A stretch of DNA of 64,000 bases, from positions 1 to 64,000 of the forward strand of contig CANQOH010000002.1 of the NCBI GenBank assembly GCA_947625425.1. The letters are read 5' to 3'. The stretch's first letter is position 1. Each line of letters begins with the position of its first letter. Under the pieces are notes generated by a model, which saw nothing but the letters and a program-made list of their open reading frames with translations, did not search any database and was not told where the DNA came from. The translations under genes and the position numbers were made by a program. Below are positions 1 through 64,000 of this stretch, one piece after another. The stretch is from an uncultured Bacilli bacterium (lineage in GTDB: Bacteria; Bacillota_I; Bacilli_A; RF39; UBA660).

Positions 1-1
1 T

Positions 2-166
2 AAAAAAGAAGGAAAAGTTGCTCTAGTTGGTTTTGGAACTTTCAGTTCTAAAAAAAGAGCTGCTAGAGAAGGTATTAATCCTTTAACTAAAGAAGCTATT
101 AAAATCCCTGCTAAAAATGTTGCTTCATTCAAAGCAGGAAGCAAACTTAAAGACGCTATTAACTAA
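2..166 (+). CDS. hup: HU-family DNA-binding protein, C-terminal part
   Basis: The window opens inside this gene; 54 C-terminal residues remain. They carry the HU/IHF arm and tail: GFGTFS, then a basic RAAREG stretch, INPLTKE, and the closing [16 protein letters not shown] is a small dimeric nucleoid protein that bends DNA without strong sequence specificity. The N-terminal helices lie upstream of the window, so the start and promoter cannot be seen. A strong terminator follows directly. The family assignment is secure; HU versus a specialised IHF-like paralogue cannot be decided here. Confidence 0.93.
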
Positions 167-181
167 TTATTAGTTAATCAA

Positions 182-223
182 TAAAAAAACCATAAATATT
201 TAATTATTTATGGCTTTTTTTTG
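182..223 (+). terminator. Intrinsic terminator of the HU gene
   Basis: Nine-bp stem CCATAAATA (190-198) / TATTTATGG (205-213), six-base loop, then C and eight T; an A-run precedes the stem. Confidence 0.85.
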
Positions 224-260
224 TATTTTTTATTATACTAATAGTATAGGAGTATTCAAT

Positions 261-1364
261 ATGAAAACTAAGACTCAATCCAAGCCAAAGAAAAGAGATA
301 TTAATTACATTTCTTTAGTTCTTAGTATCTTTATTATTATCTTAACAATGAGTGTTAATGAAGTAAGTGTCATAAGACCAATTATGTGGATTTTAGCTTT
401 AATTCTTCTTACTATTAATATCGTTAGAACTTTTAAATTTAAACCAATTCATATAATTTTTATTTTTCTTATCGTCTTTGTTTTATCTTTAGTAATAGAT
501 GGTTTAGGTGCTTTAGCTTTTAAACATCTTCCAGTCTTTAGTTATAATATAACTAATGTCGGTAATACTAAAGTATATAACTCATTAGGTTTACGTATTT
601 GGCAATGTAATAAAGATAAAAAAGAATATATCTTTGATTTATTTAATAATAATGGTTACATGTGTAATGCTGAAGATATCGACGCTATTGATTCTAATTC
701 ATTTTTAAATTCTATTGTTTCTAATTATTCCGAATACAAAAATAATTATATTAAAATAAAAGGTAAAATAAGTAAAAAAACTGGTCAAAACTATTTAGAA
801 ATGCGTCCATATAAAGAAAGTGATATTAAAATAAATGGCGAAGTAAGTTTTGCTGATAATATTACTTTAAGAATCTTATTTAAAAATAATTCAGAAGAAT
901 TAAATAATTATGATATATACGATGAAATTGTCATTGTTGGTCTTATTAAGAATTTAGAAACAAGTAATAATAAGTATGTTATCTATATGGATGAAGCTAA
1001 AGTAGTAAGTAATATAAACTTAAACGATTTTAATATCGGTATTACTTCTGAAAATCCTTGTACAGAAAAAAGATTAGTTTATAGTAACCTAGAACATGAT
1101 ATATATACTTATTGTATTCAAGATATGTTTATTAACTATCCTGATAATCAATATGAACTAGCAAATGCTTTATCAAGTAATAAACTTAAATATGAAGACT
1201 TAATTAATAATCCCTTAGATGTTCAGACATATGAAGAAAAAAATTATGTTATATCAACTTTTGCTAATTATAGTATTTTAACTTGTTCTAACTCTAAAGA
1301 TGTCATAATTAGTAACAAGAAAGCCGATTTTAGTACCATTGAATGCAACAAAATAGTAGAATAA
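261..1364 (+). CDS. Membrane protein with three N-terminal TM segments and a C-terminal extracytoplasmic domain
   Basis: I do not recognise the family. The start at 261 is preferred because a TAGGAG ribosome site lies at 247-252; an in-frame ATG at 210 lies inside the upstream terminator. The 367-residue product has a basic N-terminus, about three TM helices in the first 100 residues, then about 260 polar residues. The segment around residues 165-255 has beta-strand-like alternation (IKIKGKIS, EVSFADNITLRI, DEIVIVGLIKN, KYVIYMDEAKVV) that resembles an OB-fold; this is inference. Four to five cysteines in the last third could form disulfides if the domain is outside. It is a single-gene unit with its own terminator. 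Confidence 0.75.
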   Translation: MKTKTQSKPKKRDINYISLVLSIFIIILTMSVNEVSVIRPIMWILALILLTINIVRTFKFKPIHIIFIFLIVFVLSLVIDGLGALAFKHLPVFSYNITNVGNTKVYNSLGLRIWQCNKDKKEYIFDLFNNNGYMCNAEDIDAIDSNSFLNSIVSNYSEYKNNYIKIKGKISKKTGQNYLEMRPYKESDIKINGEVSFADNITLRILFKNNSEELNNYDIYDEIVIVGLIKNLETSNNKYVIYMDEAKVVSNINLNDFNIGITSENPCTEKRLVYSNLEHDIYTYCIQDMFINYPDNQYELANALSSNKLKYEDLINNPLDVQTYEEKNYVISTFANYSILTCSNSKDVIISNKKADFSTIECNKIVE

Positions 1365-1376
1365 CTACTATTTTTT
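1351..1376 (+). terminator. Terminator overlapping the end of the 261-1364 gene
   Basis: AAATAGTAG (1351-1359) pairs with CTACTATTT (1365-1373), followed by T residues. The stop codon sits in the loop. Confidence 0.75.
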
Positions 1377-1390
1377 CATCGTAAAAATAT

Positions 1391-1419
1391 TTTACTATTC
1401 TAAATATAATTGCTATAAT
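1391..1419 (+). promoter_or_regulatory. SigA-type promoter for the thioredoxin-like gene
   Basis: TTTACT (1391-1396), 17-bp spacer, TATAAT (1414-1419) with an extended TGC in front. Confidence 0.7.
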
Positions 1420-1466
1420 ATAAATAGTTTCCAACACGATTAGTGCTTGAAGTAAGGAGAATTAAA

Positions 1467-2372
1467 ATGACAAAAGAAGAAGCCAAAAAGAAAAAGACAA
1501 CTAAAGTAAAAAAAGAGAATATCAAAAAAGAGGTTAAAAAAGTTGAACAACCTAAGGAAGATAAAACTCCTAAAGATAGACCAAATGAAGAAAATAGCTA
1601 TGTTAGAACTCTCTTAGCTGGTGTTCTTATTATTGTTATCTTCTTATGTGGTTATTTAGCTGTTCAATATAACAAACATAAAGAAGAAGATAGTACACCA
1701 GGCTATAAAATGACTGCAGATGAAAAACGTTTTAAAGAAGAATATGAAAATATTAATAATACAACTCGTGCCAATGGTACCCAAAATAAAAAAATAAGTA
1801 TTATTGAAGATAATAATATAGAATATATTACCTTAGATGAAGCAGTTGATATTTTAGATTCAGGTAGCGGTGTCATCTACTTTGGTTATGCTGCTGATCC
1901 ATATAGTCGTATTGCTGTTCCCGTTTTATTAGATTCAATGGCTAGTACTAATTTAAATACAATCTATTATGTTAATATTAGAGCTAATGATAAAGAAGAA
2001 AATGATCTTCGTGATTTTTATGATTTAAATGATAAAAATAAAGCTAAGAAAACTAAAGATGCTAGTGATGCTTATTATGAAGTAGTTACCTCTTTAGCTA
2101 ACTATTTAGATGAATATGTTTTATATACTTCAAAAGGTAAAAAAGTTGATACGGGAGTTAAACGTCTTAATACGCCAACAGTTGTTGCTGTTAAAGAAGG
2201 CACTATAGTTGCTTTCCATGAAGGAACGGTTGATAAACATGAACTATCTGAAGATCAAAGTTTAAGAGATTTAACTACTGAAGAACAAGACAAACTACAT
2301 GAAGTATATACTGATTTGATTTCTAATTATCTTGATTCTGAATGTGGAGTAGGAGAAGACAAGGGCTGCTAA
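1467..2372 (+). CDS. Membrane-anchored thioredoxin-fold protein lacking the CxxC motif
   Basis: 301 residues; the start at 1467 follows AAGGAGA (1454-1460). A Lys/Glu-rich cytosolic N-terminus of about 45 residues precedes one TM helix (about 48-66), so the rest faces outside. Residues about 125-260 look like a thioredoxin fold: a strand GVIYFGYA, the position of the redox motif, a long helix, a strand TIYYVNIR, and a TPTVV turn typical of the cis-proline loop followed by VKEGTIVAF. The active-site CxxC is replaced by ADPYSR, so it is unlikely to be a redox enzyme; similar proteins are annotated as bacteriocin-transport-accessory-like in Bacillota. Two cysteines occur only in the C-terminal tail. 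Function unknown. Confidence 0.7.
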   Translation: MTKEEAKKKKTTKVKKENIKKEVKKVEQPKEDKTPKDRPNEENSYVRTLLAGVLIIVIFLCGYLAVQYNKHKEEDSTPGYKMTADEKRFKEEYENINNTTRANGTQNKKISIIEDNNIEYITLDEAVDILDSGSGVIYFGYAADPYSRIAVPVLLDSMASTNLNTIYYVNIRANDKEENDLRDFYDLNDKNKAKKTKDASDAYYEVVTSLANYLDEYVLYTSKGKKVDTGVKRLNTPTVVAVKEGTIVAFHEGTVDKHELSEDQSLRDLTTEEQDKLHEVYTDLISNYLDSECGVGEDKGC

Positions 2373-2383
2373 GTCCTTTTTTT
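2361..2383 (+). terminator. Terminator after the thioredoxin-like gene
   Basis: AAGGGCT (2361-2367) pairs with AGTCCTT (2372-2378) with one G-U pair, GCTA loop, then a T-run. The 5' arm is coding sequence and the stop codon lies across the loop and 3' arm. Confidence 0.7.
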
Positions 2384-2407
2384 CTTTTAAAATAAAACAA
2401 TGTAGTT

Positions 2408-2413
2408 TATAAT
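2408..2413 (+). promoter_or_regulatory. -10 element for dnaB-dnaI
   Basis: TATAAT 22 nt before the dnaB start; no good -35 was seen. Confidence 0.5.
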
Positions 2414-2434
2414 ACATATTAAGGGTGTGGTCAT

Positions 2435-3715
2435 ATGAAAATAATATCTTTATTACCAGCAGATACTTATACTGTTATTAATAAATCAATTATTACTGAA
2501 GATGATAAAAAGAATATTATTTCTTTATATGAACCAATTATTGGACCAATTGCTGTGAGCTTATATTTTACTTTACTTCGTGATATAAACTTACTAGATA
2601 TTATGAGTTCTGACCACACACATCATCACTTAATGACTATCATGAAAAGTAGTTTAGAAGTCCTTAAACTTGCTCGTGAATCATTAGAGGGAGTAGGTCT
2701 TTTAAAATCATATTTAAAAGAAGGCGAACCTAATTCTTATGTTTATGAATTATATTCACCATTAAGTCCTAAAGAATTTTTTTCATCTCCAATCTTTAAT
2801 ATAACTTTATATAACAATATTGGTAAAACCGAATATGATCTTATAGTATCTGAATATGAACTACCTAAAATAGATTTAAAAGATTATAGTGATATATCTA
2901 AAGAACTAAATGATACTTATAAATCATCATCTAACTTTGAACCAATTGAAGCTCGTGAAAAAAATTCTTTAAATATTAAACTAGATAGTAATATTGATTT
3001 TGATTTATTACTATCATCAATGCCTAAAGGTTTAGTAAAAGAAAATGCTTTAACGAAAAAGACTAAAGAACTTATTGAACAACTAGCTTTTATTTACGAT
3101 TTAGATACTTTAAAAATGATAGAGTTATTACGTGTTGTAATTACTGATAAAGGCACTTTTGATAAAGAAGAACTTCGTAAAAATGCCCGTAAGTATTATC
3201 AATATAATAACAATGGTAAATTACCAACTTTAGTTTATCGTACGCAACCAGAGTATTTAAAAACTCCCGAAGGTGAAACATCTGCTTTAGCTAAGATAAT
3301 CTATATGTTTGAAAATACTTCGCCATATGACTTCTTACGTATGAAAAATAAAGGTGCTAAACCAACAGCTCATGATTTAAAAATAATTGAATGTTTAATG
3401 ATTGATTTAGAATTACCACCAGCTGTTGTTAATGTCTTAATTGATTATGCTTTAAAGAAAAATAATAACAAACTTAATCAAGCTTATATTGAAACTATAG
3501 CTAGTCAATGGAAAAGATGTAATATTAAAACCGCTAAAGAAGCGATGGAACTAGCTAAAAAAGAAAATACTAAAATAGTTAAGAAAATAGAAAATAAAAC
3601 TAATAAGAAAGTTTCTTCTTCTGAACCTGTTTGGTTTAATAGTGATATTAAAAAAGAAGAAATTAGTGATGAAGAACTATCTGAATTAGAAGATTTATTA
3701 AAAGATTTTAGGTGA
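2435..3715 (+). CDS. dnaB: Replication initiation and membrane attachment protein DnaB
   Basis: 426 residues, close to the usual length for the Bacilli-type DnaB (not the helicase). In B. subtilis this protein works with DnaD and the loader DnaI to place the replicative helicase at oriC and at restart sites. The N-terminal half is the winged-helix part (ITEDDKKNIISLYEPIIGPIAVSLY). The C-terminal half holds the DnaB_2/DnaD-like domain (SPYDFLRMKNKGAKPTAHDL about 288-307) with the YxxxIxxxW signature (YIETIASQW), which in this family contacts ssDNA. A GGGTG site precedes the ATG. dnaI follows 4 nt later, the order known from Bacilli, which supports both calls. Confidence 0.9.
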   Translation: MKIISLLPADTYTVINKSIITEDDKKNIISLYEPIIGPIAVSLYFTLLRDINLLDIMSSDHTHHHLMTIMKSSLEVLKLARESLEGVGLLKSYLKEGEPNSYVYELYSPLSPKEFFSSPIFNITLYNNIGKTEYDLIVSEYELPKIDLKDYSDISKELNDTYKSSSNFEPIEAREKNSLNIKLDSNIDFDLLLSSMPKGLVKENALTKKTKELIEQLAFIYDLDTLKMIELLRVVITDKGTFDKEELRKNARKYYQYNNNGKLPTLVYRTQPEYLKTPEGETSALAKIIYMFENTSPYDFLRMKNKGAKPTAHDLKIIECLMIDLELPPAVVNVLIDYALKKNNNKLNQAYIETIASQWKRCNIKTAKEAMELAKKENTKIVKKIENKTNKKVSSSEPVWFNSDIKKEEISDEELSELEDLLKDFR

Positions 3716-3719
3716 TATT

Positions 3720-4586
3720 ATGGAAAAGTATAATGAAAAAGCTTTAAAAGAAAATTATCTTAATGCTAAAAAGGATAAAAAATTCTGTGCTTTAGTTAAA
3801 AAATTAGGTTTAGAAGATGAAACAGCTATGAAATATACTTCATCTTTAGAAAGAACTATTTCCGAAATAACTAAATGCCATGATTGTCCCGGATTAATTC
3901 ATTGTCAAAATAATTTAGAAGGTCATATCTTTTATCCTGAAAAACAAAATAATAACTTAATCTTTTCCTATGCTCCATGTAAATATCAAAAAGAAGCTTT
4001 AGAACAAGAAAAAAACAAACCAACTCGTGAATCAGAACTAGCTAATGCTAGTATGGCTGATTTAGATTTAACTGATAAAAAAAGAATTCATGTTATTAAA
4101 TGGTTAAAAAAATTCTATGATGAATATAATAATCATGGTAAATTTAAAGGCCTATATCTTCATGGTAATTTCGGTAGTGGTAAAACATACTTTATTGCGG
4201 CTTTATTTAATGAGTTAGCTAAGAAAAGAATTTCTACGGAGATTGTTTATTTTCCTGAATTACTTCGTGATTTAAAAAGTGACTTTGATAATTTTGCTGA
4301 TTACATCGATTATTTAGAAAATGTTGATTTATTATTACTTGATGATATTGGTGCTGAAAGAGTAACTGAATGGGGTAGAGATGAAATCTTAGGACCTATT
4401 CTCCAAAAAAGAATGAATAACTATAAAACAACTTTCTTTACTTCTAATCTAACTATTGATGAATTAGAAAGTCATTTAAATACTAATAAATATAGTGATG
4501 ATGAAGTTAAAGCTCGTCGTCTTGTCGAAAGAATAAAAGAACTTACTGAAGATATGGAATTAGTCAGTGAAAATCGACGTAAATAA
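3720..4586 (+). CDS. dnaI: Primosomal protein DnaI, helicase loader
   Basis: 288 residues. DnaI is an AAA+ ATPase that binds the replicative helicase and loads it on ssDNA. The N-terminal domain carries a Cys/His cluster (CHDC, HC, then a later C, about residues 55-88) that fits the zinc-binding helicase-interaction domain. The ATPase domain starts near 115; Walker A is GNFGSGKT and Walker B is LLLLDDIGAE, followed by a sensor-like FFTSN. It is placed 4 nt after dnaB with GGTGAT as SD, so the two are co-transcribed. No oddities seen. Confidence 0.93.
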   Translation: MEKYNEKALKENYLNAKKDKKFCALVKKLGLEDETAMKYTSSLERTISEITKCHDCPGLIHCQNNLEGHIFYPEKQNNNLIFSYAPCKYQKEALEQEKNKPTRESELANASMADLDLTDKKRIHVIKWLKKFYDEYNNHGKFKGLYLHGNFGSGKTYFIAALFNELAKKRISTEIVYFPELLRDLKSDFDNFADYIDYLENVDLLLLDDIGAERVTEWGRDEILGPILQKRMNNYKTTFFTSNLTIDELESHLNTNKYSDDEVKARRLVERIKELTEDMELVSENRRK

Positions 4587-4587
4587 A

Positions 4588-4596
4588 TGCTATAAT
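4588..4596 (+). promoter_or_regulatory. Extended -10 promoter for fmt
   Basis: TGCTATAAT directly after the dnaI stop; it lies only 15 nt before the fmt ATG, so the leader would be about 10 nt and would just hold the AAGGTGAT SD. Confidence 0.6.
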
Positions 4597-4611
4597 AGAT
4601 AAGGTGATTAT

Positions 4612-5547
4612 ATGAAAGATACAAAAGTTATCTTTATGGGAACTCCTGATTTTGCTGTTCCTATATTAGAAATGTTAATTCAAAATACTAATGTTATCAT
4701 GGTTGTTACTCAACCTGATAAAGAAGTAGGTCGTCATCATGAATTAGAAATGACTCCTATTAAAAAAGTTGCCGTAGAACATAATATTAAAGTTTATCAA
4801 CCAACTAAAGTTAGAAAAGAGTATGAAGAAATAGTTAATGCTCATGCTGACATCATCATAACTTGTGCTTATGGACAAATAATTCCTGAAGAAATATTAA
4901 ATGCACCAAGATTAGGTTGTATTAATGTTCATGCTTCTTTATTACCTCGTTTAAGAGGAGGAGCACCTCTACATCATGCCATTATTGATGGTGAAGATAA
5001 AACTGGTATTACTATAATGTATATGGATAAAAATATGGATACTGGTGATATTATTTCTACTAGTGAATACAAAATTAAAGATACTGATAATGTTGGTATT
5101 TTACATGATACTTTAAGCGTTATGGGTAGAGATCTACTACTAGAAACATTACCATCTATCATCGATGGTACTAATAACCGAATCCCTCAAGATGATTCCA
5201 AAGCAACTTATGCTTATAATATAACTCGTGAAGAAGAACATCTAGATTTTAATCTATCTGCTCAAGAAGTATATAATAAAGTCCGTGGTTTAAATCCATG
5301 GCCTAAAGCTAATACAATAATTAATGATCAAGAAGTTAAAATAATTGAATGTTATATTGGTGATAAAGATAGTCAATTCTCTGCTGGAACTATCTGTGAA
5401 ATAAATAAAGATAATCTTGGTATATGTACAAAAGATAAAGTAGTGTATATTACTCGTGTTAAACCATTTGGTAAAAAAGAAATGTCTGCTTTAGACTATA
5501 TAAATGGTCTATCTAAAGAAAAGGTTTTATATAGTATTGTTAAATGA
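4612..5547 (+). CDS. fmt: Methionyl-tRNA formyltransferase
   Basis: 311 residues, normal for the family. The enzyme transfers a formyl group from 10-formyl-THF to initiator Met-tRNA. The N-terminal Rossmann-like domain starts with VIFMGTPDFAVPIL; the substrate-site signature is the INVHASLLPRLRGGAP region, followed by DKTGITIMYMD and MDTGDI; the C-terminal OB-type domain begins near residue 205. Here it follows dnaB-dnaI rather than def or rsmB, and its TGA overlaps the next gene's ATG in an ATGA tetranucleotide. Confidence 0.97.
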   Translation: MKDTKVIFMGTPDFAVPILEMLIQNTNVIMVVTQPDKEVGRHHELEMTPIKKVAVEHNIKVYQPTKVRKEYEEIVNAHADIIITCAYGQIIPEEILNAPRLGCINVHASLLPRLRGGAPLHHAIIDGEDKTGITIMYMDKNMDTGDIISTSEYKIKDTDNVGILHDTLSVMGRDLLLETLPSIIDGTNNRIPQDDSKATYAYNITREEEHLDFNLSAQEVYNKVRGLNPWPKANTIINDQEVKIIECYIGDKDSQFSAGTICEINKDNLGICTKDKVVYITRVKPFGKKEMSALDYINGLSKEKVLYSIVK

Positions 5548-6119
5548 TGAGTAAAAAAAGAAAAAAAGGTTTGGCAATATATGCCATTTTCATAATTGTT
5601 ATTTTAATCTTTATTGTCTTCTTTGCTCCCGATAAATGGTTTCAAAAAAAAGATGAAATTGATGTTAATAACTCCCAAACAAATGAAGTAAAAAAAGTAG
5701 ACTATGAAACCCAAATAAATAATTTAACTAAAAACCAATATGATTACACTTATAATTTAATGCATAGTAAAAATAAAAAGACTTATTTATATGAATGTAG
5801 TGGAACAATTAATAAAGATGAAGAAACTGGTTCTTGTACTTCACCTAAAAAAATAGAATATAACCAAGATAATAAAAATAAAATCTTAGATAAAATAGAT
5901 ATTAATTTATTAAATCCTCAATATCTTTTTGAACTACTTAAAGATATTGAATATCAAAAATTCGATTATGTTCAATATATTGAATATACATATAATACAA
6001 AAATAGATGATTTAGAAACCGAAATAATCGTCCGTTCTAATCCTGAAAACATCTTTGATATTCTTGTTTCAAATACTCATTTCCAATATCATCTTCAATT
6101 TAAAAATATTAAAGTTTGA
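5544..6119 (+). CDS. Single-pass membrane-anchored protein of unknown function
   Basis: 191 residues, family not recognised. Basic start (SKKRKKG), one TM helix at about 9-29, then about 160 polar residues expected outside the cell. Two cysteines (YECSG and GSCTS) 17 residues apart could form a disulfide. The start overlaps the fmt stop (ATGA); a second in-frame ATG follows at once (5547), so either codon may be used. The overlap implies translational coupling to fmt. Its stop codon TGA is part of the -35 box of the next promoter. Confidence 0.7.
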   Translation: MMSKKRKKGLAIYAIFIIVILIFIVFFAPDKWFQKKDEIDVNNSQTNEVKKVDYETQINNLTKNQYDYTYNLMHSKNKKTYLYECSGTINKDEETGSCTSPKKIEYNQDNKNKILDKIDINLLNPQYLFELLKDIEYQKFDYVQYIEYTYNTKIDDLETEIIVRSNPENIFDILVSNTHFQYHLQFKNIKV

Positions 6120-6144
6120 CAATTTAAAAAAGCATTGCTATTAT
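6116..6144 (+). promoter_or_regulatory. SigA-type promoter for the phosphatidyltransferase gene
   Basis: TTGACA (6116-6121), 17-bp spacer, TATTAT (6139-6144). The -35 box contains the stop codon of the upstream gene. Confidence 0.75.
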
Positions 6145-6170
6145 ATGAAATCGACAGGAGATAAGTACTT

Positions 6171-7007
6171 ATGAAAAAAGATAAGTTTATTAATATTGAA
6201 AAAAATAATCAAGAACATAAAAAACATATTCGTAATAAAGTATTAGTAAACCTTATTACTTTTATTCGTTCTTTAGGAACTATTGCTATCGTACCAATCT
6301 TTGCTACTCATGGTGCTTTTGCTACAGCTATATCTGCAATCGGTTTTTTTGCTACTGATTGTATTGATGGCTTTCTAGCACGTCACCTTCATGTTCAAAG
6401 TTTCTTTGGTAGTCTTCTTGATGCCTTATCCGATAAAGCTTTTGGTATCGTTTGTCTTTTACTATTATCGACTTTAAATCCCATCTTCTTAGTTTTAATT
6501 GGTCTTGAATTAGGTATTTTATATATTAATTATAAAAGTGTTGAAAGAGGTAATAACTCTCAATCAAGTAAAGCTGGTAAAGCTAAAACTGTTCTATTAG
6601 CTGCTTCTATTGTTGGTAGTTATTTTGCGTATGCCGCACCTACCTTAAAAACATTATTAAGTTATATTAATGTCTCATCATTTAATACTTTATTAAGTTT
6701 AAATCCTAATTTATTATCAACTATCTTAGCTATACCCGCTATAGCTGGTAGTTTATATGTCACATATGACTATCAAAAGAAAGCTACATTACAAGATCAA
6801 CAAAGAGAAAAAGAAAAATCAGAAGAACAACCATTAACTATTTCTGAAATTCATTCACAAAAGAAAGCCTTATTAAAGGAAAAAGCCCAAATCATTGAAG
6901 CTAAAAAAGAATTAAAATCACGTTCTGAAATAGTTCATGATTTATTTGATACAGAATTTTATCTTGAACATAAAGATGATGGCTTAAAAAAATTATTATA
7001 TAAATAA
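6171..7007 (+). CDS. CDP-alcohol phosphatidyltransferase family protein (PgsA-like)
   Basis: 278 residues. Membrane enzyme of phospholipid synthesis that joins a CDP-activated lipid to an alcohol. The signature DG-x2-AR-x8-G-x3-D-x3-D is complete (DCIDGFLARH, then GSLLDALSD, about residues 64-90). The first 200 residues hold about five to six TM helices; the last 70 are a charged, probably coiled-coil cytosolic tail that is not usual for PgsA. Glycerol-3-phosphate is the likely acceptor, but the sequence alone does not exclude another alcohol or a cardiolipin-synthase-type role. SD AGGAG, own promoter and terminator. Confidence 0.85.
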   Translation: MKKDKFINIEKNNQEHKKHIRNKVLVNLITFIRSLGTIAIVPIFATHGAFATAISAIGFFATDCIDGFLARHLHVQSFFGSLLDALSDKAFGIVCLLLLSTLNPIFLVLIGLELGILYINYKSVERGNNSQSSKAGKAKTVLLAASIVGSYFAYAAPTLKTLLSYINVSSFNTLLSLNPNLLSTILAIPAIAGSLYVTYDYQKKATLQDQQREKEKSEEQPLTISEIHSQKKALLKEKAQIIEAKKELKSRSEIVHDLFDTEFYLEHKDDGLKKLLYK

Positions 7008-7030
7008 TCACTCACCAGAGTGATTTTTTT
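7006..7030 (+). terminator. Terminator of the phosphatidyltransferase gene
   Basis: AATCACTC (7006-7013) / GAGTGATT (7018-7025), ACCA loop, T-run. The stop codon forms the start of the stem. Confidence 0.85.
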
Positions 7031-7067
7031 TAACTTAAACAATATAAACTAAAATAAACTTTCTTTG

Positions 7068-7076
7068 TGATATAAT
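7068..7076 (+). promoter_or_regulatory. Extended -10 promoter of the ATPase-like/MYG1 pair
   Basis: TGATATAAT 18 nt before the start at 7095. Confidence 0.6.
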
Positions 7077-7094
7077 AAGAAATAGGTGATAATT

Positions 7095-8306
7095 ATGACT
7101 AAAAATATCTTAATATCAATTATTATTTTATTAACAATAATTGTTACTAAAGTTTATATATCTCACAAATATCAACATGTTTATAAAAAAGATTTATATC
7201 AACAAACTCATAAATTAAATATCTTTTTATATTGTTTATCATTTTTAACTTTTATTATCTCTTTATTCCTTAATGCTCACCAAGATCTATCTTCTTTAAA
7301 TATAATTCTTAATTCTTTAGCTATCGCTTTTATTCCATTACCATTAACTATTAACACCCTATATTTAACTAGTTTTAAAGAAGAAGAAAAAATATCTCAT
7401 GTTAAAACAATTGTAACTAATATTTATAATCCTAAATTAATTAAGAAATTTAATAAAGCTGGTCTTAATGTTATAATTCTTACTACTAAGAATCTAAAAA
7501 CTAAACTAGATACTATTTCTGAAGAAGAAGTAAATAATCGTTATCTTAAAAAAAATATTATTATCAAAACTAATAATTTATCTTTCTTAGATGATTTAAA
7601 TAAACTTACTACTTATTATGAATTTAATAACTTAGAAGCAGCTTATGAAAAAATATATAAAGCTCGTGGTATCGCTGATAATTATCTTCGTACTATCAAA
7701 TATAATATCAATACATATTTACCATTACTTATCTGTTATATTATTTTTAATATAGCTGGTTTTCCAACTATCAACAATCTTCTATTAATATTACTTCTTA
7801 AAGTATACACCATTATAATTAGTGAATTAGTTTATAAACAAATGCCTTATGATACTGATATTGCTACTCGTAAACCAAAACCAACTTCAGTCTTTATTGG
7901 TCGTCAAGAAATATTTCTAACTATCATTGAATCATTTTGTATAGCTTTTGCTATCTCTGCTCCATATATGTATACATTATCTCAAGGTGCTTCTAATAAT
8001 CTTGCTAATACCATTTATTTTATTAGTTTTATATATGTTAATATCTTTATGACTTATTCACTATTTAGTGAACATAACATCTTATATAATATCTTTAAAT
8101 CATTAAAAAATATTCGTCTTGATCTATATGTTTTAATAAGTATTTTAATTACCATCGGTTTTAATTTCTTTACTTATTTTACGACTCGTAATATTGGTTT
8201 AAAAAATTACTTTAGTTCTCTAATCATCGCTATAGTTCCTATTTTATTTTTTGAACTAACTAAGTTTGCTCGTTTTACAACGACTAGAAAGAAGGCTAAA
8301 AAATGA
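7095..8306 (+). CDS. Polytopic membrane protein resembling a P-type ATPase C-terminal half without catalytic motifs
   Basis: 403 residues; start 7095 after AGGTGAT (a GTG at 7086 is inside the SD). By eye it is colinear with the last part of the true cation ATPase at 14423: IKKFNKAGLNVIILTTKN resembles IKECKNAGIKVIMITGDH, and the KARGIADNYLRTIKY segment matches the EGRTAYSNIRK region just before TM5. The LLLK...PYDTDIATRKPKP segment matches the TM6 loop LLWLN...EKPRD, and six C-terminal TM helices follow. The phosphorylation motif DKTGT, the TGES loop and the TGDGVND hinge are all missing, so ATP-driven transport is not expected. It may be a regulatory or scaffold relic. Homology is inferred, not computed. 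Stop overlaps the next ATG by 4 nt. Confidence 0.6.
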   Translation: MTKNILISIIILLTIIVTKVYISHKYQHVYKKDLYQQTHKLNIFLYCLSFLTFIISLFLNAHQDLSSLNIILNSLAIAFIPLPLTINTLYLTSFKEEEKISHVKTIVTNIYNPKLIKKFNKAGLNVIILTTKNLKTKLDTISEEEVNNRYLKKNIIIKTNNLSFLDDLNKLTTYYEFNNLEAAYEKIYKARGIADNYLRTIKYNINTYLPLLICYIIFNIAGFPTINNLLLILLLKVYTIIISELVYKQMPYDTDIATRKPKPTSVFIGRQEIFLTIIESFCIAFAISAPYMYTLSQGASNNLANTIYFISFIYVNIFMTYSLFSEHNILYNIFKSLKNIRLDLYVLISILITIGFNFFTYFTTRNIGLKNYFSSLIIAIVPILFFELTKFARFTTTRKKAKK

Positions 8307-9223
8307 ATCTTAAAATAACTAAAAATGCTAATGAAGCTAATTTAATAACGCATTCTTCAACTTTTCATCCAGATGATGTTTTTAGTACAGCTTTTCTTTC
8401 TAAAATAGTAGAAAACCCTGTAGTTTGTCGTGTTAATCAAGTACCAGAAACAATTAATGAAAAGGCGATTGTTTATGATATCGGTTTTGGCGAGTTTGAT
8501 CATCATGGACCTGATGCCAAATGGCGTAATAAAAAAATCAAATATTGTTCTTTTGGTTTATTATGGCAAGCTTATGGTGAAGAGTATTTAAAAACCATAA
8601 CTCCTGAATATCAAAAATTATGGCAAGTTATCGATGAAAAACTAGTTATGCAAATTGATGGTATTGATAATGGCGTATTTCCTAATATTAATGCTCCATA
8701 TAGTCTTTTAGATTTAGATGCCATTATCGATTTATATAATAAAGCTTGGAATGAAGAAGTTGATAATGATGATAATTTCTTAAAAGCTGTCGAGGTAGCA
8801 GAAATAATCTTTGATCGTTTAATTACCAAAGAGTTAGCTAAAATAACGGCTACTAAAAAAGTAGAAGCTTTAATACCTCAAGTTAAAAATCATATCTTAA
8901 TCTTAGATGAATATATGCCATATCAAGAAGCTATCTTTAATTCGTCTAATCCTGAAGCTAAAAATATTAAAGTTGTTATCTTTCCTTCTAATAGAGGAGG
9001 TTATAGTATAAAACCTATGACTATTAATGAAAAATCTAAAGAACTCGTTTGCCATTTCGATTCTAAGTTCTTTGGTTTAAGTGATGAAAAACTAGTTGAA
9101 GCTTCACATATTAAAACCGCTCGCTTTGTTCATTCTAGTGGTTTCTTAGCTTGTACTAATACTCTAGAAGATGCTATTTTAATGGCCGAAAATGCCTTAA
9201 ATAATCAAGAAGATAATAAGTAA
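8303..9223 (+). CDS. MYG1-family (UPF0160) metal-dependent hydrolase
   Basis: 306 residues, normal for the family. MYG1 proteins belong to the DHH-type phosphoesterases; eukaryotic members act as 3'-5' RNA exonucleases, while bacterial roles are unknown. Visible motifs are THSSTFHPDD near the start, VYDIGFGEFDHH about residues 53-64, and a C-terminal DGG-like HSSGFLA segment. His and Asp in these motifs are the expected metal ligands. The gene starts in an ATGA overlap with the ATPase-like gene, so the two are translationally coupled; no functional link is known. Confidence 0.85.
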   Translation: MNLKITKNANEANLITHSSTFHPDDVFSTAFLSKIVENPVVCRVNQVPETINEKAIVYDIGFGEFDHHGPDAKWRNKKIKYCSFGLLWQAYGEEYLKTITPEYQKLWQVIDEKLVMQIDGIDNGVFPNINAPYSLLDLDAIIDLYNKAWNEEVDNDDNFLKAVEVAEIIFDRLITKELAKITATKKVEALIPQVKNHILILDEYMPYQEAIFNSSNPEAKNIKVVIFPSNRGGYSIKPMTINEKSKELVCHFDSKFFGLSDEKLVEASHIKTARFVHSSGFLACTNTLEDAILMAENALNNQEDNK

Positions 9224-9226
9224 TAT

Positions 9227-9251
9227 AAGGAATTAAAAATTCCTTTTTTTT
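9227..9251 (+). terminator. Terminator after MYG1
   Basis: AAGGAATT (9227-9234) / AATTCCTT (9238-9245), AAA loop, eight T. Confidence 0.85.
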
Positions 9252-9263
9252 AATGTTAATAAA

Positions 9264-9272
9264 TGCTATAAT
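9264..9272 (+). promoter_or_regulatory. Extended -10 promoter of the 1143-residue protein gene
   Basis: TGCTATAAT; start codon 26 nt downstream, SD AGGGAG. Confidence 0.6.
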
Positions 9273-9297
9273 AATTTAAGAATAGGGAGTTGGCATT

Positions 9298-12200
9298 ATG
9301 CAAGAACAAGAATCTATAAAAAAATTATTTAAGGACCTAACTAAAAACAAAAATGATGAAAAGAAAGCTACTAGTATACTAAGTAAAATAAATCACCATC
9401 TTTTAGATAAAAGTTTTAGATTTACTAAAGAAAATGCTGATATGTTATATCCATATCTTTATGTTTCAAATAAATACTTAGTAACGTCTAATCTAAATAA
9501 CTTACTTGATAATCAAGACTTTGTAAGTCTTTTAGATTCTTCTAAAATATCAGGTTCTATGTTACTATCTTTAACTTCTAATTGCCATAAACCACGTCTA
9601 AATCTTTTAAAGTATTCTAAAAAAATCAAAGATAGTATCTTAAAAGGTGATGAACTTCTTACATTACCCGAAATAATTAATGATTTAACTCCTGAAGAAA
9701 TAACTTATCTAAGAAAAGATACTGCTATCGATAATCTACTAATCAAGAATGGTTTAAGTTTTGCTACTTTAAATAGTACGACCAAAGAACAAATCTTAAA
9801 TGATCTTAATATCTTAAAACTATATAGCTTAAATACTATCAAAGATTTTGCTTCCACTTATCCTGTTCCACAAGACTTAATTAATAATAAAGATTTCCTA
9901 AATATTTATCTTTCTAAATTAGATAATAACTATAATATAGATCATCCTTTATTTAAGTATTTAACTTTAAAAAAATTAGAATATATCTTAAAACAAAAAA
10001 ATACTCCTAATATCATCTTACATTTATTAAAAAATACGGATAAATTATTACAAAAAGAAATTTTAAAGATAAATAATATCGATGAAATAATTATTAAGAG
10101 TAAATCAGAAGCTATCTTAAAATCATTACCATATAACTATTTAAAGAAATTATTAGTTAGTGAAAAGAAATTATTTTCTAAACCATATATCAATATCTTA
10201 ATTGATTTACCAGTTGATAAATTAAAAGTTATTGCTGAAGCTAATACAAATTATTATCCTGCCTTACTAACTAACTTAAATAAATTAAATTATAAAGCTG
10301 ACAAACTTATTAATGCTTTACCAGATGAAAGTATTAAAGATTTAAAAGTTAACCAATTAATTAATTTAGATATCATATCTATCACTAATCTATGTCATGC
10401 TAGTAGTACCTATAAAAAAGCCTTACTAAAAAATTCTGAATTATGTACTAAACTTGTTAATAATTTAAGTAGTAAAGACTATTACTTATTAGATAATTTA
10501 TTTAACTTAGATTCTTTTACAACTGATGATAAAATCTTATTTATCAGTAATGTTAAAGAATTTAAAAATCCTAAATTACTAAATTATCTTTTAAAAGATA
10601 TTCCTTTAAGTAAACGTAAATATTTCTATGATAATATCGAACTACGTACTAATTTAGTTAATGATAGAACTTATACTTTAGATGAATATGCTATCAGTCA
10701 TTATCTAAATAATATCGATGAAATACCAAGTTTAAACCCAATCCTTATTAAAGAATTATTAACTAAAACTGATCTTAATTTTAATAGTCTAGTTTTAAGT
10801 AATCCTAAAGTAGTTGAAATAATCTTTAACTATGCCAAAAAAGATTATCATATAATTCCAGCTATATTAAAAAATCGTCCATCTTTAATTAAATATTTAA
10901 AAGAACCGAAATACTATAATAAAGAATTATTATCTAATATCTTAAATGAATTAGATTATCAAAGTAAAAAAGAATTATGTTCTAGTGACTTAATTAAATC
11001 TATCTTAAAAGATAAATACTATAATATTTATAAAAAATTATTAAATATTAATGCTTACTTACTAAATACTATCGACTTCCGTTTATTTGATGATTATATC
11101 TGTGATCTTAAAATAAGTCTTTTAAGCTATCTAACTAAGTATCCATCTTTAGAACAAAATCTAATTATTATCAATAAATATTATCATTTAACTTCATCAT
11201 TTATTAATAATTTATATTATAGTTTAGAAGATTTAAATCGTTATGAAACTTTAAATAATATATTTAGTTTGTTAGTGGAAGCTACAATTCCTAAAAATCG
11301 TAAAAGAGTAGGTAACTTACCTAAATTAATTGCAGATATTAACTATACTCGTTTACCTAAAAAAGATTTAACTAAGTTAATTACTTATTATTTATACATG
11401 ATTCCTCGTTTCTTTGAAAACAATGAATCATTACCACGTCCAATCGTTATTAAAGCACCACATACATACGAAGAGATAATTAACTATGAAGATAATACAG
11501 TTGCTAAATTAACTAATCTTATCAATGCTGAATCAGATATTAAAGATTACTTTATCCAAAAACATTTTAAACTAACTTTAGCGGAAGCTAAATTAGTTAC
11601 TAAAATGTATGATTTTACTCATCTAGATACTAATACATATAATGAAGAATATATCTTTATCACTAACTTAAATAAAATAATTAATACTGATAATAATTCT
11701 TTAAAAGAACTAGATAAAGATTATAAAGTTATGACTATGTATGATTCATATCGTTTAATTAATCAAATAAATAAGATGTATGCCAAAATATATAATTATG
11801 AATTACGTAGTAAAAATAATAATTTAAAATCATCAGTCATTAATTTCTATAATAAAGAAATAACTATCTATAAGAGTAGAGAAGACTTCTTATATCTTGT
11901 AGCTAATCTTGATTTAGAGACTTCTTTCCTTCAAACTAATAGTTACTTTACTAGTTATCATAATCTTGTTAATAATTTAGAACTTAATATTCCATGTAGT
12001 TTATTAACTAAAGATAACTTAGTCTTTGCTAGTGATTTCCTTCTTGGCTATAATGGTCTTCTAGATGAAGGACTAAGTAAAATGTCTAACTATTACTTAA
12101 CTGACTATCAAGATCAAAGTAAAGATTATTATGCCTCAGTTACTAATTTAATAGATAATACTCGTGATTATAATAATACTATTTGTTTAAATAAATATGC

Positions 12201-12729
12201 TCTAAGACCTAATTATAATAATGACAATATTCCTAATATTGAACCTGATTATATCTTAGTTGATGCTAAACGTTTAAAAGATAATATTTACTTAAGTAAA
12301 ATAGTTAATATCAGTCTAGAATTCAAGAGTAAACATCATCCTGAAGGTTTACCAATAATTGCTTTAGATCCTTTACAAATATCTAAAAAAGAATTATCTA
12401 ACATTAATAAATTATTAAAAGAATATACAACTACTTATAATCCATATTTATTAAAAAAATTACTAACTAAATTAGAGAATAATTACACAGCTTATCGTCA
12501 TACTATTAAAGAAGAAGCTTTAAAATACGATATTTATCTTTTATTAAGTACTATTATAAATCGTATAAATAATACTAATTCTATTTATGAATTAAATGAA
12601 ATAGCTGATATCTTCACTAAAGAGTATCAAAAATATACTTTATTATCCCCAGATAATAAGTGTAATTATTATTTAGATTATATTAAGAAGCATATTGAAA
12701 GTCGAAAAAAATCCCTTAATACCTACTAA
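9298..12729 (+). CDS. Very large (1143 residues) cytosolic protein of unknown function, Leu/Asn/Lys-rich
   Basis: I see no signal peptide and no TM helices. Residues 1-750 are a long run of short amphipathic helices with recurring L-x2-L-x3-L patterns, which suggests an alpha-solenoid. The last third is different: a more globular part contains CSLLTKDNLVFASDFLLGYN (about 902-921). It is followed by IEPDYILVDAKRL and then GLPIIALDPLQISKKE, an order (PDYI..., then PIxxxD) that I associate with the C-termini of large uncharacterised Bacillota proteins. No known catalytic motif was found. Base composition matches the neighbours, so recent transfer is not indicated. It is a single-gene unit. I can describe it but cannot assign a function. 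Confidence 0.7.
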   Translation: MQEQESIKKLFKDLTKNKNDEKKATSILSKINHHLLDKSFRFTKENADMLYPYLYVSNKYLVTSNLNNLLDNQDFVSLLDSSKISGSMLLSLTSNCHKPRLNLLKYSKKIKDSILKGDELLTLPEIINDLTPEEITYLRKDTAIDNLLIKNGLSFATLNSTTKEQILNDLNILKLYSLNTIKDFASTYPVPQDLINNKDFLNIYLSKLDNNYNIDHPLFKYLTLKKLEYILKQKNTPNIILHLLKNTDKLLQKEILKINNIDEIIIKSKSEAILKSLPYNYLKKLLVSEKKLFSKPYINILIDLPVDKLKVIAEANTNYYPALLTNLNKLNYKADKLINALPDESIKDLKVNQLINLDIISITNLCHASSTYKKALLKNSELCTKLVNNLSSKDYYLLDNLFNLDSFTTDDKILFISNVKEFKNPKLLNYLLKDIPLSKRKYFYDNIELRTNLVNDRTYTLDEYAISHYLNNIDEIPSLNPILIKELLTKTDLNFNSLVLSNPKVVEIIFNYAKKDYHIIPAILKNRPSLIKYLKEPKYYNKELLSNILNELDYQSKKELCSSDLIKSILKDKYYNIYKKLLNINAYLLNTIDFRLFDDYICDLKISLLSYLTKYPSLEQNLIIINKYYHLTSSFINNLYYSLEDLNRYETLNNIFSLLVEATIPKNRKRVGNLPKLIADINYTRLPKKDLTKLITYYLYMIPRFFENNESLPRPIVIKAPHTYEEIINYEDNTVAKLTNLINAESDIKDYFIQKHFKLTLAEAKLVTKMYDFTHLDTNTYNEEYIFITNLNKIINTDNNSLKELDKDYKVMTMYDSYRLINQINKMYAKIYNYELRSKNNNLKSSVINFYNKEITIYKSREDFLYLVANLDLETSFLQTNSYFTSYHNLVNNLELNIPCSLLTKDNLVFASDFLLGYNGLLDEGLSKMSNYYLTDYQDQSKDYYASVTNLIDNTRDYNNTICLNKYALRPNYNNDNIPNIEPDYILVDAKRLKDNIYLSKIVNISLEFKSKHHPEGLPIIALDPLQISKKELSNINKLLKEYTTTYNPYLLKKLLTKLENNYTAYRHTIKEEALKYDIYLLLSTIINRINNTNSIYELNEIADIFTKEYQKYTLLSPDNKCNYYLDYIKKHIESRKKSLNTY

Positions 12730-12752
12730 AAATTGCACTAAAAATAGGTAAG

Positions 12753-12761
12753 TGATATAAT
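12753..12761 (+). promoter_or_regulatory. Extended -10 promoter for the CmpB-like gene
   Basis: TGATATAAT 23 nt before the start at 12784. Confidence 0.6.
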
Positions 12762-12783
12762 CAAAGCGATGTGGGGAGTATAT

Positions 12784-13422
12784 ATGAAAACAGAAAAAAT
12801 TTCGTTTCATGATATGTTTTATACATTTTTGTTTGGTTGTGTCTTTGGCTGGATAATAGAAGGTATTTGGACTCTTATTAAAAAAGGTGTCCTAATTAAT
12901 CATACTGCCTTAGTAATTGGTCCATTTAACTTAGTTTATGGTATTGGTTCAGTTGTTTTAACTATTATCTTATACCGTTTAAAAAACAAAGGAAATTTTG
13001 AAATCTTCTGTGTTTCTTTTGCTACGGGATCAATCTTAGAATACATAATGAGTTATCTAATGGAAGTTATGTTTGGTTTCGTTGCTTGGAACTATAAAAG
13101 AAAACCATTTAATATTAATGGTCGTATCTGTTTAACATACTCAATCTTTTGGGGTATCTTAGGTATTCTCTGGATTAAAGTAATCTACCCCCGTATTAAA
13201 GTCTTAATTGATAAATTAAATAAAAAGAATAGTGTTAGATTAATGAAATATATGATTATCTTCTTAATCTTTGATGCTATTCTAACTTTATCAGCTATAG
13301 ATCGTGGTAAAAAATATGAACAAAATATCCCACCAAGTAATAAATATGAAGAAATTTTAGATGAATATTTTGGTATCGATTATTTAAATAATATGTTTAA
13401 TGAACGTTGGAATAAGAAATAA
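12784..13422 (+). CDS. Putative ABC-transporter type IV (CmpB/DUF1113-like) membrane protein
   Basis: 212 residues; the start at 12784 is used because an earlier ATG (12769) lies before the GGGGAG ribosome site. About five TM helices. Family signatures are FGWIIEGIW near the start, GPFNLVYGIG, LEYIMSYLMEVMFG and WNYKRKPFNINGR followed by a WG-containing TM. These match the family PF06541 as I remember it; its name refers to a proposed transporter role that is not proven. The ArsP_2-type gene follows after 17 nt with its own SD, so the two are probably one operon. Confidence 0.8.
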   Translation: MKTEKISFHDMFYTFLFGCVFGWIIEGIWTLIKKGVLINHTALVIGPFNLVYGIGSVVLTIILYRLKNKGNFEIFCVSFATGSILEYIMSYLMEVMFGFVAWNYKRKPFNINGRICLTYSIFWGILGILWIKVIYPRIKVLIDKLNKKNSVRLMKYMIIFLIFDAILTLSAIDRGKKYEQNIPPSNKYEEILDEYFGIDYLNNMFNERWNKK

Positions 13423-13439
13423 AAAAGGAGTGACTTTTT

Positions 13440-14288
13440 ATGAAAGGTATTATAATTGATACATTATTAGATACTGTTAAATTAGTACCTTTTTTATTTG
13501 TTGCTTTTTTAATTATTGAATATGTCGAACATAAACTAAGTAATAAAAGTGAAACCATTATCAAAAAAGGTGGCAAGTTTGCTCCTTTCTTAGGCAGCTT
13601 ACTCGGTTTAATTCCTCAATGTGGTTTCTCCGTTGTTGCTACTAATTTATATATAACGAGAATTATCTCTTTAGGAACTTTAATTGCTATCTATTTATCA
13701 ACTAGTGATGAAATGTTACCAATTTTGTTATCTAATCAAGCTTCTTATAAAGTTATTTTATCTTTACTAGCTTGTAAATTTATTATTGGTTTAATCTTTG
13801 GTTACCTAATTGATTTTATCTTCCGTAAAAAAAGAAAAGAAGATAAAATCTATGATATATGTGAAGATGAACATTGTGGTTGTGAAGAAAGTGAGAGTTT
13901 AATTAAATCAAGTCTTATTCATACATCTAAAACTATTATCTATATTTTAATAATTACTTTTATTATCAATATTTTATTCCATTATATAGGTTCAGAATAT
14001 CTATCTAAAATCTTATATAAAAATAGTTTAATTGGTCCCTTAATAACTAGTTTAATTGGTTTAATCCCTAATTGTGGAGCTAGTATTATGATAACTGAAT
14101 TATATCTAAATAATACGATTAGTTTTGCTTCAACTTTATCCGGTTTACTTACTGGTAGTGGAGTAGCTTTAATTGTTTTATTTAAATCCAATAAATCATT
14201 AAAAGAGAATTTATTTATTCTTTTAACTTTATATTTAATAGGTTCTATAACTGGTATTATCTTAGAACTAATCCTTATGCTTATCTAA
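13440..14288 (+). CDS. ArsP_2-type putative heavy-metal/manganese exporter
   Basis: 282 residues. Polytopic membrane protein with two homologous halves, each marked by a G-L-I-P-x-CG motif: GLLGLIPQCGFS-like near 58-67 and GLIPNCGAS near 203-211. About eight to ten TM helices are visible. The central loop is metal-site-like (CEDEHCGCEE, about 141-150). This pattern fits the 10-TM putative exporter family PF11449; substrate cannot be read from sequence (Mn, As and other metals have been proposed). The next gene is a cation P-type ATPase, so the area may be a metal-homeostasis group. Confidence 0.75.
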   Translation: MKGIIIDTLLDTVKLVPFLFVAFLIIEYVEHKLSNKSETIIKKGGKFAPFLGSLLGLIPQCGFSVVATNLYITRIISLGTLIAIYLSTSDEMLPILLSNQASYKVILSLLACKFIIGLIFGYLIDFIFRKKRKEDKIYDICEDEHCGCEESESLIKSSLIHTSKTIIYILIITFIINILFHYIGSEYLSKILYKNSLIGPLITSLIGLIPNCGASIMITELYLNNTISFASTLSGLLTGSGVALIVLFKSNKSLKENLFILLTLYLIGSITGIILELILMLI

Positions 14289-14321
14289 AGAATAAATCAT
14301 ATAGAAATAAGTAATATTATA

Positions 14322-14330
14322 TGATATAAT
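14322..14330 (+). promoter_or_regulatory. Extended -10 promoter of the cation ATPase
   Basis: TGATATAAT, with transcription expected near 14337, just upstream of the leader hairpin. Confidence 0.6.
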
Positions 14331-14340
14331 TTCTTTATCA

Positions 14341-14389
14341 GGCTAAGGTAGTATAATTAAAAACTTGCTATCCCAACAGCAAGTTTTTT
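14341..14389 (+). terminator. Leader terminator hairpin / candidate attenuator before the cation ATPase
   Basis: AAAAACTTGCT (14359-14369) pairs with AGCAAGTTTTT (14378-14388), an 11-bp stem with loop ATCCCAAC, then T residues. The upstream GGTAG (14347-14351) can pair with CTATC (14368-14372), which would break the terminator. The element lies between the TGATATAAT box and the ATPase start, and no other promoter is visible before the gene. It may also simply end the upstream operon. Confidence 0.55.
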
Positions 14390-14422
14390 CTAATAAACAT
14401 CTTTAAAGAGAAGAGGAATAAT

Positions 14423-17035
14423 ATGAATTATTATGCTAAAAGTACTAAAGAAGTACTAGAAGAATTAAAAAGTAATGAAAAAGGTTTAACTAAAGAACAA
14501 GTTAAAGTTAGTCAAGCTAAATATGGTAAGAATGAATTACCAACTGCTAAACAAGACAGTATCTTTAAAATATTTATTTCTCAATTTTATAATCCTATTG
14601 AATTAATATTAGTTGTTACCGTTATTTTATCTTTTGTTGCTCATGAAGTAGTTGACGCGATAGCTTTAATATTTATTATCTTAGTTGATGTCTTAATGGG
14701 AACTTTTGAAGAATGGAAAGCTCGTAAAGATGCTCAAAGTTTAATTAATATGATTAAAGTTTCTACTCGTGTTATAAGAGATAATAAAGAAATTGAAATA
14801 GATTCTAGTGAAGTAACTGTAGGTGATATTATCCTTCTAGAAAGTGGCGATAAAATATCAGCTGATGCTAGAATCATTGAATGTCATAACTTTCAAGTTG
14901 ACGAATCAGCTTTAACGGGTGAAAGTGTTGGTGTTATAAAAACCAATGATGAATTAAGTAAAGATACCCCATTAGCTGAAAGAATAAATATGGTTTATGC
15001 TGGAACTTCTGTTATAACTGGTCGTGCTCATGCAGTAGTTACAGCTATTGCTACTCAAACAGAAATTGGTCATATAGCTGATAAAGTAACTAATACTAAA
15101 GAAGAAAAATCTCCTTTAACTATTAGAACTGAAAAATTCTCTAAACAAATAAGTATGATTATTATCTTAGTTGCCATAATTACAACGATTATCTTACTTG
15201 TTAAAGGCTATCCAACTAATGAAATATTCTTATGTGTTATCGCTTTATCTGTATCAGCAATGCCCGAAGGTTTACCTTTAGCTTTAACTATGGCTTTAAC
15301 TATTGCTTCAAAACGTATGGCTAAGAAAAACGTTATTGTTAAAAAATTAAATGCTGTTGAATCATTAGGTAGTTGTACTGTAATTGCTTCTGATAAAACT
15401 GGTACTTTAACGGTTAATGAACAAACAGCTAAAATGATTGTTACTAAAGATGGTGACACTTATGAAATAAGTGGTACTGGCTATAATGATCAAGGTAAAG
15501 TAACACCAGTTGGTAATGCTAACCTTGATAATGCTTATGAAATTGCTTTATTAGGTGCTTTAAATAATGAAGCTCACTTAGAGAAAAAAGGTGATGAATG
15601 GGAATCATTTGGTGATTCTATTGATATTGCCTTCCTAAGTTTAGCTAAAAAAATGCATGTTGAAGATATTCCCGAAATTGAAGAAATAATTCCTTACGAA
15701 TCAGAAAATCAATATTCTGCTGTCTTCTATAAAAAGAACAATGAATTATATTGTACTGTCAAAGGTTCTTTAGAAAAAGTTATGTCCTTTTCTGAGGAAA
15801 ATCGTAAATATCATGATCAAAATGAAGATTTAACTGGTAAAGGTTATCGCGTTATTGCCATTGCTGATGGTAAAGTAAAAGGAACTTCTAAAGAAGATAT
15901 TAAAAAACTTAAATTTAAAGGAATGGTTGCTTTTATTGATCCAATTAGAGTAGAAGTAAAAGAATCAATTAAAGAATGTAAAAATGCTGGTATTAAAGTA
16001 ATAATGATTACTGGTGATCATCCTTTAACAGCTTATGCTATTGCTACCGACCTTGGTTTATGTAGTAATGCTTCAGAAGTTGCTACTGGTAAAGATGTTG
16101 CTAAATATCGTGAAAAAGGTGAAGAGGCCTTTGATGAATATGTCAGTCATATTAGAGTCTTTTCTCGTGTAACACCTATGGATAAATTAGATATTGTTAA
16201 TTCTTTAAAAAGACAAGGGGAATTTGTTGCCGTAACTGGTGATGGCGTAAACGATGCTCCGGCTATTAAATCAGCCAATATTGGTATAGCGATGGGTAGT
16301 GGAACTGATGTTGCTAAAGAAACCGCTTCGATGATAGTTGCTGATGATAACTTTACCTCTATTGTATCTGGTATCGAAGAGGGAAGAACCGCTTATAGTA
16401 ATATTCGTAAAATAACTTTATTCTTACTAGGTTGTGGTTTTGCTGAAGTTTGTTTCTTCTTATTATCAATAGCCTTTGGTTATGATATCCCATTAGTAGC
16501 TATCCAGTTACTTTGGTTAAATATTGTTACTGATGGTATGCAAGATATAGCTTTATCTTTTGAAAAGACCGAAAAGGCCATTATGAAAGAAAAACCACGT
16601 GATACTAAAGAATCACTATTCTCTAAAGATTTAATGATTGAAGTAAGTATCTTAGGTCTTACAATTAGTGCTACAGTCTTCCTAGTTTGGAAATATATAA
16701 TTGACCATGGCACAGATATTGTTACAGCTCGTGCTATTATTATGATGTTAATGGTTTTCATTCAAAATATTAACGTTTTAAATTGTCGTAGTGAAAAAAG
16801 AACTGTCTTTAAAGAATCTCTAATTGATAATCCTTTAGTTATTATCACTGTTGTAGGTTCTATTCTCTTACAAGTTATTCTTGCTGAAATACCACTTACA
16901 GCTAGTTTCTTAAAAGTAACTCCATTACCATTTAAAACAGTTATTAATTTATTACTTTTATCATTAATAGTAATAGTAGTCTTTGAAATATATAAAATAA
17001 TCTATCGTTATAAAGAAGGTAAGAAAAATGGATAA
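14423..17035 (+). CDS. Cation-translocating P-type ATPase (calcium-type, P2)
   Basis: 870 residues, normal for SERCA/PMCA-like bacterial pumps. It uses ATP to move a divalent cation, probably Ca2+ out of the cytosol. Order of elements: N-terminal cation-ATPase segment; TM1-2; actuator loop with LTGES; TM3-4 with PEGLP (ion site); DKTGTLT with phosphorylated Asp near residue 324; nucleotide domain; MITGDHPLTA; TGDGVNDAP hinge; TM5-TM10. TM6 has NIVTDGMQD, which supplies N, T and D ligands as in single-site Ca2+ pumps. Mn2+ or another cation is possible. SD AGAGG. The last 8 nt overlap the next gene. Confidence 0.92.
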   Translation: MNYYAKSTKEVLEELKSNEKGLTKEQVKVSQAKYGKNELPTAKQDSIFKIFISQFYNPIELILVVTVILSFVAHEVVDAIALIFIILVDVLMGTFEEWKARKDAQSLINMIKVSTRVIRDNKEIEIDSSEVTVGDIILLESGDKISADARIIECHNFQVDESALTGESVGVIKTNDELSKDTPLAERINMVYAGTSVITGRAHAVVTAIATQTEIGHIADKVTNTKEEKSPLTIRTEKFSKQISMIIILVAIITTIILLVKGYPTNEIFLCVIALSVSAMPEGLPLALTMALTIASKRMAKKNVIVKKLNAVESLGSCTVIASDKTGTLTVNEQTAKMIVTKDGDTYEISGTGYNDQGKVTPVGNANLDNAYEIALLGALNNEAHLEKKGDEWESFGDSIDIAFLSLAKKMHVEDIPEIEEIIPYESENQYSAVFYKKNNELYCTVKGSLEKVMSFSEENRKYHDQNEDLTGKGYRVIAIADGKVKGTSKEDIKKLKFKGMVAFIDPIRVEVKESIKECKNAGIKVIMITGDHPLTAYAIATDLGLCSNASEVATGKDVAKYREKGEEAFDEYVSHIRVFSRVTPMDKLDIVNSLKRQGEFVAVTGDGVNDAPAIKSANIGIAMGSGTDVAKETASMIVADDNFTSIVSGIEEGRTAYSNIRKITLFLLGCGFAEVCFFLLSIAFGYDIPLVAIQLLWLNIVTDGMQDIALSFEKTEKAIMKEKPRDTKESLFSKDLMIEVSILGLTISATVFLVWKYIIDHGTDIVTARAIIMMLMVFIQNINVLNCRSEKRTVFKESLIDNPLVIITVVGSILLQVILAEIPLTASFLKVTPLPFKTVINLLLLSLIVIVVFEIYKIIYRYKEGKKNG

Positions 17036-17543
17036 TAATATTTTAGCTATAGGTGCTGTCTTAATTGGTTTAGCCTTATGTACCAGTGGCTTTAAAATTC
17101 AAAAATTAATTATAACTCTAGCTTGGTTTGCAATTGGTTATGTTTTAGCTGGTTATGTAGTCCCATATTTTGAACTTAGTTCTCAAATAAACACGATTAT
17201 TCAAATAGTAGCTGGTATTATTCTTGGTTCCTTAGGTTTTAAACTAGAAAAATTAGCTTTATTAATTGCCGTTGCTTACTTAGTTTATGGCTCCTTAGGT
17301 TTCTATATCAAAGATTTAGATCCTAATATGCTTTTGGTTGTTAAGCTAGTTATCTCTGTTTTAGTTGGTACTTTAGCAACTTTCTTTATCAAACCAATTA
17401 TGATTATTGTTACATCACTAGCTGGATCTGCTATTATAAAAGCTTATCTACCAACTTTAATAGCCATTCCTAGTAATGTTCTATCAATTATTATTATCGG
17501 TGTCTTTATTGGTGGAGCTATTATTCAGTTTAAAACTAGTTAA
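17028..17543 (+). CDS. DUF4203/TMEM198-like membrane protein
   Basis: 171 residues, almost entirely hydrophobic, about six TM helices in Gly-rich pairs (LIGLALCTSGFKIQK, IILGSLGFKLEKLA). The repeated layout and Gly pattern resemble the TM7S3/TM198-like (DUF4203) family; role unknown. It starts inside the end of the ATPase gene (8-nt overlap), so it is translationally coupled to the pump and could modulate it; this is inference. Confidence 0.65.
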   Translation: MDNNILAIGAVLIGLALCTSGFKIQKLIITLAWFAIGYVLAGYVVPYFELSSQINTIIQIVAGIILGSLGFKLEKLALLIAVAYLVYGSLGFYIKDLDPNMLLVVKLVISVLVGTLATFFIKPIMIIVTSLAGSAIIKAYLPTLIAIPSNVLSIIIIGVFIGGAIIQFKTS

Positions 17544-17564
17544 GACAGAATCTTCTGTCTTTTT
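17542..17564 (+). terminator. Terminator of the ATPase operon
   Basis: AAGACAGAA (17542-17550) / TTCTGTCTT (17553-17561) followed by T residues; the stop codon is in the 5' arm. Confidence 0.8.
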
Positions 17565-17604
17565 ACTTGAAAATTAACATAATCTTAATGAAGGGAAGTA
17601 TTAT

Positions 17605-18339
17605 ATGTTAAGAGAATTTTTTGTTAATGAACATCCTAGATTTTTATTTCATCAATTTGGTTTAATTCATGATATTTTTATTGGCCTAGCGCTTATCGGT
17701 GTTATCGTTATTTATTTAAATCGTCATAAGATATCTAAAATTCCTAAAGAAAAAAATAAACTAATTTTAAAAATAAGTGCTGTTATTTTATTAATTAATA
17801 TGATTATTTTTACTTTTGGTAATTTATACTTTGGTAGTTTTGACTTTAATGAACATTTACCACTTCATCTCTGCTTTATTGCTAATTATCTATTTATCTT
17901 TGCTATTCTTTTTAATAAACAAAGTATTTTAAAAACTACAATCTTTTTATCATTTATCGGCCCAATCCCCGCTATTTTATGGCCTAACTTAGTTTCAACT
18001 ATTGATAACTTTAATTTCTGGCAATATGTTATATCTCATCATTTCTTCATCTGTATTAGTTTATATTCCTATTATGCCCTAAATTATCATGTTGAATTTA
18101 AAAACTTTATCATAACTTTTATTTTTACTAACTTCCTTATGTTAGCTATGTATCCTTTTAATCTAAAGTTTCATACAAATTATATTTTTTCTACTAAGAT
18201 TCCTGATAATGTTATTGTCCTATATCCATGGCTTAAACATTTTCCGCCAATGTTAACTTTAGAAGTAACTGGTTTAGTTATCTCCGGTTTAGTTTATTAC
18301 TTTATAATTCGTCGCAGAAATCAAGAATTAGCTGATTAA
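17605..18339 (+). CDS. TIGR02206/YwaF-like integral membrane protein
   Basis: 244 residues, about seven TM helices. Signatures of the YwaF/TMEM164-like group are visible: NEHLPLHLC (about 84-92), a FIGPIPAILWP-type segment, FWQYVISHHFF (about 139-149) and a long YNLNF-like loop before the last helix. Bacterial members have no proven function. It is a single-gene unit; no clear promoter consensus was found before it, and the SD is GAAGGGAAG (17590-17598). Confidence 0.8.
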   Translation: MLREFFVNEHPRFLFHQFGLIHDIFIGLALIGVIVIYLNRHKISKIPKEKNKLILKISAVILLINMIIFTFGNLYFGSFDFNEHLPLHLCFIANYLFIFAILFNKQSILKTTIFLSFIGPIPAILWPNLVSTIDNFNFWQYVISHHFFICISLYSYYALNYHVEFKNFIITFIFTNFLMLAMYPFNLKFHTNYIFSTKIPDNVIVLYPWLKHFPPMLTLEVTGLVISGLVYYFIIRRRNQELAD

Positions 18340-18355
18340 TTTGCTAATTCTTTTT
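18323..18355 (+). terminator. Terminator overlapping the end of the YwaF-like gene
   Basis: AAGAATTAGC (18323-18332) / GCTAATTCTT (18343-18352), T-run; the 5' arm is coding sequence and the stop codon is in the loop. Confidence 0.8.
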
Positions 18356-18393
18356 GTTTATGTTAAATTATTTTAATCGAAGAGGTGATTAGT

Positions 18394-19215
18394 ATGAAAA
18401 TCCATAATGGTCAAGTAAAAAGTTTATCTGATGAAATTTTTTTATTACAAGTTGAAAACGTTATTTGTAGTGCTAATAGTGAAGTAGCATCGATTAAACA
18501 TGATATCAAACATAAAACACTTATTACTATTGCACCTTTTACTATTACTGCTTTAGTAAGTATACTTACTGAAAATCCTGATTTCTTAGCTCTAGGTGCT
18601 ACCTATGTTGGTGGTTGTGCTATTGTGAGTCTAATAAAAAATGCCATTAAAGAACATCGTGATTACTTAATCGCTCATGATCCAAATCTTATTAAAATTC
18701 ATCCTCATAATCCATATCATCCTGATACACGCTTTTATACAAGCAAAGATTTTATGAAAGAAGAAATAAAAAATCATCCATTTGAACTCAAGGATAATGA
18801 AGCTTCAATTCCATCATATGTATTTTTTAATATCGATGATGTCAAGAATCGCCTAACATTTGAATATAATGTATTAAATGGAGTATATGATCTTCCGCCT
18901 CTTACTATTAGTGATTCTGAGTGGGAAAGGATCTATTCTTTATTTAGTAGTGAAATACAAGATGAAACATCATTAGATGAATTGTATGAAGAAATTAATA
19001 AGATCTTAAGATTAACAATAGCTTATTGTCTATTAAATAAATGTCAAAGTATTAGTTTAAAAGAATTTATCTATATCCTAGAATATCAAGCTAAAATTAA
19101 TAAAAGTGGTTTAAATTACCAAAACATCGCTACCGAACTTAGTACTCTTTTACCACCACCAGTAATCATTGATTTAAAACCAATACTTGCTAAGAAGAAT
19201 GCAAAACATCTTTAA
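18394..19215 (+). CDS. Protein of unknown function with one central hydrophobic hairpin
   Basis: 273 residues, not recognised. Start 18394 follows AGAGGTGAT. Residues about 42-80 form two weak TM helices (LITIAPFTITALVSIL and FLALGATYVGGCAIVSLI). The remainder is hydrophilic with His-rich HPHNPYHPDTRF (about 108-119) and a helical C-terminus that ends in PPPVIIDLKP. No enzyme motif was identified. Not obviously in an operon with its neighbours. Confidence 0.6.
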   Translation: MKIHNGQVKSLSDEIFLLQVENVICSANSEVASIKHDIKHKTLITIAPFTITALVSILTENPDFLALGATYVGGCAIVSLIKNAIKEHRDYLIAHDPNLIKIHPHNPYHPDTRFYTSKDFMKEEIKNHPFELKDNEASIPSYVFFNIDDVKNRLTFEYNVLNGVYDLPPLTISDSEWERIYSLFSSEIQDETSLDELYEEINKILRLTIAYCLLNKCQSISLKEFIYILEYQAKINKSGLNYQNIATELSTLLPPPVIIDLKPILAKKNAKHL

Positions 19216-19233
19216 AAGGTCATATTAATTTTG

Positions 19234-19239
19234 TATAAT
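19234..19239 (+). promoter_or_regulatory. -10 element of the DUF1287 gene
   Basis: TATAAT. An ATG follows only 6 nt later (19245), so the real start is probably the TTG at 19263, which has GAGTGAT as SD. Confidence 0.55.
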
Positions 19240-19262
19240 TAATTATGAAAAGAGTGATTTTA

Positions 19263-19979
19263 TTGCAAAATTTATCTAACTGTCTTAAGAAAAATGTGTT
19301 ACGTAATTTTCTAATAATATGTGCTATTTTAATCTTTACGATTGTAACTATTTTCTTTATGAATAAGTTTAATTTAGTTCCTAAAAAATATTATCAAGCT
19401 AAAGACTTTGATATTAAAACTATTTATAGTAGTGTTGATTTTGATGATGACGATATTGATGATTATTCTGACTTTTTATTAGGTGCTCGTAAAGATGCTG
19501 AAAATCACCCAACATATGTTAGTAAATACTATGCTGATTCTTATCCTCCCGATAGTGAAGGTGTTTGTACCGATGTTATCTGGCGTGCTTTTAAAAATGC
19601 CGGTTATAGTCTTCGTGATATGGTTGATAATGATATAAAGAATAATCCTACTGATTATCCGGATATCGAATATCGTGATAAAAATATTGACTTTAGAAGA
19701 GTAAATAATTTACGTGTTTTCTTTTCAAAGTATGCTATCAGTTTAACTAAAGATTATAAAAAGATTGAAGAGTGGCAACCAGGTGATATTGTTTTTCTAA
19801 ATAATAATCATGTTGGTATGGTTTCTGATCGTCGTAATGACAAAGGTTATACTTATATCATTCATAATGGTGGTCAAATAAATAGGGAAGAAGACGTTAT
19901 TGCTAATTATAAAATCACCGGTCATTATCGTTTTGATGCTTCTAAAATAGATGAGAAATTTTTAGTTGCCTTTGAATAA
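19263..19979 (+). CDS. Membrane-anchored DUF1287 protein (NlpC/P60-like cysteine peptidase fold)
   Basis: 238 residues from the TTG at 19263, chosen because GAGTGAT sits 7 nt before it and the in-frame ATG at 19245 would leave almost no leader. One TM helix (about 17-36) anchors an outside domain. DUF1287 features are GARKDAENHP, then GVCTDVIWRAFKNAGY with the putative nucleophile Cys, then IEEWQPGDIVF and NNHVGMVSD with the His, then IIHNGG. The Cys-His pair and the fold suggest a peptidoglycan or amide hydrolase, which is unproven for this family. Confidence 0.85.
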   Translation: MQNLSNCLKKNVLRNFLIICAILIFTIVTIFFMNKFNLVPKKYYQAKDFDIKTIYSSVDFDDDDIDDYSDFLLGARKDAENHPTYVSKYYADSYPPDSEGVCTDVIWRAFKNAGYSLRDMVDNDIKNNPTDYPDIEYRDKNIDFRRVNNLRVFFSKYAISLTKDYKKIEEWQPGDIVFLNNNHVGMVSDRRNDKGYTYIIHNGGQINREEDVIANYKITGHYRFDASKIDEKFLVAFE

Positions 19980-20004
19980 AAAGCTTACTAAAAATAATAA
20001 AAAA

Positions 20005-20013
20005 TGTTATAAT
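20005..20013 (+). promoter_or_regulatory. Extended -10 promoter of the carD unit
   Basis: TGTTATAAT; transcription is expected near 20020, at the base of the leader hairpin. Confidence 0.6.
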
Positions 20014-20022
20014 ATAAATACA

Positions 20023-20066
20023 ACGAGTAGCTTAGGCGTAAGTCCAGTTGAGCTACTCGTCTTTTT
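20023..20066 (+). terminator. Leader terminator hairpin / candidate attenuator before carD
   Basis: ACGAGTAGCT (20023-20032) pairs perfectly with AGCTACTCGT (20051-20060), 18-base loop, then C and five T. It is GC-rich for this genome and lies between the TGTTATAAT box and the carD SD. It may regulate carD by attenuation or may end the upstream DUF1287 transcript. Confidence 0.6.
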
Positions 20067-20086
20067 AGGCAAGGGTGGGTGTTTAT

Positions 20087-20581
20087 ATGTATAAAATAAA
20101 TGATTATCTTTTATATAAAAGAGAAGTATGTCTTATTAAAGATATAAAACCTCATTATTATCAAGATCGTGATTATTATGTCTTAACTCCCGTAAATGAT
20201 GAATCATTAACTATTAATGTTCCTGTTGATTCAAAAGATATCCAAGCTATTTTAACTAAAGACCAAGCTTTAGATATTATTAAATCCATTAAAGATGTTG
20301 AATGTTTAGATCTTGATGAAAAATCGTTAGAAAATGCCTATAAAGAATTATTAAGTACTCATAACCCTTTAGATTTAGCCAAAATAATTAAAACAACTTA
20401 TCTTCGTAATCAAAAAAGATTAAATAGTGGTAAAAAGATTGCTGATAAAGATAATAATTACTTTAATTTGGCGGAAAAATATTTATATACTACTTTAGGA
20501 ATAGCTCTTAACATGTCTTATGAAGAATGCAAAGAATATGTCATTGATTTTATTTCTAAACAAGAAAAGGAGCTTAATTAA
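20087..20581 (+). CDS. CarD/CdnL-family transcription factor
   Basis: 164 residues; start 20087 follows GGGTGGG. CarD proteins bind the RNA polymerase beta subunit and stabilise the open promoter complex. The N-terminal Tudor-like domain is visible (YKINDYLLYKREVCLI, then YYVLTPVNDESLTINVPV, about residues 2-54), followed by the helical domain that ends in the NLAEKYLYTTLGIALNMS region. It lies behind a possible attenuator and one base before an alpha-CTD-like gene, so both products may act on RNA polymerase. The family call is firm. Confidence 0.88.
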   Translation: MYKINDYLLYKREVCLIKDIKPHYYQDRDYYVLTPVNDESLTINVPVDSKDIQAILTKDQALDIIKSIKDVECLDLDEKSLENAYKELLSTHNPLDLAKIIKTTYLRNQKRLNSGKKIADKDNNYFNLAEKYLYTTLGIALNMSYEECKEYVIDFISKQEKELN

Positions 20582-20582
20582 T

Positions 20583-20795
20583 ATGTTAAATATTGATGAA
20601 CAAATAACAAAATTAAACTTATCTGAAGAACTAATCCAAAAATTAAAAAGTAAAAATATTAATACTCTCAAAGATTTATGGATTTTAAAACGTAAAGAAC
20701 TTAAAGAAAAAGAATTCAATGATTCAGAAATTAAAAGTCTTATTATCGCTCTTCAATTACAAGGTTTAGATTTAAATAAAAAAATGTATAACTAA
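20583..20795 (+). CDS. Small protein resembling a stand-alone RNA polymerase alpha C-terminal domain
   Basis: 70 residues, starting at 20583 with AAAGGAG as SD inside the end of carD. The layout I-x2-L-x-LS-x3-L-x3-NI-x-TL-x-DL, a polar helix, then I-x2-L-x4-L-x-GL-x-L matches the helix-hairpin-helix core of the RpoA C-terminal domain (helices that bind UP elements and regulators). No other domain is present. Translational coupling to carD suggests a joint transcription role; this is inference, and a general HhH protein is an alternative. Confidence 0.6.
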   Translation: MLNIDEQITKLNLSEELIQKLKSKNINTLKDLWILKRKELKEKEFNDSEIKSLIIALQLQGLDLNKKMYN

Positions 20796-20820
20796 AAAAG
20801 CTAGAAAAATCTAGCTTTTT
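20795..20820. terminator. Bidirectional terminator between the carD unit and the XRE gene
   Basis: AAAAAGCTAGA (20795-20805) / TCTAGCTTTTT (20810-20820), AAAA loop; serves both convergent genes. Confidence 0.85.
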
Positions 20821-21100
20821 AATCACCATTAATAAGTTTTTCATCTATTCTTTTGTGTTTGATAATTTTTTTTTCATCATATTTTATTAAATCAGCTGGA
20901 GTAACGCGAATTTTAAGTAACTTAGATATTCCTTCAGCAAGCTTATCAAGCATTTCTAAGGAAGGATTTCTTCTTCTTTTTTCTAGTTGATTTTCATATA
21001 TAAGACTTGTATCTAATGCTTCGGCGAATTTTTCTTGAGAAAGTTTAGACATATAACGATAATATTTTAAATTAATAGCTAAAATATCTTTACTAATCAA
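20819..21100 (-). CDS. XRE-family HTH transcriptional regulator
   Basis: 93 residues, starting with TTG at 21100 after GAGGTGAG. A Cro/CI helix-turn-helix covers about residues 9-60: LAINLKYYRYMSKLSQEKFAEAL, then SLIYENQLEKRRRNPSLEMLDKL. No sensor domain. It is divergent from the ADP-ribosylglycohydrolase gene and may control it or itself; the shared ACGGGT-containing 14-mer in the gap is a candidate site. Target genes are unknown. Confidence 0.8.
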   Translation of the reverse strand: MISKDILAINLKYYRYMSKLSQEKFAEALDTSLIYENQLEKRRRNPSLEMLDKLAEGISKLLKIRVTPADLIKYDEKKIIKHKRIDEKLINGD

Positions 21101-21156
21101 AAAAACTCACCTCGGTTTCATAATTATTTTTATTATATAGATTGCTCAAATAAAAT

Positions 21157-21170
21157 TCTTTTATACGGGT
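21157..21170. promoter_or_regulatory. 14-mer also found at 47104-47117
   Basis: TCTTTTATACGGGT lies between the divergent XRE and ADP-ribosylglycohydrolase genes and recurs exactly in another divergent gap at 47104. Possible shared operator; function unknown. Confidence 0.35.
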
Positions 21171-21271
21171 ATTATAAAAACTTTAATCTGTTTTCAAATC
21201 TTCAAAATTGAAATTATAATAATGGACTTTATAATATTGTTTTGATAAAATATATGTAGGTGGGTGAGATT

Positions 21272-22207
21272 ATGAAGTCAAAATATCTTGGCGGTTTAAT
21301 GGGCTTTGTTATTGGTGATGCTTTTGGTGTACCAGTGGAATTTGTCTCTCGTCGTGACCTTCTTAAGAATCCTGTTACTAAAATGACAGGCTATGGTACT
21401 TATAATCTACCAGCCGGTACATGGTCTGATGATACTTCAATGATGATTGCTACCATTGATTCTATTAATTCTAAACAGACTATTGATTTAAATGATATTG
21501 CATTAAAATTCGTTGCTTGGAAAAATCATGCGACTTATACCGCTTTAGGTGAAGTCTTTGATATCGGTAATACTTGTTCTAAAGCTATTAATAACTTTGA
21601 AGAAAATCATGATCCATATACTTGTGGTTTAAAAGATATTAATTCTAATGGTAATGGTTCATTAATGCGTATCTTACCACTTGCATATTATGCAACGGAA
21701 AAAAGATTAAAAGACTATGAAATACTAGAACTTGTTCGTGATGTTTCATCACTAACTCATGCGCATGAAATAAGTATTATGGGTTGTTATATCTATGTTC
21801 GTTATGCTATGTTTATCTTAAATGGTAAAGATAAATATTCGGCTTATAGTATGATTAAAAGTGTTGATTATACGATGTTTAGTGAAGAAACCAGAAATGC
21901 TTATAAGAGATTACTAACCGAAGATATCTCTAAGTTAACTATTAATGATATTTCGTCTAGTGGTTATGTTGTTGATTCCTTAGAAAGTGCTATTTGGGTT
22001 ACTTTACAAAGTGAAAACTTTAAAGAAGCTATTATTGGTGCTGTTAACTTAGGAAGTGATACTGATACGATTGGCGCTTTAACTGGTGGCTTATCCGGTA
22101 TCATCTATGGCGATGAATTAATTCCTGAAGATTGGAAAAATGCTATTGCTCGTAAAGAATATCTCTTAGATATCTTTGAAGAATTCTACGAAAATAAATA
22201 TGAATAG
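21272..22207 (+). CDS. ADP-ribosylglycohydrolase (DraG/ARH-like) family protein
   Basis: 311 residues; start 21272 after GGTGGGTGAG. The family removes ADP-ribose from proteins or related N/O-glycosidic bonds with a two-Mg2+ centre. Visible metal ligands and motifs are GFVIGDAFGVPVE near the start, TWSDDTSMMIAT (about 51-62), GNGSLMRILP (about 128-137) and GSDTDTIGALTGG (about 263-275). All acidic ligands appear intact, so it should be active. No partner ADP-ribosyltransferase is evident nearby. Confidence 0.92.
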   Translation: MKSKYLGGLMGFVIGDAFGVPVEFVSRRDLLKNPVTKMTGYGTYNLPAGTWSDDTSMMIATIDSINSKQTIDLNDIALKFVAWKNHATYTALGEVFDIGNTCSKAINNFEENHDPYTCGLKDINSNGNGSLMRILPLAYYATEKRLKDYEILELVRDVSSLTHAHEISIMGCYIYVRYAMFILNGKDKYSAYSMIKSVDYTMFSEETRNAYKRLLTEDISKLTINDISSSGYVVDSLESAIWVTLQSENFKEAIIGAVNLGSDTDTIGALTGGLSGIIYGDELIPEDWKNAIARKEYLLDIFEEFYENKYE

Positions 22208-22212
22208 TTTAT

Positions 22213-22240
22213 AAATTCCTAAAGTTTTAGGAATTTTTTT
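22213..22240 (+). terminator. Terminator of the ADP-ribosylglycohydrolase gene
   Basis: AAATTCCTAAA (22213-22223) / TTTAGGAATTT (22226-22236), T-run. Confidence 0.8.
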
Positions 22241-22298
22241 AACCTTTAAAAAGGAAATAAAACTTCTATCAATAATATATAGGGTAGAAGGAGAAAGT

Positions 22299-23165
22299 AT
22301 GAACAATAATAAAATAAAATTTATCTCCCTTATGCAAGATATTGTCTTTAAAACGGTATGGCAAAGTGAGGATGAATTAATTAAAAGATATTGGAATAGA
22401 TTATTACAGTATATAGTAGGGTTAGATACTAGTAGCTATAACTTAACAATGAATGAATTACCCATAAATAATATTGAAAGTATTTCAAGCAGAGTAGATA
22501 TTTTACTTGAGTCACCAAAAAACCCTATTAAGATAAATATCGAATTAAATCCTATTAATAAGAAAACAACCCATAATAAAAATAATAGTTATTTATATAA
22601 GATTGCTGGTGAGATGTACAAAAAGAATAGTGAAATGATTTATGATAAAAATATCAGAATAATTCAAATCAATTTTAATGGTTTTTATCATAAAGATCAT
22701 AATTATCCTATATCACGATATAAATTATATGATAAAAAGAAAAGAGATACTATTAAAGATATAGAAATCATTAATATTTATTTACCAGTATTTAAAAAAC
22801 TATGTTATACTAAAGACAATGAAATATATAAGGATTTTGCTATGTTTGAAGCTAAAAGTTTTGAAGAAATGTCAAAATATGTAAGTAATGATGAAAGTAG
22901 GAGGAAAGTTATGGAAAAATTATCAAGAATTATAATCGATAAAGATGTTCCAACATATGATTATGGAGCATATTTAGATGCTTTACATAAAGAAGTAGCA
23001 CGTGATGCTCATAAAGAAGGTCTTAAAAAAGGGATCAAAGAAGGTCGCAAAGAAGGTCGCAAAGAAGGACAAAAAAATATCATAATTAAACTAATATCAA
23101 GTGGTATGTCTAAAGAAGAAATATCTCAAAGACTTAATATTCCCATAAATAAAATTAATATCTAA
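22299..23165 (+). CDS. Rpn-family PD-(D/E)XK nuclease / putative transposase
   Basis: 288 residues. Rpn proteins are DNA endonucleases that promote RecA-independent recombination; some are called transposases although no transposon is needed. The nuclease core is seen in SSRVDILLESP followed by IKINIELNPINKK (about 67-90), giving the D...E-x-N/K arrangement. The C-terminus has the characteristic KEGxKKGxKEGRKEGRKEGQ linker and a small HTH-like tail (GMSKEEISQRLNI). SD GAAGGAG. No terminal inverted repeats or target duplication seen around it. It occupies the position just upstream of sigG. Confidence 0.85.
   Translation: MNNNKIKFISLMQDIVFKTVWQSEDELIKRYWNRLLQYIVGLDTSSYNLTMNELPINNIESISSRVDILLESPKNPIKINIELNPINKKTTHNKNNSYLYKIAGEMYKKNSEMIYDKNIRIIQINFNGFYHKDHNYPISRYKLYDKKKRDTIKDIEIINIYLPVFKKLCYTKDNEIYKDFAMFEAKSFEEMSKYVSNDESRRKVMEKLSRIIIDKDVPTYDYGAYLDALHKEVARDAHKEGLKKGIKEGRKEGRKEGQKNIIIKLISSGMSKEEISQRLNIPINKINI
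23023..23064 (+). repeat. Short tandem repeat inside the Rpn gene
   Basis: A 12-bp unit close to AAAGAAGGTCGC is repeated about three times and encodes KEGR repeats, as is common in Rpn linkers. Confidence 0.7.
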
Positions 23166-23185
23166 AATAATATGATGAATAAAAT

Positions 23186-23225
23186 AACTCCTTTTTAACC
23201 TATATAAGGTTGAAAGGAGTTTTTA
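23186..23225 (+). promoter_or_regulatory. Hairpin that contains the sigG ribosome binding site
   Basis: ACTCCTTT (23187-23194) pairs with AAAGGAGT (23213-23220) and AACCT (23197-23201) with AGGTT (23207-23211), loop ATATA, then T residues. The AAAGGAG SD of sigG is in the 3' arm; ATG is at 23227. It can act as terminator for the Rpn gene and as an RBS lock on read-through RNA. Confidence 0.75.
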
Positions 23226-23226
23226 T

Positions 23227-24000
23227 ATGTATAATAAAAAAGTTGAAATACCAGGTATAAATACTGGTACTTTAAAAACTTTAAGTAATGATGAAATGAC
23301 TCGTTTATTTATTGAAATGAAAAATGGTAGTAAAGAAGCTAAAGATAAATTAGTCGAAGGTAATTTAAAACTTGTCCTAAGTATTTTAAAACGTTTTAAA
23401 ACTAATGCTAATAATATCAATGATATGTTTCAAATAGGGTGTATTGGTTTAATTAAAGCCATTGATAACTTTGATTTAAGTTTAAATGTCTGTTTTAGTA
23501 CTTATGCTGTCTTCTTAATCAAAGGTGAAATCTTAAGAGCTTTCCGTGATGAAACTCCTATTAGAGTAAGTCGTAGTACTAAAGATATCGCTTATAAAAT
23601 CTTAGCTTATAAAGAAAAATACTATAATACCTATGGTACAGAACCAACTAATAGTGAAATTGCTAAAGAACTAGGTATTGAAGAATACTTTATTTCTTAT
23701 GCCCTAACTAGTTTAAAAGAACCAATAAGTATTCATACCCCAATCTATAATGATGGTGGTGATACTATCTATCTTTTAGATCAATTATCTAATCCCAAAC
23801 CAGAATATGATCGTGAAACACTATTATTACTTAGAAAAGCACTAAGTAAATTAAAAGATCGTGAACGCAAGATAATTTATAGTAGGTATATTATCGGTAA
23901 AACCCAAACTGAACTCAGTGAAGAACTTCATATCTCTCAAGCCCAAGTATCACGTATAGAAAAAACGGCATTAGAAAATATAAAAAGACTAGTGAAATAA
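23227..24000 (+). CDS. sigG: Sporulation sigma factor SigG
   Basis: 257 residues. SigG drives late gene expression in the forespore of endospore formers. Alignment by memory to B. subtilis SigG is strong: KVEIPGINTGTL at the N-terminus, EGNLKLVLSILKRF, DMFQIGCIGLIKAIDNFDLS (region 2.1-2.2), FSTYAVFLIKGEI and RDETPIRVSRSTKDIAYK (2.4-3.0), IYNDGGDTIYLLDQ, and region 4 with TQTELSEELHISQAQVSRIEK. SigF is the nearest alternative, but the N-terminal KVEI-x-G and IYNDGGD match SigG. ylmC follows as in B. subtilis, while spoIIGA-sigE is not upstream; an Rpn gene is there. Confidence 0.88.
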   Translation: MYNKKVEIPGINTGTLKTLSNDEMTRLFIEMKNGSKEAKDKLVEGNLKLVLSILKRFKTNANNINDMFQIGCIGLIKAIDNFDLSLNVCFSTYAVFLIKGEILRAFRDETPIRVSRSTKDIAYKILAYKEKYYNTYGTEPTNSEIAKELGIEEYFISYALTSLKEPISIHTPIYNDGGDTIYLLDQLSNPKPEYDRETLLLLRKALSKLKDRERKIIYSRYIIGKTQTELSEELHISQAQVSRIEKTALENIKRLVK

Positions 24001-24030
24001 AAAGAAACATATAATTAATAAGGTGGTTAT

Positions 24031-24255
24031 ATGTTTTTATCTGATTTACAAAGTAAAGATATTATAAGCGTTAAAGATGGTCGTAAAATAGGTCGTATTG
24101 TTGATGCCGAAATAAATAGTCAAGGTCGTATTATAAATCTTATTATTGAAGAGAAAAAAACATTTCGTAAATTTATTGTTTCAACTGAAGACACTAAGGT
24201 TTCATTTGATAATATATCCAAGATTGGTGAAGATGTAATTTTAGTTAATTTATGA
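24031..24255 (+). CDS. ylmC: YlmC/YmxH-family PRC-barrel protein
   Basis: 74 residues, one PRC-barrel domain: LQSKDIISVKDGRKIGRIVDAEI at the N-terminus, then GRIINLIIEE and a C-terminal ISKIGEDVILVNL. YlmC/YmxH proteins are linked to sporulation in Bacillota, with no defined biochemical role. It lies 30 nt after sigG, matching B. subtilis gene order, so it is likely in the sigG operon. SD AAGGTGG. Confidence 0.85.
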   Translation: MFLSDLQSKDIISVKDGRKIGRIVDAEINSQGRIINLIIEEKKTFRKFIVSTEDTKVSFDNISKIGEDVILVNL

Positions 24256-24261
24256 TATAAT
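24253..24261 (+). promoter_or_regulatory. Extended -10 promoter of lspA-rluD
   Basis: TGATATAAT; it begins in the TGA stop codon region of ylmC and lies 19 nt before the lspA start. Confidence 0.6.
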
Positions 24262-24279
24262 GCTAAAGAGGTGGCCAAA

Positions 24280-24792
24280 ATGAATAAGAAAATCTTAATT
24301 ACTGCAACAATCATTTTAGCACTAGATCAACTAACCAAAATAATGGCTTCAATATGGTTAAAATTAAATACTAGTTTTCAAGTAATACCACATTTTTTTT
24401 ATTTGACTTTATGTCATAATTATGGTGCGGCTTGGGGTATTCTAAAAAATTCTAAAGCTATAATTATTATTGGTACTTTATTAGCCATTATTTTAATTTA
24501 TCATTTTATTTTTTGTTTTAAAAAGAATAATCGCAATGATTTAGCTTTTGGCTTTCTAATTGGTGGTTTAGCTGGTAATTTAATTGATCGTATTATTTTT
24601 GGTTATGTAAGAGATTTTTTAGATTTTTATCTATTTAAATACGATTATCCAGTATTTAATGTCGCTGATATTGCTATTGTAATAGGTATTATTTTATTAA
24701 TATATGCTGTCTTTAAAGGGGAAGATGTAAATGAAGATAACAGTTCTAAAGGAAGAAGCAAACGAAAGACTAGACAAGTATCTAGTAAGTAA
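24280..24792 (+). CDS. lspA: Lipoprotein signal peptidase (signal peptidase II)
   Basis: 170 residues; start 24280 after AGAGGTGG. The enzyme is a membrane aspartyl protease that removes the signal peptide from diacylated prolipoproteins. Four TM helices; family motifs NYGAAWGIL, GGLAGNLIDRI with the first catalytic Asp, VRDFLDF, and VFNVADIAI with the second Asp. The C-terminal tail (KGEDVNEDNSSKGRSKR...) is longer than usual because the reading frame runs 62 nt into rluD. Confidence 0.95.
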   Translation: MNKKILITATIILALDQLTKIMASIWLKLNTSFQVIPHFFYLTLCHNYGAAWGILKNSKAIIIIGTLLAIILIYHFIFCFKKNNRNDLAFGFLIGGLAGNLIDRIIFGYVRDFLDFYLFKYDYPVFNVADIAIVIGIILLIYAVFKGEDVNEDNSSKGRSKRKTRQVSSK

Positions 24793-25636
24793 AACCGATT
24801 ATACTCGTTCTTTAATTGCTAAAATGTTAGATACAAAAGATATTTTAGTTAATAATAAGTTCGAAAAAGCTTCTTATAAAGTTAAAGAAAATGATGAAAT
24901 TATTATTCCAGATAATTACATAAAAGAAGTTGATATCACGCCAACTGAGATGAAACTTGATATTGTATATGAAGATGATGACTTAATGATTATTAATAAA
25001 CCAAGTGGTTTAGTAGTTCATCCTGGAAGTGGTAACTATAATAATACTTTAGTAAATGGTCTAATGTATTATACTGATAGTTTAAGTGACCTTAATGGGG
25101 AAGAAAGACCAGGTATTGTTCATCGTATTGATAAAGATACCTCTGGTTTATTAGTTGTTGCTAAGAATAATAAAACTCATGCTATTTTAACTGATTATTT
25201 TAAAGAGCATGAAAATATTAAAAGAGAATATATTGCTTTAATATGTGGTGAATTTCCACATGATTCCGCCACCATTGATGCGCCAATTGGTCGTGATCCT
25301 AAAGACCGTAAAAAAATGACTGTTATTGCCGAAAATTCCAAACCAGCCATTACCTATATGAAAGTATTAAAAAGGTATAAAGGTTATACCTTAGTTAGTT
25401 TAGTTTTAAAAACCGGTCGTACTCATCAAATAAGAGTTCACATGCAATATATTGGTTATCCAATCTATAATGATCCCGTATATAATAACAAACCAGCTAC
25501 TGAATTTGGTCAATTCTTACATTCTGCCAAAATTGATTTTATTCATCCCATAACTAAAGAACATCTCCATTTTGAATGCCCATTACCTACATATTTTCAA
25601 AACTTTATAGATTCATTAGAAACAAATCAAAAATAA
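24731..25636 (+). CDS. rluD: RluD-family 23S rRNA pseudouridine synthase
   Basis: 301 residues. N-terminal S4 RNA-binding domain (ERLDKYLVSKTDYTRS, about 12-27, through residue 60), then the catalytic domain with NKPSGLVVHPG, HRIDKDTSGLLVVAK with the catalytic Asp near 134, and TGRTHQIRVHM near 225-235. It makes pseudouridine in large-subunit rRNA. The gene starts inside lspA (62-nt overlap) with AAAGGGGAA as SD; both N-terminus of RluD and C-terminal tail of LspA are coded by the same DNA in different frames. Confidence 0.93.
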   Translation: MKITVLKEEANERLDKYLVSKTDYTRSLIAKMLDTKDILVNNKFEKASYKVKENDEIIIPDNYIKEVDITPTEMKLDIVYEDDDLMIINKPSGLVVHPGSGNYNNTLVNGLMYYTDSLSDLNGEERPGIVHRIDKDTSGLLVVAKNNKTHAILTDYFKEHENIKREYIALICGEFPHDSATIDAPIGRDPKDRKKMTVIAENSKPAITYMKVLKRYKGYTLVSLVLKTGRTHQIRVHMQYIGYPIYNDPVYNNKPATEFGQFLHSAKIDFIHPITKEHLHFECPLPTYFQNFIDSLETNQK

Positions 25637-25940
25637 GATAAAAAATAAAGACTATATATATTAAATAAGGCATTGAAAATAATTTATATTTATCATAAGT
25701 CATTCTTATTTCAAAACTTAAAAAGATTGTATTAACAAGTAGAAAAAATATATTAACTAAACTAAATAAATAATCTTTATAATAAAAGAAAAAAACTAAA
25801 AAAGAAAAAGATAAAATAAAATTAGATATTACAAAAAAGAACAAATCATTCTTCATCTTTTTCTCATAAATAATATGACAAAATAAAAATGACAATAAAA
25901 GCAATACTACAACATATAAAATAACTAAGATATAAATCAT
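25605..25940 (-). CDS. Small four-TM membrane protein of unknown function
   Basis: 111 residues on the reverse strand, four strongly hydrophobic helices with short charged loops (YEKKMKND, RMTYDKYK). Not recognised. Support for a real gene: GAGGTG lies 5 nt before the ATG, the length is sustained, and no competing + strand gene exists there. Its 3' end overlaps the end of rluD by 32 bp with no terminator between the two. Confidence 0.6.
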   Translation of the reverse strand: MIYILVILYVVVLLLLSFLFCHIIYEKKMKNDLFFFVISNFILSFSFLVFFFYYKDYLFSLVNIFFLLVNTIFLSFEIRMTYDKYKLFSMPYLIYIVFIFYLIFDLFLMNL

Positions 25941-26085
25941 TATTTCACCTCATAGTTAATCTTATTAAAAAAATAATAAACTATGAATGAAAATATCTTG
26001 CAAATAACTTACTTAACAGCTATGATATTGATTAAGCTTTACGAAGAGCTAAAATTATAATAAAATTATAGATAGGAGGAATTTT

Positions 26086-27261
26086 ATGAGTACAATTGTA
26101 ATGAACACAAAAGATGAAGTTATCATGAAATTAGTTCATTATTTTATAACTGAAGGAAATTATAATCCTATTGTCGTTAATGGTGTTAAAGATGAAATAT
26201 GGTTAGAAAACTCTGAAGGACCATATCGTATCGTTCGTATAAATTCTAATAATATTTTTAATAAAGAACAATTAGAATATGACAATTATAAAATCGAAAG
26301 TATTGTTAAACAAATAAAAAAGAAAACTTTTTCTTTTAACGTTAATACTTTAAATATTTTACTAGATGTTAATGAAGATTTAAAACTAGAAGAAACTAAA
26401 CATATTAAACCAGTTTCTCTAGATGGTAATAACTTAAATATAACTAATGAAGGAATTTTAGAAGCATTTCCTAATATCAATGAAAAACTTCTTAAAGATA
26501 CTAATGGAGTTGAATTAATTTTGAATGTAACTAAAGATATAAATCAAAAAACCGAGAAGGATAATATGTTATATGAAAGAACTTTCCGCCCTAAAAAAAT
26601 TGTTATTACTTATGCTCTTATTGCTATCTGCATCTTAATGTTTATTATCACTTGGCTTAAGGGCGGCAATGAATTTATGTTTGGTAATAACAATAGTTAT
26701 ATTGCCAATGTCTTAAGTACTTTAGGCGGTAATAATATTGTTTTAGTTCAAAATGGTGAAGTATGGCGTTTGTTTACTTCAATGTTCTTACATGTTTCAT
26801 TTGTTCATTTATTACTTAATATGTATTCTTTAAACATTTTAGGTCGTCAAATTGAAACTTTCTTGGGTAAAACTAAATTCATTATTATTTATATTGTAAG
26901 TGGTTTATGTGGTAGTTTATTATCTGCTGCAACGATGGACACTAATATAATTGCTGTTGGTGCTTCTGGAGCTATCTTTGGTCTAGCTGGTGCTTTACTA
27001 TATTTCGGTTATCACTATCGTACTTATTTAGGTGATGCCCTACGTCGTCAGATAATTCCTGTCATTGTTATTAACTTACTTATCGGTTGTATGATTAGTG
27101 GGGTCGATAACTTCTGCCATGTTGGTGGTTTAGTAGGTGGTATTCTTATTACTATGGGTTTAGGTATAGATGGTAAATCTAAAACCTTTGAAAGAGTTAA
27201 TGGCTTTATCTGTTTACTAATCTATGTTCTAGCTCTAAGTTACTTAATATTTTTAAAATAA
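26086..27261 (+). CDS. Rhomboid-family intramembrane serine protease
   Basis: 391 residues; strong AGGAGGA ribosome site. A cytosolic domain of about 165 residues, as in GluP/YqgP, precedes seven or so TM helices. Catalytic signatures: HLLLNMYSL with the conserved HxxxN, GASGAIFG with catalytic Ser near 294, and CHVGGLVGG with catalytic His near 345. Rhomboids cleave membrane proteins inside or close to the bilayer; GluP-type enzymes act in membrane protein quality control. Substrate here unknown. Confidence 0.93.
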   Translation: MSTIVMNTKDEVIMKLVHYFITEGNYNPIVVNGVKDEIWLENSEGPYRIVRINSNNIFNKEQLEYDNYKIESIVKQIKKKTFSFNVNTLNILLDVNEDLKLEETKHIKPVSLDGNNLNITNEGILEAFPNINEKLLKDTNGVELILNVTKDINQKTEKDNMLYERTFRPKKIVITYALIAICILMFIITWLKGGNEFMFGNNNSYIANVLSTLGGNNIVLVQNGEVWRLFTSMFLHVSFVHLLLNMYSLNILGRQIETFLGKTKFIIIYIVSGLCGSLLSAATMDTNIIAVGASGAIFGLAGALLYFGYHYRTYLGDALRRQIIPVIVINLLIGCMISGVDNFCHVGGLVGGILITMGLGIDGKSKTFERVNGFICLLIYVLALSYLIFLK

Positions 27262-27262
27262 T

Positions 27263-27294
27263 AAAAGATTCAATCAGTTTGATTGAATCTTTTT
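27263..27294. terminator. Bidirectional terminator between rhomboid gene and lexA
   Basis: AAAAGATTCAATC (27263-27275) / GATTGAATCTTTT (27281-27293), AGTTT loop. Confidence 0.9.
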
Positions 27295-27301
27295 GCTTCT
27301 T

Positions 27302-27922
27302 CTATAAACTACGATATAAACCAATGGCTTTACCTAAAATAGTACAATTTTCTAAAATAATAGGACTCATTGTATCATTTTCAGGTTGCAATCTAATATG
27401 ATCTTTTTCTTTATAAAAAGTCTTTAATGTTACATCACCATCAGGAGTCATTGCCACAACTATTTCACCATTACGTGCAACATTTTGCTTTTGAACTATA
27501 ACTATATCTCCATCATAAATTCCTTTGTTAATCATTGATTCACCATTAGCCTCTAAAGTAAAAATTGTTTCTTTAGCCGGAATTAAACTAGCCGGTAAAG
27601 TAAACCATTCATCTGGGTTTTCAATAGCTTCAATTGGATTACCACAAGCCACCTTACCAAGTAAAGGAACTTTAACTAAATCTTCATGCTTCTTCGCATA
27701 TTCATTTTCCCCAACTATTTCAATTGTTCTAAATTTTGAATTAGCTTTACGAATACATCCAGCATCTTCAAGTTTTTTTAAGTGAGAATGAACCGTAGCA
27801 GGGGAAGATAATCCAAGAGCTGAACCGATTTCTCTTGTTGAAGGTGGATATCCATGATCAACAACGTATTTTTTAATATAGTTAAGAACATCTTCTTGTC
27901 TTTTTGTAATATTCTTTTCCAT
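27302..27922 (-). CDS. lexA: LexA repressor
   Basis: 206 residues. SOS repressor that cleaves itself when RecA is activated by ssDNA. N-terminal winged HTH (about 1-65: RQEDVLNYIKKYV, PPSTREIGSALGLSSPATVHSHL) and C-terminal S24 peptidase domain. Cleavage site is VACGNPI, with Cys93-Gly94 instead of the usual Ala-Gly; Ser129 (NGESM) and Lys167 (DVTLK) form the catalytic dyad. SD GGAGG. The promoter (TTGACT-17-TATGAT) overlaps a LexA-box-like palindrome, which implies autoregulation. It is divergent from a small membrane protein gene as in B. subtilis lexA-yneA. Confidence 0.96.
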   Translation of the reverse strand: MEKNITKRQEDVLNYIKKYVVDHGYPPSTREIGSALGLSSPATVHSHLKKLEDAGCIRKANSKFRTIEIVGENEYAKKHEDLVKVPLLGKVACGNPIEAIENPDEWFTLPASLIPAKETIFTLEANGESMINKGIYDGDIVIVQKQNVARNGEIVVAMTPDGDVTLKTFYKEKDHIRLQPENDTMSPIILENCTILGKAIGLYRSL

Positions 27923-27939
27923 ATCTTACCTCCAACATA

Positions 27940-27968
27940 ATCATATCATAATCGAGTAGATAAGTCAA
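27940..27968 (-). promoter_or_regulatory. lexA promoter
   Basis: On the minus strand: TTGACT (27968-27963), 17-bp spacer, TATGAT (27945-27940). The -35 is overlapped by a LexA-box-like site. Confidence 0.8.
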
Positions 27969-27979
27969 ACAAATGTTTT
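27966..27979. promoter_or_regulatory. LexA box at the lexA promoter
   Basis: CAAACAAATGTTTT (full palindromic context CAAACAAATGTTTTTG) matches the Bacilli type CGAAC-N4-GTTCG with A for G in the arms. Confidence 0.7.
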
Positions 27980-28044
27980 TGTTAGTTAATTAACACTCCT
28001 CAAACCTCATCTTTATTTACTTGTCAAATTAAATTGTCAAAATG

Positions 28045-28058
28045 CAAACAAATGTTTA
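28045..28058. promoter_or_regulatory. LexA box in the lexA/small-gene gap
   Basis: CAAACAAATGTTTA, same core (AAACAAATGTTT) as the box at 27966, placed just upstream of the -35 of the divergent small gene. Confidence 0.65.
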
Positions 28059-28067
28059 TTTTTTATA

Positions 28068-28096
28068 TTGACACGAACAAGTGTATGTAATATGAT
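28068..28096 (+). promoter_or_regulatory. Promoter of the small SOS membrane protein gene with LexA box in its spacer
   Basis: TTGACA (28068-28073), 17-bp spacer, TATGAT (28091-28096). The spacer holds CGAACAAGTGTATG (28074-28087), a LexA-box-like site, so bound LexA would block RNA polymerase. Confidence 0.75.
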
Positions 28097-28121
28097 AGAG
28101 ATGGTAAAAGGAGTGAGGTAA

Positions 28122-28259
28122 ATGAAAAATAGTGAAACAATAAAGAATGTGGCAGGAATTATCCTTCTTTATCTAGTTATCATACTAGGTGTTGTTGCTA
28201 TGGATGCCCGAATGGAGGTTATCAATAACAATCAAAATATTGCTTCATTACAGAATTAA
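28122..28259 (+). CDS. Small single-pass membrane protein in the yneA position, candidate SOS cell-division inhibitor
   Basis: 45 residues, SD AAAGGAGTGAGG. A short cytosolic head (KNSETIKN) is followed by one TM helix (about 9-26, GIILLYLVIILGVVAM) and a short tail (RMEVINNNQNIASLQN). It has a strong LexA-controlled promoter and lies divergent from lexA in a block whose later genes are tkt, sirA and yneF. In B. subtilis this place is held by yneA and in Staphylococcus by sosA, both small membrane proteins that halt division during SOS. The product lacks the LysM domain of YneA and I see no direct sequence match, so the role is inferred from context. Confidence 0.75.
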   Translation: MKNSETIKNVAGIILLYLVIILGVVAMDARMEVINNNQNIASLQN

Positions 28260-28281
28260 TATCAGGCAACTGATATTTTTT
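28258..28281 (+). terminator. Terminator of the small SOS gene
   Basis: ATATCAG (28259-28265) / CTGATAT (28270-28276), GCAA tetraloop, T-run; begins in the stop codon. Confidence 0.8.
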
Positions 28282-28307
28282 CTATTTTAAAAAAAATTAA
28301 TATATTG

Positions 28308-28313
28308 TATAAT
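28308..28313 (+). promoter_or_regulatory. -10 element of the glucosyltransferase gene
   Basis: TATAAT 21 nt before the start codon. Confidence 0.55.
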
Positions 28314-28333
28314 CAACATAAGAGGTTAAATAT

Positions 28334-29473
28334 ATGAAAAAAAGAATACTACTAACTTATGCAATGTATGGTAATGGCCATCGTGCTATTGCTGAATACA
28401 TTCAAAGTTATTTTAAAAAGCAAGATCCTGAACTTGAAATTCTTGCCATAGATATATTAAAATATTCAACTCCTATCTTAGGAAGTATAAGTCAAAAAGT
28501 AACAGATTTCTTTTTATTAAAATTTCCTATTGGTTGGTCTTTTATATATGATTTATTTGATACTAAAATTAGTGCAGCTATTGCTAATCACACTAGTATG
28601 AGTTTATTTAAAAATAAAAGAATGAAAAAAATTATTAGTGATTTTAATCCTGATATGACTATTTCAACGCACTTCTTTGGTAGTAGTTTAATTGAATATT
28701 ATAATCGTAAAGGTGTAATTAATTCTAAGTTAATAACCGTTGTTACTGATTATGAAGCTCATACTCTATGGTTAAGAGGCTATAAAACAGAACAAGCTAT
28801 CTTTGTTGGTGATAAAGATGAAGTAAACTACTTAGTTAAAAAAGGTGTTAAAAGAAGCATTATTAAACCTTATGGTATTCCTATTCACCCGACTACAAGT
28901 GTTGATTTTGATGTAATAAAAGCTACTGAAAGATATGGCTTTGATGGCTCAAGACCAATCTGTTTATTCTTTGGTGGCGGCGGTAATGGTGGAACTCATT
29001 CCTTACCATATATTCGTAAAATAATCAAAAGTAATTTAAATATTGATTTTATTTATGTTGCTGGTAAAAACCAAGCAGCTAAAGAAAAAGTAGATAATTG
29101 GATTAAAGAATATGATGTTAAAAATATGAAAACTTTAGGTTTTGTTAATAATGTTCCCGAACTACTTCAAATATGTGATTTTGTTGTTTCTAAACCAGGT
29201 GGTGCTCAAACTACTGAAAGTTTATACTTTAAAAAACCAGTTATAATGATAAATTGTAGTGGTGGTCAAGAAATAGGTAATATTAAATATTTTGAAAAAC
29301 ATGGTTATGGTAAACGCTTTAGAACATCATTTATGTTTAATAGATATATGCAACACATCTCTGATAATCCTAAAATAATATCTGAAATGCAAAAAAATAT
29401 GGCTACTAATACCAATGATAAAGCTATGGCTAAACTTTATGAAGTCGCTACGAAATGTTTAAAAGAGAAGTAA
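28334..29473 (+). CDS. UgtP/MGDG-synthase-like processive diacylglycerol glucosyltransferase
   Basis: 379 residues. GT28-type glycosyltransferase that adds sugar from a UDP donor to diacylglycerol, making membrane glycolipids and the lipid anchor of lipoteichoic acid. Motifs: YGNGHRAIAEYI at the N-terminus (membrane/acceptor side), TDYEAHTLW, LFFGGGGNGG (about 214-223), SKPGGAQTTES (about 290-300) for donor binding, and INCSGGQEIGN. It is inserted between the lexA side and tkt compared with B. subtilis. The LtaS-type gene at 56304 gives a plausible downstream user. Confidence 0.85.
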   Translation: MKKRILLTYAMYGNGHRAIAEYIQSYFKKQDPELEILAIDILKYSTPILGSISQKVTDFFLLKFPIGWSFIYDLFDTKISAAIANHTSMSLFKNKRMKKIISDFNPDMTISTHFFGSSLIEYYNRKGVINSKLITVVTDYEAHTLWLRGYKTEQAIFVGDKDEVNYLVKKGVKRSIIKPYGIPIHPTTSVDFDVIKATERYGFDGSRPICLFFGGGGNGGTHSLPYIRKIIKSNLNIDFIYVAGKNQAAKEKVDNWIKEYDVKNMKTLGFVNNVPELLQICDFVVSKPGGAQTTESLYFKKPVIMINCSGGQEIGNIKYFEKHGYGKRFRTSFMFNRYMQHISDNPKIISEMQKNMATNTNDKAMAKLYEVATKCLKEK

Positions 29474-29487
29474 GAAATTACTTCTTT
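29466..29487 (+). terminator. Terminator overlapping the end of the glucosyltransferase gene
   Basis: AGAAGTAA (29466-29473) / TTACTTCT (29478-29485), GAAA tetraloop; the stop codon is in the 5' arm. Nearly identical to the one at 39629. Confidence 0.75.
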
Positions 29488-29511
29488 TATTATTTACTAA
29501 TAATAAAAAAT

Positions 29512-29520
29512 TGGTATAAT
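29512..29520 (+). promoter_or_regulatory. Extended -10 promoter of tkt
   Basis: TGGTATAAT 22 nt before the start codon. Confidence 0.6.
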
Positions 29521-29541
29521 TAAGAATAGGAGAGTGATGTT

Positions 29542-31527
29542 ATGAACCCTGATGCAACTCATTCGTTAAATAGCTTAAGAATTCTAAGTATAGATATGAT
29601 CTCATATGCCAAGAGTGGCCATCCTGGTATTTGTTTAGGAGCCGCTCCAATTATGTTTGCGACTTATGTCGATAATTTAAATATTCATCCCGCTGATCCT
29701 AAATGGCCTAATCGTGACCGCTTTGTTATGAGCGCTGGCCATGGATCTGCCTTACTATATGCCATGTTATTTATGGCTGGTTATGATATCTCTATTGATG
29801 ACTTAGTTGATTTCCGTCAAATTGATTCTAAAACTCCAGGTCATCCTGAATATGGTGTAACTCCAGGTGTTGAAACTTCAACTGGACCATTAGGTCAAGG
29901 TTTTGCCAATGCGGTCGGAATGGCTATTACTGAAAAATATCTAGCTAGTTTATTAGAAGAAGAATTACCTAAACAAAAACTTATAAATTATTATGTTTAT
30001 GCTCTAGTAGGTGATGGCGATTTAATGGAAGGTATCGCTAATGAAGCCGCTTCCATTGCTGGTCATCTCGGTCTTGATAACTTAATTGTTTTATATGATT
30101 CTAATGATATTACTTTAGATGGTGATTTAAAAAGAGAAAGTAGTGAAAACATCATTCAAAAATTTATTACCTTAGGTTGGGAAGTTGACTTTGTTCCAGA
30201 AGGTAATGATTTACGTGAAATAAATAAAGCTTTAACTCGTGCAAAAATAAATAAAAAACCAACTTTAATTGAAATCAAAACAGTTATTGGTCGTGGCTCT
30301 TATTACGAAGGTAAAAACCTTGTTCATGGTAAACCTTTAAATAAAGATGATATGATTAATATTCGTAAAAAATATAATATTCCTACTAATACAATGGAAA
30401 TAACTGAAAATGCCGTTAAATATGTTCGCGAAAGCATTAAAAATCGTACTGAACATAATTATCGTAATTGGCAACAATATTTTACCAATATCAAAAATAG
30501 TAATCCTAATGAAAACTTAAAAAAATTATTAGACTTTATTGAAACTGGTGAAGTAAACATTCCATTTAGTAGTGCTAACTTTAAAATTCAAAATAACTAT
30601 AGTGAAGAACTACGTGAATCAAATTCAAAAATGATGAATATTATTAGTGATCGTAATAAGTTATTCTTAGGTGGTAGTGCTGACTTATCAACTTCCTGCC
30701 ATACTGGTTTATTAAAAGAAGTCGATTTTAGTAAGAAAGATCCAATGGGTCGTAACCTTAATTTCGGTGTCCGTGAGCATGCTATGGGTGGTATCTTAAA
30801 TGGTATGGCTTTATCTGGTCTTCGTGTTTTTGGTTCAACCTTCTTAGTTTTTGCTGATTATTTAAAACCAGCAATTCGTATGAGCGCTTTAATGAATCTA
30901 CCAGTAACTTATATATTTACTCATGATTCAGTTAGTATAGGTCAAGATGGACCAACTCATGAACCAATTGAACAATTAGCTATGCTAAGAACAACTCCTA
31001 ATTTAACTGTCTTCCGTCCCGCTGATATCAATGAAGTAATCGGTTGTTGGGATTATATCTTAGAAAATAAAAAACCAGTTGCTATCGTTTTATCTAAAGA
31101 TGAAGCTCATATCTTAGATGGTACAAATGGTGAATCAGTTAAAAAAGGTGCTTATATAATTCGTAAAGAAACACAAAGATTAGATGCTGTCTTAATAAGT
31201 ACTGGTATTGATTTAACAACTACCTACTTAATAAGTGAAGAATTAAGAAGTAAAGGTATCGATACTCGATTAGTATCAATGCCATCAGTTGAACTATTCT
31301 TAGCTCAAAATAAAGAATATCAAGATTCTATTATTCCACCAACTGCTAAAGTCTTTACTGTTGAAGCTAGTGCTACATTACCTTGGTATCGTTTTGCTTC
31401 CCGTAATTGCGCAATAGGAATTGATACCTTTGGTTATAGCGGTAAAAAAGCTGATGTTCTAAAAAAAGTCGGCTTCGATTACGATTCTATAATGAAAAAA
31501 ATTGAAGAAAATATCAAAAATAATTAA
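29542..31527 (+). CDS. tkt: Transketolase
   Basis: 661 residues, normal length. TPP-dependent enzyme of the pentose phosphate pathway that moves two-carbon units between sugar phosphates. Motifs: SGHPGICLGAAPI (about 25-37), SAGHGSALLYA, TGPLGQGFANAVGMA, the TPP motif GDGDLMEGIANEA to YDSNDITLDG, and FGVREHAMGG plus THDSVSIGQDGPTHEP in the pyrimidine domain. Located between the lexA area and sirA as in B. subtilis. Confidence 0.97.
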   Translation: MNPDATHSLNSLRILSIDMISYAKSGHPGICLGAAPIMFATYVDNLNIHPADPKWPNRDRFVMSAGHGSALLYAMLFMAGYDISIDDLVDFRQIDSKTPGHPEYGVTPGVETSTGPLGQGFANAVGMAITEKYLASLLEEELPKQKLINYYVYALVGDGDLMEGIANEAASIAGHLGLDNLIVLYDSNDITLDGDLKRESSENIIQKFITLGWEVDFVPEGNDLREINKALTRAKINKKPTLIEIKTVIGRGSYYEGKNLVHGKPLNKDDMINIRKKYNIPTNTMEITENAVKYVRESIKNRTEHNYRNWQQYFTNIKNSNPNENLKKLLDFIETGEVNIPFSSANFKIQNNYSEELRESNSKMMNIISDRNKLFLGGSADLSTSCHTGLLKEVDFSKKDPMGRNLNFGVREHAMGGILNGMALSGLRVFGSTFLVFADYLKPAIRMSALMNLPVTYIFTHDSVSIGQDGPTHEPIEQLAMLRTTPNLTVFRPADINEVIGCWDYILENKKPVAIVLSKDEAHILDGTNGESVKKGAYIIRKETQRLDAVLISTGIDLTTTYLISEELRSKGIDTRLVSMPSVELFLAQNKEYQDSIIPPTAKVFTVEASATLPWYRFASRNCAIGIDTFGYSGKKADVLKKVGFDYDSIMKKIEENIKNN

Positions 31528-31528
31528 T

Positions 31529-31535
31529 TTCGACA
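31529..31535. promoter_or_regulatory. Possible Spo0A box upstream of sirA
   Basis: TTCGACA is the reverse complement of the 0A-box core TGTCGAA. It starts two bases after the tkt stop. The same 7-mer also occurs by chance in coding regions of this window, so only its position gives it weight. Confidence 0.45.
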
Positions 31536-31541
31536 AAAAAT

Positions 31542-31576
31542 AATCACCAATGAGAGTTATCTTCTTATTGGTGATT
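31542..31576 (+). promoter_or_regulatory. Hairpin that contains the sirA ribosome binding site
   Basis: AATCACCAAT (31542-31551) pairs perfectly with ATTGGTGATT (31567-31576). The GGTGAT SD of sirA is in the 3' arm; ATG at 31581. Confidence 0.7.
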
Positions 31577-31580
31577 TATT

Positions 31581-31991
31581 ATGCGTACATATTATGTTTT
31601 TAAAATCAAAGAACCCTATTCAAACTTAACTAAATCTTCACCATATAATTTATATAAAGTACTAGAAAACATTTACTATTTAAATAGTGATCAAATAACT
31701 ATTGCTTATAATTTCTTTAGTCAAATAAGAGATTACTTTAATAAAGAAAAACTCGATAATAACATTTATAAATATTATAAAAACAAAGATAACTATAGTA
31801 AGATAAACTATACTCATATGATATATGATTATTTTACGAAAGAAAAAACTAAACTAATAATTAATAAATCATATCTTTATCTTAAATCAACTAAAGAAAT
31901 TCCTACATTCCTAAAAACTCTCTCTAAAAAAGATAATTTATTTGTTTGTGACTTTACTAACAAAGATTACTTTTGGCTTGAAGAAATATAA
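31581..31991 (+). CDS. sirA: SirA-like sporulation inhibitor of replication initiation
   Basis: 136 residues. B. subtilis SirA binds domain I of DnaA and stops new rounds of replication once sporulation begins. Similarity by eye is at both ends: RTYYVFKIKEPYSN at the N-terminus and LSKKDNLFVCDFTNKDYFWLEE at the C-terminus, with weak conservation between them, typical for this family. The place between tkt and yneF is exactly that of sirA (yneE) in B. subtilis. The leader has a candidate 0A box and an RBS-covering hairpin. Sequence divergence is high, so position is an important part of the call. Confidence 0.75.
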   Translation: MRTYYVFKIKEPYSNLTKSSPYNLYKVLENIYYLNSDQITIAYNFFSQIRDYFNKEKLDNNIYKYYKNKDNYSKINYTHMIYDYFTKEKTKLIINKSYLYLKSTKEIPTFLKTLSKKDNLFVCDFTNKDYFWLEEI

Positions 31992-32050
31992 TAAGTCTTG
32001 TTAAAGTTATAAATATTTAGTAAAATAAACATACAAAGGAGCGTGTTATA

Positions 32051-32260
32051 ATGCTTGCAGATATATTACAAGTCGGAATAGGTCTTATTATTGGTTTAGT
32101 AATTGGTTTCTTTGTTGCCAGATATTTCTTTAAAAAACAAATTGAACAAAATCCTCCAATCAATGAAAAAATGATTGAAGCTATGATGAGTGGAATGGGA
32201 AGAAAACCTAGTCAAAAACAAGTAAGACAAATAATGCAACAAATGAATAGATACAAATAA
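32051..32260 (+). CDS. yneF: YneF-family (UPF0154) small membrane protein
   Basis: 69 residues; one N-terminal TM helix (GIGLIIGLVIGFFVARYFFKK) and a cytosolic tail with the family hallmark INEKMIEAMMSGMGRKPSQKQVRQIM. Function is unknown although the family is widespread in Bacilli and Mollicutes. SD AAAGGAG. Confidence 0.93.
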   Translation: MLADILQVGIGLIIGLVIGFFVARYFFKKQIEQNPPINEKMIEAMMSGMGRKPSQKQVRQIMQQMNRYK

Positions 32261-32285
32261 CAACTAAAATAAGTTGTTATTTTTT
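32255..32285 (+). terminator. Terminator of yneF
   Basis: AAATAACAACT (32255-32265) / AGTTGTTATTT (32272-32282), AAAATA loop, T-run; the 5' arm contains the stop codon. Confidence 0.85.
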
Positions 32286-32321
32286 ATCGGAAATTATTGT
32301 CAAAACATATCAATTTATGGT

Positions 32322-32340
32322 ATTCTATAATATATAGAAT
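32322..32340. promoter_or_regulatory. Perfect palindrome over a -10 box
   Basis: ATTCTATA-ATA-TATAGAAT covers a TATAAT (32326-32331) before the gene at 32360. It could be an operator or chance in AT-rich DNA. Confidence 0.4.
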
Positions 32341-32359
32341 AATAAGAGGTGACTAACTA

Positions 32360-32896
32360 ATGAATTTACTTAGTTTTATGGATAAATTATATGAAAATGA
32401 CCATTTTGCAACAATCTTAATTATCGCTATTGTGGTCTTAGTTATACTATTTGTTATTGTTTTAATATTAGGTCTTAAAGATGCTGCAGCATCTAAAAAA
32501 CCTAAGAAACCAAAAGAAGAGGAAGTTAAAGATATTACTTTTGCTAAAGAGGAAGAAAGTAAGCAAATTAAAGAAGATGTTACTTTTGAAACACCTGTCT
32601 TAACTAAGAATCTTGAAGATTTTAAAAAGAGTTTTGAAGAAGAAATCAAGAAAGAAAATGATGTTGAAGTAAGAACAACTACTCATAATTCCTTAAGTGA
32701 AGCTACAAAACCCGTTAAAATCTTAGATATCAATGTTATTGAAGATACAGCTGTTTTAACACCTATTAGTGATGAAGATGAAATTACTGTAACTCATGAT
32801 GTTGATAAAAAAGAAATATTTAAACCTAAAAAAGAAGATATTGAAGAAAAAACAGATGATAATAAATTACATTTTATAGATGATGATGGGTTCTAA
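32360..32896 (+). CDS. Single-pass membrane protein with long acidic cytosolic tail
   Basis: 178 residues, not recognised. One TM helix at about 18-39, then a Lys/Pro-rich KKPKKPKEEE segment and an acidic, low-complexity tail (many D, E, K, T, V), without cysteines. Charge distribution places the tail inside the cell, which suggests a scaffold or membrane-linked adaptor. It lies between yneF and parE as a single-gene unit. SD AGAGGTGA. Confidence 0.65.
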   Translation: MNLLSFMDKLYENDHFATILIIAIVVLVILFVIVLILGLKDAAASKKPKKPKEEEVKDITFAKEEESKQIKEDVTFETPVLTKNLEDFKKSFEEEIKKENDVEVRTTTHNSLSEATKPVKILDINVIEDTAVLTPISDEDEITVTHDVDKKEIFKPKKEDIEEKTDDNKLHFIDDDGF

Positions 32897-32914
32897 AAAA
32901 GTCCGAAAATATGG

Positions 32915-32955
32915 GAGTTATTTGACATTTTAAACTGTCAAAACTCTTTTTTTTT
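32915..32955 (+). terminator. Strong terminator before parE
   Basis: GAGT and TTTGACA (32915-32927) pair with TGTCAAA and ACTC (32936-32946), followed by nine T. Confidence 0.85.
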
Positions 32956-32992
32956 GCTTGCCTTTTATGTTATACTAACTATGGTGAATTAA

Positions 32993-34912
32993 ATGACAAC
33001 AGTAAAAAATAAAGAATATGATGCATCTGCCATAAAAATCTTAGAAGGACTTGATGCCGTTCGTAAAAGACCTGGTATGTATATTGGTTCTACTGATAAG
33101 AGAGGACTTCATCATTTAGTATGGGAAATTGTTGATAATGCTATTGATGAAAGTATTAATGGTTATGGTGATTACATCAAGATAACATTGAATAAAAATG
33201 GCTCAATTACGATTGAAGACCATGGCCGTGGTGTTCCTACCGGTATGCATGAAAGTGGAAGAACAACTCCTGAAGTTATATATACTATCTTACATGCTGG
33301 TGGTAAATTTGAAGAGGGCAGTTATAAAGTATCAGGTGGCTTACATGGAGTAGGTGCCTCTGTTGTTAATGCTTTATCTAAATGGATGAATGTTGTCATC
33401 TATCGTGATGGTGCAATTCATAGCATTACTTTTGAAAACGGTGGTCATGTTAAAGAACCACTAAAGAAGATTGGTACGACTAATCGTACAGGAACAACTG
33501 TAACATTCTTACCAGATCCTGAAATCTTTAAATCAACAAGCTTCTCATTTACAACTATTACAGAAAGAATGCAAGAAAGTGCTTTCTTACTATCTGGTAT
33601 AACGATTGAAGTCGAAGATGAAGAAGATAATCGTAATGTTAAATATCACTATGAACAAGGCTTAATTAATTTTGTTGAATATATAAATGAAGGTAAAACA
33701 ACTCTTCATAAAGTTATTAACTTTAATGGTATTAAACAAGGTATTGAAGTAGATATTGCTCTTCAATATCAAGAAGGTTATAACGAAAATATCTTAAGTT
33801 TCGTTAACAATGTTAAAACTAGTGATGGTGGTTCACATGAAACTGGTTTTAAATCTGGTATTACTAAAGCCTTTAATGATTATGCCAAAGAAAATAACAT
33901 TTTAAAAGGTAAAGACGCTTCGTTTGAAGGATCAGATGTCAGAGAAGGATTAAGTGCCGTAATCAATCTTAAAATACCTGAAAACTTATTACAATTTGAA
34001 GGTCAAACTAAAGGTAAACTAGGTACACCAGAAGCTCGTACTGTAACTGAACAAATAACTTATGAAAATATGAAATTCTTCTTAGAAGAGAATCGTGAAA
34101 TAGCTGTTACAATTGTCGAAAAAGCTTCCCGTAGTAAAGTGGCTCGTGAAGCTGCTCGTAAAGCACGTGAAGCCGCTCGCCAAGGAAAAGGCAAAGAAAA
34201 GAAAGATAAAATACTAAGTGGTAAGTTAGCTAAAGCAACTGGTAAAAATCCTGCTATTTCTGAACTATTCTTAGTCGAAGGAGATTCTGCCGGTGGCTCA
34301 GCTAAAACAGGTCGTAATCGTGAAACTCAAGCTATCCTTCCTTTAAGAGGTAAAGTTTTAAACTGCGAAAAAGCTTCAAGTAACGATATTCATAGTAATG
34401 AAGAATTAAATACTTTAACTTATGCGATTGGTGCTGGTATTGGTAATGACTTTGATCCAGCTGAATCTAACTATGGTAAAGTAATTATTATGACCGATGC
34501 CGATGATGATGGTGCACATATTCAAATTCTTTTATTAACTTTCTTCTATCGTTTTATGCGTCCATTAATTGAAGCTGGTATGTTATATATTGCTAATCCA
34601 CCTTTATATGCCTTAGATTATGGTAAATATAAAGAATATGTTGCTACTGATGAAGAATTAGAAGAAAAGAAAAAAACTGTTAAACAAGCATTCAAAGTTC
34701 AAAGATTTAAAGGTCTAGGTGAAATGGATGCTGATGAATTATATGAAACAACTATGAATCCAGCTACTAGAAGTTTAATTAAAGTAAGTATTACAGATGC
34801 TGCTCTAGCTGAAAAAAGAGTATCTGTTCTAATGGGGGATAAAGTAGAACCACGTAAAGAATGGATAAATGAAAATGTCGATTTCACATTAGAAGATGAT
34901 TTTAGGAGGTAA
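32993..34912 (+). CDS. parE: DNA topoisomerase IV subunit B
   Basis: 639 residues. ATPase subunit of the enzyme that decatenates daughter chromosomes. GHKL ATPase domain: GLDAVRKRPGMYIGS, EIVDNAIDES, DHGRGVPTG, GLHGVGASVVNALS. TOPRIM domain: LVEGDSAGGSAK near 423-434 and MTDADDDGAHI near 499-509. C-terminal QRFKGLGEMD. GyrB is the alternative, but the next gene is ParC-like and the length fits ParE. The gap to parC is 6 nt, with AGGAGGT at the end of parE. Confidence 0.93.
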   Translation: MTTVKNKEYDASAIKILEGLDAVRKRPGMYIGSTDKRGLHHLVWEIVDNAIDESINGYGDYIKITLNKNGSITIEDHGRGVPTGMHESGRTTPEVIYTILHAGGKFEEGSYKVSGGLHGVGASVVNALSKWMNVVIYRDGAIHSITFENGGHVKEPLKKIGTTNRTGTTVTFLPDPEIFKSTSFSFTTITERMQESAFLLSGITIEVEDEEDNRNVKYHYEQGLINFVEYINEGKTTLHKVINFNGIKQGIEVDIALQYQEGYNENILSFVNNVKTSDGGSHETGFKSGITKAFNDYAKENNILKGKDASFEGSDVREGLSAVINLKIPENLLQFEGQTKGKLGTPEARTVTEQITYENMKFFLEENREIAVTIVEKASRSKVAREAARKAREAARQGKGKEKKDKILSGKLAKATGKNPAISELFLVEGDSAGGSAKTGRNRETQAILPLRGKVLNCEKASSNDIHSNEELNTLTYAIGAGIGNDFDPAESNYGKVIIMTDADDDGAHIQILLLTFFYRFMRPLIEAGMLYIANPPLYALDYGKYKEYVATDEELEEKKKTVKQAFKVQRFKGLGEMDADELYETTMNPATRSLIKVSITDAALAEKRVSVLMGDKVEPRKEWINENVDFTLEDDFRR

Positions 34913-34918
34913 TCAAAG

Positions 34919-37465
34919 ATGGCAAAAGCTAAAGAAGAAAAAACAATCATTGAAAAAATCTATGATTATACCTTAGAAGACATTATGGGTGATCGTTTTG
35001 GCAGATATTCTAAAAGTATTATCCAAGATCGTGCCTTACCAGATGTTCGTGATGGTTTAAAACCAGTTCAACGTCGTATTCTTTATACTATGTGGGAAGA
35101 CAAAAACACCTTTGATCGTCCATATCGTAAATGTGCTAAAGCCGTAGGGGATGTCATGGGTAAATATCACCCACATGGTGATTCAAGTATTTATGGCGCG
35201 ATGATTTATATGTCTCAAGCCTGGAAAATGCGTGAACCATTTATTGATATCCATGGTAATAATGGTTCAATAGATGGTGATGGCCCAGCTGCTTATCGTT
35301 ATACCGAAACAAGACTTACTAAACTAGCCCAAATAATGCTTAAAGATATCAATCGTAATGCTGTTGAAATGACTTTAAACTACAGTGATGAAGATTTAGA
35401 ACCAACTGTTTTACCAGCTAATTTCCCAAATCTATTAGTTAATGGCTCAACTGGTATTTCTGCTGGTTATGCTACCAATATTCCACCACATAATTTAGGT
35501 GAAGTAATTGATGCCACAATTCATCGTATTGATAATCCTAATTGTCGTTTAGATACTATTTTAAATATTATCAAAGGACCAGACTTTCCAACTGGTGGTG
35601 TCGTTGAAGGTAAACAAGGCCTAATCGATGCTTATTCAACTGGTCGAGGCAAAGTTGTTGTTAAAGCTAAAACGGAAATAGTTAAAGAACGTGGTGTTCA
35701 TCAAATTATTATTCATGAAATACCATATGATGTTTTAAAAGAACAATTACGTAAAAAAATCGAAGATATTAAAATAGATAAAAAAGTCGATGGTATCGTT
35801 GATGTTGTTGATGTTTCTGATAAAGAACACATGGCTAAAATAATCATCGAGCTAAAAAAAGAAGCCAATGCTGAATTAATTTTAAATTATTTACTAAAAA
35901 ATACTGAATTACAAATAAATTATAACTTCAACATGGTTGCTATTGTTAATAGAAGACCAAAACAAGTTGGTATTTTAGAAATTTTAGATGCTTTTATTGC
36001 TCATCAAAAAGATGTTATCTTAAGACGTACTCGTTTTGATTTAGAGCATGCTAAAGCTCGTTTACATATTGTTGAAGGTTTACTAAAAGCTGTTGATATC
36101 TTAGATGAAGTAATTAAAACCATTCGTGCTTCTAAAAATAAAGCTGACTGTATTGTTAACTTAGTTAAAGAATATGATTTTACTGAAGAACAAGCAACCG
36201 CTATCGTTACAATGCAACTATATCGTTTATCAAATACTGATATTAACCAATTATTAGGTGAAAAAAGCGATTTAGAGCGTATGATTGAATTCTTAAATTC
36301 AATTCTTAACGATGAAAATATTTTAAGACGTCAAATGAAAGCTGAAATTAGTGAAGTTAAAAAAGAATTTGCTAATCCTCGTCGTACTGAAATTCGCGAT
36401 GAAGTAGTTGAAATAAAAATCGATGCTATGGATATGATAGCTAAAGAAAATGTTATTGTTGTTGCAACCAATGATGGTTACGTTAAACGTATTCCTTTAA
36501 AATCATATGTCAGTGCTTCAACTGAACCGACTACTTTAAAACCAGGCGATTTCGTTAGGGGTATTTATAGTACCACAACTCTTGATACCTTACTAATGTT
36601 TACTAACTTAGGTCATTATCTATATGTTCCAGTTCATGAAATAGTTGAAACTAAATGGAAAGAACTAGGTAAACATATCAGTAATTTAATTCAAATTGGT
36701 GCTGAAGAAAATATTATATCAGCCATGATTTTAGATAATAAAAAGACTAATGTTATCATGACTACTCGTAATGGTATTACTAAACGTACCACTTTAGAAG
36801 ATCTAATTGTCAGCCGTTATACTAAACCAATTAACGCGATGAAGTTAAAAGATGGCGATGAATTAGTATCAGTCTGCCAAGACAATGGTCGTGCAATTTA
36901 TATTACTAAGACAGGTCGTTATATAAATATTGATTCTAATGAAATTCCAATTGTTGGAGCTAAAGCCTCTGGTGTTAAAGGAATCAACGTTAAAGATGAT
37001 GAAGTAATCACTTGCTTATCACCAGCTAGTTATGATGAATATATTGCTATCTTCACTAACAAGAGTACCTCAAAGCGTCTAAAAATTAGTGAACTAGATG
37101 AAATGAGTCGTGCTAAAAAAGGTAGTATGTTAATCAAAAAGGTTAAATCAACTAACTATGAAATAACTAATGCCTTAGCTGTTAATATTCATGATACAGT
37201 AAGTATCAAAACTGATGGCGAATTTAAAGAAATAAAATCTTCTGAATTACCAATCATGGATTTATCTTCAACTGGTAGTACTATTTGTAAGACACCAATC
37301 GAAGATGCCTTTAAAGTCGCTGAAGTAGTTGAAAGAAAACTTGAACTATCAGATAATAATGCTTCGTCAAAAGAAGAAAAAGAAATTGTTCAAGAAGAAC
37401 AAACTAAACTCGATGAACCAGAAGAATTAACGATAGATGACTTCATTGATGACTTCAAATTATAG
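34919..37465 (+). CDS. parC: DNA topoisomerase IV subunit A
   Basis: 848 residues. DNA breakage and reunion subunit. Quinolone-region motifs: LPDVRDGLKPVQRRIL, then VGDVMGKYHPHGDSSIYGAMI and AAYRYTETRL with the catalytic Tyr near 127. The C-terminal half has the beta-pinwheel repeats (for example TNDGYVKRIPL, TRNGITKRTTL, TKTGRYINID) and ends in an acidic tail. GyrA would carry a GQRGGKG box, which is not seen, so ParC is preferred. Coupled to parE. Confidence 0.93.
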   Translation: MAKAKEEKTIIEKIYDYTLEDIMGDRFGRYSKSIIQDRALPDVRDGLKPVQRRILYTMWEDKNTFDRPYRKCAKAVGDVMGKYHPHGDSSIYGAMIYMSQAWKMREPFIDIHGNNGSIDGDGPAAYRYTETRLTKLAQIMLKDINRNAVEMTLNYSDEDLEPTVLPANFPNLLVNGSTGISAGYATNIPPHNLGEVIDATIHRIDNPNCRLDTILNIIKGPDFPTGGVVEGKQGLIDAYSTGRGKVVVKAKTEIVKERGVHQIIIHEIPYDVLKEQLRKKIEDIKIDKKVDGIVDVVDVSDKEHMAKIIIELKKEANAELILNYLLKNTELQINYNFNMVAIVNRRPKQVGILEILDAFIAHQKDVILRRTRFDLEHAKARLHIVEGLLKAVDILDEVIKTIRASKNKADCIVNLVKEYDFTEEQATAIVTMQLYRLSNTDINQLLGEKSDLERMIEFLNSILNDENILRRQMKAEISEVKKEFANPRRTEIRDEVVEIKIDAMDMIAKENVIVVATNDGYVKRIPLKSYVSASTEPTTLKPGDFVRGIYSTTTLDTLLMFTNLGHYLYVPVHEIVETKWKELGKHISNLIQIGAEENIISAMILDNKKTNVIMTTRNGITKRTTLEDLIVSRYTKPINAMKLKDGDELVSVCQDNGRAIYITKTGRYINIDSNEIPIVGAKASGVKGINVKDDEVITCLSPASYDEYIAIFTNKSTSKRLKISELDEMSRAKKGSMLIKKVKSTNYEITNALAVNIHDTVSIKTDGEFKEIKSSELPIMDLSSTGSTICKTPIEDAFKVAEVVERKLELSDNNASSKEEKEIVQEEQTKLDEPEELTIDDFIDDFKL

Positions 37466-37471
37466 TCAAAC

Positions 37472-37511
37472 AAATCACTTATTAAACATAAAATTTAATA
37501 GGTGATTTTTT
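37472..37511 (+). promoter_or_regulatory. Fifteen-bp hairpin that contains the ylbD ribosome binding site
   Basis: AAATCACTTATTAAA (37472-37486) pairs with TTTAATAGGTGATTT (37494-37508) with one G-U pair and a 7-base loop, then T residues. The AGGTGAT SD (37500-37506) is in the 3' arm; ATG at 37512. It also looks like the parC terminator. Confidence 0.8.
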
Positions 37512-37850
37512 ATGTCAAAAGAACAATTTAAAGAATTTGTTAAAACCAAACCTGAACTTGCTACATATGTTTCTAATAATGAAATGACATGGCAAAAATT
37601 CTATGAACTATATGATTTATATGGAGAAGATGAAAACATCTGGCGTAAGTATTCTAACTCGTCTAAACCAACTAAAAAAATATCTGATTATATGGAAAAA
37701 TTTGATCCTGATTCCTTACAAAAACATATTGAAAATGCCCAAAAAGCTCTAGATATTTTTAGTGAACTAGCTACTAAAACTACGGAAAACATAAACAATA
37801 ATGTCAAACCAGATATTGCTAGGCCACTATCTAAATTCTTTGGTGATTAA
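37512..37850 (+). CDS. ylbD: YlbD-like putative spore coat protein
   Basis: 112 residues. Matches the YlbD coat family by the N-terminal QFKEFVKTKPEL, MTWQKFYELYDLYGEDENIW (about 26-45), and the C-terminal FDPDSLQKHIENAQKALD (about 65-82). In B. subtilis YlbD is a predicted coat-associated protein; its exact job is unknown. ylbE follows one base later, as in B. subtilis, which strengthens both calls. Its SD lies in a hairpin. Confidence 0.8.
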   Translation: MSKEQFKEFVKTKPELATYVSNNEMTWQKFYELYDLYGEDENIWRKYSNSSKPTKKISDYMEKFDPDSLQKHIENAQKALDIFSELATKTTENINNNVKPDIARPLSKFFGD

Positions 37851-37851
37851 A

Positions 37852-38070
37852 ATGGAAAGAGTAGTTTTAGTTAATTTAGAAAAAGATAAAATGCTCGATT
37901 ACTTAAAAGAAAATTCCTACTTTATTAAAGATCTAAATCGTAATCCCAACTTTTATCCTGAATTCAAAAAAATAATTAAAGAAAAATATAACCTTCGTTT
38001 TACTGATAAAGTATCAAACTTTATAAACGATATGGAAGTAGTAAGCAGTATCATTAGTACCTTAGAATAA
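37852..38070 (+). CDS. ylbE: YlbE-like protein
   Basis: 72 residues; start 37852, one base after the ylbD stop, with TGGTGAT as SD. Similar to YlbE in the pattern MLDYLKENSYFIKDLNRNP, a middle helix, and VSNFINDMEVVSSIISTL at the C-terminus. Function unknown; always next to ylbD in Bacilli that I recall. Confidence 0.72.
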   Translation: MERVVLVNLEKDKMLDYLKENSYFIKDLNRNPNFYPEFKKIIKEKYNLRFTDKVSNFINDMEVVSSIISTLE

Positions 38071-38125
38071 TGTTGTAATTTGTCTATCTTTATATTAAAA
38101 TATTTATAGAATATAAGGTGATTAT

Positions 38126-38686
38126 ATGAATAAATATAAAGATAAATTAACGTTTTCACGTTTAGAAATTTTATGTATGATTGTTTTAGTAGCTATCTTT
38201 GTTACTGGTGGTATTACTATCGTTTCTCTAGCTACTAAAAATCAAAAAGCTATCAATTTAAAAAACGAAGCTTCATCTATTATTGAAGATGCTAAAATCG
38301 CTTATAATTATTATTCTCATCTAAATAATACCGAATATATTGTTACTAGTAATGATGGTACAAGTAAAGGTATGTGTATTACTTTAGAAGGTCTAGTTAA
38401 TAACGATTTTACAACTAAAACATATGATAACTGGGATGGTTATGTCGTAATCGAAAATAAAAATGATAAAATGTACTATAGTATTTGGTTAACTAATCAA
38501 GAATATGTTATTGATGGTTATGAATCTAGTAAATTAGATGAATTAAAAATAAACAAAGGTCTTACAACATATAATAATGAAAAATTTGCTAGCACTGTTC
38601 GTAAAAAATTTATTAGTCCTAATTCTGATAAAGGTGGAACAGGTAGTGAATATGCTACTAAATGTATAAGTGAAAAGATAGAATAA
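38126..38686 (+). CDS. Pilin-like (type IV prepilin-type N-terminus) protein
   Basis: 186 residues. N-terminus SRLEILCMIVLVAIFVTGGI (about 11-30) resembles a class III/prepilin signal: short basic leader, Glu shortly before a single long hydrophobic helix. An outside domain follows with DGTSKGMCITLEGL, WDGYVVIE and a late Cys, so a disulfide between the two exported cysteines is possible. No prepilin peptidase or pilus motor is present in the window, so it may be an orphan pseudopilin or a general anchored protein. Confidence 0.6.
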   Translation: MNKYKDKLTFSRLEILCMIVLVAIFVTGGITIVSLATKNQKAINLKNEASSIIEDAKIAYNYYSHLNNTEYIVTSNDGTSKGMCITLEGLVNNDFTTKTYDNWDGYVVIENKNDKMYYSIWLTNQEYVIDGYESSKLDELKINKGLTTYNNEKFASTVRKKFISPNSDKGGTGSEYATKCISEKIE

Positions 38687-38699
38687 TCTATCTTTTTTT
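38674..38699 (+). terminator. Terminator of the pilin-like gene
   Basis: AAAGATAGA (38674-38682) / TCTATCTTT (38687-38695), ATAA loop, T-run; stem starts in the coding end. Confidence 0.85.
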
Positions 38700-38701
38700 G
38701 T

Positions 38702-38707
38702 TATAAT
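38702..38707 (+). promoter_or_regulatory. -10 element of nfo
   Basis: TATAAT 18 nt before the nfo start, immediately after the previous terminator. Confidence 0.5.
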
Positions 38708-38725
38708 TTTATTTAGGTGATTTAA

Positions 38726-39637
38726 ATGTTAATAATTGGTAGTCATGTTTCTTTTGGTAAGGATCAAATCTTAGGTTCTCTAAAAGAAGCTTTAAGTTAT
38801 AATGCTAATACCTTTATGTTTTATACTGGAGCTCCAACTAATACCATTAGAAAAGATATTGAAGATAAATATATCGAAGAAGCTTTAACGCTTATGCAAG
38901 AAAATAATATCGATATTAATAATGTCGTATGTCATGCCCCATATATTGTTAATTTAGGTAGTAAAAAAGATCTATCCAAATATGAATTTAGTATTAACTT
39001 TATTCGTAATGAACTTAAAAGATGTGATGAAATGCATATAACTAAAATGGTCTTGCATCCAGGTAATGCCGTTGATATCACTAAAGAAGAAGGTTTAAAT
39101 AACATTGTTGAAGCTTTAAATACTATTTTAGATGGTACTACTAAATGTAAAATCTTACTTGAAACCATGGCCGGTAAGGGTAGTGAATGTGGTTGTACTT
39201 TAGATGAAATAGCATATCTTGTTAAAAATACTCATAAACAAGACCAAATTGGTGTCTGCTTAGATACTTGCCATTTATTTGATGGTGGTTATGATATAAG
39301 TGATTTTGATTCATTCTTAAAAGAATTTGATACCAAAATAGGTTTAGATAAAATAGGTTGTATTCATATTAATGATTCTAAAAATGTTTTAGGTTCTCAT
39401 AAAGACCGTCATGAAAATATCGGTATCGGTAATATTGGTTTTAATAATTTAATTAAAATAATTTATCATGACAAACTAGCTAATGTTCCTAAAATCTTAG
39501 AAACGCCATATATTGGTGAGAATGATGAAGATAAAGAAAGAATCTATCCACCATATCGCTTTGAAATCGAAATGATTCGTAACAAAGAATTTGATCCGGA
39601 TTTTAGAAATAAAATTAGAGCTTATTACAAGAAGTAA
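38726..39637 (+). CDS. nfo: Endonuclease IV (AP endonuclease)
   Basis: 303 residues. Zn-dependent TIM-barrel enzyme that cuts 5' of abasic sites in base excision repair. Metal-binding positions are in IGSHVSFGKD, CHAPYIVNLG, LHPGNAVD, LLETMAGKG, CLDTCHLFDGGYD and IHINDSKNVLGSHKDRHENIG. SD AGGTGAT. It is followed by rarA, making a small DNA repair neighbourhood. Confidence 0.95.
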   Translation: MLIIGSHVSFGKDQILGSLKEALSYNANTFMFYTGAPTNTIRKDIEDKYIEEALTLMQENNIDINNVVCHAPYIVNLGSKKDLSKYEFSINFIRNELKRCDEMHITKMVLHPGNAVDITKEEGLNNIVEALNTILDGTTKCKILLETMAGKGSECGCTLDEIAYLVKNTHKQDQIGVCLDTCHLFDGGYDISDFDSFLKEFDTKIGLDKIGCIHINDSKNVLGSHKDRHENIGIGNIGFNNLIKIIYHDKLANVPKILETPYIGENDEDKERIYPPYRFEIEMIRNKEFDPDFRNKIRAYYKK

Positions 39638-39654
39638 GAAATTACTTCTTTTTT
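39629..39654 (+). terminator. Terminator overlapping the end of nfo
   Basis: AAGAAGTAA (39629-39637) / TTACTTCTT (39642-39650), GAAA loop; the stop codon closes the 5' arm. Confidence 0.85.
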
Positions 39655-39664
39655 AATTAATATA

Positions 39665-39692
39665 TTAACAAACAAATGTATTATGATATAAT
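39665..39692 (+). promoter_or_regulatory. rarA promoter
   Basis: TTAACA (39665-39670), 16-bp spacer, TATAAT (39687-39692) with TGA in front. The spacer holds a LexA-box-like sequence. Confidence 0.6.
39669..39682. promoter_or_regulatory. LexA-box-like site in the rarA promoter
   Basis: CAAACAAATGTATT shares the first 11 bases with the two boxes at lexA and lies between -35 and -10. Confidence 0.6.
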
Positions 39693-39715
39693 AACATTAA
39701 TCAAAGGTGATATTT

Positions 39716-41035
39716 ATGGAAAACTTATTTAGTGAATTAGAAATGGATGTTTATAAACCTTTAGCTGAAAAAATGCGTCCACAATCTTTAGATGACTTTA
39801 TTGGACAAGAAGAAGTAGTAGGACCTAATTCTCCCTTACGTGAAATGATTGAAAATGACTTAGTTACTTCAATGATTTTTTGGGGCCCTCCAGGAGTTGG
39901 TAAAACTACTTTAGCTAAAATAATTGCTAATAAAACTAATTCTGTCTTTAAACAACTTAGTGCTGTAACAGCTGGTGTTAAAGATATCAAAGAAATAATT
40001 ACCGAAGCCGAATTTAATAAAGCAAGTGGTAGAAGAACCATTTTATTTGTTGATGAAATTCATCGTTTTAATAAAGCCCAACAAGATGCTTTCTTACCAT
40101 ATGTTGAAAGTGGTGACATTATCTTAATCGGAGCTACGACCGAAAACCCATCATTTGAAGTTAATAGCGCTTTACTATCAAGAACTAAAGTCTATGTTCT
40201 AAATAGTTTATCTGAAGAAGATATAAAAAAAGTTATAACTAATGCGATAAATAAAGAAAATGAAAATTCCAAAATAAAAATAAGTATTAAAGATGATGCC
40301 TTATCAGCTATTGCTACTTTAAGTAATGGGGACGCTAGAAACGCTTTAAATACTTTAGAAAATATTATAAATATCACCCCAACTAAAGCTAATAAAAAAG
40401 AGATAACTAAATCTTTAATTTCTAAAATGGTTAATAAGAAAACATTCCTTTATGATAAAAAAGGGGAAGAACATTATAACTTAATTTCGGCCTTACATAA
40501 ATCAATGCGTAATAGTGATCCTGATGCCGCTTTATATTACTTAGCCCGTATGTTAGAAGCCGGTGAAGATCCTTTATATGTTGCTCGTCGTTTAATTCGT
40601 TTTGCTTCTGAAGATATTGGTCTTGCTAATCCTAGTGCTTTAGTCCAAGCCACATCGGCTTATGAAGCGGCTCATTATAATGGCATGCCAGAATGTAATG
40701 TTAATCTTGCGCAAGCTGTTGTTTACCTAAGTGTTTCACCTAAATCAAATTCTTTATACACAGCATATGAAACTGTTAAAAAAGACGCCTTACGTACTGC
40801 TGATGTTAAAGTCCCATTAGATTTACGCAATGCCGTTACTAAACTAGATAGTGAATTAGGTTATGGTGCTAACTACCAGTATGCCCATAATACCGAAAAT
40901 AAAATAACTAACATGCAGTGTTTACCAGATGAATTAAAAGATAAAAAATATTATCATCCATCAGATATCGGTAAAGAAAAAGGTATCAAAGAAGAACTAG
41001 CTCGTATCGAAAATATTAAAAAGAATCTTAAATAA
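39716..41035 (+). CDS. rarA: Replication-associated recombination protein A (RarA/MgsA)
   Basis: 439 residues; start 39716 after AGGTGAT. AAA+ ATPase of the clamp-loader clade that acts at stalled replication forks. Motifs: [14 protein letters not shown], Walker [10 protein letters not shown] (about 56-64), Walker [16 protein letters not shown], sensor 1 GATTENPS, and the tetramerisation tail [14 protein letters not shown] with YHPS near the end. The promoter carries a LexA-like site, so DNA-damage induction is plausible. Confidence 0.95.
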
Positions 41036-41048
41036 AAGATTCTCTTTT
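41022..41048 (+). terminator. Probable terminator at the end of rarA
   Basis: AGAATCTT (41022-41029) / AAGATTCT (41036-41043) followed by C and TTTT; stop codon in the loop. Confidence 0.6.
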
Positions 41049-41132
41049 AAGTAGAATTTTAATTCTCGTAAATATCGGTTGCCAAATTAAATATTTTAAT
41101 TTAATTTTAAAATATGAAAGGAGGAACTAAGA

Positions 41133-41726
41133 TTGAAAACCAAAAAAGAAAAAATCAAAAATATTATTATTGCTATTATTATATTTGTTATAGGTCTTGT
41201 AATAGGCAGTATCTTAACTTTATGTATTATAGATATCCAAGATAAAAAGAATGAAAATAATAAAATTACTGAAAGTCCCTATACTATAAATGAAATATAT
41301 GAAATAATTGAAAATCCAAATCAGTTTTATGAATTAAACGACTATCATTATAACGATTTTAATTATGTAATAACTCATTTCTATGACTACTTTAGTAAAA
41401 ATACTGATTTTTTAGTTGCAACTAAAGTCGAAGAGAAAGATGGTAAAGTAACAAATGTGTTATCAACTAAAAAAATTGCATATAAAGATTATATCTATTT
41501 AATGTCCGACTTTTATCATTTAGAAGAACAAAAAGCTGAAACTTGTAAAAAAAATACTGAGAATAAGGAACATACTTTAACTTATGAAGATTGCCTTCAT
41601 AACTTAGATTATAAAAATGAAGCAACTATCTTAGTTTATGGTAATGCTGAAGGCTTCTTTAATGAAACAACTGATAAAGAATGGGAAGAATCTGCTCAAG
41701 ATAATCCCAATATTCATTTAGATTAA
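41133..41726 (+). CDS. Membrane-anchored protein of unknown function
   Basis: 197 residues starting with TTG after a strong AAGGAGGAA. Basic head (KTKKEKIKN), one TM helix (about 10-33), then an acidic exported domain with two cysteines near 149 and 164 (ETCKKN, YEDCLHNL) that could form a disulfide. No family recognised. The XRE/TM regulator follows after 12 nt, so the pair is probably co-expressed. The 97-nt gap upstream has an AT-rich hairpin ATATTTTAA/TTAAAATAT (41091-41115). Confidence 0.65.
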   Translation: MKTKKEKIKNIIIAIIIFVIGLVIGSILTLCIIDIQDKKNENNKITESPYTINEIYEIIENPNQFYELNDYHYNDFNYVITHFYDYFSKNTDFLVATKVEEKDGKVTNVLSTKKIAYKDYIYLMSDFYHLEEQKAETCKKNTENKEHTLTYEDCLHNLDYKNEATILVYGNAEGFFNETTDKEWEESAQDNPNIHLD

Positions 41727-41738
41727 GAAGGTGAATTA

Positions 41739-42749
41739 ATGACTGATAAAGAAAATATTGGCCACTTAATAAGTGAAGCTCGTAAAGCTAAAGCTTTAAC
41801 GCAACAAGAACTAGCGCAAAAATTAAATATAAGTGATAAAGCCATTAGTAAATGGGAAACAGGTAAAAATCTTCCTGATTTAGATATGTTAAGAAAAATT
41901 GAAGAAGAATTAGAAATTAAATTATTAGATAAAAATAATTATCAATATCAAAATAAATTAAAAATCTTGTTTATCATCATCGGTTTCTTAATTCTTTTAT
42001 TAAGCTATTTTATATCTTATTATTTAAGTAATTATAATCAATTTAATATTTATACAATAAGTCTTAATGATGAACAATTTATTTTAAAAGACAGTTATTT
42101 AATAACTTCTAAAGAAGAATCAATTCTTAATTTAGGAGCTATAACTAATATTGCCAATCCCGTTGAACCTCAATATAACATAAGCATTTATTATCAAGAT
42201 AAAGAAGAAAAAATCGAACTATTAAATAAACCAAATTATAAATATCTATCTACAAAAGATTCAAATTTATTAAAAGAATTATTACCTCATTACAATTATT
42301 TATATATCAAAATAGAATATTCTGATTTTAATAATCAATTAGTTTCTAAAGACTTTAAACTTAAATTAACTAAAACATCTAGTAATAATAAAATAATCTA
42401 TACCAAAACTATTCCTCAAAATAACATTTCTTCAGATTTATTATCTTTATTAAAAAATAATAATTATAAAAAAACAGAAAAAAATATTTATCTTAAAGAA
42501 GATGAACAAAGTATTTTTACTTTAAATATAAATAATAATCTATTTTATTATGAAGGCTATATAAATAATTATAAAGTTTATGCTGTAACCCCATATCGTA
42601 ACTATAACCGTTACTTTAATTATGTTATATATGATCAAAATAACCAAATAATTGAACATAATATGTTAGAAGGATATAATGATTCATATCAATTTAAACA
42701 TAAGGTAGAAGACCTTATTACTAAAGAAGTCGACAAATTATTAACCTAA
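41739..42749 (+). CDS. XRE-family HTH protein with a TM helix and an exported domain
   Basis: 336 residues. HTH at about 6-60 (ISEARKAKALTQQELAQKLNISDKAISKWETGKNLPD shows the recognition helix region), a single TM helix at about 76-98, then about 230 residues of Asn/Tyr/Lys-rich sequence likely outside. Such membrane-tethered XRE proteins are common in gut Bacillota, with unknown signals. SD AAGGTGA. Likely forms a unit with the upstream exported protein. Confidence 0.8.
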   Translation: MTDKENIGHLISEARKAKALTQQELAQKLNISDKAISKWETGKNLPDLDMLRKIEEELEIKLLDKNNYQYQNKLKILFIIIGFLILLLSYFISYYLSNYNQFNIYTISLNDEQFILKDSYLITSKEESILNLGAITNIANPVEPQYNISIYYQDKEEKIELLNKPNYKYLSTKDSNLLKELLPHYNYLYIKIEYSDFNNQLVSKDFKLKLTKTSSNNKIIYTKTIPQNNISSDLLSLLKNNNYKKTEKNIYLKEDEQSIFTLNINNNLFYYEGYINNYKVYAVTPYRNYNRYFNYVIYDQNNQIIEHNMLEGYNDSYQFKHKVEDLITKEVDKLLT

Positions 42750-42751
42750 TA

Positions 42752-42785
42752 AAAACTTAGAGTAAATATGAACTCTAAGTTTTTT
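42752..42785. terminator. Bidirectional terminator
   Basis: AAAACTTAGAGT (42752-42763) / ACTCTAAGTTTT (42772-42783); serves the XRE membrane gene and the convergent small gene. Confidence 0.85.
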
Positions 42786-43044
42786 ATAAATAATTACTAT
42801 ATTTAATTGAATATTCTTTAATTAATTTTTTAATCTTTATAAAGTTTTCTTCGCTATAATGATCTTTATACTTATCTACATCAAAAACACCATGATTAGA
42901 TAAGACATTCTGCCAATTCTTTTTAATAAATTCATAAGAAAATTCTAATTCTTCTGGACTTAAATATATCTCTTTTGTAATTGCTAAATTATTTAAATCA
43001 TTTATAGTTAAATTATTTATATATCTTTCAACTAAAACAAACAT
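42784..43044 (-). CDS. Small DUF2624-like (YqfT-like) protein
   Basis: 86 residues, soluble and helical. NNLTINDLNNLAITKEIYLSPEE at the N-terminus and VFDVDKYKDHYSEENFIKIKKLI at the C-terminus resemble DUF2624 (B. subtilis YqfT, whose gene lies near nfo), but the match is from memory and weak. SD AGGTGAT at 5 nt. Function unknown. Confidence 0.55.
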   Translation of the reverse strand: MFVLVERYINNLTINDLNNLAITKEIYLSPEELEFSYEFIKKNWQNVLSNHGVFDVDKYKDHYSEENFIKIKKLIKEYSIKYSNYL

Positions 43045-43107
43045 CTAATCACCTATAATATTGTATGATAAAAAAGTAATTTTTAATACTAATAATAGGT
43101 GAGTTTT

Positions 43108-44997
43108 ATGAAAAAAGTTTATTATGTACTTATTTTTATCTTAATAAGTATTATCATAATTCGTTATTCCTATCTAGCTTTTTATAAACATGATTATTAC
43201 TATGAAAAATATTTAAATGCCACTAATAAAATTGTTTATGGCCTTAATGCTCCAAGAGGCAGAATTCTAGATCGTAATGGTAAAGTCTTAGTAGAAAATA
43301 AAGGTATAAATACTATTGTTTATCATAACTTAGATAATATTGATACTTTAAGTGTTGCTAAAACTTTACTAACTATTTTAGATGATGTCAAAGAAGCTTC
43401 GCTTGATGAACAAAAAGATTACTATTTAAAATATAATAATACTGATAATCTACTTACTAAAGAAGAACAAGATTTATATGCCAGACGTAAACTTACCACC
43501 TTAGAAGTTGAAAATTTAAAGAAAAGTAGGTTAGATGAATATTTAAATTATTCAAAAGAAGAAAAACAAACTATCTATCTTTATTATCTTCTTAATAATG
43601 GTTATTACTATGATAGTAAAATTATTGCTAGTAATGTCTCTGATAAGGTATGTGCTTTAGTTAATGAAAAAAATATTAATGGTCTTACTTGTGAATATAC
43701 TACAGAACGTATTTATCACTATGATACTTTAAATGATATCTATGGCAAAGTTGGTCCGATTACGAAAGAAAATAAAGATTATTATTTAAATTTAGGTTAT
43801 TCTCTAAATGATACAGTTGGTATAAGTTATTTAGAAAAAGAATATGATGAATATCTAAAAGGGGAGAAAGCTAAGTACTTAGTAAATGATGATAATACTT
43901 TAACTTTAATTAGTTCTTCTAAACAAGGTAATGATTTAGTCTTAAGTATTGATATTGATCTACAACTACAAATAAATGAAATAATAAAAAAATACTTAGC
44001 TAAATCATCTAACTATAAACATACTCAATACTATAATACTTCATATGTTATTGTAAGTGATCCCTATACTGGTGAAATTATTGCGAGTACGGGAATCAAT
44101 AAAATTAAAGATGACTATTATGATGTTACCACTAATATTCTTACTTCATCTTTTACTGTTGGTTCCGTTATTAAAGCTGCTTCTCATACAGTCGGTTATC
44201 AAAATGACTTAATTGATATTGGTAAAAAGATTAATGACTCATGTGTTAAATTATACCAAGTACCTATGAAATGTTCTTTTAAAAGATTAGGTCTTATTGA
44301 TGATATAACCGCTTTAAAAACTTCTAGTAACTACTATCAATTTATGACTGCTATAAAACTTACTGGTAATACATATAAATATAATATGAAACTTAATGTA
44401 ACTGAAGAACACTTTAATATCTATCGTGATGTCTTTGCTTCTTTTGGATTAGGTTCTAGTACTGGTATTGACTTAGAAAATGAATCAACGGGTATAAAAG
44501 GTCAAACTATTGCTCCAGATCTTCTTCTTAATTTAAGTATTGGTCAATATGATACATATACCCCTTTAGAACTTTCTAATTATATTAATACTGTTGCTAC
44601 TTCAGGTAAACGTTATGCTCTTCATTACCTAAAAGAAGTCAAAAACAAAGATAAAACTATCTATACCTATGAACCTAAACTATTAAACGAAGTAAATTCT
44701 AACTTTTTACGAATCAAAGAAGGTTTTAAAGAAGTATTATATAATGGAACCGGACGTGGTTATACGGATTTAAAATATAAACCTGCCGGTAAAACAGGTA
44801 CTTCAGAAGTCGTATATAGTAAGAATATAACTACTATTAATCAATCATATGCTATGTATGCTCCATATGATAATCCCAAGTATACAATCGTCGTTATAAG
44901 TCCCAATATTGCTTCAAATAATAGTCAAGATGGCTATATTGCACCCATAAATCGCTATATTTCTAAAGAAGTAAGCAAATTAGTATTTGAAAAATAA
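43108..44997 (+). CDS. Class B penicillin-binding protein (transpeptidase)
   Basis: 629 residues; start 43108 after AGGTGAG. One N-terminal TM anchor, a pedestal/dimerisation domain that starts with LNAPRGRILDRNGKVL, and a transpeptidase domain. Catalytic motifs: SVIK with Ser near 353, SSN near 406-408, and KTGTSE with Lys near 562. It cross-links peptidoglycan, probably with a SEDS partner located elsewhere. PBP2-type (elongation) versus division or SpoVD-type cannot be settled here; no PASTA domain is seen. Confidence 0.88.
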   Translation: MKKVYYVLIFILISIIIIRYSYLAFYKHDYYYEKYLNATNKIVYGLNAPRGRILDRNGKVLVENKGINTIVYHNLDNIDTLSVAKTLLTILDDVKEASLDEQKDYYLKYNNTDNLLTKEEQDLYARRKLTTLEVENLKKSRLDEYLNYSKEEKQTIYLYYLLNNGYYYDSKIIASNVSDKVCALVNEKNINGLTCEYTTERIYHYDTLNDIYGKVGPITKENKDYYLNLGYSLNDTVGISYLEKEYDEYLKGEKAKYLVNDDNTLTLISSSKQGNDLVLSIDIDLQLQINEIIKKYLAKSSNYKHTQYYNTSYVIVSDPYTGEIIASTGINKIKDDYYDVTTNILTSSFTVGSVIKAASHTVGYQNDLIDIGKKINDSCVKLYQVPMKCSFKRLGLIDDITALKTSSNYYQFMTAIKLTGNTYKYNMKLNVTEEHFNIYRDVFASFGLGSSTGIDLENESTGIKGQTIAPDLLLNLSIGQYDTYTPLELSNYINTVATSGKRYALHYLKEVKNKDKTIYTYEPKLLNEVNSNFLRIKEGFKEVLYNGTGRGYTDLKYKPAGKTGTSEVVYSKNITTINQSYAMYAPYDNPKYTIVVISPNIASNNSQDGYIAPINRYISKEVSKLVFEK

Positions 44998-45005
44998 AAA
45001 ATATA

Positions 45006-45014
45006 TGATACAAT
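45006..45014 (+). promoter_or_regulatory. Extended -10 promoter of rpmG-efp
   Basis: TGATACAAT 31 nt before the rpmG start. Confidence 0.55.
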
Positions 45015-45044
45015 AGGAACGGATTAAAAAAGGAGGGCAGTACT

Positions 45045-45209
45045 ATGGCAAAAAATGAAAATAGACCTAATATTACTCTAGTTTGTACTGAATGTAAACA
45101 TGAAAATTATGTTACACAAAAAAACAAAAAGAATACAACAGATAAATTAGAAATTAAAAAATTTTGTAAATGGTGTAATAAATCAACTGTTCATAAAGAA
45201 AAGAAATAG
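45045..45209 (+). CDS. rpmG: 50S ribosomal protein L33, zinc-binding form
   Basis: 54 residues with SD AAGGAGGG. L33 pattern: [46 protein letters not shown]. Both CxxC pairs are kept, so this is the Zn-binding (C+) paralogue; a zinc-free copy may exist elsewhere. It is 16 nt upstream of efp, so the two translation genes are co-transcribed. It is usually found next to secE-nusG, which is not the case here. Confidence 0.95.
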
Positions 45210-45225
45210 TTAAGAGGGTGAAAAA

Positions 45226-45792
45226 ATGAACGGCTTAATTAATATTAATGATATTAAAAATGGAATGACTATCATTTATGATGGTAAACTATATTTAGTA
45301 CAAAGCTTCCAACATGTTAAACCTGGTAAAGGTGCTGCTTTCATGAAAGTTAAAATGCGTAACTTAAGAACAGGTGCTATTATTGAAGAAACTATTAATA
45401 GTAGTGTTAAAGTTGAAAAAGCACATGTTGATAAAAAGAAAATGTCTTATCTATATAATAGTGGAACAGGTTATGTCTTCATGGATAATGAAACATATGA
45501 ACAAATTGAAATCACTGAAGATAAATTAGTTGAAGAAAAGAAATTCTTAAAAGAGAATATGGAAGTTCAAATTGATTTCTATCAAGGTGAAATAATTGGT
45601 GTTACATTACCAGAAAAAGTTGAATATATTGTTGCTGAAACAACTGAAGCAGTTAAAGGTAATACTACTAATAACGCCCAAAAAGATGCTGTTTTGGAAA
45701 ACGGCTATGTTGTTAAAGTTCCATTATTTATTACTGAAGGAGAAAAGATTATCGTATCTACTCTTGATGGTAAGTATTCAAGTAGAGCTTAA
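45226..45792 (+). CDS. efp: Translation elongation factor P
   Basis: 188 residues, three beta-barrel domains. EF-P relieves ribosome stalling at polyproline. The modification loop is PGKGAAF near residues 32-38, with Lys at the position that carries the modification in B. subtilis. Domain II begins EKAHVDKKKMSYLY; domain III ends in VPLFITEGEKIIVSTLDGKYSSR. No modification enzyme gene is seen nearby. Confidence 0.96.
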   Translation: MNGLININDIKNGMTIIYDGKLYLVQSFQHVKPGKGAAFMKVKMRNLRTGAIIEETINSSVKVEKAHVDKKKMSYLYNSGTGYVFMDNETYEQIEITEDKLVEEKKFLKENMEVQIDFYQGEIIGVTLPEKVEYIVAETTEAVKGNTTNNAQKDAVLENGYVVKVPLFITEGEKIIVSTLDGKYSSRA

Positions 45793-45805
45793 TAGCTCTT
45801 TTTTT
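45784..45805 (+). terminator. Terminator overlapping the end of efp
   Basis: AGAGCT (45784-45789) / AGCTCT (45794-45799), TAAT loop with the stop codon, seven T. Confidence 0.75.
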
Positions 45806-45810
45806 ATGTC

Positions 45811-47064
45811 TTAATATATATTATAAGCTATCTTCCAAGCTAGAATCTTTCTTACAGATTCATTAATACGTTCTTCAGTTATTTGTCCTTCTTTAATTGC
45901 TTGTAATGTTCTATTATAAAAATCATTATATTCCTTAGTTATTACAATATCATTACCAGCTTCAATTGCTAAGATAGCTAAGTTATTATCAGTATTATAA
46001 GAATCTAAAGCGTCCATAGTTAATTCATCACTTATAATAATTCCAGTATAATTTAATTCCTCTTTTAAAATATTAATAACATCTTTAGATAGTGAAGCTG
46101 GATATTTATCATCAACACTTGTAATAATATTATGAGATATTAAAACAAATGGTGTTCCTGCTTCAACACCCATTTTAAATGGTATAAGATCATTTTCTTT
46201 TAAATAATCTAAATCACGATTATCAATAGTTTGAATTTTATGTGAATCGCCATTAGGTCCATAGCCAGGAAAATGTTTAAGACATGTTGAAAAATTAAGT
46301 TCTTTAGCTTTCTTAGTTACTAAACTAATATAATTACCAGTATCATTAGGAGTTAAACCAATAGATCTTGCATACATAAAATCACTAGGATTAGTAGCAA
46401 TATCTGCTACTGGAGCTAAATTTAAATTAAAACCTAATTCTAAAAGTAATTTATCTTTCATTTCTTCAACTTCTAAAACTTTATCTATTCCTCCAATAGC
46501 ATATAAACTCCTTGGTGATTTAATCTTTTCATTGATTAAATTTTTATTATAACTTAATCTTGTAACTGTACCGCCTTCTTCATCAATCGTCATTATATAT
46601 TTTATTTTAGCTTCATCTTGACGACTTTTAATTTTATTAATTAATTGTTCTTTACTTATATTTTTAATATCACTACTATAAAGAATAAAGCCGCCAATCG
46701 TATCATAATTGTCGATATTATCTACTTCTGTAAAAGGCACTATAAACATTTGCGCTAACTTTTCTTCAATCGTTAAGTCTTTTAGTATATCATCTGCTTC
46801 ATCATAGTAATCAGCAAATAAATCTTTATTTATAACTTCATCTTTATCTTCATCTTTGTTCTTATCTTTATCCGTATCTTTAATCTTATCGTCTTCTTTA
46901 ACTTCTTCTTTATCTTCAACCACATTAGGTTTAGAATCAATATTTTCTTTAATTACTTCATTAGTATTTGTTTTATTAATTATTTTATTAAACATTAGTA
47001 AAGGAAAAAGAATAATTATTATAATTATTATAGTAATAAGATAGAATTTAATATGTTTATTCAT
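45811..47064 (-). CDS. Membrane-anchored GH3 beta-N-acetylhexosaminidase (NagZ-like)
   Basis: 417 residues. A TM helix (about 5-26), a 50-residue Lys/Glu/Asp-rich spacer (KDTDKDKNKDEDKDE), then a GH3 domain from about 90. NagZ-type motifs: MTIDEEGGTVTRL, LNLAPVADIATNP, CLKHFPGYGPNGDSH containing the His of the general acid loop, and ISDELTMDAL with the nucleophile Asp. It would remove GlcNAc from peptidoglycan fragments outside the membrane. No clear lipoprotein box, so it is held by the TM helix. Confidence 0.9.
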   Translation of the reverse strand: MNKHIKFYLITIIIIIIILFPLLMFNKIINKTNTNEVIKENIDSKPNVVEDKEEVKEDDKIKDTDKDKNKDEDKDEVINKDLFADYYDEADDILKDLTIEEKLAQMFIVPFTEVDNIDNYDTIGGFILYSSDIKNISKEQLINKIKSRQDEAKIKYIMTIDEEGGTVTRLSYNKNLINEKIKSPRSLYAIGGIDKVLEVEEMKDKLLLELGFNLNLAPVADIATNPSDFMYARSIGLTPNDTGNYISLVTKKAKELNFSTCLKHFPGYGPNGDSHKIQTIDNRDLDYLKENDLIPFKMGVEAGTPFVLISHNIITSVDDKYPASLSKDVINILKEELNYTGIIISDELTMDALDSYNTDNNLAILAIEAGNDIVITKEYNDFYNRTLQAIKEGQITEERINESVRKILAWKIAYNIY

Positions 47065-47103
47065 TGTCTGACCTTCTTCATTATTAATTTTATCATATTA
47101 TAA

Positions 47104-47117
47104 TCTTTTATACGGGT
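47104..47117. promoter_or_regulatory. Second copy of the 14-mer found at 21157
   Basis: TCTTTTATACGGGT in the divergent gap, 5 bp upstream of the -35 box of the 47176 gene. Confidence 0.35.
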
Positions 47118-47122
47118 GAAAA

Positions 47123-47151
47123 TTGCAGGATTGATATTTTTTTTGTATAAT
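47123..47151 (+). promoter_or_regulatory. Promoter of the 47176 gene
   Basis: TTGCAG (47123-47128), 17-bp spacer, TATAAT (47146-47151). A hairpin AAAACCAC/GTGGTTTT (47152-47175) covers the SD on longer transcripts but would be incomplete on RNA from this promoter. Confidence 0.65.
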
Positions 47152-47175
47152 AAAACCACTTTAAGTGGTGGTTTT

Positions 47176-47727
47176 ATGGTTAAAAATTTAAAATTAAGTA
47201 AAAAATTAATTGCTGGGGCTATAATTGCTTCTATTATTGGTACTGGTATTGGAGGTTATCACATGCATAAACAAAGTGAAATAGCAAGAGTTAAAGGTTA
47301 TTTAACTGATTATTTAACTGCTGATAACTATGTTGATTTATCTAAAGTAACTGGTACTTATGATATTAAGAGCTTTGATGGTGAATATTTAAAAGAAGCT
47401 CTAGAAGAAATGGATATTGATTATGTCAGAATTAATGATTCATTTATTTATGATAAAGCTCATGTTGAAACATTTCCTCATGTAAATGCTGTTAATTATG
47501 ATAAAGTTGTTTGGAATGATGGAACAAACGATATATATGAAATGTATGAACCAATTAGAATACCTAGTGAAAACGGTGTAACTTATCAAGTTCCAGAAGG
47601 CTTTGTCTTAGAAACAGTTGAAGAAATAGCTGAACCAATAAGATATGATGACTTAGATGATCGAGAAGTAGTTGTTTTTAAAAACACTTATGAAGATTCA
47701 TATAGTTTAAGTTTGGAGAAAAAATAA
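47176..47727 (+). CDS. Membrane-anchored protein of unknown function
   Basis: 183 residues; start 47176, with GTGGTGG as SD. N-terminal basic segment and TM helix (KKLIAGAIIASIIGTGIGGY, about 8-27), then an acidic exported domain without cysteines. Ends with the sequence VVVFKNTYEDSYSLSLEKK. I recognise no family. Its stop overlaps the next gene's start by one base (TAATG), so the two are coupled. Confidence 0.65.
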   Translation: MVKNLKLSKKLIAGAIIASIIGTGIGGYHMHKQSEIARVKGYLTDYLTADNYVDLSKVTGTYDIKSFDGEYLKEALEEMDIDYVRINDSFIYDKAHVETFPHVNAVNYDKVVWNDGTNDIYEMYEPIRIPSENGVTYQVPEGFVLETVEEIAEPIRYDDLDDREVVVFKNTYEDSYSLSLEKK

Positions 47728-48761
47728 TGCCTTTAAATGAACTAATCACCAAGTTTTTAACCATCACCGGCTATGATAAAGATAATAATATATTAGCAAT
47801 AATTTTTCATGGTAGTAGAGTAACAGGTAATGAAAGACCTAATAGTGATTTAGATGTTGTCGTTATCAGTCAAAAAAGTAATAACTATAAAAAAGGTTTT
47901 CTAATTGATAATATTAGAGTTGATTGTCATATCTATTCAGTAAATGATATTTATAATATTATGAGTAGTAAAAAAGAAAACCATAATGCTTTTTTAGAAT
48001 CTATTTTAACTACTGGTTTAGTTGTTAAAAATAAAGATTGGACCATTGAAATATTAAAAGATTATTCAAGTAGTTTAGAACCTCCAATGCATCATAAAGC
48101 CATCCCTGATAATATTTTAGAAGACATCAAAGATTTATATACTAGTTTTAATAACTCCCATGAATTTTATTATTATAATTTATTAGAAAAGATAAGAATA
48201 GCTTTTAATTATTTATATGGTTGTTCATATTTAGGTACCGCTAAAGTCTATGAAATCTTTAATCATCCTGAATTATATCAAAATCGTTATTTAATTAAAT
48301 TACCTAATCCTGAATTTATTACTTTATATTTAAAAGCTATTACAGCTAAACCAGAAGAAAGACCATTATATCTTCAAAAATTAATTAGTATTTTACATCT
48401 TAAAATATCAGTAATAAAACCATCTACTTATTACAATCACAATGTTTATTATTCTAAAGATCGTATTAAAGAAGATATCTTAACATTTCATAATAAACTA
48501 TTAAAAACTATTGATATGTTATTAATTAACCATCCATATAGTAAAATGATGTATGCCATTCTTCTTCAAAGTATGTATGAGTATTATTATAAAATTAATT
48601 ACGAAGTAAATTCGCAAATAGAAGAACTATATAATGAAGGTATAAATGAAATAGATTCAAATCAAATGATAAATATCATCACTGAATTTTTTAATATTTT
48701 AAGTCAAGATTATATTATTGATTATGATAATTATTTAATTAGATTAGAATTAGTTAATTAA
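47727..48761 (+). CDS. Nucleotidyltransferase-fold protein
   Basis: 344 residues. N-terminal Pol-beta-type nucleotidyltransferase domain with HGSRVTGNERPNSDLDVVVI (about 28-47), the GS-x10-D-x-D motif, and a third acidic residue in VDCHIY. The remainder is helical and may be a substrate-binding domain. The layout resembles small-molecule or tRNA-type nucleotidyltransferases, for example aminoglycoside adenylyltransferase relatives, but the substrate is unknown. Start coupled to the upstream gene. Confidence 0.75.
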   Translation: MPLNELITKFLTITGYDKDNNILAIIFHGSRVTGNERPNSDLDVVVISQKSNNYKKGFLIDNIRVDCHIYSVNDIYNIMSSKKENHNAFLESILTTGLVVKNKDWTIEILKDYSSSLEPPMHHKAIPDNILEDIKDLYTSFNNSHEFYYYNLLEKIRIAFNYLYGCSYLGTAKVYEIFNHPELYQNRYLIKLPNPEFITLYLKAITAKPEERPLYLQKLISILHLKISVIKPSTYYNHNVYYSKDRIKEDILTFHNKLLKTIDMLLINHPYSKMMYAILLQSMYEYYYKINYEVNSQIEELYNEGINEIDSNQMINIITEFFNILSQDYIIDYDNYLIRLELVN

Positions 48762-48764
48762 TAT

Positions 48765-48773
48765 GATACAATA
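48765..48773 (+). promoter_or_regulatory. Extended -10 promoter of the YgjP-like gene group
   Basis: TGATACAAT 17 nt before the start at 48790; probably serves through trmD. Confidence 0.5.
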
Positions 48774-48789
48774 ATATTAGGTGATTCTT

Positions 48790-49425
48790 ATGGAAGTAGA
48801 GCTTGGTAATTATATTGTCAATTTAGAAATCGAAAAAAAGAAGAACAAAAATATTTATTTTCGTTTTAAAGATAATAATACTTTATATGTAACTTGTAAT
48901 CGTTTAATTTCTACTAAAGGAGTCCTAAGATTAATTAAAGAAAATGAAAAATCTTTACTTAAAATGTATGAAAAATACCAAGTAAAAGTTGAGAATAACC
49001 AAGGCTTTAACTACTTAGGTGAAACATATACTGTTGTTTATGATGAAGACGTAAAAAATGTCACGATTGAAGATAATATGTTATATGTTAAAAACGAAAA
49101 AGTTTTAGATAAATGGTTAAAGAATGAATGTGAAAGAATCTTTACTGAACGTATTAAATTAATATTAAATAAATTTAATGATATACCTCCCTTTAGTTTA
49201 AAAATTAGAAAAATGAAAACTAGATGGGGCGTTAATAATGTTACTAAAAGAATAATAATTTTAAATAGTGAATTAATAAAAAAAGATATTACTTTAATTG
49301 ATTATGTTATTATTCATGAATTATGTCATTTTTATGAAGCAAATCATAGTAATAGATTTTGGCGAGAAGTCGAGAAGAGATATCCGTATTATAAATTAGC
49401 GAGAAAAAGATTGAGGGTTGAATAA
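48790..49425 (+). CDS. YgjP-like (DUF45) metallopeptidase-domain protein
   Basis: 211 residues; start 48790 after AGGTGAT. Zn motif HELCHFYEANHS with HExxH plus a downstream NHS/FW signature (HSNRFW), and the typical RKMKTRWG segment before it (about residues 138-145). The N-terminal half has beta strands as in YgjP. Proteolytic activity is assumed from the motif, not shown. First gene of a run leading to the ribosome-maturation genes. Confidence 0.88.
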   Translation: MEVELGNYIVNLEIEKKKNKNIYFRFKDNNTLYVTCNRLISTKGVLRLIKENEKSLLKMYEKYQVKVENNQGFNYLGETYTVVYDEDVKNVTIEDNMLYVKNEKVLDKWLKNECERIFTERIKLILNKFNDIPPFSLKIRKMKTRWGVNNVTKRIIILNSELIKKDITLIDYVIIHELCHFYEANHSNRFWREVEKRYPYYKLARKRLRVE

Positions 49426-49426
49426 A

Positions 49427-50155
49427 ATGGAAATAATAAGTTCATTAGATAATAAAAAAATAAAAAACTATAGTAAACTACTACAGAAAAAATATCGCGA
49501 TTTAGATAATTTATTTATCGTTGAAGGAGAACATTTAGTTAAAGAAGCCTTTGCTTCTAAAGTCTTAGTTGAAGTAATAATGTGTGAAGATTATGAAATA
49601 GATATTGATGTTCCAATTACTTATGTAACTTATGAAGTAATAAAAAAACTAAGTAATACTTTAAATCCTCAAAAAGTAATGGGTATATGTCGTAAATTAG
49701 ATAACAAAGAAATAGGTAATAAAGTCTTAATTTTAGATGACATTCAAGATCCAGGTAACTTAGGAACTATAATTCGTAGTAGTGTTGCTTTTAATATTGA
49801 TACTGTCATTCTTTCTAATAATAGTGTTGATTTATATAATGATAAAGTAATTAGAGCTAGTGAAGGTATGATCTTTAAAATAAATATTATTAGAGATGAT
49901 ATAACTTCAATTATTAATAAATTAAAAACTGATAACTATCTAATTTATGGTACTAAAGTTAATGGTGGAGAAGATATCAGTAAAATAACTATTCCTTCTA
50001 AGTATGCTTTAGTAATGGGTAATGAAGGTGCCGGTGTAAGTAAAGAAATCCTTAATTTATGTGATAAATACTTATATATTCCGATGAATAAAGAATGTGA
50101 AAGTTTAAATGTCGGTGTTGCTACAAGTATTATCTTATATAGTTTAAATAAATAG
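49427..50155 (+). CDS. TrmH/SpoU-family RNA 2'-O-methyltransferase
   Basis: 242 residues; start 49427, one base after the previous stop, SD GAGGG. N-terminal substrate domain (YRDLDNLFIVEGEHLVKEA) and C-terminal SPOUT knot: LDDIQDPGNLGTIIRS (motif 1), ALVMGNEGAGVSKE (motif 2) and IPMNKECESLNVGVATSI (motif 3). Target is probably rRNA (YsgA/RlmB-like), not determined here. Confidence 0.92.
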   Translation: MEIISSLDNKKIKNYSKLLQKKYRDLDNLFIVEGEHLVKEAFASKVLVEVIMCEDYEIDIDVPITYVTYEVIKKLSNTLNPQKVMGICRKLDNKEIGNKVLILDDIQDPGNLGTIIRSSVAFNIDTVILSNNSVDLYNDKVIRASEGMIFKINIIRDDITSIINKLKTDNYLIYGTKVNGGEDISKITIPSKYALVMGNEGAGVSKEILNLCDKYLYIPMNKECESLNVGVATSIILYSLNK

Positions 50156-50164
50156 AGGTGTCTT

Positions 50165-50656
50165 ATGGAATATATTTTAATTGGTAAAATAGTTAACACT
50201 CATGGGATTAAAGGTGAACTTCGTATTAAAAGTAACTTCCAAATGAAAGATAAAATCTTTAAAAAAGGTTTTAACTTATATATTGGTGAAGGACATGTTA
50301 AAGAAACAATTAATAGTTATCGAGTTCATAAAGACTTTGATATGGTAACATTTGTTGGTTATGATAATATTAATCAAGTTCTAAATTATCTTAAAATGAA
50401 TGTCTATGTTAAAAAAGAAGATATCAAACTTGATGATAATGAATATATCTTAGAAGAATTAATTGATTATGATGTTATTGAAAAAGGGGAAAAACTTGGT
50501 AAAGTTAAATATATTGTGTATAATGGTAGTAACATTCTTCTAGCCATAGAAGGAGCTAAAAATTTCTATATTCCTAATAATCCTAACTTTATTAAGAAAG
50601 TTAATGAAAAGGATAAAAATATTGAAGTTGAAAATGCTAAAGGATTGATTTTATGA
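50165..50656 (+). CDS. rimM: 16S rRNA processing protein RimM
   Basis: 163 residues. N-terminal RimM barrel (LIGKIVNTHGIKGELRIKS, about 5-23) and a C-terminal PRC barrel (LEELIDYDVIEKGEKLGKV). Assists maturation of the 30S head with S19. Stop overlaps trmD start in ATGA. rpsP is absent upstream, unlike the usual Bacilli order. Confidence 0.95.
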   Translation: MEYILIGKIVNTHGIKGELRIKSNFQMKDKIFKKGFNLYIGEGHVKETINSYRVHKDFDMVTFVGYDNINQVLNYLKMNVYVKKEDIKLDDNEYILEELIDYDVIEKGEKLGKVKYIVYNGSNILLAIEGAKNFYIPNNPNFIKKVNEKDKNIEVENAKGLIL

Positions 50657-51318
50657 GAATAGATATCTTAACTTTATTTCCTAATATGTTTGAAGGATTC
50701 CTAAATGAATCAATTATTAAAAGAGCAATTTTAAAAGAAAGTGTTATAATAAATATAGTTGATTTTAGAAAATACTCTAAACTTTCTAATAATCAAGTAG
50801 ATGATACACCATATGGTGGTGGTGGCGGAATGGTTTTAAGAATCGAACCAATCTATGATGCCTTAATGGATATCAAAAAAGATGATCCAAATGCCAAAGT
50901 TATCTTAATGACACCAGATGGAATACCTTATAAACAAGAAATAGCAGTTAGTTTAAAAGATGAAAAACATTTAGTATTTATTTGTGGTCATTATGAAGGC
51001 TTTGATGAAAGAATAAGAAGTCTATGTGATATGGAAATTAGTATTGGTGATTATGTCTTAACTGGTGGTGAATTACCAGCTATGGTTATCAGTGATAGTA
51101 TAATAAGATTATTAGATGGTGTTATAACTGATACAAGTTTAGTTAGTGAATCATTTAATGATAAATTATTAGATTATCCAACCTATACTAAACCTCAAGA
51201 ATTTATGGGTATGAAAGTCCCTGATATTTTACTTAGTGGTGATCATGCCAAAATAAATGCTTGGCGTGAAGAAAAAAGAAAAGAAAAAACTAAAGAGCGT
51301 CGACCAGATCTAATGTAG
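50653..51318 (+). CDS. trmD: tRNA (guanine-N1)-methyltransferase TrmD
   Basis: 221 residues. Makes m1G37 in tRNA with SAM. SPOUT trefoil-knot motifs: DDTPYGGGGGMVLRIEP (about 54-70), LVFICGHYEGFDERI, and IGDYVLTGGELPAMV (about 130-144); C-terminal domain ends with RRPDLM. Coupled to rimM by a 4-nt overlap. Confidence 0.97.
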   Translation: MRIDILTLFPNMFEGFLNESIIKRAILKESVIINIVDFRKYSKLSNNQVDDTPYGGGGGMVLRIEPIYDALMDIKKDDPNAKVILMTPDGIPYKQEIAVSLKDEKHLVFICGHYEGFDERIRSLCDMEISIGDYVLTGGELPAMVISDSIIRLLDGVITDTSLVSESFNDKLLDYPTYTKPQEFMGMKVPDILLSGDHAKINAWREEKRKEKTKERRPDLM

Positions 51319-51336
51319 TTTAAGAAGGTGAGTAAA

Positions 51337-51786
51337 ATGGCAAGTTACTTGATTAATAAAAAACATCATGATGAAAGTATTCTTTCAATGAATGCTTTAG
51401 ATGGCTATGTCTTTAAACCTAAAACTAAAAGTGATAGTTATATTAAAGTCAAAGAAGTTAAAATAATTGATCCTAAAATGATTGATAAAATTTTAACTAT
51501 GAAATTTGATAAATTATTTAAACAAGTAGTTGCTATGGCCTTATCCGTTATTAATGATGATGATGCGACTGATGATGATGCTGAACTAGTCTTAGATGAA
51601 GTCGAATTAGTAAGACAAATTCTTCTTAATCGTTATCAAAAATTCTTAAACTACGAAAAAGAACAATTATTTTTAAAAAAATTACGTCTTATTGAAAATG
51701 AAATGCGTGTTAAACAAGTTAAAATTAAACAAAAAGCTTTATATCTAGCCGATATGGAAGAAAAAACCATTGGACGTAGTCGTTAA
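51337..51786 (+). CDS. Protein of unknown function between trmD and rplS
   Basis: 149 residues; start 51337 with AAGGTGAG. Soluble. An acidic segment (NDDDATDDDAELVLDEVE, about 68-85) lies before a long, basic helix (KEQLFLKKLRLIENEMRVKQVKIKQK) that may form a coiled coil. No family recognised. It interrupts the widespread trmD-rplS pair but has its own terminator, so rplS is expressed separately. Confidence 0.65.
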   Translation: MASYLINKKHHDESILSMNALDGYVFKPKTKSDSYIKVKEVKIIDPKMIDKILTMKFDKLFKQVVAMALSVINDDDATDDDAELVLDEVELVRQILLNRYQKFLNYEKEQLFLKKLRLIENEMRVKQVKIKQKALYLADMEEKTIGRSR

Positions 51787-51799
51787 AAGATAAAGAAAT

Positions 51800-51831
51800 A
51801 AAGATAAATCTTGCATATTTATCTTTTTTTT
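51800..51831 (+). terminator. Terminator before the rplS leader
   Basis: AAAGATAAAT (51800-51809) / ATTTATCTTT (51817-51826), T-run. Confidence 0.85.
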
Positions 51832-51839
51832 GTTATAAT
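51831..51839 (+). promoter_or_regulatory. Extended -10 promoter of rplS
   Basis: TGTTATAAT directly after the terminator T-run; leader of about 80 nt follows. Confidence 0.6.
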
Positions 51840-51845
51840 CTTAAG

Positions 51846-51926
51846 TGCTTCAAGGAAGAAAATCCGCTGAATACTTAGATTTATGATTTTCCGGTAAGTA
51901 AATATAGTATGAAAGGATGTTTGAAA
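51846..51926 (+). promoter_or_regulatory. Structured rplS leader (candidate L19 leader RNA)
   Basis: Stem GAAAATC (51858-51864) / GATTTTC (51885-51891). Loop bases TACTTA (51872-51877) are complementary to TAAGTA (51895-51900) just downstream, which would give a pseudoknot near the AAAGGATG ribosome site. L19 leaders are known in low-GC Gram-positives; the match here is by position and shape only. Confidence 0.55.
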
Positions 51927-52268
51927 ATGGCTAATTTAGTAGACAAAATTAATGAGAAGCATGTAAGAAAAGACATTCCTGAATTCCGTGTCGGCGATAC
52001 TGTTAGAGTAGACGTATGGGTAAAAGAAGGTAAGAAAGAAAGAATCCAAGCTTTTGAAGGACTTGTAGTTGCTAAAAAAGGTGGCAGTGTTTCTGAAACT
52101 TTCTCAGTACGTAAAAAATCTTACGGTATTGGTGTAACAAGAGTTTTCCCAGTTAACTCACCAACTATTGATAAAATAGTAGTAGTTAAGAAGGGTGTAG
52201 TAAGAAGAGCAAAACTAAACTTCTTAAAAGGAATGAAGAAGGAATACAAGGTAAAAGAAAGAAATTAA
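51927..52268 (+). CDS. rplS: 50S ribosomal protein L19
   Basis: 113 residues; start 51927 (an earlier in-frame ATG at 51909 lies in the SD area). Typical L19 sequence: RKDIPEFRVGDTVRVDVWVKEG, RIQAFEGLVVAKKGG, ETFSVRKKSYGIGVTRVFPVNSP, and the RRAKLNFLKGMKKEYKVKER tail region. Lies at the subunit interface. Expression is probably autoregulated through the leader. Confidence 0.97.
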   Translation: MANLVDKINEKHVRKDIPEFRVGDTVRVDVWVKEGKKERIQAFEGLVVAKKGGSVSETFSVRKKSYGIGVTRVFPVNSPTIDKIVVVKKGVVRRAKLNFLKGMKKEYKVKERN

Positions 52269-52280
52269 TCTTTCTTTTTT
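52253..52280 (+). terminator. Terminator overlapping the end of rplS
   Basis: AAAAGAAAGA (52253-52262) / TCTTTCTTTT (52269-52278), AATTAA loop containing the stop codon, T-run. Confidence 0.8.
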
Positions 52281-52343
52281 CTTTGCAAAATTTCTTCTTT
52301 AATATATATAATAAAAGTGATAAAATTAAAAAAGGTGATATTT

Positions 52344-52952
52344 GTGCAAAAGAAAAAAGAAACAAATAAAAAAGTAACTAAAAAAGAAACAAATAAAAAA
52401 GAAATTGAAATAGATGAAGAAACTAAAGTAGAAGAAGCAGAAGAAACCAATTCTTCTAAAATAATTAAAGCTGTTAAAGATTTAATACCTTATGTAATTA
52501 TTTTAATTATTGTCATTCTTATTAGAACATTCTTTATTACACCAATTATGGTAAGTGGTCCAAGTATGAATCCGACTTTAGAAGATAGTGATGTTATGAT
52601 TCTAAATAAAAGAGCATCAATTGATCGCTTTGATATCGTTGTTGTTGATGCTGGTACTGAACCAATTATTAAAAGAGTAATTGCTCTGCCTGGTGAAAAA
52701 ATTAAATGTACCAATAATAAAGTATATGTTAATTATCACTTACAAGAAGAAGACTATAGTCAAGGAAATACTTGTGCTACTGAAAGTTCTGAATTCGAAT
52801 ATGAACTTAAAGATAATGAATACTTTGTAATGGGTGATAATCGTGGTAATTCTGCTGATAGTCGTATGATTGGACCAGTTACAAAAGATCAAATCTTGGG
52901 AACAACTAATTTAATTCTTTTCCCATTTAATCGTTTTGGTCATGTTGAATAA
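52344..52952 (+). CDS. lepB: Signal peptidase I
   Basis: 202 residues from GTG at 52344, chosen for its AGGTGAT SD. Lys-rich cytosolic head, one TM helix (about 53-70), then the catalytic domain: SGPSMNPTL with nucleophile Ser near 74, FDIVVVD, IIKRVIALPGE with general base Lys near 110, and MGDNRGNSADSR. Cleaves signal peptides of secreted proteins at the outer membrane face. The length and single TM are typical of Gram-positive enzymes. Confidence 0.95.
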   Translation: MQKKKETNKKVTKKETNKKEIEIDEETKVEEAEETNSSKIIKAVKDLIPYVIILIIVILIRTFFITPIMVSGPSMNPTLEDSDVMILNKRASIDRFDIVVVDAGTEPIIKRVIALPGEKIKCTNNKVYVNYHLQEEDYSQGNTCATESSEFEYELKDNEYFVMGDNRGNSADSRMIGPVTKDQILGTTNLILFPFNRFGHVE

Positions 52953-52953
52953 A

Positions 52954-52980
52954 AAAAAGAAATCTTGCTTGATTTCTTTT
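52954..52980. terminator. Bidirectional terminator between lepB and the sortase-like gene
   Basis: AAAAGAAATC (52954-52963) / GATTTCTTTT (52970-52979), TTGCTT loop. Confidence 0.85.
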
Positions 52981-53915
52981 TAATTTACCTTACTTAATAA
53001 TAATATTGTAACATGATAACCATCTGCTGAATTACAAGTATATAAAGCTACTGGATACTTCGTCTTACGAACGTCAGTTCCATCCTTTGTTAGTAACTCA
53101 TATTTAGTATTATAACCAGTTGTTTTAACTTTAACTTGATACTTATTTAAAATAACATTACCATTATTATCTATATCTTTAATATATACATAATCACCAA
53201 CATTTTGTCTTTTAATAATGTCAAAACCTTGATTAGCATGATCAGCAATAAAATCAATATTCGGATACTTAATTAGTGAACCACTATCTTCATCATCCAC
53301 ATATCTTTGTGCTTCTTCTGTAGTATAAGGTCGGTATAAAGCAATAGAGTAAAGTGAATCAAAATACAAACGTCCTGAATCACCAATCTTTTTATTATCT
53401 TTTAAAATACGTTCTTCAATTGATAATTTCTTTTCTTCTACTTTAACTTTATTTTCTTTAGGTGTAACTGTTACTTTAGGCGTTTCTACTTTTACAATTG
53501 TTAAACTAGTTTCTTTTTCAATTCTATTGATGTCATCATAAAAAGCAATTGTAATTTTATAAGTACCAGGTAATTTATAATTATCCATTTCTGGTAAAGT
53601 ATAATTATACTTTAAATCTTGTGGTAAATTACTATAATCTATAATAAAATCATTTATTTTATATCCTTCATTTTCTTTAATGGTTAATTCTTGAAGGTTA
53701 ATTGGTATTTGATAAAAATTAGTTTTTTCTGTTGTTTCATCAAAAACATTAGGCATTGTCGAAATAGCATTATTATTAGTTTTACTTTCATTAACTACAT
53801 AACTATTTCCTTCACGTCCTGTATAAGTTATAAAGAATAAAGCTATAATTAAAATAGCACAATCAATAATAAGTAAACATTTTTTAAAAGCAGATTTAAA
53901 ATTTTCATTATTCAT
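52980..53915 (-). CDS. Sortase-like secreted protein with an N-terminal Ig-like region
   Basis: 311 residues, SD GGGGG. One TM helix (about 15-32), a beta-rich middle (about 70-140) with a GTYKITIAFYDD pattern as in Ig-like domains, a linker, then a sortase-like domain: FIADHANQGFDII with the possible catalytic His, VGDYVYIKD, and LYTCNSADGYH with the possible Cys near 295. The conserved Arg that normally follows the Cys is not at the usual place (HVTILLL). It may be a divergent transpeptidase or an inactive relative. No LPxTG substrate was noticed in the window. Confidence 0.7.
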   Translation of the reverse strand: MNNENFKSAFKKCLLIIDCAILIIALFFITYTGREGNSYVVNESKTNNNAISTMPNVFDETTEKTNFYQIPINLQELTIKENEGYKINDFIIDYSNLPQDLKYNYTLPEMDNYKLPGTYKITIAFYDDINRIEKETSLTIVKVETPKVTVTPKENKVKVEEKKLSIEERILKDNKKIGDSGRLYFDSLYSIALYRPYTTEEAQRYVDDEDSGSLIKYPNIDFIADHANQGFDIIKRQNVGDYVYIKDIDNNGNVILNKYQVKVKTTGYNTKYELLTKDGTDVRKTKYPVALYTCNSADGYHVTILLLSKVN

Positions 53916-53941
53916 AAAAGCTACCCCCTTAAGTTTTTATG

Positions 53942-53989
53942 AAACATCAGTCTTATATGTTTTTATTCCTTAATAATTAACTGATGTTT
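53942..53989 (-). repeat. Inverted repeat at the start of the sortase-like transcript
   Basis: AAACATCAGT (53942-53951) and ACTGATGTTT (53980-53989), perfect 10-bp arms, 28 bp apart. The outer arm covers the expected transcription start, so it is either an operator or a 5'-end RNA hairpin. Confidence 0.55.
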
Positions 53990-53992
53990 GTT

Positions 53993-54021
53993 ATCATATA
54001 TTAAATGGTTAATTTTGTCAA
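53993..54021 (-). promoter_or_regulatory. Promoter of the sortase-like gene
   Basis: On the minus strand TTGACA (54021-54016), 17-bp spacer, TATGAT (53998-53993). Confidence 0.8.
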
Positions 54022-54132
54022 TTATTATTCATATTTTATGATATAATTATTACCATAATAATTGATTTTAGTTTAAATTTAATGAAATAATTGTGAAAAT
54101 GAAGATCGTTATAACGATAAAAAATAAATTTA

Positions 54133-54141
54133 TGATATAAT
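54133..54141 (+). promoter_or_regulatory. Extended -10 promoter of the rbgA operon
   Basis: TGATATAAT 36 nt before the rbgA start. The 262-nt gap 53916-54177 otherwise holds the sortase promoter and AT-rich DNA; another TGATATAAT-like box is near 54038-54046. Confidence 0.6.
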
Positions 54142-54177
54142 TATTAATAGTGAAAAAAAACGAAGTAGGTGATATCG

Positions 54178-55038
54178 ATGAGTAATAATGGCAATATTAA
54201 TCATTACCCAGGACATATGGCTAAGACTAAAAGATTAATTAAAGAAAAATATGATTTAATTGATATAGTATATGAAGTAATCGATGCCAGATGTCCTTTA
54301 TCATCTAAAATAAAAGATCTAGATGAATTACTAAAAGATAAACCTCGTATTCTTATTATGAGTAAAAAAGATTTATGTGATCTTAATGTTACTAATAAAT
54401 GGGTTAAGTATTATGAAAATCAAGGGTCTTATGTTTTTTTAACTAATTTAAATGAAAATAATTCAGTCCAAAAAATTATTGATTTAACTAATAAAATAAC
54501 TTCCAATCTTCAAGCTAAAAGAGAAGATAAAGGCTTAAATAAAAAAGAAATCCGTGCTTTAGTTGTTGGTATTCCTAATGTTGGTAAATCAACTTTAATA
54601 AATCGTATGGTTGGTAAAAAAGTAGCTACCACTGGTAATATTCCCGGTGTTACTAAAAACTTAGCTTGGTTAAAAACTAATAGTAATATCTTATTACTTG
54701 ATAGTCCAGGTATTTTATGGCCTAAATTAGATAATGAAGAAATTGCATTAAATCTAGCTAGTATTGCTGCTATACCTCGTGATGTTTTACCTGTTGATAA
54801 AGTAGCTATACATATCTTAAATAAACTAGACAAATATTATAATACTATCTTAAAAGATAGATATAATTTAGATAATGTCGATAATGACGATTTAGTAAGT
54901 GTTTATGAACATCTAGGTAAAAAAATAGGAGCAATTATTTCAGGTGGCGAAGTCGATTATGACCGTGTCAGTAAAGCTATTTTAGATGATGTAAAAAATG
55001 AACGTATAAAAGGCATAACATTTGATAGGATTGATTAA
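54178..55038 (+). CDS. rbgA: Ribosome biogenesis GTPase RbgA (YlqF)
   Basis: 286 residues; start 54178 with AGGTGAT. Circularly permuted GTPase for late 50S assembly. HYPGHMAKTKR at the N-terminus; G4-like MSKKDL near 61-66; G1 GIPNVGKSTLINRM near 126-139; G2/G3 GNIPGVTK and LLDSPGILWP. The C-terminal ANTAR-like part is present. It starts an operon with rnhB, as in B. subtilis ylqF-rnhB. Confidence 0.95.
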   Translation: MSNNGNINHYPGHMAKTKRLIKEKYDLIDIVYEVIDARCPLSSKIKDLDELLKDKPRILIMSKKDLCDLNVTNKWVKYYENQGSYVFLTNLNENNSVQKIIDLTNKITSNLQAKREDKGLNKKEIRALVVGIPNVGKSTLINRMVGKKVATTGNIPGVTKNLAWLKTNSNILLLDSPGILWPKLDNEEIALNLASIAAIPRDVLPVDKVAIHILNKLDKYYNTILKDRYNLDNVDNDDLVSVYEHLGKKIGAIISGGEVDYDRVSKAILDDVKNERIKGITFDRID

Positions 55039-55040
55039 TA

Positions 55041-55682
55041 ATGAACGAAGACTTTAAAGAAATATTTTATTCTAAATTAGATATTCAAAGTATGGATTTA
55101 AATACTCAAAGAAACTTTTTAGAATCAATTTCTAAATATTTAGATCACGGCCGTAAAGATGAAATTAATGGTCGTACTGTAAACTTTGTTTTAAAACAAC
55201 TAAATCAATTAATTTCATTTTTAGAGTGTGTTGGGTATACTAAAGAAGAGATGGTTAGAATAATAACTAATTTTCCTTCTATTTTAAATACGATAGATGA
55301 TTTATATAACAAATATTTATTCTTGGGTCTTTTAGAAGATCCATCTAAGAATGATTTACGTAAAGATAAATTACTAAATAAAACTAAAGATTTTATGGCT
55401 GGTTTTAACAAAATGTATGCTCGCTATAAATTAATATGTGAAACTGGCTATGATAGGCTAAGTTGGAATACTTTAGTTCATGCTTCGGATCGTGAATTCT
55501 GTAGTATCTTTGTTAGAAGTACATACCGTAAATCATATCAATTATTTACTGATCCAGTTCAAGTAATGAGATGGTTAAAACAAATAAATCCCGATGAATT
55601 TGATATTGAAGAAGTTAAAACATTAGCTGCTAATAAGGAGTTAGTCGAAAAATATGAAAAAAGAATTAAAGGAATCAGTTGA
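55041..55682 (+). CDS. Helical protein of unknown function between rbgA and rnhB
   Basis: 213 residues, soluble, helical. Residues about 55-95 (EEMVRIITNFPSILNTIDDLYNKYLFL) recall an mTERF-type repeat (FPSIL then KYxFL), but only one or two repeats are visible, so this is a weak resemblance. No catalytic motif. Starts 2 nt after rbgA and overlaps rnhB by 29 nt, so it belongs to a tightly coupled operon. Confidence 0.7.
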   Translation: MNEDFKEIFYSKLDIQSMDLNTQRNFLESISKYLDHGRKDEINGRTVNFVLKQLNQLISFLECVGYTKEEMVRIITNFPSILNTIDDLYNKYLFLGLLEDPSKNDLRKDKLLNKTKDFMAGFNKMYARYKLICETGYDRLSWNTLVHASDREFCSIFVRSTYRKSYQLFTDPVQVMRWLKQINPDEFDIEEVKTLAANKELVEKYEKRIKGIS

Positions 55683-56307
55683 TTTATTAAAATATGAAAA
55701 AGAATTATACGATCAAGGTATCACTTTAATTGCCGGTGTTGATGAAGCTGGTCGTGGTCCTTTAGTTGGTCCAGTTGTAGCTGGAGCGGTTATTTTACCA
55801 AAAAACTATCAACTAGAAGGTTTAAACGATAGTAAACAATTAACCCCTAAAAAAAGAGATAAATATTATGATATTATTATGAAGGAAGCAATTGCTGTTG
55901 GTATTGGTGTTGTCGATGCTAAAACAATCGATGAAATAAATATTTTAGAAGCTAGTCGTCTAGCGATGAAAGTAGCTATTGAAAACTTAAAAGTAAAACC
56001 CGAATATGTTTTAAGTGATGCTATGAAACTTAATAATATAGATATACCTTATAAAGATATTATTCATGGTGATGCTTTATCATTATCCATCGCTGCCGGT
56101 AGTGTTATTGCTAAAGTAACCAGAGATCGCATGATGGATGATCTAGATAAAAAATATCCCGAATATGGCTTTGCCAAACATAAAGGATATCCAACAAAAT
56201 TACATTTAGAAAATATCAAAAAATATGGTTTACTTGAAAATTATAGGTTTACATATAAGCCAGTTAGTGATTTAATTAAAGAGGCAAAAGGAGTTGTAAG
56301 AAAATGA
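55654..56307 (+). CDS. rnhB: Ribonuclease HII
   Basis: 217 residues. Removes ribonucleotides from DNA. Active site: AGVDEAGRGPLVGP with Asp30 and Glu31, SDAMKL-type Asp near 127, and GDALSLSIAAGSVIAKVTRDR. C-terminal KHKGYPTKLH is the typical GYPT substrate motif. SD AAGGAG lies inside the previous gene. Overlaps the LtaS-type gene by 4 nt (ATGA). Confidence 0.96.
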   Translation: MKKELKESVDLLKYEKELYDQGITLIAGVDEAGRGPLVGPVVAGAVILPKNYQLEGLNDSKQLTPKKRDKYYDIIMKEAIAVGIGVVDAKTIDEINILEASRLAMKVAIENLKVKPEYVLSDAMKLNNIDIPYKDIIHGDALSLSIAAGSVIAKVTRDRMMDDLDKKYPEYGFAKHKGYPTKLHLENIKKYGLLENYRFTYKPVSDLIKEAKGVVRK

Positions 56308-58421
56308 AAATATTTTTTAATAATGTCTTTAAAAATTATTTTTTATTAATGCTTACTTTATTAGTAGAGGAAGTCATTTTTAGACTTGTTATTAATTTAC
56401 CAATTCTTGATTGGACTTTATTAAGAACATTTATTGGTATTAATATTATTTCCTTAATTTGTGCTGCCATTTTTTCATTCTTTGGTCGCCTTATTAGTAA
56501 TATATTAAATGTTGTTGTTGCTTTATTATTATCTATATATTCTGTTGCTCAAGCTGGATTTAAAAACTTTGTTGGCGTTTTTATTTCTTTTGGCACGAGT
56601 TCTCAAATAGGAGCTGTTAAAGAATATATTGGTGATTATTTAAATAGTTTTCACTGGAATTATTGGTTAATTTTAATTCCTGTTGTTATCTTAATCTTAT
56701 TTTATGTCTTCTTCGATCATCGTCTTAAAGTTTTAGAAAGAAATGATACAATAGATTTCTCAGATAAATTTGATTCTGAAGAAAGGAAAGAATTAAATGA
56801 TAAAATCTTAGCTAAAAAACGTAAAAAAAGAACAATAAATAGTAAAGTTAATGCTATGGTAATTGCTATAGTTTTAGGTGTTTTATACTATTTTTCTTTA
56901 ACTGTATCATTTATGCAAAACCCATTACAAATTGAACCAACAAGACAATTATTTGCTCATCCTGATATTCCTGATATTGCTATGAGTCAATTTGGTCCTA
57001 GTATGTATTTATTTGTTGATGTTAAATCTATTTTATTACCAAGTCAACAATTAGAAGAAAGTACTTATGATAAGGGTTATGTTAAACAAGAACAAGTTAT
57101 TAGTGACTATACAAGAAGAATCGATGATACTTTATGGGAACAAGTTGCTAAAAACGAAAAAAATACTAATTATAAAAGATTAAATAACTATTTTTTAAGT
57201 CAAGAAATAACTGATAAAAATGATTATACTGGTATTTTTAAAGATAAAAATTTAATTGTTATTATGATGGAATCAACTAATACGATCATTTTAGATGAAA
57301 GATATTTCCCTAATATGCATAAACTATATACCGAAGGTTGGGCATGGACTAATAACTATAGTCCTCGTAACTCTTGTTCAACTGGTAATAATGAAATGAG
57401 TGGTATGGTATCTTTATATACGATTAATAACAGTTGTACAGCTAATAACTATCGTAATAATACTTATCCAGAAGCTATCTTTAATTTATTCAATAATTCA
57501 GGTTATACAACATCTAGTTATCATAACTATACTGAACAATATTATTATCGTTCAACTATTCATAAAAACATGGGTAGTGGACATTACTATGGTGTTCAAG
57601 AACTAGGTATTCCATATTCTAATCAATATAAAGAATGGCCAAGTGATGTTGAATTAGTTGAAAAAGTGTTAGAAAAAACCGAAGATCAAGATAAATTTAT
57701 GGTCTGGATGACATCTGTAACTGCTCATCAACCATATACTGTAAGTAGTGAATATGGAGATAAACATCTTGACTTATTTAAAGATACTAACTATGATATA
57801 ACACTTAAGAGGTATTTATCTAAATTAAAAGAATTTGATAATGCAATAGGTGCTTTATTAGATGGCTTAGAAGAACAAGGCAAACTAAATGATACAGTTA
57901 TTGTTATGTATGGTGATCATTATCCATATGGCCTTAAAAATTCTGTCTTAAATACATATTTTGATTATGATGTTAATAAACAATATGAAGTCGATAGAAT
58001 TCCATTCATCATTTATAATCCTGAGATTCAAGCTCAACAATTTGATGAGTATACAAGCTATGTTAATCTTACACCAACTGTTGCCAACTTATTTGATTTA
58101 GATTATGATCCAAGATTATATGCTGGTTATGATTTACTATCTAAAACTTACCCAAATCGTGTAATCTTTGCTAATGGTTCATGGAAAGATAAAAAAGCTT
58201 TCTATAATGCTGAAACAGGTAAGATAAGTTATGTTAGAAAAGATGATACTTATACTGTTGAAGAAATAAAAGAGATTAATAAAACTATAAATGATAAGAT
58301 ATCAATGTCTAATTTAGCTATCAAAAAGAATTATTTCTCTTACTTAGAAAAAGCTAAAGAAAAATATAAAGCCCAAGCAGTAGAAAATGAAGAGAATGTT
58401 AGTGATAATAAAACTGAATAA
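56304..58421 (+). CDS. LtaS-family lipoteichoic-acid-type synthase
   Basis: 705 residues. Polytopic N-terminus (about five TM helices in the first 145 residues) then an outside sulfatase-type domain. Catalytic features: IVIMMESTN with metal-binding Glu, NSCSTGNNEMSG with nucleophile Thr near 360, and MYGDHYPYG near 535. Polymerises glycerol phosphate from phosphatidylglycerol onto a lipid anchor. The UgtP-like enzyme at 28334 and the PgsA-like enzyme at 6171 could feed it. A phosphoethanolamine-type transferase is a less likely alternative. Confidence 0.9.
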   Translation: MKIFFNNVFKNYFLLMLTLLVEEVIFRLVINLPILDWTLLRTFIGINIISLICAAIFSFFGRLISNILNVVVALLLSIYSVAQAGFKNFVGVFISFGTSSQIGAVKEYIGDYLNSFHWNYWLILIPVVILILFYVFFDHRLKVLERNDTIDFSDKFDSEERKELNDKILAKKRKKRTINSKVNAMVIAIVLGVLYYFSLTVSFMQNPLQIEPTRQLFAHPDIPDIAMSQFGPSMYLFVDVKSILLPSQQLEESTYDKGYVKQEQVISDYTRRIDDTLWEQVAKNEKNTNYKRLNNYFLSQEITDKNDYTGIFKDKNLIVIMMESTNTIILDERYFPNMHKLYTEGWAWTNNYSPRNSCSTGNNEMSGMVSLYTINNSCTANNYRNNTYPEAIFNLFNNSGYTTSSYHNYTEQYYYRSTIHKNMGSGHYYGVQELGIPYSNQYKEWPSDVELVEKVLEKTEDQDKFMVWMTSVTAHQPYTVSSEYGDKHLDLFKDTNYDITLKRYLSKLKEFDNAIGALLDGLEEQGKLNDTVIVMYGDHYPYGLKNSVLNTYFDYDVNKQYEVDRIPFIIYNPEIQAQQFDEYTSYVNLTPTVANLFDLDYDPRLYAGYDLLSKTYPNRVIFANGSWKDKKAFYNAETGKISYVRKDDTYTVEEIKEINKTINDKISMSNLAIKKNYFSYLEKAKEKYKAQAVENEENVSDNKTE

Positions 58422-58455
58422 TTTATTTAATCAAACATAAGAAAGGAAACATAAG

Positions 58456-60477
58456 ATGAAAAAATTAGTTATAGTGGAATCTCCAAGTAAAAGTAAAACT
58501 ATCGAAAAATATTTAGGAACTGATTATAAAGTAGTTGCTAGTATGGGACATATCAGAGATTTAGCTACGACTGGTAAATTCGGCTTAGGTGTTGACGTCG
58601 ATAATGACTTTAAACCTTCTTATATACCAATGAAAGGTAAAAATAAAGTTATTAGTGAATTAAAAAAATTAAGTAAAGAGTCAGAACATATATATTTAGC
58701 AACCGACCCAGATCGTGAAGGAGAAGCTATTAGTTGGCATTTAAAAGAAGCTTTAGGCCTTAAAAAAGGTTATGAAAGAGTTACTTTTAATGAAATAACT
58801 AAAGATGTCATAATTGATGCTTTTAATAATCCCCGTGATATTGATCTTGATTTAGTTAAAAGTCAAGAGACTAGAAGAATCTTAGATCGTATTATCGGTT
58901 TTAGATTATCTAAATTAATGCAATCTAAAACTGGTGGTAAAAGTGCTGGTCGTGTTCAAAGTGTCGCTTTAAAACTAATTGTTGATCGCGAAAGAGAAAT
59001 TGCGGCTTTCATACCTGAAGAATATTGGACAATTACAGCTTTATTCGACAAGATGGAAGCAGTTGCTGAAAAATATAAAGGTCATAAATTAGAAATAAAG
59101 AATGAAGCTGAAGCCGATCATATCATTAACTCTTTAGATGAATTATTTGAAATAACTAATATTGAAAGCAAAGAAAAAGCTAAAAAAGGTGTTATGCCTT
59201 TTAAAACTAGTACTTTACAACAAACAGCAGTTAATAAACTTAATTTCGCTAGTAGTAAAACAATGCGTATAGCTCAAAAACTATATGAAGGTATTGATAT
59301 CGGTAGTGAGACTGTCGGTTTAATTACCTATATGCGTACCGATAGTGAAAGATTAAGTCCTGTATTTATCAATGAAACATTTAAATATATTAAAGATACC
59401 TATGGTGACAAATATTTAGGTCATGTTAAAGTACCTAAAAAGAATGAAAACATTCAAGATGCTCATGAAGGTATCAGAGTTACTAGTGCTTATCGTACTC
59501 CAGCCAGTTTAAAGCAATATTTAACTAACGACGAATATAAACTATATAGTTTAATTTATGCTCGTAGTTTAGCTTGCTTAATGGCTGATGCTAAAGTTAA
59601 AGCTACTTCTGTAACCTTAATGAATAATGATTATGAATTTAAAGCTAATGGTAGTATATTAGTCTTTGACGGCTATTTAAAAGTATATGGTGATTATGAA
59701 TCATCTGAAGATGTCGTTTTACCAAATCTTGAGGGCATAAAAACTTTAGTAGCTGATGATGTTTTAAAAGAACAACACTTTACTAAACCAGCTCCTCGTT
59801 ATACTGAAAGCTCTTTAATTAAAGAATTAGAAAAACTAGGTATTGGTAGACCTTCTACTTATGCGACAATTATGGAAACAATTAAAGCTCGTGACTATGT
59901 AACTGTTGAAGATAAGAAATTTGTACCAACAGCAGTTGGTATTGAAACAACTGATAAATTACAAGAAGGTTTTAGCGATATTATTAACGTTGAATATACT
60001 GCTAATATGGAAACAGAACTTGATGAAATAGCTGAAGCTAAAATAAACAATGTTACCGTATTAAAAGATTTCTATAATAAATTTGAACCTTTAGTCGAAG
60101 ATGCCTTTAAACATATGGAGAAAAAAGAAGCTGAACAAACCGGTGAAACCTGTCCTGAATGTGGTAGTCCTCTAGTAATTAGAAATGGTCGTTATGGTGA
60201 ATTTATTGCTTGTTCAAATTATCCAGAATGCAAATACATCAAAAAAGAAGAAGTTGAAGTCAAAGAAGTTTGTCCATGTCCAAATTGTGGTGGCAAAATA
60301 ATCGAAAAGAAAAGTCATCGTGGCAAAGTCTTCTATGGCTGCAATAACTATCCAAAATGTAAAACTGCCTACTGGTATATCCCAATCAATAAAATGTGTC
60401 CAGAATGTAATAACATGTTACTAGATAAAGGCAAAAAAATAATCTGTAGTAATTGTGATTATGAAGAAGATAAGTAA
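58456..60477 (+). CDS. topA: DNA topoisomerase I
   Basis: 673 residues. Type IA enzyme that relaxes negative supercoils. TOPRIM: LVIVESPSKSKTIEKYLG and ATDPDREGEAISWH; active site Tyr in LITYMRTDSERL near 292; HEGIRVT follows. The C-terminus has three zinc-ribbon units: CPECG...CSNYPEC, CPNCGG...CNNYPKC and a shorter CPEC...CSNC. Usual neighbour dprA is absent. SD AAAGGAA. Confidence 0.97.
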   Translation: MKKLVIVESPSKSKTIEKYLGTDYKVVASMGHIRDLATTGKFGLGVDVDNDFKPSYIPMKGKNKVISELKKLSKESEHIYLATDPDREGEAISWHLKEALGLKKGYERVTFNEITKDVIIDAFNNPRDIDLDLVKSQETRRILDRIIGFRLSKLMQSKTGGKSAGRVQSVALKLIVDREREIAAFIPEEYWTITALFDKMEAVAEKYKGHKLEIKNEAEADHIINSLDELFEITNIESKEKAKKGVMPFKTSTLQQTAVNKLNFASSKTMRIAQKLYEGIDIGSETVGLITYMRTDSERLSPVFINETFKYIKDTYGDKYLGHVKVPKKNENIQDAHEGIRVTSAYRTPASLKQYLTNDEYKLYSLIYARSLACLMADAKVKATSVTLMNNDYEFKANGSILVFDGYLKVYGDYESSEDVVLPNLEGIKTLVADDVLKEQHFTKPAPRYTESSLIKELEKLGIGRPSTYATIMETIKARDYVTVEDKKFVPTAVGIETTDKLQEGFSDIINVEYTANMETELDEIAEAKINNVTVLKDFYNKFEPLVEDAFKHMEKKEAEQTGETCPECGSPLVIRNGRYGEFIACSNYPECKYIKKEEVEVKEVCPCPNCGGKIIEKKSHRGKVFYGCNNYPKCKTAYWYIPINKMCPECNNMLLDKGKKIICSNCDYEEDK

Positions 60478-60493
60478 TTATCTTCTTTTTTTG
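60465..60493 (+). terminator. Terminator overlapping the end of topA
   Basis: AGAAGATAA (60465-60473) / TTATCTTCT (60478-60486), GTAA loop with the stop codon, T-run. Confidence 0.85.
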
Positions 60494-60578
60494 TCTAGTA
60501 AGTGTTAGGTAAAATTCTTATTTATTGAAAAATAATTTCTAGTATTTTATACTTAAATTAATAATAGGGTGAAATAGT

Positions 60579-61613
60579 ATGGAAAAAGTAAAAAAAGTAT
60601 TTAATACTATTACTAAACAAATAAAAGATTTTATTGCTAAAAGTGCTCAAGATTCAAAACTATTAGAACTAATCTTCTTTAGTTTTGTTTTAGTGACTGT
60701 TATTTTATCAATAATGGGTATTTGTGTAGCTATGTCATCTAATAAATACCAAAGTGCCATTGTAACACCCGAAATAAATGATGATGAAGTAAAAGAAATG
60801 AATGATGGTGGATTCCTAAGTCGTGATGAAGACGAAGAAGAAACAAATAATGAATCATCAGAAGAAGAACCTGAAAACAACAATTCTAATAATAACGAAA
60901 ATAATAATCCAGATAATAATTCAGAGAACAATTCAAGTAACAATCAAAATAATAATGACAAACCAAATACTAACAATAACACCAATAATGACAAACCAAA
61001 TAGTAATAATAATTCTAATAGTAATTCCAACTCTAATTCAAATTCAAATAACAATAATAATAGTTCCAACGATAAACCAAATTCTAATAACAATCAACAA
61101 ACTAATCCTAGTAATGGAAATAGTTCAATGGGTGATAATTCAAATAACTCTAATAGTCAAAATCCATCTTCAAATAGCGGAAATAATAATCAACAATCTT
61201 CTACAACTCCATCAGAACTTATAACTATTAGTTGTTCTTCATCAACTAAGAAAAATCTAATTGAAAATAATGTCATATATCCAACAACTATTGTTGAACA
61301 AATCACCGCTAAATTTGATGCAAATACCAAAACATTTTATCAGGCTGATGTCACAATTGCTATGTACTATCTAAATCAAAATGTTGATGATTTAGATGCT
61401 CTCCAAACCTTATATGAAAAAAGACTAGGTATTTATGCAAGCTACTTCAATATTAGTAATCATCAAGTTGTTTTTTCATCACCAACAGAAGCTTATATCA
61501 ATTTAAAAAATTTAGATTATAAAACCTATTATGCTGGTTATGGTAAAGAAACTGAAACCTATGACTCATTTAAATATACCTTTGAAGCCGGTAATTATTT
61601 ATGTCGAACTTAA
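60579..61613 (+). CDS. Membrane-anchored surface protein with a long Asn/Ser-rich linker
   Basis: 344 residues; SD AGGGTGAA. Cytosolic head, TM helix (about 28-50), acidic stretch (DEDEEETNNESSEEEPE), an Asn/Ser low-complexity linker (about 97-210) with repeated DKPNxNN units, and a C-terminal globular domain of about 130 residues starting ITISCSSSTKK. Two cysteines bracket the domain (SCSS and the final LCRT), suggesting a disulfide. No family recognised for the domain; it probably sits beyond the cell wall. Confidence 0.75.
   Translation: MEKVKKVFNTITKQIKDFIAKSAQDSKLLELIFFSFVLVTVILSIMGICVAMSSNKYQSAIVTPEINDDEVKEMNDGGFLSRDEDEEETNNESSEEEPENNNSNNNENNNPDNNSENNSSNNQNNNDKPNTNNNTNNDKPNSNNNSNSNSNSNSNSNNNNNSSNDKPNSNNNQQTNPSNGNSSMGDNSNNSNSQNPSSNSGNNNQQSSTTPSELITISCSSSTKKNLIENNVIYPTTIVEQITAKFDANTKTFYQADVTIAMYYLNQNVDDLDALQTLYEKRLGIYASYFNISNHQVVFSSPTEAYINLKNLDYKTYYAGYGKETETYDSFKYTFEAGNYLCRT
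60870..61205 (+). repeat. Low-complexity Asn/Ser coding repeat
   Basis: AAT/AAC/TCA-rich imperfect repeats, including three to four GACAAACCAAAT-like units. It creates long open frames in other phases that are not genes. Confidence 0.8.
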
Positions 61614-61636
61614 AAAGATTATATAATCTTTTTTTT
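61612..61636 (+). terminator. Terminator of the surface protein gene
   Basis: AAAAAGATT (61612-61620) / AATCTTTTT (61625-61633), T-run. Confidence 0.8.
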
Positions 61637-61648
61637 ATGGCTAAATTT

Positions 61649-61657
61649 TGATATAAT
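61649..61657 (+). promoter_or_regulatory. Extended -10 promoter of lepA
   Basis: TGATATAAT 18 nt before the lepA start. Confidence 0.6.
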
Positions 61658-61675
61658 CCTACTTAGGTGATATTT

Positions 61676-63472
61676 ATGGGTCAAGAAAATATTCGTAACT
61701 TTTCCATTATTGCTCATATTGATCATGGTAAAAGTACCCTAGCTGATCGTATTCTAGAGATTACTGGTGGTGTTGATAAACATGATATGAAAGACCAAAT
61801 CCTTGATAGTATGGATCTTGAAAGAGAAAGAGGAATTACTATCAAGTTAAATGCTGTTCAGCTTAAATATAAATATAATAATGAAGAATATACTCTTCAT
61901 TTAATAGATACTCCAGGTCATGTCGATTTTAGTTATGAAGTATCAAGAAGTTTAGCTGCTTGTGAAGGAGCAATCTTAGTAGTCGATGCTGCTCAAGGTA
62001 TTGAAGCTCAAACTCTAGCTAATCTCTATTTAGCCTTAAATGATGACTTAGTAATAATCCCAGTAATTAATAAAATCGATTTACCTAATGCTGATGTTCC
62101 TAAAGTATTAAGAGAATTAAAAGAAGTATTAGGTTTTAATGAAGATGAAGTATTACTTTGTAGTGGTAAAACTGGTGAAGGTGTTGAAGATTTAATAAAA
62201 GCTATTATTGATCGTATCCCAGCTCCTAAAATAAATAATAATGCCCCAACAAGAGCCTTAATCTTTGATAGTCACTTTGATCCATATCGTGGGGTTATTG
62301 CTTTAGTCAGAGTCTTTGATGGTAAAATAACTAATAAAGATACCATGAAAATGTTAGCTACTAAAGACTGTTATGATGTTGTTGAACTAGGTGTTAATCA
62401 CCCTAAAGAAGAAATTAAAAATGAACTAGTATCTGGTGAAGTAGGTTGGATAAGTGGTTCTATTAAAGATATAAGAAGTGTTAGAGTTGGTGATACTTTA
62501 ACTGTCCTAAGTAATGAAGCTAAAGACCAGTTACCAGGTTATCAACCAATGAAACCAATGGTTTATAGTGGTATCTTTCCAGTTGAACCAAATAAATTTC
62601 CGCAACTACGTGAAGCTCTAGAAAAATTACAACTGAACGATGCTTCCCTAACTTTTGAACCTGAAACAAGTGATGCCTTAGGTTTCGGCTTCCGTACTGG
62701 TTTCCTAGGTTTACTTCATATGGATATTATCATGACTAGACTAGAAAGAGAATTTGATTTAGATATCATTGCTACTAGCCCCTCAGTTATCTATGAAGTT
62801 GACTTAACTAATAACGAAACAATCTTAATTGATAGTCCAACTAAAATGCCAGAACGTGGACTTATTAAAGAAATAAGAGAACCATATATTAGAACTAATA
62901 TCTTTGTTCCAAGTGATTATATTGGTCCAATCATGGAACTATGCCAAGATAAAAGAGGTATTTATAAAAGTATGGATTATATTGATCCAACTAGAGTTAA
63001 TATCCATTATGAAATACCTTTAGCTGAAATAGTTTATGACTTCTTTGATAAATTAAAAAGTATGACAAAAGGCTATGCCTCATTTGATTATGAATTATGT
63101 GGTTATAAACCATCAGATTTGGTAAAAATGGATATTTTAATTAATGGTGAAATAGTTGATGCCTTAAGTGTAATTGTTCATAAAGATCAAGCTTATAATC
63201 GTGGTAAAAAAGTTGTTGAAAGTTTAAGAGAAATAATTCCTCGTCAACTATTCCAAGTGCCATTACAAGCTAGTGTAGGTAGTAAGATTATCGCTCGTGA
63301 AAATATCAGTGCTATGCGTAAAAATGTCTTAGCTAAATGTTATGGTGGCGATATCTCCCGTAAAAAGAAATTATTAGAAAAACAAAAAGAAGGTAAAAAA
63401 CGTATGAAAATGGTCGGTAGAGTTGAAGTACCACAAGAAGCCTTCTTAGCTGTTTTAAAATCCGATAAGTAA
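61676..63472 (+). CDS. lepA: Elongation factor 4 (LepA)
   Basis: 598 residues; start 61676 with AGGTGAT. Ribosomal GTPase that can back-translocate or aid 30S assembly. G1 [14 protein letters not shown]2 RGITIK, G3 [12 protein letters not shown]4 NKIDLP; then EF-G-like domains and the LepA-specific C-terminus with [24 protein letters not shown] sequence (seen as [18 protein letters not shown]). Ends [11 protein letters not shown], typical. Confidence 0.97.
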
Positions 63473-63497
63473 GCAATAATAATGCTTGCTTTTTTTA
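63471..63497 (+). terminator. Terminator of lepA
   Basis: AAGCAA (63471-63476) / TTGCTT (63486-63491), or AAGCA/TGCTT, followed by eight T; begins in the stop codon. Confidence 0.65.
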
Positions 63498-63542
63498 TTG
63501 GTTGTGTATACAATATTAACTACGTGAAAAAGAGGGTTTAAA

Positions 63543-64000
63543 ATGATTGATATTACACAAAATGAAGAAGATAAAGACCAATATATTACAAAAGTCTATT
63601 TAAAAGATGATGCTAATAAATTTATTAAATGTTATGCATCAGGTCGTCTTGAAGAACAAGATTTTACTATTTCTCAATTAAATCAAACACTATTCCAAAT
63701 GGAAAAACAATATTTACAATATCGTGAAGAATTTATCGCTAGTACTTTTAATAAACTAAAGAAAGTTTCTATTAACAAACTAATTGAAGCTTTTATAGCT
63801 ATTGCAGGTGTTTATTTAACTAGTCAAATAGATATGCCATCTATTCTAAAAATTCTAATTGCAACTATTTTAGTAGTAGGTTCTATCTGCTATCAAAGAA
63901 AACAAAGTGATATTGAAGAAGAAAACGAATCTAATTTAAGAATAGTTGCCACCGCTGATGAATTCTTAGAACATAAAGATAAATTTAAAATAAAAGTTAA
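63543..64000 (+). CDS. Membrane protein of unknown function, cut by the window end
   Basis: 152 residues visible, no stop before the edge. SD AGAGGG. A hydrophilic, helical N-terminus (EDKDQYITKVYLKDD, LEEQDFTISQLNQTL) of about 85 residues, then two TM helices (about 87-121) and a polar segment. No family recognised; the C-terminus is missing. Confidence 0.65.
   Translation, partial: MIDITQNEEDKDQYITKVYLKDDANKFIKCYASGRLEEQDFTISQLNQTLFQMEKQYLQYREEFIASTFNKLKKVSINKLIEAFIAIAGVYLTSQIDMPSILKILIATILVVGSICYQRKQSDIEEENESNLRIVATADEFLEHKDKFKIKV

Follow-up and report, generated by a model that had tools for sequence, protein, structure and literature searches.

A conserved single-helix microprotein gene divergent from lexA in gut Bacilli, with homologues in phages: a candidate SOS division inhibitor

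A gene of 45 codons, lying divergent from lexA in a 64,000-nucleotide stretch of DNA from an uncultured Bacilli bacterium (the window hereafter), belongs, judging by its conservation, to a real gene family of gut Bacilli, and the arrangement of its promoter gives good support to LexA-type control. We consider it reasonably probable that this LexA-repressed bitopic microprotein arrests cell division, probably at the septal FtsW complex, in the manner of YneA, SosA or SidA; it is placed among the SOS membrane division inhibitors because of its position, control, predicted topology and phage distribution. The course of events that we infer would begin with LexA sitting on the box within the promoter spacer and holding the gene off until DNA damage and RecA remove it, whereupon a short mRNA would give rise to a 45-residue membrane protein with its N-terminus inside and a tail of ~20 residues outside. 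The microprotein would then delay division until repair is finished, its helix most likely packing on a transmembrane (TM) helix of the septal synthase (the FtsW/PBP2B complex), and would afterwards be degraded, the partly conserved C-terminal end possibly being the turnover signal; the homologues in early regions of phages would act likewise during induction. Neither a description of the microprotein family nor any account of an SOS checkpoint on division in these gut Bacilli, most of them uncultured and with small genomes, was found in a literature search outside of which lay most subscription papers and all preprints.

The lexA-divergent gene, its promoter and its neighbours

A sequence-only reading of the window had described a small frame divergent from lexA, a LexA-like box in the spacer of its promoter and two more boxes in the same gap, and had likened its place to that of yneA and sosA, all of which was borne out (Table 1). 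The frame, with its Shine-Dalgarno site, forms a divergent pair with a gene that TIGR00498 identifies as lexA (224 bits, the cut-off being 111), which is the yneA/sosA position, and its promoter is the best of 6 promoter-like sites in 27850-28400, shuffles of which average 3.6. The three boxes of the gap are the top LexA-type sites among the 63,987 positions of the window when scored with a weight matrix to which 64 relatives, but not the window, contributed their boxes (chosen as the sites best fitting the consensus CGAACNNNNGTTCG), the next site, at 39669, scoring 11.7. This fourth-best site (39669-39682) lies where the promoter of a RarA/MgsA-like ATPase gene (39707-41035, by eye) would be expected; that gene comes after an endonuclease IV-like gene (38726-39637, by eye) and is likely to be a further SOS gene.

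Table 1. Features around the lexA-divergent gene, in window coordinates
Feature	Position	Strand	Remarks
lexA	27302..27922	-	206-aa repressor, HTH + S24 peptidase; TIGR00498, PF01726, PF00717
Probable lexA promoter, TTGACT-17-TATGAT	27940..27968	-	Promoter scan; -35 hexamer overlaps box 1
LexA-like box 1, CAAACAAATGTTTT	27966..27979		Matrix rank 1 (15.4)
LexA-like box 2, CAAACAAATGTTTA	28045..28058		Matrix rank 2 (15.0)
Microprotein promoter, TTGACA-17-TATGAT	28068..28096	+	11/12 matches; same architecture in relatives
LexA-like box 3, CGAACAAGTGTATG, filling promoter spacer	28074..28087		Matrix rank 3 (14.1)
Shine-Dalgarno AAAGGAG	28107..28113	+	Read from sequence; 8 nt 5' of ATG
Microprotein ORF	28122..28259	+	45 aa, ATG start, single TM, N-in/C-out predicted
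Terminator-like hairpin, 8 pairs, then T run	28258..28281	+	Fold -7.9 kcal/mol
MGDG/UgtP-type glycosyltransferase	28334..29473	+	PF06925 over cut-off; NF010135 below cut-off
Transketolase tkt	29542..31527	+	TIGR00232 over cut-off
SirA (yneE), sporulation inhibitor of replication	31581..31991	+	PF10747, 34.5 bits, cut-off 26
YneF / UPF0154	32051..32260	+	PF03672 over cut-off

A similar box precedes recA, which was found in 24 of 26 genomes: of 24 loci scanned, all 23 with upstream sequence carry one 57-97 nt upstream (a single strand being scored), 20 of these boxes scoring at least 12.4 and the other three 6.0-7.5 at the same place. In five relatives (L020, L023, L027, L015 and L025), the -10 region of the microprotein promoter itself lies within a second LexA-like palindrome, CGATATAATGTTCG, so that the promoter of this subgroup would be covered by two overlapping boxes.

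As the hairpin and T run sit 3' of the stop codon, the mRNA is probably short and monocistronic, with a leader of ~20 nt from the putative start site; the terminator scan, which demands 3 G-C pairs, returned none for this gene. The window's gene order, lexA-X-glycosyltransferase-tkt-sirA-yneF, is similar to that of B. subtilis, which we take to be lexA-yneA-yneB-ynzC-tkt-yneE-yneF, with tkt, yneE/sirA and yneF common to both. The window organism probably sporulates, since SirA is kept by tkt and yneF, and a SigG-like gene (23227-24000, below the TIGR02850 cut-off) is present as well. An Rpn-family nuclease/transposase-like protein (TIGR01784, below cut-off) is encoded at 22299-23165.

Conservation, selection and protein features

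The sequence-only reading had held that a frame not conserved in relatives would refute its proposal; the frame proved to be conserved. A LexA search of genome contigs, from which the best 80 of 545 loci were taken (labelled as MAGs of uncultured Bacilli, Erysipelotrichaceae/Erysipelotrichales, Tenericutes, Firmicutes, Mollicutes, Mycoplasma and Clostridium, with L059, Candidatus Pelethosoma and the sole named genus, filed under Mycoplasmatota), left 78 usable ones, L001 and L003 breaking off less than 100 nt from lexA. In 64 of these 78, a divergent, Shine-Dalgarno-preceded single-TM frame of 34-54 aa adjoins lexA, the frames and start codons having been picked by the analyst from mechanical candidates. 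Another gene separates lexA from the frame in three more (L015, L025 and L072), where the LexA-box promoter (by eye) precedes the frame and is absent from the lexA-adjacent stretch; in L015 and L025, a 100-aa frame on the lexA strand, by eye a membrane protein, lies between the two. In a fourth, L068 (genome G144), the frame is found on a different contig, beside a tkt-like gene, and has a TTGACA-box promoter ~106 nt upstream, so that the gene is present in 68 of the 78 genomes, 64 times adjacent to lexA and four times apart from it with the box promoter kept. The remaining ten (L002, L019, L022, L028, with just 293 nt of upstream sequence, L066, L074, L076, L077, L078 and L079) are without it, and a wider search of six of their genomes (G015, G017, G115, G133, G178 and G202) gave no convincing copy.

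A strict TTGACA-plus-box test was passed by 57 of the 65 loci with an adjacent frame (window included), the eight failures having altered -35 hexamers; where no frame adjoins lexA, which is so at 14 loci, a promoter-embedded box beside lexA is likewise missing in every case. As a control, 549 other TM-type short frames of the 80 loci were scored against the family profile, and the only three above 15 bits are the displaced copies of L015, L025 and L072.

When a profile of the 68 members (A1) was run against 193 genomes from the family of the nearest relative, the best E fell below 1e-5 in some 57 of them (a count by eye); at a loose limit of E 1, 192 of the 193 match, which is meaningless. We inspected 83 matches, comprising the 30 top-scoring ones and 53 more selected chiefly because their frames are short. 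A divergent lexA accompanies 73 of them on the stretch retrieved (27/30 and 46/53); the exceptions are six prophage-like copies (L108, L118, L178, L181, L187 and L190), two matches at contig breaks that retain the box (L121 and L180), the G144 copy again (L174) and an unassigned 35-mer, L176. Within the genus, nine of 15 genomes match the window protein and six gave no match; the nine main matches adjoin lexA with variants of the composite promoter. A pattern for this promoter alone, derived from the family itself and searched over an order some of whose genomes overlap the training set, occurs in 98 of 288 genomes, with one match in the table for the reversed control; lexA adjoins all 30 of the matches fetched, a frame of 30-75 codons follows at short distance in 29, and 22 of those frames exceed 15 bits; in the rest, the architecture is kept but the sequence has diverged or is unrelated. 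Four such short hydrophobic frames (L258-L261), beside lexA under the same promoter and at 5-8 bits against the profile, may reflect very fast divergence or replacement.

At the level of the nearest relative's class, 15 of 296 genomes match at E 1e-5; as 14 of these were already in the family or order lists, no spread beyond family and order is claimed. A protein search with the window's 45-mer returned the query itself and three close relatives, single-protein scans of this kind detecting close relatives only and being weak on absence. Three matches were set aside, namely L139 (part of a longer frame), L207 from IMG/VR (inside a 754-aa antisense frame) and L286 from the class search (within a 652-aa frame, probably by chance).

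Purifying selection on the microprotein is supported by comparison with nine congeners, the dN/dS check suggested in the sequence-only reading giving 0.18-0.43 (with six of the nine pairs exceeding a dS of 1.3). Fewer amino-acid changes than under random placement were seen in five of six pairs tested (P <= 0.0005), the closest pair, L129, not being significant alone (P 0.10); the pairs cannot be treated as independent. For the full set of pairs, pN/pS is 0.53, and differences at codon positions 1, 2 and 3 number 136, 76 and 184.

The protein is, as had been read from the window, a TM helix with short tails and no LysM: one TM segment was found, and Pfam, NCBIfam and PHROGs gave no match for the window protein. 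None of the 68 members matches LysM (Pfam and NCBIfam, E 0.01) or a division-suppressor model (NCBIfam, E 0.01, a library that may or may not hold a YneA model), and the near-threshold Pfam, NCBIfam and PHROGs matches of single members look like matches to TM composition and were rejected. AlphaFold2 builds the single chain as one helix of residues 3-38 (mean pLDDT 79.5, pTM 0.44). The N-in/C-out topology is predicted from a charge bias seen in 55 of 65 members (equal in 4, opposite in 6), and the C-terminal tail has a median of 20 residues (range 5-29). Besides the start, conservation is highest at residues (numbered as in the window protein) 10, mostly Y though V in that protein, 17 (Y), 23 (G), 30 (R) and 35 (N); in column 44, near the C-terminus, N occurs in 31 of 57, and the window has Q.

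A single TM helix under LexA might also be an SOS-induced membrane toxin that depolarises or otherwise disturbs the membrane and leaves damaged cells dormant. E. coli has such peptides in TisB, which is LexA-controlled, antisense-RNA controlled and forms an amphipathic helix, and in DinQ, neither of which is known to be a neighbour of lexA. The size of the microprotein fits, and DinQ is likewise described as a LexA-controlled single-TM peptide under antisense-RNA control (PMC3567139). The TM core of the family, however, is uncharged in 62 of 65 members, unlike an amphipathic helix, and the short leader leaves little room for an RNA-antitoxin site; a look-up for an antisense or leader RNA antitoxin gave one weak 9/12 antisense promoter-like site and no Rfam match over the gathering score. 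With a fixed lexA-adjacent place and purifying selection, which better fit a housekeeping brake, a toxin of this kind seems decidedly unlikely to us.

Phage and prophage homologues

That the family is shared with phages is the most surprising part of the finding. Strong homologues are present in five lineages, the prophages L108/L201, L118/L200 and L138/L203 and the IMG/VR sequences L204 and L205/L206 (the last two carrying an identical microprotein sequence); they score 29-47 bits with a profile built without them, and each beats all 2000 region-wise shuffles. Weaker prophage copies (L197, L198, L199 and L202) reach 19-24 bits, with 3, 0, 12 and 0 of 2000 shuffles as good, respectively; as the 35-residue L176 has 20.5 bits with 0 of 2000 shuffles as good, scores near 20 bits, such as theirs, are no proof alone.

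The homologues sit in early regions, where 18 of 20 scanned neighbour genes match named PHROGs (repressors, Erf/RecT annealing proteins, DnaD-like loaders/replication initiators, DnaB helicase, SSB, integrases and an endolysin-like peptidase). The next gene after the microprotein is a replication initiator or loader in L197, L198, L199, L201 and L202, looks like one by eye in L203, and matches a PHROG of unknown function in L200; in L205/L206 the replisome organiser comes five genes on. Seven of the prophage copies were examined for a LexA box upstream, and none was apparent. In L203, the S24 portion of the prophage repressor aligns with the LexA model (61.6 bits, under its cut-off); the repressor also matches phrog_4, and this S24/LexA-like match suggests RecA-triggered release of that prophage. 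IMG/VR scans starting from the proteins of L138, L200 and L197 yielded no confirmed homologue, and the L204 protein found only itself there and nothing by tblastn in 50,697 phage records, such single-protein scans again reaching close relatives only and saying little on absence.

We tentatively propose, with rather less than even confidence, that a single family of microproteins, induced by damage and arresting division, is common to gut Bacilli and the temperate phages that infect them. LexA would run the host copy, whereas the phage copy lies in the early region and, in L203, near the S24/LexA-like repressor, so that RecA could unlock both and the prophage could prolong the division block while replicating. 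The same distribution, strong in five phage/prophage lineages and weaker in four more, might point to a phage-derived or phage-directed function, the microprotein being either an early membrane protein of phages that the host has domesticated or one of the host's own that affects prophage induction or superinfection, and the tree of 84 rows does not cleanly part phage from host copies. With 45 of its 81 inner branches open, however, that tree is too poorly resolved for the direction of host-phage transfer, and the host copy, nearly always at lexA in the genomes that have it, looks vertical; a phage role would, moreover, be compatible with division arrest. A phage-derived or phage-directed protein is, in our estimation, very unlikely.

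Possible mode of action and known systems

As a TM helix has few sequence constraints, the function has to be judged mainly from position and control. The presumed target is encoded in the relatives, a SEDS match being present in all 63 genomes searched, and a Ctp-type protease exceeded the cut-off in 16 of 18. Ten SEDS proteins were classified: six (L242, L244-L247 and L249) have FtsW as the best NCBIfam match, all below cut-off, and L241 and L248 have SpoVE as the best match with the FtsW cut-off exceeded; two spore-formers classified have three SEDS proteins each, SpoVE-, FtsW- and RodA-like by best match. Genomes without the microprotein still carry a protein with FtsW as its best match, so the presence of FtsW alone is not predictive.

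The microprotein might, instead, be a small regulator in the membrane that is under LexA control but has a target outside division, be it a protease, a transporter, the neighbouring lipid glycosyltransferase or sporulation, given that small bitopic proteins often modulate larger membrane proteins. It is missing in three of four presumed non-spore-formers (genomes with at most three SigG-model matches) and in seven of 59 others (Fisher p 0.011), which would suit a link to sporulation; phylogeny and gene loss, however, confound this link, each of the four genomes having a single SEDS match (in the three without the microprotein, FtsW by best match), and the early phage copies do not suggest sporulation. 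Nor is there a fixed partner downstream, the gene 3' of the microprotein varying between loci (glycosyltransferase, tkt, sirA, yneF and others; tblastn, by eye), and we regard such a regulator as unlikely.

Should the division-arrest reading be true, lexA-adjacent division brakes would be more widespread, and could be far smaller, than YneA and SosA indicate: little more than a short-tailed TM helix lacking any domain that binds the wall, for which the question of how a bare helix stops the septal synthase becomes testable. The phage homologues would show a brake common to host and virus. With the composite promoter there is also a route to fast-evolving members that sequence searches miss.

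Some phage genes halt host division, lambda Kil among them, and Kil and DicB are cytoplasmic and directed at FtsZ or MinC. The phage microproteins resemble these in kind, if they arrest division as proposed, and differ in being single-TM proteins related to a host SOS gene; DicB of Qin is a phage gene stopping host division (PMC10448788). With TisB and DinQ, the family has in common its probable LexA control and a single TM segment, and differs in its uncharged TM core, antisense RNA control being theirs.

YneA of Bacillus and Listeria is alike in its divergence from lexA, a LexA box in the promoter (by sequence), an N-terminal TM segment and an outside tail (predicted here), and differs, as compared by description, in its LysM domain and much greater length. 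YneA reaches the divisome via its TM helix and TM7 of FtsW, and the B. subtilis TM segment without LysM localises faintly at midcell and binds FtsW without inhibiting division (PMC13396833), so that a TM-only microprotein must act otherwise. SosA of Staphylococcus shares the divergence from lexA, the single TM segment, the lack of LysM and an outside tail; it has 77 aa, with the TM segment at 10-30 and a long extracellular tail essential for activity (PMC6851548), against a total of 34-54 aa and a tail of ~20 aa here. The family libraries gave no match placing the microprotein with either. The earlier suggestion of a minimal version of the same idea stands as regards the yneA/sosA place and the LexA-type control. 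It is weakened as a minimal YneA by the failure of that protein's isolated TM segment to inhibit division (PMC13396833), and SosA likewise needs its tail (PMC6851548). Closest in size and build, again by description, is SidA of the alphaproteobacterium Caulobacter, an SOS-induced inner-membrane inhibitor of 29 aa that interacts with FtsW (PMC4211646), in the available part of whose paper lexA adjacency is not mentioned. The microprotein would, therefore, seem to be best compared with SidA in build and with YneA and SosA in place.
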